IMG/VR virus record: IMGVR_UViG_3300033153_006853
Location: 1-36,652 of that record
Length of the DNA stretch: 36,652 nt
Source of the DNA: a virus
Strand: one strand, 5' to 3'
Both the position numbers and the translations under genes were made by a program. Shown here one piece after another: positions 1-36,652 of the stretch; position 1 is the stretch's first letter, and each line of letters opens with the position of its first letter. The notes beneath the pieces are model-generated. The model did no database searches, had not been told where the DNA came from, and saw only the letters and a list, made by a program, of their open reading frames with translations.

Positions 1-13
1 CATTCGAGAACCC

Positions 14-421
14 CTACAAGTTTTTTTCTGCCTCCTCCTGGAGTTCCTCACGGAAAATCGCAGCATCTCTTGACATGTCAAAGACCTCGTTGAAGAATTC
101 CCGAGACTCCGACAGAAGTTCTAATGCTTTCTCCTTGCTATAGATGATGGGCTTGTCGTCGTCGTCAACTAGACCTTCCCATCCCAGGAGAATAGTTTCG
201 GCTACAGCTTGTCGCATGATCATCTCTGCTACATCTTCGGAGATTTCTCCACGGCGCATTCGCCGAAGATATGGACGTCGGATTCTGCGAAGTGCCTTCT
301 CAAACTCCGGATTGTTCATGCGAGCAATCTTAACACGGAACCCAGGAGCATAGTCCGTCCAGACGCCGTCAATTTCCGCCTGCTTATCGCTCTTCAACTC
401 TGAGAAGCGAAATCCTTCCAT
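14..421 (-). CDS. Tail assembly chaperone
   Basis: A 135-residue protein lying just after the tail tube gene, where the chaperone that loads the tape measure is expected. The pattern RVKIARMNNPEFEKALRR, then ILLGWEGL, then a Lys-Pro-Ile-x-Tyr-Ser segment and a helical acidic end matches siphophage tail assembly chaperones as I know them. The reading frame extends further upstream, but the ATG at 421 has a strong ribosome site (AAGGGGAGGA) and gives the family-like N-terminus MEGFRFSELK. The last codons read GAA AAA AAC TTG TAG, containing the canonical -1 slippery heptamer A_AAA_AAC at 26..20. A frameshifted extension (the G/GT arrangement of lambda) would stay open to the window edge. Confidence 0.8.
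   Translation of the reverse strand: MEGFRFSELKSDKQAEIDGVWTDYAPGFRVKIARMNNPEFEKALRRIRRPYLRRMRRGEISEDVAEMIMRQAVAETILLGWEGLVDDDDKPIIYSKEKALELLSESREFFNEVFDMSRDAAIFREELQEEAEKNL
20..26 (-). other. Putative -1 ribosomal frameshift site A_AAA_AAC
   Basis: On the minus strand seven A residues (27..21) are followed by C at 20. The zero frame reads GAA AAA AAC, so the in-frame heptamer is A_AAA_AAC, a classical -1 slippery sequence. It lies two codons before the chaperone stop (TAG, 16..14). After slippage the frame reads Leu-Val-Gly-Val-Leu-Glu and runs off the window still open. Programmed frameshifting is known in this gene pair in many tailed phages; use of this site is inferred. An ATG at 3..1 lies in the third frame and could start the next gene. 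Confidence 0.6.
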
Positions 422-446
422 TGCTAATTCTCCTCCCCTTGTGCGT

Positions 447-2066
447 TTACGCATCAAACTTAGCAATACGAATCGTAACATCCTCGGTTGCGTGCCTGTA
501 TGCTGAAAACGCCATGTCAGCAATGATGTCGGTGTTAGCGCCACCAGCAACCCGCCGACCTGACGTGTATTTTACGCGCGGCATGTCGATAATGTAAACG
601 TTCCCAGCTGTGTCCTCAATCTTAATAGAAAGAGAGGACGAGTCAAAGCCAAGATACTTGTCCATGATGGTCGCCGTGGCAAAGTACATTTGCAAAGTTC
701 CTGACACACCAATTCGACCCTTCCCGACGCTAATAGGACCGAGCGTCCCAACTTGAACGCGGCCGCGCAAATTGTTAGCCAGCGCCAAAGTGAACGCCGT
801 AATGCCAACACTGGTCATGTTTTCTAGCACGCCTTCCACATCTTCAACTGTGGTCATGACTTCTTTTGTTGGGGCAGCTTTAGCTGTGCCAAGACTAAGG
901 CTGGTGGCTTCTGACGTTTCACTCTTGCCCATGAATCCCATTGTGCCGGTCATGATGCGCTCCGCAGTAATATCTAGCGAGAGCGTATCGACCATCATCC
1001 CAGTATAAAGCGCATACGTAGTTGTGAGGTCACTATACTGCCGCTCTATGCTGAACGACCGGCCGACAACGCCGTTGAGAATTTGTGGACCCATCGTGAT
1101 AGTTACGGAATCACCCGCCGCCTCCGTTACAACTGTTCCGCCAGCAAGCACCATTTTTCCAGCGGCAACAGACACGATCTTGAAGTATCCGTTATTTGCT
1201 GACTCTGAGAACCCACGAATCTCAACCCATTGATTTGCAGCAAATCCATTCGTGATGTAGCCGTTACCACTATCATTGATGGAATTGTCACTGTCATCCA
1301 TACTATGAGTTGTATTTGTGTCCTCAACCTCCGTACTCCAATCCGCAGAACACAACGCCGCCTTTAACAAGTCGTCGAATGCGTTGTAGGAAAGCTCAAA
1401 GTTTATATCGCCTCCAGCACGAATGCTCGTACGCACAACATCCACTAACTGGCGGTCGTCTCTAACTTCGTCGCTTTCAGCCGTGTCGGTATCCTGGCCA
1501 AGAGACTCACTTGTGAAACGCAGGTCTTTCATCGCTGTGTAAATTGTAACAGTATCGCCGACCTCCTCATCCGCCAATGTTTCTTCTACGACGAGCTCGT
1601 TCTCAGTTGCGCTGACCACGTGCTTGTATCCATTGTTAGCTGCCTCGGTGAACCCGCTAACAAGGATTAGCTGATTGGCTTTGAACACGCTCAAATCTTC
1701 CGTCTCATCCACGTATGCATTGTTCTTGCTAATGGTGATTGACGCACCAGAAGCTTCATCTACAAGGTCCGGTGTAGGCGGGTCCACTGTAATCTTGGTT
1801 GCCGATGTGGTCAAGACAACAAACGATCCATTGTTCTCAGAGTTAGTGCAGCCACTAACTGTGATGATATCGTTCACATTGAAGATGTCGAGCCCACTTG
1901 CAGCAGCAAACGAATCATCAGCAGTCTCGACGGTGATGGCACTTGAAGTTATTGAGTTTGCACCACTAACTTGCACCGTCGTTTTTTCAACTAAACTCCC
2001 AGTTGGTGAAACCCCAAACTCACTTTCTTCCACATATCTTATCGCTGTCTGATCTGCTTCCGACAT
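447..2066 (-). CDS. Major tail tube protein with three inserted repeat domains
   Basis: A 539-residue structural protein, much longer than a minimal tube protein (about 150-300 residues). The start ATG has the ribosome site AAAGGAG. The core resembles siphophage tail tube proteins: the SESLGQDTDTAESDEVRDDR region near 187-205, FSIERQYSD near 338, and a C-terminal beta-rich SAYRHATEDVTIRI end. Three related segments interrupt it at about residues 49-112, 118-175 and 259-323. Each carries a hydrophobic run, SG(F/C), then NNG, and ends in a Gly-Asp-Ser-Val-Thr-Ile-like motif. Two lie before the core and one inside it. They look like Ig-like decoration domains; their function is unknown. It follows the tail terminator gene and precedes the chaperone, the usual order. 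Confidence 0.8.
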   Translation of the reverse strand: MSEADQTAIRYVEESEFGVSPTGSLVEKTTVQVSGANSITSSAITVETADDSFAAASGLDIFNVNDIITVSGCTNSENNGSFVVLTTSATKITVDPPTPDLVDEASGASITISKNNAYVDETEDLSVFKANQLILVSGFTEAANNGYKHVVSATENELVVEETLADEEVGDTVTIYTAMKDLRFTSESLGQDTDTAESDEVRDDRQLVDVVRTSIRAGGDINFELSYNAFDDLLKAALCSADWSTEVEDTNTTHSMDDSDNSINDSGNGYITNGFAANQWVEIRGFSESANNGYFKIVSVAAGKMVLAGGTVVTEAAGDSVTITMGPQILNGVVGRSFSIERQYSDLTTTYALYTGMMVDTLSLDITAERIMTGTMGFMGKSETSEATSLSLGTAKAAPTKEVMTTVEDVEGVLENMTSVGITAFTLALANNLRGRVQVGTLGPISVGKGRIGVSGTLQMYFATATIMDKYLGFDSSSLSIKIEDTAGNVYIIDMPRVKYTSGRRVAGGANTDIIADMAFSAYRHATEDVTIRIAKFDA

Positions 2067-2088
2067 GGCTCAATCTCCTTTACATTAC

Positions 2089-2544
2089 TTAAGCAACATC
2101 ATCCGCATAGAACGGGCAGATTACATTTATCTGCCACTCTTTCCCCGACCTTCCTTGGTAGCTAACATAGGGTGTATAGAACCTTACACTGTTATTTACC
2201 GTGGTTGCGCGAAAAGCACTTGATATTGCATCTGCTACCTCCCAAGCAGTTTTGTCACCTAAACCTAAAGGAACAAATATTTGTGCAATTGCCACTCCTG
2301 GCGTCCTGAATCTACTATTTGCGCCAAGTGATACTTGACGCGATTCCCCAGGACGAATGCTAAAGCGAATCCACAATGCATCTCTTGCTTTGAACCCTGG
2401 CGGCGTAGCTCCATCCAATCCTGTGGGCTTGACAAAAGCGCCATCGTTGTCGTATTGAGTTGGAATACCGTTGCCGTGTTCGTACCCAACTTCGATATTG
2501 TCATGAAAATGAGCTCTGATGCTGTTTGCTATTTCTTGCCACAT
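2089..2544 (-). CDS. Tail terminator-like protein (DUF4128-type)
   Basis: A 151-residue protein directly upstream of the tail tube gene. It has the features of small tail terminators: an N-terminal helix of the IANSIRAHFHDN type, a central beta-rich portion with WIRFSIRPGE, then a helix (TAWEVADAISSAFR) and a final WQINVICPF strand. Terminators cap the tube and join it to the head. Assignment rests on resemblance to the DUF4128/tail terminator family and on position. The ribosome site before the ATG is weak, and the gene begins 4 bases after the stop of the upstream membrane protein gene. Confidence 0.65.
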   Translation of the reverse strand: MWQEIANSIRAHFHDNIEVGYEHGNGIPTQYDNDGAFVKPTGLDGATPPGFKARDALWIRFSIRPGESRQVSLGANSRFRTPGVAIAQIFVPLGLGDKTAWEVADAISSAFRATTVNNSVRFYTPYVSYQGRSGKEWQINVICPFYADDVA

Positions 2545-2548
2545 GTTA

Positions 2549-2941
2549 TTACCACGGCCAGTTCTTTATAGTTACGCATATCGTCGCTAAAAATGCGGCA
2601 CCCGCAATAGCAATCTTGATGATTGCATGCGAGTCATTCCAGACACGATCAAAAAAACTAACCTTCGTGTTTACTTTTCTTATTCGACTTTTCATTTCTT
2701 GCATTTCGCCAAAATGCTCCTGACGCTGTTCTTCTACAAGGCCAGCAAGATCACCAAGTCTGGAGCAGCCATGTTCGTTCATTCTATCAAGATGCTCACC
2801 CATAACTGTGATTTTCCCAAGCATGATGAACATAACATCTGTCATCCAAGTAAACCACCGCACAGCCGCTGGCTCTATATTAGTAGTTCCATTCGGTGGA
2901 GGATTTGGAATGCCAAACTGGGTGAAATCACTCTTGCTCAT
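2549..2941 (-). CDS. Coiled-coil protein with C-terminal membrane segment
   Basis: I do not recognise a named family. The 130-residue protein has a charged, probably coiled-coil middle (about residues 48-95, with EEQRQEHFGEMQEMKSRIRK) and one C-terminal membrane segment near 107-126 (IIKIAIAGAAFLATICVTI). A GTG 18 bases upstream is possible, but the ATG at 2941 has a good GGAGGAA site and its ATGA overlaps the stop of the preceding small gene. The topology resembles XhlA-like or small holin-associated proteins, but the position between tail completion and tail terminator genes is unusual. A structural role cannot be excluded. Confidence 0.6.
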   Translation of the reverse strand: MSKSDFTQFGIPNPPPNGTTNIEPAAVRWFTWMTDVMFIMLGKITVMGEHLDRMNEHGCSRLGDLAGLVEEQRQEHFGEMQEMKSRIRKVNTKVSFFDRVWNDSHAIIKIAIAGAAFLATICVTIKNWPW

Positions 2942-3090
2942 TTGTGCTTCCTCCGCCACGCTTTATTTCTGTGGCTGGCAGAAATCTCTGCTGCTCTTTT
3001 GGTGCGGGAAGAGCCCACTACTCTTCCTGTGCTAATTTCTATTATCTTCCAGGGCCGACTCCCCGTTCCTTTTCTTACTATAACTGGCAT
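2938..3090 (-). CDS. Small basic protein (50 aa)
   Basis: This short gene fills the gap between two larger ones. Its ATG (3090..3088) overlaps the TAA of the gp10-like gene as TAATG, and its TGA (2940..2938) overlaps the next ATG as ATGA. The product begins MPVIVRKGTGSRPWKIIEIS and continues with STGRVVGSS and a Lys/Arg/Ala-rich end (RNKAWRRKHK). It resembles small phage proteins made of a short beta-hairpin (W-x-I ... G-x-V-x-G-S) followed by a basic helix. Function unknown. Precise coupling at both ends is the main evidence that it is translated. Confidence 0.6.
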   Translation of the reverse strand: MPVIVRKGTGSRPWKIIEISTGRVVGSSRTKRAAEISASHRNKAWRRKHK

Positions 3091-3488
3091 TATCCAAACA
3101 TACTCCTGAGCTCCGCAAATGTGATGGCAACCATTCCGGCGGGAGCTTGCCCAGAGTGGCCGTTCTCCAGCGGTAAAATGTACGGCACGTTGTTTGTAAT
3201 GTATATAACTTGTCCTATCTTATTCAACCCCGAAATCACACGCTGCCCAGCAGCGATTGTTTCTCTCCCAGATTTATCTTTTCTATCAATTGCCCCCTCC
3301 GGGAAGCTATCCAACGACGTCTGCCAGTTACCTCTGGCATATCCCGTATCAACGGGTGTTCCCTTCACAATCCGACTTAGCAGTTGCATTCCCAGTTTCA
3401 TTTGAAACGCTACAAACTGCTTTGGGAGCAACGTTGCCGAAAACGCAGCACACTCTTTATTAAATGCAGCTAAGTTTCTGACAGACAT
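3090..3488 (-). CDS. Tail completion protein, HK97 gp10-like
   Basis: 132 residues. The segment MQLLSRIVKGTPVDTGYARGNWQTSL (about 33-58) carries the family hallmark: a helix, then TPVDTGYARGNW. It is followed by a beta-rich part with NNVPYILPLENGHSGQAP, where the Y-x-x-x-L-E-x-G-x-S pattern is also typical of HK97 gp10-like proteins. These sit at the head-tail interface or complete the tail. Its place after the head-closure gene and before the tail terminator fits. Start ATG preceded by GAGAAAG. Confidence 0.8.
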   Translation of the reverse strand: MSVRNLAAFNKECAAFSATLLPKQFVAFQMKLGMQLLSRIVKGTPVDTGYARGNWQTSLDSFPEGAIDRKDKSGRETIAAGQRVISGLNKIGQVIYITNNVPYILPLENGHSGQAPAGMVAITFAELRSMFG

Positions 3489-3489
3489 A

Positions 3490-3861
3490 TTACTTTCTCA
3501 GCAACAATTCCCACAAAGCTACAAGTTCCCCAGTGTATATAGGATTTGCGTACTCAATTCGCCAAGTCATAGAATCAAACACGACGGCATATCCGTTTGT
3601 AGGTGTGAATGTTAGTCCACTTGCTGCAAGGTAAACCTGAACGTCTCCAACTTGGATCAAATCGTCTTTAACATATCCTTGTTTGTATGGTGCGGGCGGT
3701 GTTATCTTTTTTGTGTGACTGGTTACACTCCCTTCTGTTACATCGCCGGTCGTGGGGTCGTATGTTTTTGTGGCGGGGACTTGAAAGACGGCATCTTTCC
3801 CAAACTCCTCTAAGATTTCGAGGATTTCCGGAATGAGTTCCGTGTCTAGTTCAGTTACCAT
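3490..3861 (-). CDS. Head closure (stopper) protein, putative
   Basis: A 123-residue protein between the head-tail adaptor and the gp10-like gene, the usual place of the head closure protein. The N-terminal helix (ILEILEEFGKDAVFQV) is followed by a beta-barrel-like stretch with TYDPTTGDV, Ile-Gln-Val-Gly-Asp and a closing MTWRIEYANPIYTGELVALW. This matches the general build of phage stopper proteins, which plug the portal channel. The start has little ribosome site, so translation may depend on coupling with the adaptor gene 5 bases upstream. Identification is mostly from synteny and fold-like pattern. Confidence 0.65.
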   Translation of the reverse strand: MVTELDTELIPEILEILEEFGKDAVFQVPATKTYDPTTGDVTEGSVTSHTKKITPPAPYKQGYVKDDLIQVGDVQVYLAASGLTFTPTNGYAVVFDSMTWRIEYANPIYTGELVALWELLLRK

Positions 3862-3866
3862 CTATG

Positions 3867-4388
3867 TTATCCCCGCACAATCTGCCCCGCCGGAATTATT
3901 AGTTCTCTTATCAGAGCATCTACCTTTGTGTAACGCTTGAACGGAGAACTTCCGGCAGTTCCATAGACTTTGCTGCTGCTAATTGGGCCAACCTTAACAG
4001 ATTTGCTTTTCAGCAACGCCCCGCCACCAGCAGCCAGGTCCGGCATAATCTCCTCATCCAATGCTCGAAGTGCTAACTCAGCGCAAGCATCTTTTAGACA
4101 CTGTGGAATCTCATCGCCATAGATAGCATATCCATCGTAATCTTCCACATCAAACCTCGGCCAGTCCAACGCCTGTGCACGCTCTGAGCGTACGCCGCGC
4201 CACATCATATTAAATCTCATATCGAGATATTGTGTGGCGCGACGTAACGCCTTTTCCTTATCTGCAGTTTCAGCACCAGACCAATCCGTGGAGTTTGTAT
4301 GATTTGTGTTATAGGCATCTGCATCGTCCACTGACAGATAACTGTTAGCATCGGTTTTGCTTGAACCATCTTCTACAACCAGCGCCAT
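3867..4388 (-). CDS. Head-tail adaptor (DnaT-like/gp6-like)
   Basis: 173 residues. The N-terminus MALVVEDGSSKTDANSYLSV, then DADAYN and a helix with KALRRATQYLD, is the signature of a large phage family labelled DnaT-like ssDNA-binding protein in databases. By synteny this family is the head-tail connector bound to the portal. The middle QALDWPRFD and IPQCLKDACAELALRAL are also characteristic. A strong ribosome site (GAGGAGG) precedes the ATG. The protein would sit under the portal ring; a DNA-binding role is not supported here. Confidence 0.75.
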   Translation of the reverse strand: MALVVEDGSSKTDANSYLSVDDADAYNTNHTNSTDWSGAETADKEKALRRATQYLDMRFNMMWRGVRSERAQALDWPRFDVEDYDGYAIYGDEIPQCLKDACAELALRALDEEIMPDLAAGGGALLKSKSVKVGPISSSKVYGTAGSSPFKRYTKVDALIRELIIPAGQIVRG

Positions 4389-4393
4389 TTACT

Positions 4394-4705
4394 TTATTCC
4401 TCCTCTTCTTCTCCCTCCAGCACTTTCTCAATGCGAGCAAGCAGCACGCGCTTGCTGCCTCTGGAATCAATTTTCATATCCTCGGCGACTTCTATTAGCT
4501 CGCTCTTTGTCATTTCAGATAGGAGTTTGCCCTCCTCCTCTGGTTCATTTTCAAGTGCTGCTGCTTTAACTTCAGGCGCGGGTTTGGGTTTAATCCTGTC
4601 TGCACGTTCCCACCCTGGCCGAGTAAGATAACGAGCTACGTCTTTTTCTGCAACTTTGCACCGTCCACCTGGCCCTACTAGTTCCACCAGCTTGTAAATT
4701 TCCAT
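4394..4705 (-). CDS. Small protein with SAP-like C-terminal motif and acidic tail
   Basis: 103 residues. The N-terminus (MEIYKLVELVGPGGRCKVAE) resembles the short beta-rich piece found in small phage head-region proteins. The C-terminal part, Met-Thr-Lys-Ser-Glu-Leu-Ile-Glu-Val-Ala then DSRGSKRVLLARIEKVL, has the helix-turn-helix spacing of SAP/Rho-N-like nucleic-acid binding motifs. It ends in a run of Glu. The ATG at 4705 has AAGGAG at correct spacing; an in-frame GTG 6 bases upstream is too close to that site. It lies between the putative decoration gene and the adaptor gene. Exact role unknown. Confidence 0.65.
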   Translation of the reverse strand: MEIYKLVELVGPGGRCKVAEKDVARYLTRPGWERADRIKPKPAPEVKAAALENEPEEEGKLLSEMTKSELIEVAEDMKIDSRGSKRVLLARIEKVLEGEEEEE

Positions 4706-4763
4706 GATCACAACTCCTTGAGAAATCCCAACCGCCCACCCTTGTTATTGTTACATCTTTTGT

Positions 4764-5228
4764 TTAGAGCACGTAACCCCAGACTGTTGCATAACTGTCA
4801 CCGACGTCACCAACACATGCAACCTCCAACGCCTTTGCATCGGTCAGCTTGATCGGCGTTGGGAACTTCTGGAACCACGTTCCCTTGCCAGACACCGCTG
4901 GATCACCAACGGCAACTTGCGCCATGATCGCATTATCATCCTCGTCCTGAAGTTTCAGGATTGCCACATCAGCCGCCGTGACGTTGCTGAACAACACAGC
5001 TTGGACGTAGATGGCTGTACCCGCCCCAGGCTTCGCAACGACTTGCTGGGGCGTGGCCTCAGCAGCAACCGCAGAGGCGTTTGTCGAGCAGAACGCCGTT
5101 GCATCAGCTGGCGCACCAACACCAATTGCCACTTGCTCCACAGCAGCTTGAATCGCCGTTACGGCTGTTTTCAACGTTTCGATATCTTCTGTTACGTCAT
5201 TCAGCAATGTGAGCTCGGTTCCTGGCAT
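4764..5228 (-). CDS. Putative capsid decoration / head protein
   Basis: A 154-residue protein directly after the coat gene. Residues 1-45 look like a helical or coiled stem (VTEDIETLKTAVTAIQAAVE). Residues 70-154 form a beta-rich domain with alternating hydrophobics (YVQAVLFSNVTAADVAILKL, ending YATVWGYVL). Genes in this position often encode capsid decoration or fibre proteins. I know no specific family. The start has an excellent AAAGGAGG site, and a strong hairpin separates it from the coat gene, which fits independent tuning of its dosage. Confidence 0.5.
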   Translation of the reverse strand: MPGTELTLLNDVTEDIETLKTAVTAIQAAVEQVAIGVGAPADATAFCSTNASAVAAEATPQQVVAKPGAGTAIYVQAVLFSNVTAADVAILKLQDEDDNAIMAQVAVGDPAVSGKGTWFQKFPTPIKLTDAKALEVACVGDVGDSYATVWGYVL

Positions 5229-5256
5229 TTCAGAACCTCCTTTCTGCTTCTATCTG

Positions 5257-5289
5257 GGGGAGGAACACTAACAATTTGTGTCCCTCCCC
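5257..5289 (-). terminator. Stem-loop between coat gene and next gene
   Basis: Left arm 5257-5268 and right arm 5278-5289 pair at 11 of 12 positions (GGGGAGG and ACAC against their complements, one A/C mismatch), with a 9-base loop. On the minus strand no T-run follows, so it is not a classical intrinsic terminator for these genes. It could be an attenuator, processing site or 3'-end stabiliser for the abundant coat mRNA. On the plus strand a T-rich tract (TTGCTTTTCTTTTTA) follows, so it could stop antisense transcription. The fold is read from sequence; its role is inferred. Confidence 0.5.
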
Positions 5290-5301
5290 TTGCTTTTCTT
5301 T

Positions 5302-6570
5302 TTACCCCGCAAGTCTCATTGCCAGTTCCGGGCGGACGAGCTTGCATCCCCAAAGGATGTCGAACTCCCAAACCGTCTGCTTGTACTGGCGAGAAACTTC
5401 CAATCTGAGAGACAGACCTGTGTGAGGGTCTGTGATGCTCATTATCTTCGACCCGAGTTCCAAGTCGGCGGTGGCCACAGCCAACGGCCGAGTTGCAAAT
5501 GCGAATGCGTCACGATGGAACACCATGTTAACAACATGCGTGTCCTTGACGGTTATCACCTCGTCATCTGCAACGGCTTCCTTCAGACCAGGATAGAACT
5601 CTAGGTCTGCAATGGCGTTTGTGTCGGCGGTGTAGTAACCTGCTGTTGAGCCGGATGTCGCTGTATACTGCGCGGAACTCTGGGTGCTAGCAACAACGAC
5701 GTAGGTCTGCGCATGTGACGCAAAGCTGATGATGTCACCAACTTTGATTGTCCCCGTCAGAGACGCCGCCGCGCCATTGTCCACGTTGAGGTGGGTCGTC
5801 CCTGCGACACGATCACCCGCGGACCCCTCATTCACCGCGCAGGTTCGACCATTGGGCGTCTCACCATCGTCGATGGTTCCGGCGGTGTGCGTCTGAACGT
5901 GGTCGTCCGCAACCCAGTCAATGCCATATTTTCTGCCAATCTCACCTTCGAGCTTGACCTTGTCGGACATGATCTTTTCCGCATCGGCCATTGTGCTCAG
6001 AGCGAGCGCCTCAGCTTCAGCATCAAAGTCCAACACGCCACGCCGATCTTCGCGCGGGCAAAGCTGCTGGTTGAGAATCTTCCGCGCCTGGGTGGCCGAC
6101 TGCACATCAACGCCTGTCCCGAAGGGCGTGGTGCCTGCTGTGCCATACCAGCCATAGACGCCGAGGACGTCGTCCCAATAGCAAAGGTGAATTGACTCAT
6201 TGACGGCGTTAGCTAGCGCCTTTATTGCTTCACCCATTTGCTGCGGCAGGAAATGAGCATCCCTGTCGATTTCTGTTAGATTCTTGTCGGACAAATGGAA
6301 GCCCTCAGCTTTTTTCCACTTGTCCAATGACACGGACACAACCCCAGGCGTCGTAGCTGTGGGTGCTGGCGGTGTTTCAGCTGGGGTTACATCTGACGCA
6401 GTGATTGCAACTGGAACGGGAATGTTGATAGTATCCCCCTTCTTCGCAGCATCTGCGCCATAATCCATGTTGACCAGCCGAGGCATGACGCATCGCTGCC
6501 GAAGCGTCAAGAGACCTCGTGCTAGTATCTTTGGCATGATGTTGGTAAGTGTGTTGGCGGTTGTTGACAT
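5302..6570 (-). CDS. Major capsid protein, P22-coat-like HK97 fold
   Basis: 422 residues, similar in size to P22 gp5 (430). N-terminal arm with MPKILARGLLTLRQRCVMPR, then GDTINIPVPV, KKAEGFHLSDKNLTEID and the terminal part FHRDAFAFATRPL followed by MSITDPHTGLSLRLEVSRQY. These are recognised features of the P22-like coat family. Residues about 225-330 form a Gly/Ala/Thr-rich beta insertion that corresponds in position to the I-domain of P22 coat protein. Preceded by the scaffold gene and followed by a hairpin and a putative decoration gene. The site GGAGAATAGGAGA precedes the ATG. Confidence 0.9.
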   Translation of the reverse strand: MSTTANTLTNIMPKILARGLLTLRQRCVMPRLVNMDYGADAAKKGDTINIPVPVAITASDVTPAETPPAPTATTPGVVSVSLDKWKKAEGFHLSDKNLTEIDRDAHFLPQQMGEAIKALANAVNESIHLCYWDDVLGVYGWYGTAGTTPFGTGVDVQSATQARKILNQQLCPREDRRGVLDFDAEAEALALSTMADAEKIMSDKVKLEGEIGRKYGIDWVADDHVQTHTAGTIDDGETPNGRTCAVNEGSAGDRVAGTTHLNVDNGAAASLTGTIKVGDIISFASHAQTYVVVASTQSSAQYTATSGSTAGYYTADTNAIADLEFYPGLKEAVADDEVITVKDTHVVNMVFHRDAFAFATRPLAVATADLELGSKIMSITDPHTGLSLRLEVSRQYKQTVWEFDILWGCKLVRPELAMRLAG

Positions 6571-6574
6571 TCTC

Positions 6575-7381
6575 CTATTCTCCTAAATCCACGGCGACTT
6601 TCCCTTCGGCAATTTCCTGGAGAAAATCACCAGAAGCCGCCTCTTCTCTTGTGATAGTCCTAGGTGCTCCAGCGCGCCCAGGTCCCCCTGCTCCTGCGGT
6701 GCCTGCGCCTGCTGCTCCTTCACCTGCTCCGCTCCCTGTCGAGCCCGTGCCTTTGAACGCTGGAGCGTACTCTTCCTGCCCTTTCAACTCCTCAACAAAG
6801 TCGGGAATTGTCATAGGATTGCCCTGACCATCCCCGACACGTGGATTGCCGTCTTTGTCGATCACCTCTGCGATGAACCGGCCATCCTCTGTTTTGCGCA
6901 TCCGTGTATGACGCTCCACAATAGGGAGCAAGAGCGCCACAGAACCTCCCGACTTCTGCAAAGCCGTGATAGCTGCGTTAGTAACTAGGTTCTTTTGGAG
7001 TTCGGTGCTCAGCGTATCGCGTTCTTTAGCTATCGTGTCCAGCTCGCTCTTGTGTTTTTCTAACAACTGGCTTTCGCGAACCTTCATACGTTCCGCAACC
7101 TCTTTGCTTGGGTCCCAATCGGCCATTTCTGCAACCTTCTCCAGCGCTTCACGCGCCTTCGTTGGGTCCAAGTCGCCAAACGCAGCAAGCCGCTCTGCGG
7201 CTATTTTTGCGTTACCTCGCTCCTTCTCCAGACTGCGCGTCAGTCCACTAACATCGGTTAGTTCAAGAGAACCGGCAGGCGTAACATCCAGCACAAACTT
7301 GCCATCGTCACGCTGCTTGTACTCTTTTGCAATATCCTCAGACAATCCGTCTAAGGAATCAACAACAGCTAGCAAAGCCAT
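6575..7381 (-). CDS. Capsid scaffolding protein
   Basis: 268 residues, mostly helical and charged. Long coiled-coil stretches run through about 45-135 (LEKERGNAKIAAERLAAFG ... LLEKHKSELDTIAKERDTL). A Gly/Ala/Thr-rich linker spans about 210-235, with a short C-terminal helix after it. This layout, directly upstream of the coat gene, is the standard scaffold layout. The C-terminal helix probably binds coat protein, as in P22, but that is inferred. No protease motif is visible. Start ATG preceded by AAAGGAA. Confidence 0.75.
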   Translation of the reverse strand: MALLAVVDSLDGLSEDIAKEYKQRDDGKFVLDVTPAGSLELTDVSGLTRSLEKERGNAKIAAERLAAFGDLDPTKAREALEKVAEMADWDPSKEVAERMKVRESQLLEKHKSELDTIAKERDTLSTELQKNLVTNAAITALQKSGGSVALLLPIVERHTRMRKTEDGRFIAEVIDKDGNPRVGDGQGNPMTIPDFVEELKGQEEYAPAFKGTGSTGSGAGEGAAGAGTAGAGGPGRAGAPRTITREEAASGDFLQEIAEGKVAVDLGE

Positions 7382-7502
7382 CTTGGCTTCCTTTCACTTT
7401 CTCAAGGGCTTCTCGCCACAAGACGCAGCTTCCCGCCACGATTTCCAGCACTTTACTGTCAGACGCTGTGCTCGCGTCCGGCTTCACGCCATTCACACAC
7501 AC
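7359..7502 (-). CDS. Possible small gene before the scaffold
   Basis: The stretch between the scaffold start and the CxxC protein gene is nearly 190 bases without a large gene. An open frame starting at GTG 7502 gives 47 residues (VCVNGVKPDASTASDSKVLE, then IVAGSCVLWREALEKV) and overlaps the scaffold start by 23 bases. An AAAGGAGG site lies about 14 bases upstream of that GTG, which is long. The sequence reads protein-like, but the large overlap and poor spacing make it uncertain. It could instead be a long leader for the scaffold/coat mRNA. Confidence 0.3.
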   Translation of the reverse strand: MCVNGVKPDASTASDSKVLEIVAGSCVLWREALEKVKGSQDGFASCC

Positions 7503-7571
7503 AAGTAACTCTCCCACCTCCTTTCATCCTATTTTACTATAGTTATCATTGAGTTATATTTCGTGTGATTT
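7503..7571 (-). other. AT-rich intergenic segment upstream of scaffold
   Basis: About 70 bases between the small CxxC gene and the scaffold leader. On the minus strand it contains CTATAGTAAAATAGG, offering TATAGT or TAAAAT as a possible -10, but I see no convincing -35 at 16-18 bases. It ends in AAAGGAGGTGGGAGAG, a very strong Shine-Dalgarno-like sequence. It may carry a weak promoter for the scaffold and coat genes; the evidence is composition only. Confidence 0.25.
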
Positions 7572-7778
7572 TCACTTTCTCTTTTTGAATCTAATGCCGC
7601 CATCATCTGGGTACGCACTTGAATGATCGAATTCGCCAATCAGAATCTCACTCGGAATGCCATCGGGGAACGCCGCACATGTTATGCCGTTGGCGTAAAC
7701 ATGCACACATTTGTTGCATTTACCTTGGTCAATTGTAATATACGCTAAATTGCTGTCACAGAACCTGCTGCCAGTCAT
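7572..7778 (-). CDS. Small conserved CxxC protein
   Basis: 68 residues: CNKC near 21-24, a third Cys in GITCAAFPDGIPSEI, then GEFDHSSAYPDDGGIRF. I recognise the pattern G-I-x-C-x-A-F-P-x-G-I-P-x-E-I ... G-E-x-D-H ... Y-P-x-D-x-G-I as that of small proteins found beside phage minor head genes, function unknown. The cysteines suggest a zinc knuckle. The ATG overlaps the stop of the upstream two-domain gene as TGATG, so the two are translationally coupled. Confidence 0.7.
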   Translation of the reverse strand: MTGSRFCDSNLAYITIDQGKCNKCVHVYANGITCAAFPDGIPSEILIGEFDHSSAYPDDGGIRFKKRK

Positions 7779-9076
7779 CAGATTTCTTCTAAAATCATTT
7801 TTGCAATGGATATTTGCCTATCTTCAACTGTGCTAAATATCGTCTCGATGGCAACCGATTTTACCCGATACCGCGCGCCTTTCCGCAGCAATACTTCCAT
7901 CTGCTCGGCACCAACGTTAGGAAGGGCAACTCCGGTTTTGTTTACCCTGATTTCAAATAAAATGTTTTTAGTGAATTCCCCAACTTCCTGCGCTGTTGCG
8001 TATTCAACCGCTGTAGCATAATCAGCGCTCGCACTGGATATGGCATCCCATTCTAAAGTTTTTGACTTGATTAGCGCTTGATAGGTTTTATTATCTAAAC
8101 GGCTCAAGCCCCGCCACAAGGTACCTTTGTATGGCGACGAGCGGTCCAGCGCTCTATCCAAACGTGCTACTTCCGCTTTAACTTTTTTCATAGCGGCCTT
8201 AGGCCAACTTCTAAATCTAGCCGCTTTATCTCCAAAACGTTGATAATCCCTAATTACCCACGCCGACTGCGTGTATTCCCCCCCTATTTCCCAGCCGCCA
8301 TCCCAATGTGATATTGCTCTGCGCTCAGCAGTAGAAAGTGACTTAAACCATTTTTCGTCGTGGCTGTATTTTGGGGGAGGCTTATATACCTTAGCCTTCT
8401 TAATTGAAATGGGCTTAATCTTCTCAGCAATTGTAGTTTTTGGGACTTGCCCAGGAGTCATAATGATGGCGCGTTTCGTTTTAAGCTCCACTATATCGTT
8501 AACAACATCTGTAATCTTCAGTGTAATTTTCTTTTGCTGGAGCGGGGAAGCCGTGCTTAATTGCTTGAAAAGGTCGTCGCGCTTTCCCGACAGCTCTATC
8601 AACTTTTTATCAATTGTCGCACTGGGCGTGACTACTCCAACGCGCTTCGGAGGTTTTACTACTTTTTCCCCTCGAACCGCTCTCGCCAAGTCGTCAAACG
8701 AGTCTAATTCTTGCATTGTTTCAAGGCGGAATGAACCCAGCCCTTTTCTATAATACACGTGCTGGCCCTTGACAACGACCGTATGTGTCTGTGCTCTGTT
8801 CTTTTTTGCCCAGTTCAATTTCCGTGCTAGCGATTCCTTGTGCATCGTGATTTTATTATGTTTGCCGTCGATGATTGTTTTGACCTCAATCCCGTGCCGT
8901 CGCTTGTTTGCTGTTAATATAACGTCCATAGGATGATTATCACCCGTGCGCTTGCCTTTCAGGGCACGGGCGACAACCTCCTCACTCTGAGTTGCTATAC
9001 GCTCTTTCTCCTTACTCATAGGCACGTGAGAATCAAGCGCCCGCTTAGCTTTTATACTACAATAGCGCTTGGCCAT
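7778..9076 (-). CDS. Nuclease-like / ADP-ribosyltransferase two-domain protein
   Basis: 432 residues. N-terminal domain (about 25-125): Pro49-Met-Asp51 and Glu64-Val-Lys66 (HPMDV ... HGIEVKTI) give a PD-(D/E)xK-like arrangement, followed by MHKESLARKLNWAKK and GLGSFRL. Similar domains occur with MuF minor head proteins. A Lys-rich linker spans about 140-240. The C-terminal domain (about 240-432) has the three marks of the R-S-E class ADP-ribosyltransferases: Arg322 (LWRGLS), Ser347-Ser348 (ISSAS) and Gln392-Met-Glu394 followed by VLL (a QxE form of the ExE loop). ART domains are known on or beside MuF proteins, where they may be carried in the head and ejected. No signal peptide. Catalytic activity and target are inferred. 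Confidence 0.65.
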   Translation of the reverse strand: MAKRYCSIKAKRALDSHVPMSKEKERIATQSEEVVARALKGKRTGDNHPMDVILTANKRRHGIEVKTIIDGKHNKITMHKESLARKLNWAKKNRAQTHTVVVKGQHVYYRKGLGSFRLETMQELDSFDDLARAVRGEKVVKPPKRVGVVTPSATIDKKLIELSGKRDDLFKQLSTASPLQQKKITLKITDVVNDIVELKTKRAIIMTPGQVPKTTIAEKIKPISIKKAKVYKPPPKYSHDEKWFKSLSTAERRAISHWDGGWEIGGEYTQSAWVIRDYQRFGDKAARFRSWPKAAMKKVKAEVARLDRALDRSSPYKGTLWRGLSRLDNKTYQALIKSKTLEWDAISSASADYATAVEYATAQEVGEFTKNILFEIRVNKTGVALPNVGAEQMEVLLRKGARYRVKSVAIETIFSTVEDRQISIAKMILEEI

Positions 9077-9078
9077 TA

Positions 9079-9366
9079 TTATGCTGCTTCCCCGTTGCCA
9101 ACAATTACAACGTCGCTGTTCATGCAGCGCCGTTTGATTAGTATAACCAGATGATGCATCGACGATCTCACAGAATGTTCCTCTGCTGGCGGAAGTTGCA
9201 CCAACTCATCTAACAACTGCCGCGGCGTTACGCAATACCCATGTGCAAGCAGTTCATTAATGCAAACTGTTCCGGCCTGGCTTAAGTGGTCGTACAACTC
9301 CTGCAATCCTAGCGTAGACGCCAGGTCTGCAATATAACCATTTTCATCAGCTAAGTAAAAAGACAT
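9079..9366 (-). CDS. Hypothetical protein (95 aa)
   Basis: Begins MSFYLADENGYIADLASTLG, followed by a helical part (LQELYDHLSQAG ... TPRQLLDELVQLP). The YLADE-x-G-Y-I-A-D-L opening is reminiscent of small phage proteins encoded next to minor head genes, but I know no function. It lies 3 bases downstream of the MuF gene and 2 bases before the two-domain enzyme gene, so it is part of the same head cluster. The ribosome site is weak, suggesting coupled translation. Confidence 0.6.
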   Translation of the reverse strand: MSFYLADENGYIADLASTLGLQELYDHLSQAGTVCINELLAHGYCVTPRQLLDELVQLPPAEEHSVRSSMHHLVILIKRRCMNSDVVIVGNGEAA

Positions 9367-9369
9367 ATC

Positions 9370-10557
9370 TTAAAATCCACAAGGCCCAGACACCTTCCGT
9401 ATTCTGGGCGTCCTACTTAATGCATCCTTAAACTTTGTATCTTTGTCGAACACCCCGGATTTAGCACGGAGTTGCTTTAGTGTTAGCGTGCGACCTTTGG
9501 TGTCCACAAGTTGTTTTACGTTTAGACGACCCTGGCGAAACATTCGGGCTCGCGTCACACCCAGAGCTTCATTCTGAATATGATGAGGCTGTTTCTTCAG
9601 CCACGAGCCGTATGTCTCTTTTGCAGATACTTGTCCATCCATAGATGCCCGCGTTCCTGGCGGTGCCTCCTTGAGGTCAATATCTAACTCTTTCCATGAC
9701 TTTAGCACTGGTACCACCGTTGTGCGGCACTGATGGTGCCCTGGAGGACGCCAACCTTCCCCAACAGGATAAACTTTCCCATCCTCCGCCATGCACATAG
9801 GAGTTGTGCGGTAGTCTAATGTTGCTACTATTTGTTCGCCCTTAATTACTTCTATGTTCTCTTGAGCAGTCATCCCCCGCGCGTGTGTGCTCACGTGATT
9901 AGCTGCTGTGCGAACAGTTGCCCTTACGTTGCGGCGAATTGCGCCAAACGCCCCGTCGCCAAACGCGGCAGCGCGTGTCCCCACCAACCGCCGAACAATT
10001 GTATCTACGGGTTCTCCTTGTGCTATTCCAATACTCAACTGGCGTGTTATATCACGCTGCGCCGCCTTGCCCACGCCGTCCCACCACTTGCTCAGCAAGG
10101 CCCCTTGCATCGGCCTCGAAGTAAGAATGCTATGTAGCCTCCCCACATTGGGGCTAACAAAACCAAGCCCCATTCCCTTCGTTGCGGCACGCAACGCACG
10201 TGTTTGCCACTCAGCTTCGGTAACTGCAAGACCCTTCAAGTCTTCGCGTAGAGTTTTTCCCGCATCCTGAATCCCTGCGCGGACCGTCTCATTTGTGCCA
10301 GCTATCATTTCTCGCAATCGCTTAGTTGTTGCTGGTCCCCGGTCCCAACCATACTGTTTGATCCTACGCAAACGACCCTCCAGTTTATCCACAGCGTCAG
10401 GCAATACATCGCGATTTAGAAACTTAATAATCTTGTTGACTTCTCCGGCGCTGAATCGCTCCAATGTGTGCCCATGAATTAGCGCACGGTCTAAGAGGTC
10501 TTGATTAACACTCTTGGTATAGCGCCGAATCTTACGTCTTAGAAGCGTCACTGCCAT
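9370..10557 (-). CDS. Minor head protein, MuF family
   Basis: 395 residues. The MuF signature sits at about 249-285: ATLDYRTTPMCMAEDGKVYP, then GWRPPGHHQCRTTVVP. The D-x-R-T-S/T-x-x-C ... D-G ... P-P-x-H-x-x-C-R pattern is the family's metal-binding-like core. The N-terminal 240 residues are helical, as expected of the portal-associated part. It ends with Lys/Arg-rich helices (TLTLKQLRAKSG). MuF proteins sit inside the head near the portal, and some are ejected. No toxin domain is fused here; a separate enzyme gene lies two genes downstream. Confidence 0.85.
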   Translation of the reverse strand: MAVTLLRRKIRRYTKSVNQDLLDRALIHGHTLERFSAGEVNKIIKFLNRDVLPDAVDKLEGRLRRIKQYGWDRGPATTKRLREMIAGTNETVRAGIQDAGKTLREDLKGLAVTEAEWQTRALRAATKGMGLGFVSPNVGRLHSILTSRPMQGALLSKWWDGVGKAAQRDITRQLSIGIAQGEPVDTIVRRLVGTRAAAFGDGAFGAIRRNVRATVRTAANHVSTHARGMTAQENIEVIKGEQIVATLDYRTTPMCMAEDGKVYPVGEGWRPPGHHQCRTTVVPVLKSWKELDIDLKEAPPGTRASMDGQVSAKETYGSWLKKQPHHIQNEALGVTRARMFRQGRLNVKQLVDTKGRTLTLKQLRAKSGVFDKDTKFKDALSRTPRIRKVSGPCGF

Positions 10558-10560
10558 TTC

Positions 10561-10728
10561 TTATCTCTTAGGCGCCCGGAAGCGGCCACCACCCTTTGCA
10601 CCAACGCGAACACCATCACGAAGTCCACGCCTTGCAGCGCCAGGATAGCGCCCTCGACCGCGTCCGCCTCCATTGTGCAGAGGACCATTTGGAGGACATT
10701 TGCTACTCTTTCTTGTTGCCATTTTCAT
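10561..10728 (-). CDS. Small Gly/Arg-rich basic protein (55 aa)
   Basis: A short gene occupying the whole gap between the MuF gene and the upstream Lys-rich gene. It starts MKMATRKSSKCPPNGPLHNG, continues GGRGRGRYPGAARRG and ends GGGRFRAPKR. The ATG at 10728 directly follows the TAG of the preceding gene (TAGATG), with AGGAG upstream. The product is strongly positive and Gly-rich, like an RGG-type nucleic-acid binding tail. It is the first downstream of two other basic small proteins, which suggests a shared head-interior or DNA-binding role. No family recognised. Confidence 0.6.
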   Translation of the reverse strand: MKMATRKSSKCPPNGPLHNGGGRGRGRYPGAARRGLRDGVRVGAKGGGRFRAPKR

Positions 10729-11061
10729 CTAACTCCTGTAAAATCTGCTACTAATGTCGAGAGCATCCGACGACTTCGGCTTGCTTGTCTTGCCTTTAGA
10801 TGCTGGTTTGCTGCGAGATTTTGATGCAACTTTTGACTTATTTGATGTAGAGGACTTTTTTGCTCTCGCGCCGTTCTTTACGCTTCTCTGAGTGACCCCC
10901 ACTAAATATCTGGCCTTGTCCGAGGTCTCCTTTGCCAACTTGGCAGCAGCGGTCTTAGCTGCCTTAAGTCTTGCAGCGTCGTGCATGATTTCCTCAGCAG
11001 ACGCCAGCACGCCAGCGTCAGATTCTGCTTCCCACTCCGCCTCCTGTTTAGTCTTTGCCAT
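10729..11061 (-). CDS. Lys/Ala/Ser-rich protein with histone-H1-like tail
   Basis: 110 residues in two parts. Residues 1-60 are helical and conserved-looking (EAEWEAESDAGVLASAEEI, RLKAAKTAAAKLAKE). Residues 65-100 are a low-complexity Lys/Ser/Ala/Pro tail (KKSSTSNKSKVASKSRSKPA and following) like histone H1 C-termini. The N-terminal part resembles small proteins seen near phage portal/head genes. A strong GGAGGAAACGATA site precedes the ATG, which overlaps the previous stop as TAATG. DNA binding is inferred from charge only. Confidence 0.65.
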   Translation of the reverse strand: MAKTKQEAEWEAESDAGVLASAEEIMHDAARLKAAKTAAAKLAKETSDKARYLVGVTQRSVKNGARAKKSSTSNKSKVASKSRSKPASKGKTSKPKSSDALDISSRFYRS

Positions 11062-11279
11062 TATCGTTTCCTCCGCTTAGGTTTCTTTTTCAAAGATGGA
11101 TACCGCTTTGTTACCGCTGCGCGAACACGTTTCTTTTCTGACGGCGTACCGGACTGCGCCACGCGCGCGAGCGCGTTTCGTGCGTGTGCTATATCATGGA
11201 TGGGATACTTGCGCTCACGTTTGAGGGCAAATGATGTTTTAGGTAGCTTCTTGCGCCGTTTGTAACTTAGCTTTGCCAC
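11061..11279 (-). CDS. Small basic protein, DUF6582-like
   Basis: 72 residues: MAKLSYKRRKKLPKTSFALK, then KYPIHDIAHARNALARVAQSGTP and RVRAAVTKRYPSL. The pattern of a basic leader, F-A-x-x-x-x-R-K-Y-P-I-H-D, A-R-N-A-L-A-R-V and R-V-x-x-A-V-x-x-(R/K)-Y-P matches a small domain (DUF6582, by memory) that is widespread in phage head regions, often attached to maturation proteins. Function unknown. The start is GTG, with GGAGGAAGAATAATA upstream lying inside the acidic 3' end of the portal gene. Confidence 0.7.
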   Translation of the reverse strand: MAKLSYKRRKKLPKTSFALKRERKYPIHDIAHARNALARVAQSGTPSEKKRVRAAVTKRYPSLKKKPKRRKR

Positions 11280-11281
11280 TA

Positions 11282-12721
11282 TTATTCTTCCTCCATTTCT
11301 TCCTCTTCCTCTTCCTCTTCAGGAACACCAACTAATGCCAGCGCAGGGCCCTCGTTCTGCGTTGCGGCGATTTCCTCGTCAACATCCAAGGTATCTGTTA
11401 GCAAGCCACGGCGTTTGACTTCTCGCAGGAATGTCTCGTGCGTAATGTCTCCTCTAGCGCGCATCTGTATCAAAGCCTTGACGTCATCCACGACCTTCGT
11501 GGTAATGCCAAAGTCGCTGAAGATATCTACCTTGAAATCCCCAGGCAGTTTCACCTTCGCCCATTCAGCAGCCAGTTTGTAACACTGGAGAAGAACCTGC
11601 TCCACAGACCGAATCCACATTTGAACGTCCGTCTGTGTCCGACTTTCATCGAGCGCGCGAGCGGTAGCTGTTATGCCACCAGTACGTTGTATTAATGGCT
11701 GCAAACCTAATACTTCCATTCGCTCCTCGAGTCGCCGTAAATCTTCCTCACCCAGTCCGATTGCTGATCCAGTGTGCTCTACATATTCCAGCTTTGCATC
11801 TGGGTTAGAACTCCTTACTGTGCGAGTTGGACCCACCACAATAGGCTTTTCCATTTCCTCTGCGGTAAATCCAGCGGCGAACAGAATGCCCACGCGAGCG
11901 AGTCTGAGAAGGCTTCTCTGGTCACTCATGCTCTGCCAATGTGCTAGATTCAGCCAGGCTAAATCTTCCAGCGGCGGCAACCCCGTCATATAGCCTAGTT
12001 TATTTGTGTAGCATGTGAGCAATGGGACTCGCCCAAATGTGTGGTCTCCCTCATCAAACAAAACGTACTCTTCCTCGCCGGGCTCTTTTCGCCAGAGCTC
12101 CCACGTGGTCTCAGTGTAGACGCGAATGATTTCTACAGTCTTATCAAGGTAATTTCCGACATCCTCAACTCTTTGTTCATATATACGCACTTGCGATAAT
12201 GCAGGAGTTCCCAGACCCTCTTCCCGCCTCACACGCCAGCCATAGAGTTGTGGTGGAGGCACATGCACAAACGTCGGCCTAGCTGACAGAGATTTCTCAT
12301 CTGCGACCGATGCGCCTTTCGGGACTCTGCTATAATCCACCAGAATATGCGTAAGGCCATAGTTAACACAAGCTGTAAACACATCGCGAGCAAATTGCGT
12401 AAGATCGCGCCCTGTTCGGTCTACATCCTCTTCTATTGCTGATAGCCGGTCAGGCAGCGTACCCTGTAACGTCACAGGTTTACTAAACGGTTTGCTTGCC
12501 AAGCGGCGAACTGTGTCTCTATACGCATTGTAGAGATAGCTGCGGCGCAGTCTGAGCGCGTAAAGCCCCATTGTTTCCGCAGGTTCGCGAGGAAGCCACT
12601 TGTCCTCAGCTGCCCGCATAGCCTTCGTTCCGCCGAGGAGGTCTTGAATTAACTCCCAGTAATCCGCCATGACTTCATAGGCGGAGTTCTTAGCATCTAC
12701 TGTGTCAGGTTTATCTGCCAT
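11282..12721 (-). CDS. Portal protein (DUF4055 type)
   Basis: 479 residues. LRRSYLYNAYRDTVRRLASKPFSKPV (about 58-83), FARDVFTACVNYGLTHILVDY (about 110-130) and the later LAWLNLAHWQSMSDQRSLLRLARVGILFAAGF are recognisable features of the DUF4055 portal family. The C-terminus (DVKALIQMRARGDITHETFL ... EVKRRGLL) matches the portal C-terminal helices that contact adaptor and scaffold. It ends in a run of Glu with one Met, an acidic tail also seen in other head genes here. The portal forms the dodecameric DNA channel at the capsid vertex. Confidence 0.85.
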   Translation of the reverse strand: MADKPDTVDAKNSAYEVMADYWELIQDLLGGTKAMRAAEDKWLPREPAETMGLYALRLRRSYLYNAYRDTVRRLASKPFSKPVTLQGTLPDRLSAIEEDVDRTGRDLTQFARDVFTACVNYGLTHILVDYSRVPKGASVADEKSLSARPTFVHVPPPQLYGWRVRREEGLGTPALSQVRIYEQRVEDVGNYLDKTVEIIRVYTETTWELWRKEPGEEEYVLFDEGDHTFGRVPLLTCYTNKLGYMTGLPPLEDLAWLNLAHWQSMSDQRSLLRLARVGILFAAGFTAEEMEKPIVVGPTRTVRSSNPDAKLEYVEHTGSAIGLGEEDLRRLEERMEVLGLQPLIQRTGGITATARALDESRTQTDVQMWIRSVEQVLLQCYKLAAEWAKVKLPGDFKVDIFSDFGITTKVVDDVKALIQMRARGDITHETFLREVKRRGLLTDTLDVDEEIAATQNEGPALALVGVPEEEEEEEEMEEE

Positions 12722-12732
12722 GTCCCACCCTA

Positions 12733-13074
12733 CTATACAGTAGCAGCCAACCCAATAAGCGGAATAATCGCTCTAAGCACGTCAAGCAGCTCTATCGCTA
12801 GATTGCCCGTGACCTTTGCGTTCTCCTTTGCTTCTCGGAACTCGGCGTACTTTTCTGAACCCTGGCGGATACTCTCCGTCAGTTTCCGGACTTCAGTTCC
12901 GTCAAGGCTTGGGCCTAAGCTAATCAAATCCAAAGGGTCCACCAGCTGCCCAGTTCCATCTACGCTCAGTGCATCATACGCCACGACTTTGGCAGCATCC
13001 AAAACTTTGGAAGCAATGTCATCCAATGCCTCAACAACCGCGGGTCCCATTGCTACATTTGCAGATGCAGGCAT
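12733..13074 (-). CDS. Hypothetical protein with hydrophobic C-terminus
   Basis: 113 residues, no family recognised. It is Ala-rich at the N-terminus (AVVEALDDIASKVLDAAKVV), with a central helix and a hydrophobic end (LAIELLDVLRAIIPLIGLAATV, about 92-113) that could be a membrane or amphipathic helix. It lies between the lipoprotein and portal genes. Good ribosome site (GGGAGAGGAAA). It might belong to a lysis or envelope group with the neighbouring lipoprotein and small membrane proteins; this is inference from position. Confidence 0.55.
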   Translation of the reverse strand: MPASANVAMGPAVVEALDDIASKVLDAAKVVAYDALSVDGTGQLVDPLDLISLGPSLDGTEVRKLTESIRQGSEKYAEFREAKENAKVTGNLAIELLDVLRAIIPLIGLAATV

Positions 13075-13084
13075 TTTCCTCTCC

Positions 13085-13576
13085 CTACTTAGAAGTTGCC
13101 GGTCTCAAACTCATCATATAGCTTTTCCACTGCTCTCGGACGTTGCTCATGTAAATTGCTAGGTTTCTACCGTCTGCAATGACCATTCGCATGATGCGAA
13201 AGTTTTCCTGCTGGTCATCGTAAGCGTCCCGCGCCAGCTCTTGATTCTGCAAAATCTTTTCCCTTATTGTGGAGGCTTTAGCAAGACGTTCTTGCACCTG
13301 CGCTATTGTAACTTTTCCATCTGTTGATGCCATTTGCAAACCCATCAGAATCGCTGGGTCCACTTTTGCTAGATTTTCAGCATACGCATCCAGCATTGCA
13401 CTGTGTGTCATGTCGATGTACTTAGAAGCATCAGCAAGACGCTCCTCAAGCAAATCGTAACTCATCACAAATACAGGATGCCCACCAGCACAACCCGACA
13501 ACATCAACAACGCAACCGCCCAGAACACAACGAGCGCAGCAGGCCACACCCACGCAAACTTTTTCATTTTGTTCAT
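13085..13576 (-). CDS. Lipoprotein, possible spanin-like lysis protein
   Basis: 163 residues. The N-terminus has Lys residues, a hydrophobic core (FAWVWPAALVVFWAVALLM) and the lipobox LSGC with Cys29, a standard signal peptidase II site. The mature part is helical and probably coiled coil (ERLADASKYIDMTHSAMLDA ... VQERLAKASTIREKILQNQE). An outer-membrane-anchored, helical periplasmic protein is the layout of an outer spanin, though 163 residues is long for Rz1-type proteins. No inner spanin is adjacent unless the 40-residue membrane protein at 15450 acts as one. The ATG overlaps the upstream stop as ATGA, with AGGAG 8 bases before it. Confidence 0.7.
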   Translation of the reverse strand: MNKMKKFAWVWPAALVVFWAVALLMLSGCAGGHPVFVMSYDLLEERLADASKYIDMTHSAMLDAYAENLAKVDPAILMGLQMASTDGKVTIAQVQERLAKASTIREKILQNQELARDAYDDQQENFRIMRMVIADGRNLAIYMSNVREQWKSYMMSLRPATSK

Positions 13577-15453
13577 CTCGTTAACTCCTCAAGACAAAGT
13601 TCCCGCATTCTATTGTAATCCACTCCTGGGTGGAGACCATACGCCTCAACCTTTTCCACAGTCGCTAAATATCTTTGGTCCCACACTGCGCGGATGAACC
13701 CCTCGCTTGCGAGAGTTTCTACAAGGCCATTTTCGGTTGGAATAATCAAGCACATTTTCCTGTTAGAATCAAACGGGTTCCCCCTAATATCATTCAGCGC
13801 ATAATTGAAGTAGAAATCCACGTCGCTATAGAGGCATTTCATGAACTCTTCGCGGTGGACTTCATATGTAATCACGTCCGCGAACGGATAGCCGTATTTG
13901 CCTGTGAGCTTTCCAGCTTCGCGTGCGCGTTGATTGAAAATGTAGTTGCGCTCTGTCATAATCCAGAAGCTAATTGCATTGCGGACATCGCTGTTTTCCC
14001 AGTATCGGCTGTGAATAGCAGCAAACCACTTTGCACCGAGACTTATGCCCAACTCCCAGAACGGCCTGAGTGCTTCTAGGGTTTCGCCTTTCGCCTCATC
14101 CCACGAATACAACCATATTTGCTCTGCGTCCAGCGCATCATAAGCCTGATGCAGTTTTTCTCTAACGTTGCATCCAATCCATCCAGTTAGATTGTGATAA
14201 TCTGGCGCAGCACCATGAACAAAACGCCACATTTCGTAGTTCAACATTCCAGTGAGCATCGGATTGCTTTCGTCAAGCCCATATCTTTTTCTATTAGCAA
14301 GAATTGCTTCGATGGCTTCAAGAGCTACTGATGGACAGGTTGAACGCGATATTCCTGCGCGCTCCATCCATTTGTGCACCATGCTCCATTTACCTTCATA
14401 ATACTTGTCCACAACATATATTCCAGGCTTCACCAACGGCGGGTTCAGTTCGATGTTGTGAACAGTAACTTGCAAAGGAATCCGCCGAAGTGTCTGGCCG
14501 CCGACCTTAAGACATATCTCACCTTCAGCGGATTCCGTTAGGATAAAACTAATCCATGCTTTGCCTTCTCGACGTGCTATAGGTTCCCGCACATCAAATA
14601 ATTCATCACTGCCGTCGAGTGCAGGATTATTTAGCAAGAATCCACGTTTGGAAATCCACCGTGCTTTTGCTGTGAACGTTCCTAAATTATACTCAACAAC
14701 AACGGGTATGGTTCCGCGCACGTCCAATGCAAAACTAATCGGCTCGCCCTTCACGCCAGATACTTCAATGACCTCCGTTGCGGCTGCATCATACGTCACA
14801 TACCCATGCCCACCCCGCGATTCGCTGCTGTTGATCCTATCAGCCACTGCTGCGAGTTGTGAGTTTGTGTCCAGTGCAGTTATCTCGTAACTTTTGAACC
14901 GGACGACTCCTGAAAACTCTTTGCTGCTGTCTATGGGATAGCTGGCAAACCAGAAATCGCCTACCGTGGAGTACTTACCTACTTTGTCCTCATACTTGTA
15001 GTCCGTGCTAATTTCATGTAGCCCAACTGTCAGCTCGTGCACACGACCGAACTGAATGCGGAAACCGCAGTTGTTTAAGCTAACCACTTCTATTGACAAA
15101 GTTCCTTCTGGGAATGCCGCCGCAATCGGCTGAGGCGCGTCAAGCAAAACGTAATGACCAACCATCCTGCCAGAAGTACCCGACCATGATAGTTCATGTG
15201 AGTTGCGGTCGGCGGATAATTCATAACTGTTCCAGTTCTCTGGCAACTGCCCCAGCCTGCCAATGTTGTCTACACGCACGAAACAATCCCGCACGTGCAG
15301 TCCATTTGCATCCCACGGGTCCCAGTTCCACGACTCGTGGAACAACACAATACGCTTTGGCGGTGGCTGCTTTGGTGATTCGACAGGCGTTAGAACGAGC
15401 GTTCCCGCAGCCTCATACTCTTTGTCGTTGATGATAATATGGAACCCGCTCAC
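13573..15453 (-). CDS. Glycoside-hydrolase-like protein (GH123/DUF4091-like)
   Basis: 626 residues from a GTG start. I chose GTG 15453 over TTG 15480 because GTGA overlaps the stop of the preceding small gene and GGTGGAG lies at proper spacing. Residues about 10-230 are beta-rich (NWDPWDANGLHVRD, GHYVLLDAPQ). Residues 230-340 look like an Ig-type domain ending LRRIPLQVTVHNIEL. Residues 345-626 look like a TIM-barrel glycoside hydrolase; IWLYSWDEAKGETLEALRPF holds the Asp452-Glu453 pair expected at the catalytic strand of GH123-type enzymes. No signal peptide. It lies in the head/packaging operon far from the tail genes, so either it rides in the virion or acts inside the cell. Substrate unknown. 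Confidence 0.55.
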   Translation of the reverse strand: MSGFHIIINDKEYEAAGTLVLTPVESPKQPPPKRIVLFHESWNWDPWDANGLHVRDCFVRVDNIGRLGQLPENWNSYELSADRNSHELSWSGTSGRMVGHYVLLDAPQPIAAAFPEGTLSIEVVSLNNCGFRIQFGRVHELTVGLHEISTDYKYEDKVGKYSTVGDFWFASYPIDSSKEFSGVVRFKSYEITALDTNSQLAAVADRINSSESRGGHGYVTYDAAATEVIEVSGVKGEPISFALDVRGTIPVVVEYNLGTFTAKARWISKRGFLLNNPALDGSDELFDVREPIARREGKAWISFILTESAEGEICLKVGGQTLRRIPLQVTVHNIELNPPLVKPGIYVVDKYYEGKWSMVHKWMERAGISRSTCPSVALEAIEAILANRKRYGLDESNPMLTGMLNYEMWRFVHGAAPDYHNLTGWIGCNVREKLHQAYDALDAEQIWLYSWDEAKGETLEALRPFWELGISLGAKWFAAIHSRYWENSDVRNAISFWIMTERNYIFNQRAREAGKLTGKYGYPFADVITYEVHREEFMKCLYSDVDFYFNYALNDIRGNPFDSNRKMCLIIPTENGLVETLASEGFIRAVWDQRYLATVEKVEAYGLHPGVDYNRMRELCLEELTR

Positions 15454-15572
15454 CGAACCGCTCCACCAGCATTTTGACAACTACGAGCCCAGAGTAACAA
15501 CGCAATGACCGCTATTATAATCACCCACGCAATCATTCCATCGAACATGCCACCACCTTCGCGCTTGTTCAT
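15450..15572 (-). CDS. Small single-span membrane protein (40 aa)
   Basis: A 40-codon gene in the gap between the holin-like gene and the glycoside-hydrolase-like gene. It starts MNKREGGGMFDGMIAWVIII, has one membrane segment (residues 12-30, IAWVIIIAVIALLLWA) and a short tail with Cys. Its TGA overlaps the next start as GTGA. GGGAG lies about 12 bases before the ATG, so initiation may depend on coupling to the upstream gene that ends 4 bases earlier. A small lysis or regulatory membrane peptide is plausible; no family recognised. Confidence 0.55.
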   Translation of the reverse strand: MNKREGGGMFDGMIAWVIIIAVIALLLWARSCQNAGGAVR

Positions 15573-15575
15573 TGC

Positions 15576-15785
15576 TTATTTAGCTCCCACATCCTCACTT
15601 GTCTTGTCGCTGTCGCGAGCTAACAGCAGACCAATACCTGCAATGACCGCCGGAATGACCACTGCCCAATCAACAGATGCCATTCCACCTTCTGCCAACT
15701 GGGTAAGAACACTCCCCAGCGCAACCAGAATTGCCCCGAGGCCGGCAACCGTTGTTTTCCAGCTCCGCATCGCTGCACTCTTCAT
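15576..15785 (-). CDS. Small two-span membrane protein, putative holin
   Basis: 69 residues: a basic N-terminus with SWKTTVAGLGAILVALGSVL (first span, about 9-30), a short Asp-containing turn, then WAVVIPAVIAGIGLLLARDS (second span, about 40-57) and a hydrophilic tail with LARDSDKTSEDVGA. The W-K-T-T-x-A-G ... G-L-L-x-A-R-D-x-x-x-x-S-E-x-x-G pattern is common among small phage membrane proteins often listed as holins. Lysis function is not proven; the amidase gene is about 11 kb away. Good ribosome site AAGGAG. Confidence 0.6.
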   Translation of the reverse strand: MKSAAMRSWKTTVAGLGAILVALGSVLTQLAEGGMASVDWAVVIPAVIAGIGLLLARDSDKTSEDVGAK

Positions 15786-15796
15786 CTTACTTCTCC

Positions 15797-16090
15797 TTAA
15801 CGTAAGTGAACTTCTGGAGCTTCTCGTATTCCGACAGCAATAGCATGTCTAGCATCAAATGCTATTACCGATTGAAGTGGTGTTTTCTCCTTCGTAAATC
15901 CCATTACCTCTGTTATTGTTCTCGACTCTATGCTGTCACCATCACGAAAAAGCATGGAGCGGCGAATCTCTGCCGCTCGCAGAGCAGCTATTCGTTTTGG
16001 TAAGTACACTTCTATTTGCACACCCCTACCGAGTGCAACCCACAGTTGCCACCATTCATTTGAGTCTGAGTCTGAGTCTGAGTCTGACAT
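15797..16090 (-). CDS. Hypothetical protein with Ser-Asp repeat N-terminus
   Basis: 97 residues, family not recognised. It begins MSDSDSDSDSNEWWQ, coded by a perfect 6-base tandem repeat, and continues with a compact portion (VQIEVYLPKRIAALRAAEIR, FTKEKTPLQSVIAFD, HAIAVGIREAP). The ATG starts one base after the TAA of the large terminase gene. The repeat makes the number of Ser-Asp units prone to change by slippage. Confidence 0.55.
   Translation of the reverse strand: MSDSDSDSDSNEWWQLWVALGRGVQIEVYLPKRIAALRAAEIRRSMLFRDGDSIESRTITEVMGFTKEKTPLQSVIAFDARHAIAVGIREAPEVHLR
16062..16085. repeat. GAGTCT hexamer, four tandem copies
   Basis: Four exact copies of GAGTCT on the plus strand (AGACTC on the coding strand), followed by a diverged GAC. 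The repeat encodes the Ser-Asp run at the N-terminus of the gene at 15797-16090. The unit is a multiple of three, so copy-number change would not break the frame. Confidence 0.9.
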
Positions 16091-16091
16091 A

Positions 16092-17438
16092 TTACACCAA
16101 CCATTCTTCTACCTTTGTGACGTGCTTCATCACAGGCCATTTGTCCGCAATGTAATAACCGACTGCATCGCTGATGTGTGTGAGAGCATCACCAGGCTGT
16201 TTATTGATTTCACCCGCCGTACCCTCTTTGATGACGACACCTTCTAAATCTAGCACGACGTGAGGAGCGTTATTAGCATCCACAAGCATACGAATCTTCC
16301 CGTCGGCTGTTTTCAGCCTTGAGTTAACTGCGTTAATCCGCACGCGCTCTCGAGGGTTGCTTCTGGCGACTCTAGGATACACACGCCCAGGAAATGCTTG
16401 CTTCAACATGGGTATAAGAATGTCCCAATCACTGCCCATTACCTTTGCAGTTCCCTTTGCGCCCCCTGTTGCATCACCATAGAGCAAAACCCGCCCTTGA
16501 TGCTTTTTCCACTCATCAATTAGTTTGCGACAAATCATCGGCGTATTACTATTATGTGGAATCCAGACCTCGCCGATTACCGCAGTAAAGTTGGGCATCA
16601 CATCTGGCCGATTCCACGTTGGCGGTTTCTCTTGCTCTTGTAGAACAGCGGCCACCCCTGGCGAAACGTTAAAGTCAAAGCAAAATATCAAATCCAGCTT
16701 CGGGTCATAAGACAACGACTCTCGTGCATGCTCGGCTCGCATGAATGTATAATACGCACGGCCAGTGAAGTCTACGAATGAACCTCGGTACTCCTGATTA
16801 AAACTACGTTCGTCCATGTCCGCCTTAGCGGATGCTATTTCATCTGGGTCGATGATTTCCTCACTCGGCCAAATATAATAGCCCCAATCAGTGTTTGCCG
16901 GGTCCTGCGCGAACTGCGCAAGATCGTAATAATGATTGCGACCCTCAGGAACGCCGATCAGCCACGCCCAGCCGGGCCGTCCAGGTGTGCTCAATGCTGG
17001 GCGAATGTGCTCATACCAAACGTTGGGTTTCATATTGCCAATTTCGTCGGCAATAATCCCATCTAGCGGTGGCCCTTCAATGCGCTCTGGGACGTCTAGC
17101 CCCATGACATTGATTTCTGCACCATTGAATAGACGAATGGTCAGCTCGGTCTCGTGTGGCTTTCCGACTATGGCATCGCTGGGAACTAGCAGCTTTGCAT
17201 CGCGCCAGAAAATGTGCTTTGCCTGTGCGTGTGTAGGTGCTGCGAAAACAAACCGACCATCCGGCCAACGCGTTTCGCTCAGGGCCTGCTCAATCAGATA
17301 TCGCTTTGCTAGCTCCGTTTTGCCAGAGCGTCTCCCCGATGGAACCACCCGAAATCGCTTTGTGCTATTCAAAAGCTCTTGCTGGACGGGATGATATCGC
17401 AGTTGTGTCCATCTTGTAGGAGGTTCAGCTATTAGCAT
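16092..17438 (-). CDS. terL: Terminase large subunit
   Basis: 448 residues, full length. ATPase domain: Walker A SGRRSGKT at 34-41, Walker B LDGIIADE at 125-132. Nuclease domain of RNase H type: FCFDFN with Asp255, YGDATGG with Asp322, and GDALTHISDAVGYYI with Asp417 and Asp424. The enzyme cuts concatemeric DNA and drives it through the portal into the prohead. The start has GGAG at 8 bases, and the gene overlaps the small-subunit gene by 14 bases. Confidence 0.92.
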   Translation of the reverse strand: MLIAEPPTRWTQLRYHPVQQELLNSTKRFRVVPSGRRSGKTELAKRYLIEQALSETRWPDGRFVFAAPTHAQAKHIFWRDAKLLVPSDAIVGKPHETELTIRLFNGAEINVMGLDVPERIEGPPLDGIIADEIGNMKPNVWYEHIRPALSTPGRPGWAWLIGVPEGRNHYYDLAQFAQDPANTDWGYYIWPSEEIIDPDEIASAKADMDERSFNQEYRGSFVDFTGRAYYTFMRAEHARESLSYDPKLDLIFCFDFNVSPGVAAVLQEQEKPPTWNRPDVMPNFTAVIGEVWIPHNSNTPMICRKLIDEWKKHQGRVLLYGDATGGAKGTAKVMGSDWDILIPMLKQAFPGRVYPRVARSNPRERVRINAVNSRLKTADGKIRMLVDANNAPHVVLDLEGVVIKEGTAGEINKQPGDALTHISDAVGYYIADKWPVMKHVTKVEEWLV

Positions 17439-18126
17439 CTGGTCTGCTCCGATTGTTTGCCGCGTTCATCTGCGCTCTAACCCGCTCGGCCTTTTCTTCA
17501 ATAGATAACTCATTTGCGTCGTCGGATGTGAGACCTTCGAGCGCATTAAGCTCCTTACGTGCAGATAGTCGCTGCTGCCAGGGCACTGCAGGATTATTTA
17601 TGACATCCCTCAGCCATTGCCTAGATTCCTCGAGGGGGTCGGGCTCATCGCTGGCTGCGTCCGTCTCACCTAGTATTTCTGCAGCTTTCGCTAACGCCTC
17701 GTGACGGGATTCGCTCTCTCTAAACCCACCCTGCCATGCCTGCTCTATGGACGGTTCAACTATCTTCCCAAAACCCACGTTCCACAGCATTTCCATGTGT
17801 GCTTTGCTGCCACCAGCTGCGAGTACAAAAAGAACACTTATGACAGTATCAAAAAACGTGTTCTCATTTGGGTCAAGATCAATCCCCCTAGCAAGACTTG
17901 CCATTGTTGCGTTGCTAGATGCAAGTCGGTCTCCAATTCTGCAAACGCGTCCCTTCAGAACTGCGCGCGTGCTTAGTTCTCCGATTTCCTCCAGCGCGCG
18001 CTTAATTTTGGCGTTGAGCTTCTTCGCCTCATAAGCTGGCGTAAGCCCAGATTCCTTCTCAGGGCGACCACGCTTTCTCTTAGAACGAGGTGGCGGCTTT
18101 TTCTTTGTTTTTACCTCCGCCGTCAT
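17425..18126 (-). CDS. terS: Terminase small subunit, putative
   Basis: 233 residues from ATG 18126. The frame is open for 34 more codons upstream, but that part runs through a likely promoter and is rejected. The N-terminus is very basic (KTKKKPPPRSKRKRGRPEKE), with an AT-hook-like RGRP. The middle is helical (AYEAKKLNAKIKRALEEIG ... FFDTVISVLFVLAAGG), and the C-terminus is acidic then basic. Position and the 14-base overlap with the large terminase are the main support. I do not see a clear family motif, so a different DNA-binding protein is possible. Confidence 0.5.
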   Translation of the reverse strand: MTAEVKTKKKPPPRSKRKRGRPEKESGLTPAYEAKKLNAKIKRALEEIGELSTRAVLKGRVCRIGDRLASSNATMASLARGIDLDPNENTFFDTVISVLFVLAAGGSKAHMEMLWNVGFGKIVEPSIEQAWQGGFRESESRHEALAKAAEILGETDAASDEPDPLEESRQWLRDVINNPAVPWQQRLSARKELNALEGLTSDDANELSIEEKAERVRAQMNAANNRSRPDANS

Positions 18127-18187
18127 TCTATACTCAAAACAAAACTGCAACTTAGAAAAAATAGAGTTTACACCTCTCCTCACCTCT

Positions 18188-18216
18188 ATTATAGGCAACC
18201 ACTTGTAGCTTAACAG
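18188..18216 (-). promoter_or_regulatory. Candidate sigma-70-type promoter upstream of terminase
   Basis: On the minus strand a perfect TATAAT (18193..18188) lies 17 bases downstream of CTGTTA (18216..18211), which matches TTGACA at three of six positions. It falls in the 158-base gap ahead of the terminase genes, the first gene-free stretch before the long head/tail operon. The leader then holds GAGGTG twice (GAGGTGAGGAGAGGTG). The match is by eye; activity is inferred. Confidence 0.45.
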
Positions 18217-18284
18217 TTTTTCTAACACTTAGCTATCGACATAAGTCCTTTACCCCACAAAGACTTAAAATTTTGGAATTTTTT

Positions 18285-18995
18285 TTATTTTTCATACCTG
18301 GAAGGCCGAAAAAGGCGTCTAACCGAAATCCCGAATATTTTCCGCACCCATCTATCAGCTCTTATCCATTTCCCGCCAGTTTTCAGCGCACCTACGAGTC
18401 CAACAATATGCTGCCCAGTCAATCTATTCACACTCCGGAGTATAACCTCATCGTCCCTTCCACCAAACTCAATAAACACCGCACCACCATCACTTCCTTC
18501 AGCAGCCTCTTCCATTGCCGTCAATATATCTATAAGCGTCCCCCTGTGCAAACACACAGAGCCCACCCTGGCCTTCTTCCGCGCTTCTTTCATAGCATCC
18601 TGCCACTTGAGAAACCCTCCCCTCACAGGTCTACCTTCCACACGCTGTATCTTTCTTTTCCCCACCGTCGTAAACTCTACACCCTCCGCGCTGCACTTCG
18701 TTATTTTACAATACCCACGCCCACCCCCAGCAGACCCTACGGCCCTCATATTCCTAACCGCTGTATCAACAACATCTAGTTCTACCGATACATCCATTCC
18801 TTCAACATTCTCATCCCCCGCCACCTCTGGAAACCTTACCCTCTCCGTGTCTACCGGCCCGACAGCCATAAGACACCGCCCGTTTGTCGCTACGCTCGAC
18901 CCATCATACGCAAAATGTACGCATGACCTAATCCGGTCCTTCGGATCCTTCGACGCCACTTTCCGAACTGTTAGGTTCCCTCTACTAAACAGCAT
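18285..18995 (-). CDS. Sliding-clamp-like protein, putative
   Basis: 236 residues. The segment RSCVHFAYDGSSVATNGRCLMAV (about 24-46) closely follows the beta-clamp pattern V-x-x-x-x-D-G-x-x-V-A-T-D-G-x-x-L. Two later beta-rich repeats (YCKITKCSAEGVEFTTVG; GGAVFIEFGGRDDEVILRSV) and the aromatic/basic end fit a DnaN-like clamp of reduced size. I choose ATG 18995 (AAGGAGG, 8 bases) over TTG 19001. Clamps tether DNA polymerase. T4 also uses its clamp to activate late transcription with a phage sigma factor, and here a sigma gene lies about 1 kb upstream. Clamp identity is moderate at best. Confidence 0.45.
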   Translation of the reverse strand: MLFSRGNLTVRKVASKDPKDRIRSCVHFAYDGSSVATNGRCLMAVGPVDTERVRFPEVAGDENVEGMDVSVELDVVDTAVRNMRAVGSAGGGRGYCKITKCSAEGVEFTTVGKRKIQRVEGRPVRGGFLKWQDAMKEARKKARVGSVCLHRGTLIDILTAMEEAAEGSDGGAVFIEFGGRDDEVILRSVNRLTGQHIVGLVGALKTGGKWIRADRWVRKIFGISVRRLFRPSRYEK

Positions 18996-18997
18996 CC

Positions 18998-19072
18998 TCA
19001 AAGCCTCCTTCCCGCGAGCAAGCCCGCCCTGAGTGTCTCATTCTCATAGTGTGACACTGCCTCGCGTTTCAC
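18998..19072 (-). CDS. Micro-gene (24 aa) between two coupled genes
   Basis: A GTG at 19072 overlaps the stop of the preceding gene as GTGA and has AGGAGG exactly 8 bases upstream. The frame reads MKREAVSHYENETLRAGLLA then GRRL and stops two bases before the next ATG. The product is too short for family recognition. The start signals are as good as those of any gene here. It could be a real peptide or a translational bridge keeping ribosomes moving to the clamp-like gene. Confidence 0.45.
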   Translation of the reverse strand: MKREAVSHYENETLRAGLLAGRRL

Positions 19073-19380
19073 CTTGAAAACCTCCTAAAGCTTGTTACCT
19101 TCTCCAGCTTCCACCCTTCCCTTCGCAGCTTTTTTATCCCTCTGCGCCACACTCCATCATCCACTCGCCACACACGTACAAGCCGCCAGCCGAGCCGATT
19201 CTCTCTGATCGCATTCTCAATATCAATCCCAAATACCTCTAATGTCTTGTTCACACCTTCACTAATCCGAAATGGGCATGCGACCATTAATTCCTTAATT
19301 CGCACATCATATCTAACCGCAAATACGAGGCGAGATCCACCGTCTCCCCAACTGCTCCGTACTATGTACTTTTTTCTCAT
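19069..19380 (-). CDS. Hypothetical basic protein (103 aa)
   Basis: Family not recognised. ATG 19380 is chosen because GGAGG lies 8 bases upstream; an ATG 15 bases earlier has no site. The product is basic and rich in Arg/Val/Trp (KKYIVRSSWGDGGSRLVFAV, IRENRLGWRLVRVWRVDDG, WRRGIKKLRREGWKLEKV). It is the first gene downstream of the repeat array, so its expression may be set by that region. Confidence 0.55.
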   Translation of the reverse strand: MRKKYIVRSSWGDGGSRLVFAVRYDVRIKELMVACPFRISEGVNKTLEVFGIDIENAIRENRLGWRLVRVWRVDDGVWRRGIKKLRREGWKLEKVTSFRRFSR

Positions 19381-19395
19381 TGGAAGTACCTCCAT

Positions 19396-19786
19396 CCCCC
19401 ATCTAAAACGCCCTCCTCCAGAGGGGAGGGTACCCTCTCTTCAAATTAACTAATTCCCTCCTTGCGCGTAAGAGCTGAAAGAAAACGCCCTCACTCATAG
19501 GGGCTCCCCTAAAATCCTCTCTCCCCATCTAAAACGCCCTCGCTCATAGAGGTGTAAAGAGGGGTCCCCCCCTCTACTCTATATGAGGGCGTTTTGTCTA
19601 AAATGCCCTCATGCATAGGGGTCCCCGCCTCCACAACTATAGTCACCACAAGCACTTACATGAATCTCCCCAACTACCGGAAAAACATCCAAAACGCCCT
19701 CATGTGGTTTCTCTCCGCCTCCCAGCTTCCCGACTTTCCCCAAAGTTAGTACTATAACTAATATTAGAAACCTAAAATCAATACCA
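19396..19786. promoter_or_regulatory. Gene-free control region, origin-like or operator-like
   Basis: About 390 bases without a convincing gene, the longest such stretch in the window. It holds six of the seven copies of an 11-base repeat, with the seventh just past its right edge. It also holds a large composite hairpin and an AT-rich segment (about 19742-19790) with the palindrome CTAATATTAG at 19758-19767. Iteron-like repeats around an AT-rich element recall a replication origin. Repeats in both orientations near a sigma gene also fit a binding array for a regulator. A possible minus-strand -10 (TATAGT, 19756..19751) has TTGATT 19 bases upstream, which is weak. Confidence 0.55.
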
Positions 19787-19802
19787 TTATCGAGGGCGTT
19801 TT
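19405..19802. repeat. Array of seven GAGGGCGTTTT repeats, mixed orientation
   Basis: Copies written as AAAACGCCCTC on the plus strand: 19405-19415, 19482-19492, 19531-19541, 19600-19610 (one change, AAAATGCCCTC) and 19691-19701. Inverted copies GAGGGCGTTTT: 19585-19595 and 19792-19802. A degenerate copy (AAAACGCTCCCC) is at 19907-19918 inside a gene. Copies at 19482, 19531, 19585 and 19600 share further flanking sequence, CTAT then 3-6 bases before GAGGGC. Start-to-start distances are 77, 49, 54, 15, 91 and 101 bases, so it is not a simple tandem array and not CRISPR. Confidence 0.85.
19531..19595. terminator. Large inverted-repeat hairpin, possible bidirectional terminator
   Basis: Two inverted copies of the array repeat form the outer stem: AAAACGCCCTC at 19531-19541 against GAGGGCGTTTT at 19585-19595. 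The stem extends imperfectly through CATAGAG against CTCTATA. The middle has a second perfect stem, AGAGGGG with CCCCTCT, around a 3-4 base loop. A GC-rich stem flanked by A4 and T4 is the form of a bidirectional intrinsic terminator, but the T-run is only four long. It could equally be a structured operator. Confidence 0.45.
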
Positions 19803-20080
19803 GACCACACATCCCACCAGCCCCAAAATATCACCCAACCGTCCGACCACCCCCAAAAATCCCATTTCCCATCACTCGCCACTCTGCCCACAAAAAGATA
19901 TTCCTCAAAACGCTCCCCGCCATCCCCGCCATCGCCGCCATCGCAGCCGCCGCCACCACCACCATGTACGAGCACGGGTTCACATCCAGGATTGAGCACC
20001 CGAACAATCAGACGTTTAGAGGTCATAATACGCCCACGCATACTCCCATTCACACACCGCCCCATGTACTTAATTTTCAC
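19787..20080 (-). CDS. Hypothetical Gly-rich protein (97 aa)
   Basis: Not recognised. GTG 20080 overlaps the stop of the sigma gene as GTGA. The product begins MKIKYMGRCVNGSMRGRIMT, has a Gly/Asp low-complexity stretch (GGGGGGCDGGDGGDGG) coded by 9-base GATGGCGG(C/G)-type repeats, and ends very Trp-rich (WDFWGWSDGW ... FWGWWDVW). The last codons lie beside the inverted array copy at 19792-19802, so the 3' end is also regulatory-like DNA. The odd composition makes the C-terminal half doubtful. Confidence 0.45.
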   Translation of the reverse strand: MKIKYMGRCVNGSMRGRIMTSKRLIVRVLNPGCEPVLVHGGGGGGCDGGDGGDGGERFEEYLFVGRVASDGKWDFWGWSDGWVIFWGWWDVWSKRPR

Positions 20081-20676
20081 CCTGACGCACCCCCACCTCG
20101 TATCTTGCTAATTGCCGACCCTTTTAGTCTCCGCACATCAGCTACACCAATCCCCATCTTCCGCGCTGCTCTAGCATCTCCAAACTTAACTGAATAATGC
20201 AGAGCATCCCACTCAACATCTAACAAATCTAGCCTTTTCCCTCGAGTCGACGCCTTCGCCTCCATCTCCGCACCCGCCCCCGACTCTGCCGCTTCTACCA
20301 CTTCCGCCAAAACAGCGCGGGCACGCTCACCGCTAACGCCAATCTTCGCCGCTTCAACATTCCAATTAACATCTTTTACATCAACCCCCAGCTCTGCTGC
20401 ACGCCCTCTCATTTTCTTCCAAACAGACCTCACCCCTCTCCGTAGAGTGTCACCTCTTCTAAGCTCGCTGAGCATTGCCGCCTCGATGATAATAGTGGCC
20501 CACGTAGAAAACCTAACGCCCTTCCCACCAGAAAATGTCCTGGCGGCCTCCACCAGACCCAAGTATCCCGCAGCTATAACATCATCTCTGTTGCTCAAAC
20601 CATGCCCAGCGCTCCGCAAAAGACGCTTCCCAACTGCCCCCACCAATCCTAAATGTTTTTCAATGCGAATGGTCAT
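20077..20676 (-). CDS. RNA polymerase sigma factor, sigma-70 family (phage-encoded)
   Basis: 199 residues. Region 2 is clear at about 6-75: HLGLVGAVGKRLLRS, NRDDVIAAGYLGLVEAARTF and GVRFSTWATIIIEAAMLSEL, matching the D-D-(L/V)-x-Q/A-x-G-x-x-G-L ... F-x-x-x-x-G-x-x-F-S-T-W-A core that binds polymerase and melts the -10. Residues about 85-125 could be a shortened region 3 (AAKIGVSGERARAVL). Residues 150-193 look like region 4 with a helix-turn-helix (DARAARKMGIGVADVRRLKG). It would redirect host RNA polymerase to phage promoters. It lies upstream of the repeat array and the head operon, suggesting control of middle or late genes. Promoter sequence unknown. Confidence 0.8.
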   Translation of the reverse strand: MTIRIEKHLGLVGAVGKRLLRSAGHGLSNRDDVIAAGYLGLVEAARTFSGGKGVRFSTWATIIIEAAMLSELRRGDTLRRGVRSVWKKMRGRAAELGVDVKDVNWNVEAAKIGVSGERARAVLAEVVEAAESGAGAEMEAKASTRGKRLDLLDVEWDALHYSVKFGDARAARKMGIGVADVRRLKGSAISKIRGGGASG

Positions 20677-20857
20677 TCTTTATCTGCCGCAAAGCTTCTT
20701 CCACCACCCCAGGATGCCTCACGTGACTCTCAACCTCCCGTCCTTCGGGTCCTATAAGCGTCACAACCTGAGCTCCCGCCAGAATTGGCCTCTTGCAAAA
20801 GAAGCACCGCCGTTCCGCACCTTTCCGAACTAAACTTCTCCAGTCAATGTCATTCAT
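20660..20857 (-). CDS. Small zinc-knuckle protein (65 aa)
   Basis: MNDIDWRSLVRKGAERRCFF contains the first Cys of a CxxC (RRCFFCKRPI). After GAQVVTLIGPEGREVESHVRH, the two His residues could complete a zinc site. No family known. GGAG at 7 bases precedes the ATG, and the ATG is 1 base past the preceding stop. Its end overlaps the sigma gene start by 17 bases, so the two are co-translated. A zinc-binding partner or regulator of the sigma factor is possible, with position as the only evidence. Confidence 0.6.
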   Translation of the reverse strand: MNDIDWRSLVRKGAERRCFFCKRPILAGAQVVTLIGPEGREVESHVRHPGVVEEALRQIKNDHSH

Positions 20858-21063
20858 TCTACTACTCCTATTTCATCAAACTCAACCACGCGTGCCTTTA
20901 TTCCCAATCGCCGTTTCATTCTATCTACGCTTCTCAACGCTTCGCCAGGATGTCTGTATATCTGGTGGCGAAATCCCACGAAGTTCTCATTGCTGCATCT
21001 ATGACACTCTGCGAACGGCGTCCCCACCCCATCTACCAAAAACTCGACTAGATATATCTTCAT
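20854..21063 (-). CDS. Hypothetical protein (69 aa)
   Basis: Begins MKIYLVEFLVDGVGTPFAEC, then CHRCSNENFVGFRHQIY, RHPGEALRSVDRMKRRLG and KARVVEFDEIGVVE. A C-x-x-C and several His residues suggest metal binding; the alternating hydrophobics suggest an alpha/beta fold. Not recognised. AAAGGCTT precedes the ATG. It is the last small gene between the methyltransferase and the sigma factor. Confidence 0.55.
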   Translation of the reverse strand: MKIYLVEFLVDGVGTPFAECHRCSNENFVGFRHQIYRHPGEALRSVDRMKRRLGIKARVVEFDEIGVVE

Positions 21064-21069
21064 AAGCCT

Positions 21070-22410
21070 TTATATCCTTCTAACCCGCCGACCCACACGT
21101 TTCACACGCCTCCTGCCCGTGCCCGCGAATTGCCTCCTTGCATATTCGATTCTCTTTCGTGCAATTTCGCAGTATTCTTTATTTAACTCTATACCAATGA
21201 AGTTAAACCCCTCTTCAATACAAGCCATACCAGTTGTGCCGCTGCCCATGAATGGGTCTAATACCGTTCCGCCCGGTGGGGTAATGAGACGCACTAGATA
21301 CCGCATAAGCGATAGTGGCTTGACTGTTGGATGATTATTCCTAACTCGCACAACTCGGTTTATGCCCCCTTTATCGTACTTATCGTCTCCCCGCTTTATA
21401 GCTCCTTGAGCTCCTCCAGACATTCCATACAGCCGTTTGTCTATGCTTCCAAGCCCGGCTTCCCGCTCTTTCCGCGACGCCTTCGCGCAGTAGAAGAAGC
21501 GGGAGGCACCGCCACCGCCCAAATCCAAATTGAAATAATTCGTATTGCGCCCCGGAACCCACGGTATTACTCCCATCGACGAGCGTTGTTTATCGCGTTT
21601 ATCGCGTTTTGTAGGTTTCCCCGTTTTCTGATAACCACTCTGCTTATCTAGCATTCGCCCCGCTTCTTCGTCGAGGATAACGTTCGCGGGCTGGCGTCCT
21701 CGCCTTGTCTTAGTTTTACCAGAATCTTTCCAGTTCTCACGACATTCCGCAAAAGGTCCGTTACGCAGATGGACAGTTATCTCGTCGGATCCAACTCTGC
21801 ATCCATCTATATTAATAGCACCCGTCCCCCATCTTAGCACATTCGTGGCGATGTTTTTGTTCCAGAGTGGACTCCGCGCAAGACATATAGGCTCATTGGC
21901 AGGTTTGAGTCCTGTGCCCCAGCCGTCCCATTGCTTCGCGGCGGGGGTGGCGGGGAGGGTGACATCTGCGCTAACTTCTTTGCGTGGGCCAACTCGCAGC
22001 TTTAGCGCGTTGCCGCCGCCCTGAATCATTGTCCGCTTCCCCACCACTTCCCGCTTCACCCCCGCTGCTTTATCAATTGCCTTGCTGATATCTAGCGATT
22101 TTGGAAATCCACTGCCATATATCCACTGTATTTGATCCCGTATCTCGAATCCCGCGTCCTCGATAGCGCAGGCCATTCGGTGATAAGTTCGCGTCCCGCC
22201 GAAAGAAAGCAGGTGGCCGCCGGGCTTTAGAATGCGCAGAACTTCCGCCCACATTTTAACATTGTTAGCAATGCCGGTTTTGTCCCATTCCTTCCCCATA
22301 AAGCCGAGTTCGTATGGTGGGTCTGTCACAACCGCATCAGCAATGTGCCCAGTCATTTCTAACATAATTTCTAGGCAGTCACCGTGAATAATGTTAAACG
22401 AATCTTGCAT
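21070..22410 (-). CDS. DNA methyltransferase, beta class (N6-adenine or N4-cytosine)
   Basis: 446 residues from ATG 22410, which has AAAGGA at 7 bases; 28 in-frame codons upstream overlap another gene and are left out. Motif IV DPPY lies at 30-33 after GDCLEIM, and motif I DPFMGSGTTG at 385-394. DPPY before FxGxG marks the beta class. Between them is a long target-recognition part with ANVILDEEAGRMLDKQSG and HPTVKPLSLMRYLVRLI before motif I. The C-terminus is Arg/Lys-rich. Such phage enzymes modify phage DNA to evade host restriction. No cognate restriction gene is visible. Target sequence unknown. Confidence 0.85.
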   Translation of the reverse strand: MQDSFNIIHGDCLEIMLEMTGHIADAVVTDPPYELGFMGKEWDKTGIANNVKMWAEVLRILKPGGHLLSFGGTRTYHRMACAIEDAGFEIRDQIQWIYGSGFPKSLDISKAIDKAAGVKREVVGKRTMIQGGGNALKLRVGPRKEVSADVTLPATPAAKQWDGWGTGLKPANEPICLARSPLWNKNIATNVLRWGTGAINIDGCRVGSDEITVHLRNGPFAECRENWKDSGKTKTRRGRQPANVILDEEAGRMLDKQSGYQKTGKPTKRDKRDKQRSSMGVIPWVPGRNTNYFNLDLGGGGASRFFYCAKASRKEREAGLGSIDKRLYGMSGGAQGAIKRGDDKYDKGGINRVVRVRNNHPTVKPLSLMRYLVRLITPPGGTVLDPFMGSGTTGMACIEEGFNFIGIELNKEYCEIARKRIEYARRQFAGTGRRRVKRVGRRVRRI

Positions 22411-22507
22411 ACTTAGATCCTTTCTGCCCTGCGCACAGCGCGTCAAGATGCGCACCAGCGGGCAAGTCCCTGATTTCTTCGCGCGTGATTTCACGTAACG
22501 TTTTCAT
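22394..22507 (-). CDS. Very small protein (37 aa), possibly a truncated ABA-sandwich-type protein
   Basis: ATG 22507 overlaps the previous stop as ATGA and has AAGGGG 6 bases upstream, an excellent site. The product reads MKTLREITREEIRDLPAGAH, then LDALCAGQKGSKYARFV, and overlaps the methyltransferase start by 17 bases. The segment DLPAG-x-x-LDALCA resembles the N-terminus of phage ABA-sandwich domain proteins (L-P-A-G-x-x-L-D-A-L-V-A), but the rest of that domain is missing. It may be a remnant or a minimal peptide that couples translation into the methyltransferase. Confidence 0.5.
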   Translation of the reverse strand: MKTLREITREEIRDLPAGAHLDALCAGQKGSKYARFV

Positions 22508-22686
22508 GGTGTTCCCCTTTCAATTCTCCGCACTCTCCTAGCCTGCACCTTACAACTAGGACAAGTCGGTTTCCACTTGTAACGTTCAGGGAACGAAGAA
22601 GACATCAACAGTTGCCAGAGATGTCCGCAACAGGTCCACTGGCGCAACCGCCAGTATCGATGCCGCGTTTCAGCAAGTGTTTTCAC
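22504..22686 (-). CDS. Small zinc-ribbon protein (60 aa)
   Basis: Product starts MKTLAETRHRYWRLRQWTCC, has CC near 19-20 and CPSC near 42-45 (KPTCPSCKVQARRVRRIE), giving a four-Cys zinc-ribbon arrangement, and is strongly basic. Not recognised. The start is GTG with AAGGA at 5 bases. That GTG overlaps, as GTGA, a TGA that closes the frame running on past the stop of the upstream gene at 22752. Confidence 0.55.
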   Translation of the reverse strand: MKTLAETRHRYWRLRQWTCCGHLWQLLMSSSFPERYKWKPTCPSCKVQARRVRRIERGTP

Positions 22687-22751
22687 GACGTTCCTTCTGC
22701 ATTCAACAAACTAGCAATACGCTCGGCGTCGTCGGGAACCTGTGCGGGTTG

Positions 22752-23003
22752 TCATTCGGCTTTGCCATCGGCAGCCTCCTCCGCATCCAACGCCCAGCTA
22801 TCAGCAATGGCGGCGCAAAAAGGTCTCCCGTAACAGTCGGATAAGTCCTTCAGCCGCCAGTCACGAATTCGCCCGCTTGCGACAGCCAATGCCCGCCGCA
22901 CCTCCCGCTCGCGCTTTAGTTGCGTTTCCAGTATAGCAATACGCTTCCTCTTAATAACAATGCTCTTTGCCAAGTTCCTACACCCCAAACAGTCAATACT
23001 CAT
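22752..23003 (-). CDS. Small coiled-coil/zinc protein (83 aa) with open frame beyond its stop
   Basis: Begins MSIDCLGCRNLAKSIVIKRK, a CxxC start, then a charged helix (LETQLKREREVRRALAVASG) and SDCYGRPFCAAIADSWALD. ATG 23003 has AAAGGGGAGGAGAAG and is chosen over a start 18 codons earlier. It stops at TGA (22754..22752). The same frame then continues without start codons as QPAQVPDDAERIASLLNAEG-Thr-Ser to a TGA at 22685..22683, which overlaps the next gene start as GTGA. That tail reads like a genuine C-terminus, so the inner TGA may be a recent nonsense change or a readthrough site. Confidence 0.55.
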   Translation of the reverse strand: MSIDCLGCRNLAKSIVIKRKRIAILETQLKREREVRRALAVASGRIRDWRLKDLSDCYGRPFCAAIADSWALDAEEAADGKAE

Positions 23004-23140
23004 CACTTCTCCTCCCCTTTCGTCCAAACAGTTCCGCAACGGACGCATTTCATGCACTCGTGACCGTCCTTAGTCCAACGACGCATCAATCTATGCCCAC
23101 GAAGTAGGCAAACCACACGGAGAATCCAGCTCAACATCAT
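23003..23140 (-). CDS. Small zinc-knuckle membrane-like protein (45 aa)
   Basis: A short gene with ATG 23140 (GGAG at 6 bases) and TGA overlapping the next ATG as TGATG. It reads MMLSWILRVVCLLRGHRLMR, then RWTKDGHECMKCVRCGTVW. The C-x-x-x-G-H and C-x-x-C-x-x-C-G arrangement resembles DUF1660-type short phage proteins with a zinc ribbon. Function unknown. Confidence 0.6.
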   Translation of the reverse strand: MMLSWILRVVCLLRGHRLMRRWTKDGHECMKCVRCGTVWTKGEEK

Positions 23141-23202
23141 TCCGACTCCTCATTCTCATTAATTCTATCCGCACCTTTTTCTACGAGACTTTCCCAAGTA
23201 GC

Positions 23203-23418
23203 TTACTTTGCTCTCAGAAGCACCTCGACTCGTTTGTCGTCCGCCTTCGCTCGCACCACTTCATATTCAAGGCCGTTGATCACTACCGTTTGCCCCTTTG
23301 CCGGAAGCCTCCCGACGACGACCGCCTCGTTGTCCGACTTGTTGAGCCAATCACGTAACGTTTTCCCGTCAAACTCCCGCGCTCCCCTGCGCTGTCCGTC
23401 CGTTGTTTGCTCTTGCAT
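23203..23418 (-). CDS. Hypothetical small beta-rich protein (71 aa)
   Basis: An N-terminal flexible basic part is followed by FDGKTLRDWLNKSDNEAVVV and GQTVVINGLEYEVVRAKADD, ending in VEVLLRAK. It looks like a compact beta-barrel-like domain; not recognised. GGGAG at 8 bases precedes ATG 23418. After its TAA the same frame stays open for 21 codons (ATWESLVEKGADRINENEES) up to a TGA that overlaps the next ATG as ATGA, a situation repeated at the neighbouring gene. Confidence 0.55.
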   Translation of the reverse strand: MQEQTTDGQRRGAREFDGKTLRDWLNKSDNEAVVVGRLPAKGQTVVINGLEYEVVRAKADDKRVEVLLRAK

Positions 23419-23420
23419 CG

Positions 23421-23630
23421 TTACGTCTCCCGTTTCATATTTCTATCAAGTTGATGCGCATCCCCTTTTTGACTCATTACCTTTTGCGGTTTGCTGCCTA
23501 GAGCAATTCCCAGAAGCCTCGGTGCGAGCCACGCCGGCATGGGGATATTCCATATGGCCCAGAAAATCACCGATCTCATTATCTTGCTACCTCCGCCGCC
23601 GCTCTGTCGTTTGTCAAATTTCTCGCTCAT
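23421..23630 (-). CDS. Hypothetical protein with a membrane segment (69 aa)
   Basis: Begins MSEKFDKRQSGGGGSKIMRS, followed by a hydrophobic stretch (VIFWAIWNIPMPAWLAPRLL, about residues 21-42) and a polar basic tail. ATG 23630 has GAGGAGGAACC; an in-frame ATG nine codons earlier lies inside the MazG gene. Not recognised. The Gly-rich linker before the hydrophobic part and the Pro-broken span suggest a monotopic or small membrane protein. Confidence 0.5.
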   Translation of the reverse strand: MSEKFDKRQSGGGGSKIMRSVIFWAIWNIPMPAWLAPRLLGIALGSKPQKVMSQKGDAHQLDRNMKRET

Positions 23631-23883
23631 AGGTTCCTCCTCGATGGTTATCCGCAATCATCATCGCAAAGTTTGCCACGTCAGCGCACTCGTCAATCAC
23701 AGCGTCGCGAAACTCGATACTGTGGAAATTGAGAAGCTTCAGCAATTCCCCAAGCTCCTGGACAAGCCGAGAGACCAGGTGGCTGTCGCGCAAATTGCGC
23801 CATCCTGTTTTGTGGCCATTCTTCCGCAGCCGCGCTTCCATATCCTTAGCAAACATGTGTACTGCCGGTCGTAATTCAGCCAT
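23614..23883 (-). CDS. MazG-like NTP pyrophosphohydrolase
   Basis: 89 residues. HKTGWRNLRDSHLVSRLVQELGELLKLL carries the first acidic pair (Glu43-x-x-Glu46), and DAVIDECADVANFAMMIAD the second (Glu65-x-x-Asp68). The ExxE ... ExxD helices are the Mg-binding signature of the all-alpha MazG/dUTPase superfamily. The G-W-x-x-L leader is typical of the phage versions. It would hydrolyse dNTPs or (p)ppGpp-like nucleotides; specificity cannot be read. It follows thyX and fits a nucleotide pool module. Confidence 0.75.
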   Translation of the reverse strand: MAELRPAVHMFAKDMEARLRKNGHKTGWRNLRDSHLVSRLVQELGELLKLLNFHSIEFRDAVIDECADVANFAMMIADNHRGGTYEREI

Positions 23884-23943
23884 TATTCTTGTCCTCGCTT
23901 CTCTGTTATACGTAATACTGCTTAGCCATTGACATTTATCCCA

Positions 23944-24756
23944 TCATGCTGGCAGTTCAGTGGTCAGCTCTGGAACCTTCCAGTCAATTCCAAAATCTCC
24001 AAACACCGTGGGTGCAATTTCCAACAACTTTTCATATATGCGAATAGCACACAGTCTGATTTCCCACTGCGCATGTCTTGATCCCCTCACTTTCAGAATG
24101 TGCCGAAGCTCTCGAAAGTTGACGGTAATTCCTATCTGCGAACAGCAGGCATTCGGCAGGAGGAACCGGGCGTCCTCATTGACTTTTGCTTTTGTGAGAC
24201 CTTTCTTTTTTGCAGCACGCAAAATCATCATCAACTGTCGATAATTATTGTTTGCTTGTTCTATGTAGTCGCCATAGAACTCCCCAACTGTCCCGTCCGG
24301 CCCGAACGTTCCTGGGATGTGCCCATCTAGTATTGCAGACACGAGCGTGTCTTTTATGTCCCGCACCGCACGTGGCGTCACGTAGTAACCCCGCTCGACC
24401 ATCCCCCGCTCGTCCACATATCTCTGTGACTCCTGGCTAATGGCCATGAGCCGATGCCTAACTAGCTGATGTGTAAACGCACGACTTCCCCCGTCAATAA
24501 TGAAACTTGCGCTTGCGTGCTCTAATACGGAATGGTGTCCCAACTTGATGAGCTTGTTAATGAGCAGCTTTTGCGTCCTTGCGCGCACATTCTCAGGTGA
24601 AGAATCGCCCCTGTCTCTTATCTTTGTTGCAGGTTCACTCTGCCAGCAAATCCTCCCCATTCGTTCGATGACCGCTTCCGGATTAGGTGTGTAAGCAATC
24701 ATCTGCACCTTTGGCCCCAAGTCACTCCACCGTTCTTCATCCATTATGTTCATCAT
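23944..24756 (-). CDS. thyX: Flavin-dependent thymidylate synthase ThyX
   Basis: 270 residues. The ThyX signature RHRx7S is present at 100-110 (RHRLMAISQES), followed by QRY. The conserved SVLEHASASFIIDGGSRAF precedes it, and the C-terminal domain has LPNACCSQIGITVNFRELRH and WEIRLCAIRIYE. It makes dTMP from dUMP using FAD and methylene-tetrahydrofolate. ATG 24756 follows AAGGAGGAAAG; an ATG eight codons earlier lacks a site. With MazG and the HAD nucleotidase it forms a nucleotide-supply group. Confidence 0.92.
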   Translation of the reverse strand: MMNIMDEERWSDLGPKVQMIAYTPNPEAVIERMGRICWQSEPATKIRDRGDSSPENVRARTQKLLINKLIKLGHHSVLEHASASFIIDGGSRAFTHQLVRHRLMAISQESQRYVDERGMVERGYYVTPRAVRDIKDTLVSAILDGHIPGTFGPDGTVGEFYGDYIEQANNNYRQLMMILRAAKKKGLTKAKVNEDARFLLPNACCSQIGITVNFRELRHILKVRGSRHAQWEIRLCAIRIYEKLLEIAPTVFGDFGIDWKVPELTTELPA

Positions 24757-24781
24757 CTTTCCTCCTTGTAATGGTGACATA

Positions 24782-25024
24782 TCACTTTTCCTCCACCCAA
24801 TCCAAAGCTTCGCGGATGGCGCGGATTTCGGCTTTGCGCCCGTTGTGTATCTGGTATGGCAATGTAACTTCGCGCACTGATGCGGTGAACAAAAAGCACT
24901 TCAGATTGCTCTGCCGATAAGACACAAAGGTCCAGTTACCCATCCTCTTGGGCTTACTCCATCCCCGCGTTGTCGGGAATCCGTGTGGATTGTCCCCATT
25001 CTTGGGAGGGGTCTTTGTCGTCAC
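24782..25024 (-). CDS. Hypothetical protein (80 aa)
   Basis: Starts at GTG 25024, overlapping the preceding stop as GTGA, with GGGGAAG upstream. The product has a Pro/Gly/Lys-rich N-terminus (NPHGFPTTRGWSKPKRMG) and a compact part (NWTFVSYRQSNLKCFLF, VREVTLPYQIHNGRKAEIRA) ending in a helix, REALDWVEEK. Not recognised; alpha/beta fold likely. Confidence 0.55.
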   Translation of the reverse strand: MTTKTPPKNGDNPHGFPTTRGWSKPKRMGNWTFVSYRQSNLKCFLFTASVREVTLPYQIHNGRKAEIRAIREALDWVEEK

Positions 25025-25215
25025 TGTTTCTTCCCCTTATTTAAGCTTGAGAGGATCAAAGCTCCAGTTACGGCTATCGCTATCAAACATACAATCCAAG
25101 CCACAACTGCGAAGTAGAATCCAAGTCGGTACGCGCAGTAGAAAGCACCCATTTCAATAAAGGTCAGCACAAACAGAACAGCCACAATAATGCAGAAATT
25201 CCGCCAGAAGTTCAT
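25021..25215 (-). CDS. Small two-span membrane protein (64 aa)
   Basis: MNFWRNFCIIVAVLFVLTFI starts the first span; FYFAVVAWIVCLIAIAVTGA is the second, with a basic tail LNKGKKQ. ATG 25215 has AAAGAGG and overlaps the upstream stop as ATGA. The frame extends 32 codons further upstream but without a start signal. Function unknown; small phage membrane proteins of this form include holins and superinfection factors. Confidence 0.6.
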   Translation of the reverse strand: MNFWRNFCIIVAVLFVLTFIEMGAFYCAYRLGFYFAVVAWIVCLIAIAVTGALILSSLNKGKKQ

Positions 25216-25661
25216 TTCTCTACCTCTTTCAACTTCAAGTTTTTCTTGTTCTGTAAAGCGTTCCGCAAAGCCTCGATGCTGGCCATAAGCTCGGTTTTGC
25301 CATCCTGGCATGGTGGTACAAAATTCGTGCGCTCAAGATTTTCTAATAGAGTTTTTGCTGCCTCCTTCAGCAGGTCACGTTGTGCTATAGCTTCATCGCG
25401 TTCCAGCATCACAGCGTCACGTATTTTGAGGTCCCCCTCAATACGCCTTGCAAACTGCGCCTTTTGTAGCATGATTTCCTTAGTCTGGCGGTTGATACGT
25501 TCACCTAGAGATGCGGCGTATTCTACCATTTTCCTCAGCTTGTCGCGCAAGTCTGCAATACGTTTATTCAAGGCCACAATACGTCTATTAGCACACTTCA
25601 ATGAACATGGGCTAACATCACAAGATTTGCCACATATTTCACATATACCATGTGCGCTCAT
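25212..25661 (-). CDS. Coiled-coil protein with N-terminal zinc knuckle (149 aa)
   Basis: MSAHGICEICGKSCDVSPCS contains two CxxC-like pairs (CEIC, CDVSPC ... C). A long coiled coil spans about 30-125 (NKRIADLRDKLRKMVEYAAS, ARRIEGDLKIRDAVMLERDE), then a short helix with TELMASIEALRNALQ. ATG 25661 has GGAGG upstream, while the longer TTG-initiated form has none. Not recognised. Several neighbouring small genes share the Cys-knuckle plus helix plan. Confidence 0.55.
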   Translation of the reverse strand: MSAHGICEICGKSCDVSPCSLKCANRRIVALNKRIADLRDKLRKMVEYAASLGERINRQTKEIMLQKAQFARRIEGDLKIRDAVMLERDEAIAQRDLLKEAAKTLLENLERTNFVPPCQDGKTELMASIEALRNALQNKKNLKLKEVEK

Positions 25662-25694
25662 ACATCCATCCCTCCGTAACTCCAATTTGACTGC

Positions 25695-26543
25695 TTACGT
25701 GCCCATTTTCTTGTGTATAGCAAACGTTGCCGCTGGCCTCGTCCACGCTCGCCGAAGCCGCCGCCATTCCTGTGAATATTCAATCCACCTGTCGGGAGGT
25801 TGGTATAGCATCGCAAATGGCAAGGTGCCAACTTCCCAAGCTTGCTCTAGCCGTTTTGTTGCTGCAGCCAGATTGTCATTGCCGTATCCAATCAAAACGA
25901 AACAACGTATCTGTCGGCGTTTATATCCCGCATGTAAAAGTTTTGCAGTGGCTTTGCGCACCGCTGGCAACTGTCCTGGTCTGTCATACGCCAGAAAAAG
26001 CTGTCGCATTCTTCGGCGCAGCCTCCCTAGTTGTGTGATAAACCAATCATCGATTCTACCAGCTTCTAGCCCACCTGTAAACTCTGCTGGTTCTGGTTGA
26101 TGGTTAAGCATGTCGATCACTGCTCGGATGTGCGATCGCGGGCAGGCCGTTATATTATTATCTTGAATTTTCCAACCATCTCTTATTGGCAATGTCCTCA
26201 GCTTTCCCTCCCGCAGAGGGACCAAACAGAACTTACACCTATTTGGGCATCCCCGATGTGTTATGACATTTCCATAACTCATATATCGTCCAGGCACAAA
26301 ATCTCCACCTGGATCGTCCAGAGCGGGACCACCAAGTTTGACAATTGGGCAATGCTCGCGCCAGATATCGACGAGTTGTCGTGCCTTGGGCAGGTCCCAT
26401 GTAAACGTGCAGGAAACATGGACTTCGTCCTCTATCTCCATTTGAAAGGGTGACCTCTGCCACAGCGTTGTAGCGTATTCGTCGTTGGGTGTCGCTCTGG
26501 TTCGCCTCGGGAACACTCGTAGTATCTTTAATCTACGTGCCAC
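25695..26543 (-). CDS. Radical SAM protein, uncharacterised phage type
   Basis: 282 residues. The radical SAM cluster motif is HRGCPNRCKFCLVP with Cys99, Cys103 and Cys106 (CxxxCxxC), which would bind a 4Fe-4S cluster and S-adenosylmethionine. Before it, VKLGGPALDDPGGDFVPGRY resembles the N-terminal part of a phage radical SAM group I have seen beside nucleotide genes. After it come WKIQDNNITACPRSHI, AEFTGGLEAGRID and RCFVLIGYGND, consistent with the partial TIM barrel. GTG start with AGGGA. The substrate is unknown. A role in base modification or cofactor supply is possible because it sits near thyX and a DNA methyltransferase. Confidence 0.75.
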   Translation of the reverse strand: MARRLKILRVFPRRTRATPNDEYATTLWQRSPFQMEIEDEVHVSCTFTWDLPKARQLVDIWREHCPIVKLGGPALDDPGGDFVPGRYMSYGNVITHRGCPNRCKFCLVPLREGKLRTLPIRDGWKIQDNNITACPRSHIRAVIDMLNHQPEPAEFTGGLEAGRIDDWFITQLGRLRRRMRQLFLAYDRPGQLPAVRKATAKLLHAGYKRRQIRCFVLIGYGNDNLAAATKRLEQAWEVGTLPFAMLYQPPDRWIEYSQEWRRLRRAWTRPAATFAIHKKMGT

Positions 26544-26599
26544 GCTGCCAATCCCTATTAATTATTTACAGAAATCCCAAGCCGACCTTGATATTTCAC

Positions 26600-26857
26600 T
26601 TATCCATCTTCTTCTTTCTTCTCTATTGCCCTAGCAATTGCTATGTCACATTTAAGTTGCCCCACCGATGCAGCTTCGCTAGAAAAGTCGTGGGCTATTT
26701 GCCAGCGTCTAATTCTGTTGACGTCATTGAGTAATTGGCAAAGCGCCTCTGCGAGGGAAAGCGTCTTGTCTCCAACCACATTCTTAATCCGGAATTGCTC
26801 CACCGATAGTTCAATTCCTGGCGACTGTTCAACACTGTAAACATCATAGACTCCCAT
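26600..26857 (-). CDS. Hypothetical protein (85 aa)
   Basis: MGVYDVYSVEQSPGIELSVE opens a small alpha-rich protein with LSLAEALCQLLNDVNRIRRW and an acidic end (AIEKKEEDG). AAGGAG at 8 bases gives a strong start. Not recognised. The next gene downstream encodes the radical SAM protein, 56 bases away. That gap shows only a continuation of this frame for 13 codons and no clear signal. Confidence 0.5.
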   Translation of the reverse strand: MGVYDVYSVEQSPGIELSVEQFRIKNVVGDKTLSLAEALCQLLNDVNRIRRWQIAHDFSSEAASVGQLKCDIAIARAIEKKEEDG

Positions 26858-26860
26858 ATC

Positions 26861-27208
26861 TTATCTCCTTACGTTCATTGCGTGTGCCAACCGATATATC
26901 ACAGCGTGTGCTGCCTCCGTTGCGCTGTTTGATCCGTGCTCTGCAACGGTCAATGGAGCTAACAGGAGCTCGCATACTTCGTGGAAGGCTGTGCGATTTA
27001 GTTCGGATTTATTAGTTGGTGTTATTGTCCAATTTATTCCTAATGTGATCAAGGCCGTTCGGCTGTCGACTCTCCAGCTACAAGTTGCCTTTGCTTCTGG
27101 AGTATCATCATGGTCGTAGTCCATCCGCCAGTCTGTTAGCCCAAATCGCTTAATCCAGTATCGACAACGCTGTTTGAAGTAATCAAAGTCTTTCTTCGTC
27201 GTTTTCAC
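26861..27208 (-). CDS. Metallopeptidase-like protein (HExxxE)
   Basis: 115 residues. A start at GTG 27208 overlaps the endolysin stop as GTGA, with GGAGGGGGGAG just upstream; 22 earlier in-frame codons are inside the endolysin gene. FGLTDWRMDYDHDD and a central strand lead to NRTAFHEVCELLLAPLTVAE, where His-Glu-x-x-x-Glu resembles a short zincin helix. Related phage proteins have F-G-L-x-D-W-x-V and H-E-x-x-(H/E)-L-L-L-A. Proteolysis is not proven; the third ligand is unclear. Confidence 0.5.
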   Translation of the reverse strand: MKTTKKDFDYFKQRCRYWIKRFGLTDWRMDYDHDDTPEAKATCSWRVDSRTALITLGINWTITPTNKSELNRTAFHEVCELLLAPLTVAEHGSNSATEAAHAVIYRLAHAMNVRR

Positions 27209-28020
27209 GGCTCCCCCCTCCATTCGTTTTTCCGCTGCTCTACTATCCATTCGTAAAGGCATTTGCCCGGACATATTGTATGCCCCAGCTCACAATGCCC
27301 CACTACACGACCTTTTACATGTGCTCTGATTACATGTCCTAATGCTGCTAACGCTTCTGGTGCTGGCAAACGCTTATCGAAGTTTCCTATCATACATATT
27401 CCTAGTCTGTCATTATGCCCTTTGCAGTGTGCTCCTACTAAATGTCCAGCAAACCGGTATGTATATGTAATTTTACCCTGGGTGTCAATAACAATGTGAT
27501 ACCCGATTCCATTCCATCCCCGCGACTTGTGATCGGCATCCATTCCTGCTACTGTGGATGTATCACTCCCAGAATGATGTACTACAGCACCCGGCCACTG
27601 AACATATCGTGGCAGATTCTGCGACTTAATAACATTCTCCATGGCTTGATTTGCTTCTTTTGTGGCTCGATTAGCCTCCTCGATAGCTTGATTAGACTCT
27701 TTTGTTATCTGATTTGCAGCCTTTATAGCTTGATTTGCTTCATTCACTCTTTGATTTAGTTCTGTCATTAATTGTCCTCCAATTTCCACGGTTCGATTAG
27801 CCTCTCTTGTTTTTTGGTTTGCAATCTTTATAGCTTGTTTAGCTTCCATCTTAGCCTGTTCTGCTTCCTGGATTGATTTAGTGGAAAGCTGTTCTGCTCG
27901 AACTGCGTTATCCACAATTTGAGCCGCACGCATTGAAGCAACCACATATCCAGCACCAAACCCAATTATCACCAGCGCTAAGCACAACGTTACATTCACA
28001 ACGAGTTTCATAAACGCCAT
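27205..28020 (-). CDS. Endolysin: membrane-anchored N-acetylmuramoyl-L-alanine amidase
   Basis: 271 residues from ATG 28020 (AAAGGAG at 7 bases). A single hydrophobic segment (about 6-30, LVVNVTLCLALVIIGFGAGY) acts as signal anchor. Then about 80 residues of heptad repeats with Ala-Asn-Gln in nearly each unit (NEANQAI, KAANQIT, KESNQAI, EEANRAT, KEANQAM) form a coiled-coil tether. The Amidase_2/PGRP domain covers about 140-260: HHSG with His148-His149, RGWNGIGYHIVID, then GHCELGHTICPGKC holding His242 and Cys250 as likely zinc ligands. It cuts the amide bond between muramic acid and the peptide stem. The anchor recalls signal-anchor-release endolysins, but the long tether is unusual. Confidence 0.8.
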   Translation of the reverse strand: MAFMKLVVNVTLCLALVIIGFGAGYVVASMRAAQIVDNAVRAEQLSTKSIQEAEQAKMEAKQAIKIANQKTREANRTVEIGGQLMTELNQRVNEANQAIKAANQITKESNQAIEEANRATKEANQAMENVIKSQNLPRYVQWPGAVVHHSGSDTSTVAGMDADHKSRGWNGIGYHIVIDTQGKITYTYRFAGHLVGAHCKGHNDRLGICMIGNFDKRLPAPEALAALGHVIRAHVKGRVVGHCELGHTICPGKCLYEWIVEQRKNEWRGEP

Positions 28021-28042
28021 TTTCAGTCTCCTTTGCTGAACG

Positions 28043-28639
28043 TCAAACACCTAAAATCAGAAGTAGTTGTCTCTCTATATATCCCACCCGGTCGTCCATG
28101 TCTGCTGTCCACAACACAGAGCTAGTGTTCCACAGTTGCGGGAATAGTATGTTTATTCCGCCTGCTCGCGTGAAGGAAAGCGCGTTTGATGGCCTATCGT
28201 CTATAAGAACCGTTCCTTCTTTCGCCAGAAGATGCTTGTTTGATGCATCGACAAAAATAATACTTTTCTGATAATCCTCACCAAGGAACCGTTTTAGCCA
28301 GAGTGCTTTTCCCAGGTAGCTGTTTGGGCAGTGTCCTGGTGCTGTGCATACAAACGTAGGCGCATATTGTTTACACGTCTTGAAGAGAGCATCTGCCCAA
28401 GCAAACTTTGGAACCAGAGTCCACCATCTAGCTCCGGCTGCATCAATTCGTCTCCAGAGTTCTTCTTCTACATATCCTTCAGCTTTGTCTAGCAGTCGGG
28501 CTAGTACTGGATATATATTGTAATTTCCTTGACATTCCCTCACATATTCTTTCGGATCCACCTGCATTATTCGTGCGGCACTTGCTTGCCAGTTTGCCAA
28601 AACACCGTCCATATCTAGCAGAATCGTTTTAATTTCCAT
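28043..28639 (-). CDS. HAD-family 5'(3')-deoxyribonucleotidase-like phosphatase
   Basis: 198 residues. HAD motif I is LLDMDGVLANW with Asp9 and Asp11. CTAPGH around residue 98 fits motif II, and VLIDDRPSN with Asp147-Asp148 fits motif III/IV. The D-M-D-G-V-L-A-x-W form is typical of 5'-nucleotidases of the NT5C type, acting on dNMPs. It would help recycle or balance nucleotides. ATG 28639 has AAAGGAG; the longer in-frame start overlaps the upstream gene and is not favoured. Confidence 0.75.
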   Translation of the reverse strand: MEIKTILLDMDGVLANWQASAARIMQVDPKEYVRECQGNYNIYPVLARLLDKAEGYVEEELWRRIDAAGARWWTLVPKFAWADALFKTCKQYAPTFVCTAPGHCPNSYLGKALWLKRFLGEDYQKSIIFVDASNKHLLAKEGTVLIDDRPSNALSFTRAGGINILFPQLWNTSSVLWTADMDDRVGYIERQLLLILGV

Positions 28640-28826
28640 GTGATAACTCCTTTGCTTTTTCAACAAACACCACAACTACGGCCCAAATCGTCAAGACAAA
28701 CAGAAGCACCGGCCATACTAACACAAATACTCTAAGCCATTCTGGCTCGATATCCTTCTCAAACGCCCTCCACACCGAAGGCATAGCTTCAACCCACATT
28801 ATCAACATTACTACAAACCAGAACAT
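28629..28826 (-). CDS. Small two-span membrane protein (65 aa)
   Basis: MFWFVVMLIMWVEAMPSVWR gives the first span, and WLRVFVLVWPVLLFVLTIWA the second, ending with VEKAKELSHGN. ATG 28826 has AAGGTG upstream. Not recognised. It lies upstream of the nucleotidase and endolysin genes, so a lysis role is conceivable, but no holin motif is evident. Confidence 0.55.
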   Translation of the reverse strand: MFWFVVMLIMWVEAMPSVWRAFEKDIEPEWLRVFVLVWPVLLFVLTIWAVVVVFVEKAKELSHGN

Positions 28827-29125
28827 GTTTTCACCTTCACTTTCTTTATCGCGTGCCTTAGCTTGACCTGATTTGATTGCAGCCAATCTATCATCTCATC
28901 TAACGTTCCTCCATAGAATACCGTAATGCCGCCTTGTCTTTTCTGAAATACTCGAATATCTGCATTTACCATGACCATTGCATCATCTGTCCTCTGTTGG
29001 TAATGCACTTGTACAATTTCATTGTCTTTGAACATGTAGCTGCAATCCACGTATCCCGGCAGTGTGTTTGAAGTTGCACTTCTTTTAATCCGCGCAGCTT
29101 TGCGAATAATCCTTGCCACTGTCAT
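28811..29125 (-). CDS. Hypothetical protein (104 aa)
   Basis: A basic N-terminus (ARIIRKAARIKRSATSNT) is followed by a small beta-rich unit (YVDCSYMFKDNEIVQVHYQQ, AMVMVNADIRVFQKRQGG) and a basic tail. Not recognised. AGGGGGC lies immediately before the ATG, so initiation may instead use the GTG six bases downstream, where spacing is better. Confidence 0.5.
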   Translation of the reverse strand: MTVARIIRKAARIKRSATSNTLPGYVDCSYMFKDNEIVQVHYQQRTDDAMVMVNADIRVFQKRQGGITVFYGGTLDEMIDWLQSNQVKLRHAIKKVKVKTCSGL

Positions 29126-29141
29126 GCCCCCTGTTCTATGT

Positions 29142-29567
29142 CTACGTCTTCCAAATTGAAATCAATTGTGTCAAAAGTTGATTTGTGTTCTGTTGCTCAG
29201 CAAGCAGATCGTCAAGTGTGTTCATCAGAACCGCCATTCCATCTTCCACTCCAAGGGCGCGCATTAACCAACGGATGCCCTCTATGAATCCCTGTGGGCC
29301 TTCTATTTGTTTTCGCAGAACGCGAATTTGCTCATCTTCGAGCTTCTCGTGTTTAGTTTCACGCACAATTGCGGCATGTTTCCTTAACCATTTACGGCAT
29401 GTATAATAGGTGTTCCGTGCAGACTCTACTGTTAATATCAAACCCATCTCCCTTTTTAGAAGCGCCTGGAATCGAAACTTCCACGCATTCCCACCCTTCC
29501 CCTTTTGCGACCGAGCTTTATCGCCGAGCTGCACGATTAGTTTTCTCTCTGCAACGGAATAAGCCAT
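29142..29567 (-). CDS. Hypothetical helical protein (141 aa)
   Basis: MAYSVAERKLIVQLGDKARS leads a basic, helical N-terminal half (FRFQALLKREMGLILTVESA, YYTCRKWLRKHAA) that could be a DNA-binding helix-turn-helix. The C-terminal half is acidic then amphipathic (LDDLLAEQQNTNQLLTQLIS). AAGGGG lies 9 bases before the ATG. Not recognised; possibly a transcription regulator at the end of the replication block. Confidence 0.5.
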   Translation of the reverse strand: MAYSVAERKLIVQLGDKARSQKGKGGNAWKFRFQALLKREMGLILTVESARNTYYTCRKWLRKHAAIVRETKHEKLEDEQIRVLRKQIEGPQGFIEGIRWLMRALGVEDGMAVLMNTLDDLLAEQQNTNQLLTQLISIWKT

Positions 29568-29580
29568 TACTAAAAGCCCC

Positions 29581-31689
29581 TTACAACTTTTTCACACGTC
29601 GAGCGCGTCTAACACGGCCAATGTTATTGATCCAATGTGACTCGGACTTGTAAAGATGTAGATAGTCCATTAGACTCAGCACGCTTTCACTCAAATGCCA
29701 GCTACCTCTTCTCACGTCGGGCTGTTTTTTAATGACCCGCAACAGGTTAAGGTCCTGCAAAATGTGCCTTGTGGTGGCTTCCGGAAATCGAGTCCATTCC
29801 GATACCTCTTTCGCCGTTACATAATCATCACGCCCACGCAGATACATCTGTTTAACAACTTCTTCTACACGGTCTGGCGCAGTGTCGCACGCCACCTGAA
29901 CAATTGTTTCATACGTGCTCATACTAATCTCAGATTCCCATTTCCAAATACCAATCCCGAGTGCGAGTGTCGCAAACTGCTTAGCGAGACGTGTCCCAAT
30001 TTCGTGCATTGGCTTAAATGTAACTAGGCCAGTATATCTTTCACGGTCTACAACTCCACGAAGCCCTGCAATCCACTGAGCTAAGCGCCTAATCCGATCT
30101 CGCATTTCAATGGGAATTGTTGGCACGTTTTCGTCGGAAACAGGGCGGTCTAGAACAGCTTTTGCTGTTGCACGCAGACTCGTACGCATCTTGGATTCTT
30201 TTGTGATGTTCTCGAGTGCTTTATCAATTACCGCAGCACCGCCGCTTATCCGAGCCGCCTGTTTGATTCTATATTTGATAAAGCGTTCACCTAATACGCC
30301 GGAAACACCGGCCCACCTTTCAATAATTGGGGTGACTCCCGCCAGAACGCCAAAAGTGCTTTTGTAGCGTCTGACAATACCATTGCCGAAATCTCTAGAG
30401 GTTTCACCATCGTAGGCGTCGCGAAACTGGCCAAGAATTGTATCCCGGGATGTAACATCCATGCTAAGAATAGTTGTGAAGTCCTTGATGGCCAGCACCT
30501 TGCCGTCTAACTTTGGAATCAGAGACGGGTCGCCCCCACCAGCAAAGTTTGCTCCACTAATAAGCGTTTTTGGAGTTATGCTCGTTGTTATATATATCAG
30601 TGGGGCATCGTTTAAGCTCATTATTAATTCGCTTTTACTACCTCCTGGCGGTGCAACCAAGAAAATCCACAACGGGTCGGCTGATATTCTATTTGCGAAG
30701 ATAGAACCAAATAATACATCAAGTATTTCCGGGTTTGATATGTGCAGCCATTTTCTATACTGGCTTATAACAACATCTGGCGGTACACCCTCTCCAGTGG
30801 GGTTGGGAGGCGCGCTAACGCCTGCTGCGCCAGTGGCGGTGGGTGTTGTGCCATCTCCGATTAATTGTGGTGGCGTCTCGCGCAGCCGTTCATCAACAAA
30901 CTTCAAAGTTGTAGCTGGGTTCTTACCTGTCTGCAAATATAGGTCGCGAAAGTCAAACTTTTCAGGGTATCCTGGCGGCCAGTGTAGAAATCGTATTTGC
31001 TGGACCGCTCCTGCCAGCAAACGGTTAATGCGATGCGCTCCACGTATACCAGCCTCATCGTTGTCTGGTATGACGATTATGTCTCTTCCGTAGAACCCCT
31101 CAATGAGTTTGTTGGGGAAGTTACCCGCGCCAGGCGACGCGCATACATCGTCGTGGCGCTTCATTCGCCTGAGGCATTCCCAAATTGCCATGCCATCCCA
31201 CTCCCCCTCGGCCACCCAAATCACCCGTGTGCTCCGAAGTCTTTCTGGCACGAAGAAACTTAGATGGCTGCCTGATGTACTAAGTGTTCGTTTCTTTTTT
31301 AGTCCAGCAGATGGGATTATATAACGATGAATATCAGTAGTTATACCCTTCTCATTTCCTCTGGCGGGAATACTATAAAAGCTCCCACTCCAGCCCACCC
31401 CCCACGCCCTGAATGTTTGAGGCCGAAGCCCTCGATCCTCGGATAACACTGTTATGGGGCCCTCAATCAGACTCGCTGCGTACTTTCTAGATATAAGTGA
31501 AAGGAACATATCAAAGTTACCACTGCGGCCGCAGCGCTTGCAGTCCCATAACATTGATTCCACGTTCACCAAGAACTTGTTCGCCTTGCCGCAGAAAGGA
31601 CATATCCCCACAGCCTGCGTCTCTCCTGACGTGCCTGTGAATATAACACCGTGCTGGGCAAAACCCCGTAATCTCGGAGGGACATCCAT
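29581..31689 (-). CDS. DNA primase-helicase fusion
   Basis: 702 residues. An N-terminal zinc ribbon CPFC ... CKRC (Cys30, 33, 50, 53) is followed by a TOPRIM domain with VIWVAEGEWDGMAIWE (Glu161) and DIIVIPDNDEAG (Asp209, Asp211), as in DnaG/T7 gp4 primases. A Pro/Thr/Gly-rich linker spans about 275-305. The ATPase domain has FLVAPPGGSKSEL (about 343-355) as an atypical P-loop, then LAIKDFTTIL and FGVLAGVTPIIERW. The C-terminus has winged-helix features (DYVTAKEVSEWTRFPEATTR). ATG 31689 has GGGAGG just upstream. It likely primes and unwinds at the phage fork. Confidence 0.8.
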   Translation of the reverse strand: MDVPPRLRGFAQHGVIFTGTSGETQAVGICPFCGKANKFLVNVESMLWDCKRCGRSGNFDMFLSLISRKYAASLIEGPITVLSEDRGLRPQTFRAWGVGWSGSFYSIPARGNEKGITTDIHRYIIPSAGLKKKRTLSTSGSHLSFFVPERLRSTRVIWVAEGEWDGMAIWECLRRMKRHDDVCASPGAGNFPNKLIEGFYGRDIIVIPDNDEAGIRGAHRINRLLAGAVQQIRFLHWPPGYPEKFDFRDLYLQTGKNPATTLKFVDERLRETPPQLIGDGTTPTATGAAGVSAPPNPTGEGVPPDVVISQYRKWLHISNPEILDVLFGSIFANRISADPLWIFLVAPPGGSKSELIMSLNDAPLIYITTSITPKTLISGANFAGGGDPSLIPKLDGKVLAIKDFTTILSMDVTSRDTILGQFRDAYDGETSRDFGNGIVRRYKSTFGVLAGVTPIIERWAGVSGVLGERFIKYRIKQAARISGGAAVIDKALENITKESKMRTSLRATAKAVLDRPVSDENVPTIPIEMRDRIRRLAQWIAGLRGVVDRERYTGLVTFKPMHEIGTRLAKQFATLALGIGIWKWESEISMSTYETIVQVACDTAPDRVEEVVKQMYLRGRDDYVTAKEVSEWTRFPEATTRHILQDLNLLRVIKKQPDVRRGSWHLSESVLSLMDYLHLYKSESHWINNIGRVRRARRVKKL

Positions 31690-31734
31690 TGCGCCTCCCA
31701 TCACTTTTGGCTTGGCGGTTGTATGATAGTAACC

Positions 31735-31920
31735 TCAAATGGGAAATGGGGTATAATCTTCTTCCTTCCGCTTTTTCCTCTGCAAACTAATCATAGTGCT
31801 AATCCATGCGTTTAGCTGCACTAATTCCCCCTTTGCCAGATAGTGGGCTCCTGGCCGGACACGTATTATCCCCGTCTTTGCGCAGATACTATCAATAATC
31901 TCTCCTCGTCTATGAACCAT
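31735..31920 (-). CDS. Hypothetical protein (61 aa)
   Basis: MVHRRGEIIDSICAKTGIIR, then VRPGAHYLAKGELVQLNAWI and a basic/acidic tail (SLQRKKRKEEDYTPFPI). A GGGGAGGGCAAC site precedes the ATG. It may be a short helix-turn-helix protein; not recognised. It lies between the polymerase and primase genes. Confidence 0.5.
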   Translation of the reverse strand: MVHRRGEIIDSICAKTGIIRVRPGAHYLAKGELVQLNAWISTMISLQRKKRKEEDYTPFPI

Positions 31921-31935
31921 GTTGCCCTCCCCTAT

Positions 31936-33795
31936 CTAGTTAGATAGCTCAAAATCGGTTTGCCTCGCCCAGCTTGCAGTAGCTATTTTGATTTCTACTT
32001 TCATCGGAACTTTAAACTGGGGGAAATCTTCCATTGCTGCTCGCACGTTTTGGAAAACTTCCTGGGCGTCCTTAAGTCGCTTTCGTGGGCACTCTATTAT
32101 AACTTCGTCGTGAATGGGAAGCAGCAGCGCAACTTCGCCGCCCGTTTGTTCCTCGAGTATTTTGGCCACACGCACTTGTGCGCGCTTGAGTACCCCAGCC
32201 GCAGTTCCTTGAATATAATAGTTAGTTCCATAAAAGGGTTTATTTCTAGGAACGTAAAGCCTCCGCCCAAACTTCGTTGTGATATATCCGCTTTCGCGCA
32301 CGTCGGCTTGAATCTTGGAGGACAAATTGCAAAGTCGGGGAAACTTCCTTTGATATTTAGCATATCGGCGTCTGCCAAGTTCAGGAGGAATGGCTAAAAT
32401 AGTAGATGCAGTGGACGCTCCAGAACCATACGGAATTGCGAAGTTGCAATTCTTTGCGGAGCCCCGCAGCGTACTCCACTCGGCGTCCCCCTTCTTAAAA
32501 GACGAGAATCCTTGCTGTATTATATTATCCACAGCGGAAAACTCCCGACGCTCTTCTGGCGTAAATGGTGGATAGAACACTCTTGCCGCCATAGCATGTG
32601 GATCGCCGTCCTGCTTCTTAAGCTCACGAAGTAATATATCGTCACCTGATGAATCAACTAACAGCCTTAGCTCAATGCCTGCGTAGTCGATGTGGAAGTT
32701 AACATATCCCGGTCGTGGCCTAAAAACGGTCCTTGCTGGAATTGGAAATGGATTCTTAAGAACACCTAACTTTTCCACGTTCTGCAAGTTAGGTCGGCTG
32801 CAAGACTCACGGCCCGTTCTCGTCGCGCCACATGTTCTAATGTCAGGATGTATTATGCCGCCAGCATCAGCATGTTCGAGATATGATGTAAGTATAGATA
32901 TCCCATGACTCCACGATCGGTATTTCAGAATCAAGTCTATCACCGGGTGCGGATTAGTTAGACGCAAAGGAAGAAGTGCGTCGTCCTTGTCGGTAGATGG
33001 CTGTTCTGTTACTTTTGTTCTTTTCAGTACGGGAAGTTTAAGCACGTCAAAAAGAAGATGCGCCACTTTAGCGGTTTGTGTTGGTGAAAATGGCTCGCCA
33101 GTATGCTTCTTAGCAATTTCACCAAACTCTTCTCTCACGTCCTGGATGTCGTGTTTTAGTTTTGATATGACTTGCTCACACTTGTGCCGGTTGAGCATAA
33201 GCCCGCGTCGTTCCATCCGAAGGGTTACACGAATAAGATCCAATTCCATCTGATATATTTCACGCCATTGCTTATTTGCGAGAATCATAGGATGAAAAAA
33301 CAAGTGCAATAACATACACCGCTCAGCATCTAGTCGCTGGTATGTTGTCATTACGTCTTCAGGAACAATCTGGTAATTAAAACTATTTTGACCGCGGATA
33401 AACGACTTGATCGCAGTCTCGTCATCTCTGGGAATACCAGCTAGCTCCCATGCTAGGTCTTTGAGTCTGTGAGTTGGGTGGTGAGACTGGCATATATGAC
33501 TCTGAATTGATGTGTCGTGAAACGGTCCTAACGAAACGGGAATTCCTAGCTCCTTCTCAGTAAACCCAAGATCGAACTTGGCGTTGTGCATGATTTTAGT
33601 AAAGCGTGAATCCTTCACCCAAAGATTGTAGAGCGCCTTGTGTCCCATAATCTGCCTGACTCGACTGCCATCTAGTCTGTGCACATTAGTTATACCACTA
33701 GGTGTACAAGTACTAAACGCAAACATCTTCACACCATCAAGATGTGGGCACAGCCCAGTAGTTTCCGTGTCGTAGCTAATAACGCTCTCAGGCAT
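31936..33795 (-). CDS. DNA polymerase I-like, family A
   Basis: 619 residues from ATG 33795; an upstream in-frame ATG (33846) adds 17 residues and cannot be excluded. Counted from the longer form: 3'-5' exonuclease with Exo I DTETTG (26-31), Exo II HNAKFD (87-92) and Exo III YQRLDAE (169-175), all catalytic acids present. Polymerase: TGRESCSRPNLQN (344-356), motif A FHIDYAGIELRLL (Asp387), motif B RGSAKNCNFAIPYG (Arg461, Lys465, Phe469, Tyr473), motif C PIHDEV (His579-Asp580-Glu581). No 5' nuclease domain. Phe469 corresponds to Pol I Phe762. It is the replicative polymerase of this phage. Confidence 0.92.
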   Translation of the reverse strand: MPESVISYDTETTGLCPHLDGVKMFAFSTCTPSGITNVHRLDGSRVRQIMGHKALYNLWVKDSRFTKIMHNAKFDLGFTEKELGIPVSLGPFHDTSIQSHICQSHHPTHRLKDLAWELAGIPRDDETAIKSFIRGQNSFNYQIVPEDVMTTYQRLDAERCMLLHLFFHPMILANKQWREIYQMELDLIRVTLRMERRGLMLNRHKCEQVISKLKHDIQDVREEFGEIAKKHTGEPFSPTQTAKVAHLLFDVLKLPVLKRTKVTEQPSTDKDDALLPLRLTNPHPVIDLILKYRSWSHGISILTSYLEHADAGGIIHPDIRTCGATRTGRESCSRPNLQNVEKLGVLKNPFPIPARTVFRPRPGYVNFHIDYAGIELRLLVDSSGDDILLRELKKQDGDPHAMAARVFYPPFTPEERREFSAVDNIIQQGFSSFKKGDAEWSTLRGSAKNCNFAIPYGSGASTASTILAIPPELGRRRYAKYQRKFPRLCNLSSKIQADVRESGYITTKFGRRLYVPRNKPFYGTNYYIQGTAAGVLKRAQVRVAKILEEQTGGEVALLLPIHDEVIIECPRKRLKDAQEVFQNVRAAMEDFPQFKVPMKVEIKIATASWARQTDFELSN

Positions 33796-33901
33796 TTGCC
33801 ACAATCTCCAGTGATATTGATAGTGGGGAGTGGGGCACCCCAACATAACTACTCGAGATGCCCCATTTCCCTTTGTTTTGTTTTGTTATGTTTCTAGTTT
33901 G

Positions 33902-34876
33902 TTACCGCCTTTTCCTCCTCACACTCTTAGATTTTACTGTTGAGCCCTTTTTGACCTTCTTCGACTTCGGCTTTTCAAGTCCGCCAATGCCCTCGAGAAG
34001 TTCAATTTCCTCGGGAGCAAGCTGTTCACGCTGCCACTCATACTCTTTAATCTTGGCGATGACGGAATCTCTGGTATCGTCCTCATCCACTTCGATGTCT
34101 TGCGCTTGAGCGAATGCAAGAAGCGCATCCTCGTCGTCGTAGGACTCTTCAGCCTCTTCAGCCTCTTCAGCCTCTTCAGCCTCTTCGGCCGAGACCTGCG
34201 AGAGCTCCTCGAAGCCGACTTCCCAGAGCACCCCTTCGCCGTCCTCGATTCTAGCATCGGTGCCCTTTATCGACTGTATAACACCTGTTATGGTGTTCTC
34301 ATCCTCGTCCTCAAAGGACACTTCATCGCCGACCGCAAACAGCGCATCAGCAGCCGTCGAAGCTTTCTTCGCCTTTGACTTCGACTTCACTTCTGCTTTT
34401 GATTTGCGGGACTTGGCAGCAGTTGGCGGAGGCTCACTAGCATCTTCAGCATCTTCGTCCGCCGGAGGTGCGCCCTCATCTAGCAGTTGCAGCACGCGGA
34501 CATTGACGAATCCGCCCTTGCTTTCCTTTGCTGCACCAGTGTAAATAGGTGCGTCATGCGCAATTGCCGCCACAACCTCCTCGATATCCTCCGGGTTCTC
34601 TGGGACCTCGTAACCCATCTTCTCAATCCACTGCGCCACAAATCGAGGTCCTTGTGCCGTTTCAAGCTGGAGATAGTCGTGAATGACTTCTCCCTGTGAC
34701 TCTCCCTCCAAAATTAAATGCTCGCGGTGGATCTGCAAGTTGCCGCTGCTCTGCGACTCCACCACAGCAGCACCTTGAAGCTGAAATGTGAATGTGCCCG
34801 TGGGTGCAGGCGGTGCATCTTTGCCCATTCTCCACGTTTCACGCATTGCCTTTAATCTGTTTGTGAACTCTCCCAT
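33902..34876 (-). CDS. DUF669-type ssDNA-binding protein with low-complexity extension
   Basis: 324 residues. The first ~115 residues match DUF669: GTFTFQLQGAAVVESQSSGN, QIHREHLILEGESQGEVIHD and RFVAQWIEKMGYEVPENPED. Two parts follow that DUF669 proteins usually lack: a Lys/Ser linker (KSRKSKAEVKSKSKAKK) with a Tudor/KOW-like unit (FAVGDEVSFEDEDENTITGV), and a Glu/Ala run (SAEEAEEAEEAEEAEES) with a short acidic helix and basic end. The family sits in phage recombination modules and is thought to bind ssDNA. AGGAG precedes the ATG. It would act with the neighbouring Sak4-like ATPase and polymerase. Confidence 0.75.
   Translation of the reverse strand: MGEFTNRLKAMRETWRMGKDAPPAPTGTFTFQLQGAAVVESQSSGNLQIHREHLILEGESQGEVIHDYLQLETAQGPRFVAQWIEKMGYEVPENPEDIEEVVAAIAHDAPIYTGAAKESKGGFVNVRVLQLLDEGAPPADEDAEDASEPPPTAAKSRKSKAEVKSKSKAKKASTAADALFAVGDEVSFEDEDENTITGVIQSIKGTDARIEDGEGVLWEVGFEELSQVSAEEAEEAEEAEEAEESYDDEDALLAFAQAQDIEVDEDDTRDSVIAKIKEYEWQREQLAPEEIELLEGIGGLEKPKSKKVKKGSTVKSKSVRRKRR
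34145..34189. repeat. Five tandem 9-base repeats (CTCTTCAGC)
   Basis: Units at 34145-34153, 34154-34162, 34163-34171, 34172-34180 and 34181-34189. The last differs by one base (CTCTTCGGC). Read on the minus strand they encode the (Glu)-Ala-Glu-Glu run of the ssDNA-binding protein. Near-identical units indicate recent expansion by slippage, and the frame is kept. Confidence 0.9.
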
Positions 34877-34888
34877 AGCCAGAATCTC

Positions 34889-34951
34889 CTATCTCCAACG
34901 ACGTGTGTGAACTAACTCTACTGCTCTCTCCTGTGATCTCTGCTGGGGCAT
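34889..34951 (-). CDS. Possible micro-gene (20 aa)
   Basis: An ATG at 34951 follows AAGAAAGGAGGTA, a very strong Shine-Dalgarno sequence, although spacing from GGAGG is only 2 bases. The frame reads MPQQRSQERAVELVHTRRWR and stops. It covers most of the gap between the Sak4-like gene and the ssDNA-binding gene. It may be a leader that loads ribosomes for the next gene. Weak. Confidence 0.25.
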   Translation of the reverse strand: MPQQRSQERAVELVHTRRWR

Positions 34952-34962
34952 TACCTCCTTTC

Positions 34963-35940
34963 TTAACTTTCTTTATTTTTGAGCTTCGTCACTTTCTTCA
35001 GCCCTCCTCTAATTGCACCTAACTTGCTTTGCGCCAGCGAGAGTTTTGTAGCTTTCGCTGTGCTTCTAGCAGTTGAAAGTTGCCGAGGGTCTATGCCAAC
35101 ATTCTCACCCTGGAATGCAGCGCGAACAATCTCGTACGGAGTCTTACCACCATCTTCTGGGTTGGGAAACGGTAAATACCGTGGCATTTTTCCTCGATGT
35201 TTTGCCAGAATCACGTCATCACCTTCAGTAATCATAACTCGAATGAGTTGGTTCTTGTTGTCCCGCATGTATTCCACGTAAAACATAAAATCTGTAATCG
35301 CCTGCACAACGCCAAGCGCTTGTCCGCTCATTGAGGGGAGTACTATATCAAATGAGTCTGCGCCAGGATTCTCTACTTCCCGCATTTTGTAGTGGCTCGT
35401 CATAATGACGCCATAACCTGCCTGCCTGATTCTGTAAATCTGAGTTATGAATTCCTTCTTAAGCTCGGTCCAGCCGCGCCCAGACCTATCACGCTTGCCT
35501 GTGGAATCCTGACTAACATGGTCTATGCCCAACCGCCTGCAAACATAATGTGCACACAGGTCGTACGCCCTATCTACCGTGTCAATTGCAACGTACGTGA
35601 AAGGACGCTCCCCTTGCGCCCCAACAAGTAGTTCAATAGCGCGCCGGAAGATTTCCCAACTTGTGACGCCTCCTGCATCGCTGTTAAACTCTGCAACGTC
35701 TAAATGCTTCAGGCCTGGTTCCGTTCCGAGAAACACAGTATTTGGGAATGAAGCAGCTGCGCTGCTTTTTCCAATGCCCGTTGCTCCATAAAAAAGGATC
35801 ATGTAATTAACCAGCTCACTGTCTACTCCCTTTGTTTTCGTTGGCAGTGTGAGATTAGCAACCTTCGAGTCGACTGCAAGACGCGTTCTTCTTTTGAGAG
35901 CAGTCCTTTGAGCTTTACCCTCTCTTCTTTTTACCGGCAT
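34963..35940 (-). CDS. RecA-like recombinase ATPase, Sak4 type
   Basis: 325 residues. Walker A GATGIGKS at 52-59 and Walker B FTYVAIDTVD with Asp120; then GVIMTSHYKMREVENPG and SFDIVLPSMSGQALGVVQAI, consistent with phage AAA_24/Sak4 single-domain RecA-like proteins. The N- and C-termini are Lys/Arg-rich. It would promote strand annealing or exchange with the adjacent ssDNA-binding protein and nuclease. I chose ATG 35940 (GGAG at 7 bases). ATG 35946, which overlaps the upstream stop as ATGA, is possible too. Confidence 0.8.
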   Translation of the reverse strand: MPVKRREGKAQRTALKRRTRLAVDSKVANLTLPTKTKGVDSELVNYMILFYGATGIGKSSAAASFPNTVFLGTEPGLKHLDVAEFNSDAGGVTSWEIFRRAIELLVGAQGERPFTYVAIDTVDRAYDLCAHYVCRRLGIDHVSQDSTGKRDRSGRGWTELKKEFITQIYRIRQAGYGVIMTSHYKMREVENPGADSFDIVLPSMSGQALGVVQAITDFMFYVEYMRDNKNQLIRVMITEGDDVILAKHRGKMPRYLPFPNPEDGGKTPYEIVRAAFQGENVGIDPRQLSTARSTAKATKLSLAQSKLGAIRGGLKKVTKLKNKES

Positions 35941-35942
35941 CG

Positions 35943-36652
35943 TCATTCTCCATCTTCGAGTTCACTGAACAATCTACCCGTCCGCACATAACCCGCCATG
36001 CTATTGCTGGCGCACGCTTCTATATATGGGCAATCATATCGCCCCAAGCACGCGCTTTCATTTTTGTATGTTGATATATCACCAGCAAGCCACGCTCTAA
36101 ACTCAGTTAGCTTTGCTTCAAGCTCGTTCTCAAACAGCGTCTTCGTGGCCTCGGGATATGTGACCTCATACCGCTTGAAATAGTGCTCTGGTCTCTTTTC
36201 ACAGTCATCTCGAATGCGAACCGCGAAGTCTTCTAATCCTTTCGTGTTTTTCAAGCCAGGCCGACGTATTATATTGTAGTCCACGCCAGATATATGATCA
36301 ACGTTTGGTATCAAGCCCGTCTCGGCTTCAGCAGATATGAGATAGAATAGATTCTGGAAGTCAAAAGCTAGAATCTGCTCGATGGATTCGCTGATTCGAG
36401 ACTTAGTTTTAGATTCAAGAATCCAGGCCTCACGCACTCCGTCCTTCCGTGTTATAGTAAATAGGCCGTCGCGTTTTCCCCGCAGTCTGAATCCTCTCCA
36501 TTGGACGTCAAATGTGCTTTCTAGCTGAAGCCACTGTCTTGCTGAGTCCGCCTCCGCCCAAAACTCTACATAGCTCGGCCACAGTGCTTGCATCATAATT
36601 AGGTCTTCCATAGTGCTCTCAGCGCTCCGACATATCTTTGTGCGTGCACGCA
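35943..36652 (-). CDS. Cas4/RecB-like PD-(D/E)XK nuclease, 5' end cut by window
   Basis: The frame is open to the window edge. The first Met (36611) has no ribosome site and 13 sense codons precede it, so the N-terminus probably lies outside. Numbered from that Met: Glu31, GKRDGLF with Asp48, and WILESKTK with Glu66 and Lys68 form the PD-(D/E)XK site. Near the end ACLGRYDCPYIEAC supplies three Cys as in Cas4-like proteins that hold an Fe-S cluster; the fourth would be near the missing N-terminus. It likely resects DNA ends ahead of the Sak4-like recombinase encoded next. It is not part of a CRISPR locus here. Confidence 0.75.
   Translation of the reverse strand, partial: RARTKICRSAESTMEDLIMMQALWPSYVEFWAEADSARQWLQLESTFDVQWRGFRLRGKRDGLFTITRKDGVREAWILESKTKSRISESIEQILAFDFQNLFYLISAEAETGLIPNVDHISGVDYNIIRRPGLKNTKGLEDFAVRIRDDCEKRPEHYFKRYEVTYPEATKTLFENELEAKLTEFRAWLAGDISTYKNESACLGRYDCPYIEACASNSMAGYVRTGRLFSELEDGE

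Follow-up and report, generated by a model that had tools for sequence, protein, structure and literature searches.

The ori/crr system of satellite phage P4 comprises two iteron regions and the alpha protein, a primase-helicase fusion with a C-terminal DNA-binding domain. The stoperators of mycobacteriophage L5 are short asymmetric repeats that are located outside genes, scattered over the genome, and bound by the lysogenic repressor. Bacillus phage SPP1 possesses two origins approximately 13 kb apart, each composed of repeats and an AT-rich DNA unwinding element (PMC6316719), and the Rep protein of SaPIs recognizes iterons by its C-terminal domain, the related SCCmec helicase Cch2 binding a putative origin likewise (PMC7581432).

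The locus compared here with these systems belongs to an incomplete IMG/VR virus contig, the window, by which we mean the whole analyzed stretch of 36,652 bases. Nearly all of its genes are on the minus strand, and the record lacks both end repeats and tail genes and hence is a fragment. Re-analysis of the sequence confirmed the array described in an earlier note on this DNA: seven copies of GAGGGCGTTTT, six exact and one with a single change, are present at 19405-19802 in both orientations, and the longest intergenic gap inside the record is indeed found here (19381-19786, 406 bp; the runner-up is 316 bp). The minus-strand copies are copy 1 (19405-19415), copy 2 (19482-19492), copy 3 (19531-19541), copy 5 (19600-19610; the one-change copy, GAGGGCATTTT), and copy 6 (19691-19701), and the plus-strand copies are copy 4 (19585-19595) and copy 7 (19792-19802). 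Viewed along the coding strand, the array has the following layout: (i) copies 7 and 6 form an inverted pair, on either side of an AT-rich stretch that contains a CTAATATTAG palindrome (approximately 19758-19768, also reported previously), (ii) copies 5 and 4, likewise inverted relative to each other, are only 4 bp apart, and (iii) copies 3, 2, and 1 follow in one orientation. The final codons of a putative 97-aa ORF (ORF97, 19787-20080, minus strand; an open frame alone, coupled to the sigma factor gene) overlap copy 7, and copy 1 doubles as the 3' arm of a hairpin that resembles a terminator. The CTAT flank ascribed to four copies was found again at 19482, 19531, 19585, and 19600. An addition to the earlier description is a set of G/C palindromic boxes, read from the sequence, that precede several copies: GAGGGTACCCTC beside copy 1 (19426-19437), GGGGCTCCCC beside copy 2 (19500-19509), and GGGGTCCCC both between copies 3 and 4 (19561-19569) and beside copy 5 (19618-19626).

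The array is thus a cluster of several copies of one short site in a noncoding region. The occurrence of six exact 11-mer copies within 398 bases is far above that in shuffled sequence: when the window was dinucleotide-shuffled 200 times, no 11-mer reached more than four copies within 400 bp, the maximum being two in 198 of the shuffles, and 2000 shuffles of the array region itself gave at most four copies of any one 11-mer. As claimed before, this fragment contig holds no further exact copy of GAGGGCGTTTT, and the sole one-mismatch match outside the cluster is GAGGGCGTTTG at 28760. DNA stability was computed by the nearest-neighbor approach in 50-bp windows, and the least stable 50 bp of the entire record are at 19742-19791, ending exactly at copy 7. 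This AT-rich core with CTAATATTAG, easily melted according to its predicted stability and adjacent to the sites, is a candidate DNA unwinding element; at the 80-100 bp scale, other places in the window are weaker.

The array is located between a sigma factor gene, with the small ORF behind it, and the ORF108 gene. The upstream gene (20077-20676, minus strand), previously annotated as a phage sigma factor from the sequence, encodes a sigma-70 region 2 protein (PF04542, 7e-12). The ORF108 family gene directly downstream of the array (19069-19380, minus strand) has a likely start at 19380 preceded by GGAGG. The ORF108 proteins of the window and its relatives diverge strongly, whereas their C-terminal tail, close to SFRRLMR, is conserved and may serve as a binding peptide, possibly one for the adjoining clamp. 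ORF238 (18285-18995, minus strand) is, as judged from profiles and a predicted structure, a sliding clamp, i.e., a DNA polymerase processivity factor with the PCNA fold: PHROG 947 was matched in 9 of 13 family members, and the AlphaFold model (pLDDT 84) matches PCNA in Foldseek at 1e-4.

Other replication genes in the window encode a family-A polymerase and a primase (29581-31704, minus strand), in which profiles and a structural model indicate a zinc ribbon and a TOPRIM domain fused to an AAA helicase. Residues 289-617 of the model align to MCM chains with Z-scores of 17.5-19.6 (rmsd of approximately 4 over some 285 residues), a predicted likeness that concerns the fold. The C-terminus (residues 597-674) has weak profile matches to ArsR-like regulators, and HTH families were matched in a few members of the primase-helicase family; a winged helix is thus predicted near the C-terminus, at about residues 597-674. 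By domain logic, the primase/MCM-like helicase is a plausible candidate initiator. Elsewhere in the window, the C-terminus of a head-module protein (7778-9076) weakly resembles ADP-ribosyltransferase exoenzymes (PF03496; the E-value of 0.018 does not reach the cut-off), an in-frame 9-base tandem repeat is located in the gene beside a Sak4-like protein (34145-34185), and an in-frame 6-base tandem repeat codes for Ser-Asp (16061-16082).

No close relative of the window was found in the phage collection. When viral contigs were scanned for exact matches to CTATGnnnGAGGGCGTTTT, five single ones were obtained, each in a contig without a second copy, and a scan of viral contigs for the inverted pair of sites gave no match. 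The window sigma protein and clamp found no relatives as single queries; the window primase had no match among plasmid and phage records, and the primase alignment had none among genome contigs. A search with the DNA polymerase yielded two contigs at approximately 45% identity, L095 being one of them, that have the primase, clamp, and ORF108 in common with the window. A three-row primase alignment used as a profile retrieved 57 viral loci with a related primase, in which homologs of ORF108 and the clamp were recovered by profile. Thirty related contigs, several of them incomplete, were examined whole for elements. All relatives are metagenomic contigs without hosts, their gene calls are mechanical open frames, and the choice of their elements by inverted-repeat score was made with the pattern already known. 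Relatives by the large terminase were set aside for the analysis of the element, as they share structural genes with the window and almost none of the early module. In one such group (L043, L044, L046, L047, L050, L052, L071, and L084), arrays of TTACTTGGTG or CGTCCAAGTAAA were observed, which in L043, L044, L046, and L071 have 36-54 nt arms separated by AT-rich gaps; in L046 and L044, the arrays are located between the genes for an XRE-like regulator and the terminase.

A comparable noncoding element was found in 18 of the 30 contigs; the other 12, several of which are incomplete, have no clear element. The typical element contains lineage-specific sites, mostly inverted across an AT-rich core of 60-200 bp, and the site copies are largely confined to these elements. 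The sites are ATGGGGATTTT in mixed orientation in L095, where the element is just upstream of the ORF108 homolog and downstream of a sigma gene, and tandem AAACGCAATAY on both sides of the core in L114; the arms upstream of ORF108 are CAAAACGCCATGG...CCATGGCGTTTTG in L100 and CAAAATGCCC...GGGCATTTTG in L103, and other relatives have unrelated sequences. Some elements have near-perfect arms of 27-33 nt, and several repeat whole sites in tandem or mixed orientation. In L103, L114, and L111, the element before ORF108 is accompanied by a second one that has the same site sequence and a different location, which in L103 and L114 is between the lysis and early genes.

The arm scores of the elements are mostly 16-29, compared with 10-15 for the dinucleotide shuffles listed; the highest scores are 29 in the loci and 33 genome-wide. 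The latter belongs to L108 and was excluded, since the inverted repeat (oriented 35736-35896) is not an element: its arms are two divergent consensus sigma-70 promoters (TTGACA-17-TATACT) that share a downstream operator-like sequence. The repeat of L107 was left out as a possible terminator (a gap of 30, then a T run). The weakest accepted elements are those of L095 and the window, which rest on repeated sites more than on arm length, and that of L133, whose score equals the shuffle maximum. Of 12 other genomes, 5 have the motif AAAAYGCC in their element versus 0.37 expected (P 5e-5), a partly circular count because Y was admitted after L103 had been seen. G-runs followed by TATA (GGGGTATATA, GGGGACCCCTAT) were observed at the inner arm edge next to the AT core in several relatives (e.g., L100, L108, L125, L127, and L128) as a second shared sub-motif.

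The element usually precedes ORF108 and the PCNA-fold clamp. Relatives with the same gene order and no repeats, proposed in the earlier note as a finding against the array, are mostly not what we observed: among the 14 ORF108-bearing contigs, nine have an element upstream of ORF108, three have it elsewhere, and two (L096 and L107) have no clear element. The strongest inverted repeat of the contig is within 1 kb of the ORF108 start in 8 of these 14 contigs versus 0.48 expected.

We consider the array to be probably an iteron-type replication origin with an AT-rich unwinding region (probability of about 0.55). Among the three models offered in the earlier note, this one fits best, the relatives having sites of their own around the weakest DNA of the genome. 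Several observations are counted in its favor: (i) the sites are clustered and inverted beyond chance, (ii) in 13 of 18 genomes (window included), the least stable 50 bp of the contig fall within the element, and in 16 of 18 one of the three least stable 50-bp windows does so, (iii) the site differs between lineages, yet the paired elements of three genomes agree in their site, as would be anticipated for a single binder acting in trans, (iv) the replication genes are self-contained, with an MCM-like helicase-primase, a predicted winged helix, and the PCNA-fold clamp beside the element, (v) comparable elements were found in 18 of 30 contigs, with arm scores mostly above those of the shuffles, and share AAAAYGCC in the partly circular count given above, and (vi) SPP1 and the SaPI and SCCmec helicases provide precedents. 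The origin is favored because the sites flank the putative unwinding region, as would be anticipated for the loading of two helicase rings that point away from one another.

In the mechanism that we infer, the initiator, most likely the primase/MCM-like helicase acting through its C-terminal winged helix, would bind the GAGGGCGTTTT sites that flank the AT-rich core at 19742-19791, and its binding would melt the core. Two helicase rings would then assemble on the melted core, facing outward, the fused TOPRIM primase would start synthesis, and the family-A polymerase together with the clamp encoded just downstream would extend the primed DNA. Replication would thus start at the array. Counted against an origin are the 12 contigs of 30 without an element, the weaker places at the 80-100 bp scale in the window, and the strand composition: the GC skew switch proposed for the array was not seen, as neither the window nor the relatives have a sign change at the element, except for L102, where the gene direction changes too. 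Such a switch could be masked because nearly all genes are on one strand.

A second reading, possible and clearly less probable than an origin, is a promoter/operator region, where a phage regulator would bind the sites and control ORF108, the clamp, and the terminase-led late genes, as well as the early genes in phages with a second element. It keeps this standing because the elements sit at module junctions: they are located at operon starts, upstream of ORF108, clamp, and terminase genes or between lysis and early genes, and in L102 the element is beside terminase genes that run in the opposite direction. Paired elements tend to early/late and late/early junctions, a tendency that fits promoters too and is counted against an origin. 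Compositional bias also bears on this reading. The genes at 18285-21063 have a third-position GC skew of 0.27-0.64, compared with mostly <0.3 elsewhere in the window, and in 9 of 11 genomes the 2 kb immediately downstream of the element that precedes ORF108 show an elevated GC skew at fourfold sites, whereas no such peak was found at the second elements, which speaks against promoters. The skew marks the element as the start of something directional, and transcription and replication both fit. The strand asymmetry around the array is strong and local (GC skew of approximately 0.4-0.5 on the coding strand at 18285-21063, third codon positions included). Also contrary to a promoter/operator region, the cores score no higher for sigma-70 promoters than shuffled sequence does (P <0.05 for 2 of 32 core strands; the matrices are of the E. 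coli type and may not be those of the host), and no HTH_3 repressor or integrase (PF00589) was found in the 16 genomes searched, most of which are contig fragments. Furthermore, one promoter among many would less typically be the weakest spot of a whole genome than would an unwinding element.

As to the sigma factor, to which the earlier note had linked the sites as a third model, region 2 (PF04542) was detected in 4 of 16 genomes, 13 of which have elements (the contigs are incomplete, and some sigma genes were perhaps missed), yet in all four the gene is near the element, adjoining it in the window, L100, and L101 and approximately 1 kb away in L095. This proximity favors a promoter/operator region; control by sigma alone is not supported as a general explanation, as elements occur without a detectable sigma gene.

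It is improbable, although conceivable, that an origin is tied to transcription from the same spot. The MCM-like primase-helicase would open the core between inverted sites, and sigma, ORF108, and the PCNA-like clamp would couple late transcription to replication, resembling the specificity factor, co-activator, and clamp of T4 late transcription (PMC7892883). This arrangement is consistent with the gene order of the window, L100, and (interrupted by further genes) L095, namely sigma - element - ORF108 - clamp, and with the small size of ORF108 and its conserved C-terminal tail; most element-bearing genomes, however, have no detectable sigma factor, and the analogy to T4 is one of gene order only. 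If true, such a switch would be an independent counterpart of T4 gp55/gp33/gp45.

An RNA element, in which the inverted arms would pair into a long stem within the ORF108 mRNA leader, is quite unlikely: the long arms of some relatives and the somewhat better folding of the minus-strand RNA than of shuffles (z -2.1, a weak score in the window) would agree with it, whereas Rfam gave no match, and neither a stem nor a hairpin alone would need whole sites repeated in tandem or mixed orientation, a point that also counts for an origin. L5-type stoperators, the remaining model of the earlier note, are not supported as a general explanation, as all exact window copies are in one cluster and the sites of relatives are, largely likewise, in one or two clusters and in both orientations, and not dispersed; the search of 16 genomes, mostly fragments, for an HTH_3 repressor and an integrase, which found neither, points the same way. 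Very improbable, too, is a packaging site (pac/cos) bound by the small terminase, as three genomes have two elements, the second being at the lysis/early junction in L103 and L114, and a meltable AT-rich core is no hallmark of packaging, even though the window element precedes the presumed gene for the small terminase by approximately 1.2 kb and the L112 and L102 elements are near terminase genes.

The origins of most uncultured phages are unrecognized, as similarity searches cannot keep pace with the rapid change of the sites. A layout of inverted sites that surround the least stable DNA of a genome, in combination with the neighboring gene pair, may point to a probable origin across phages with primases approximately 28-52% identical to that of the window. 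If confirmed, the array would provide the origin of a phage group that combines a PCNA-fold clamp with a fusion of TOPRIM primase and MCM-like helicase, and initiator/site pairs would become readable from sequence, making their joint change testable.

Comparison with the known systems revealed partial likenesses. The window sites and the L5 stoperators are both short asymmetric sites outside genes, the window sites being confined to the element. The P4 alpha protein and the window primase-helicase have a like predicted domain plan and a different helicase class, and the presence of two iteron regions is a further likeness in layout. Similarly to the gp38-bound oriL and oriR of SPP1, the elements have repeats beside an AT-rich unwinding region, with up to two such regions per genome, and the genes are on one strand with one such region in a long intergenic gap; SPP1, in contrast, uses direct repeats and a separate origin-binding protein, loader, and DnaB-type helicase (PMC6316719), whereas in the window group the sites usually flank the core in inverted orientation, and the predicted protein is a primase/MCM-like fusion. 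With SaPI Rep/ori and SCCmec Cch2, the window system would share a self-loading helicase, a C-terminal DNA-binding domain, and short iterons in a noncoding stretch. The SaPI and SCCmec origins, however, are directly downstream of the helicase gene, and the helicase is of the DUF927 or D5 type (PMC7581432), whereas the window element is approximately 10 kb from the primase-helicase gene, and the helicase part of its product matches MCM by predicted fold.
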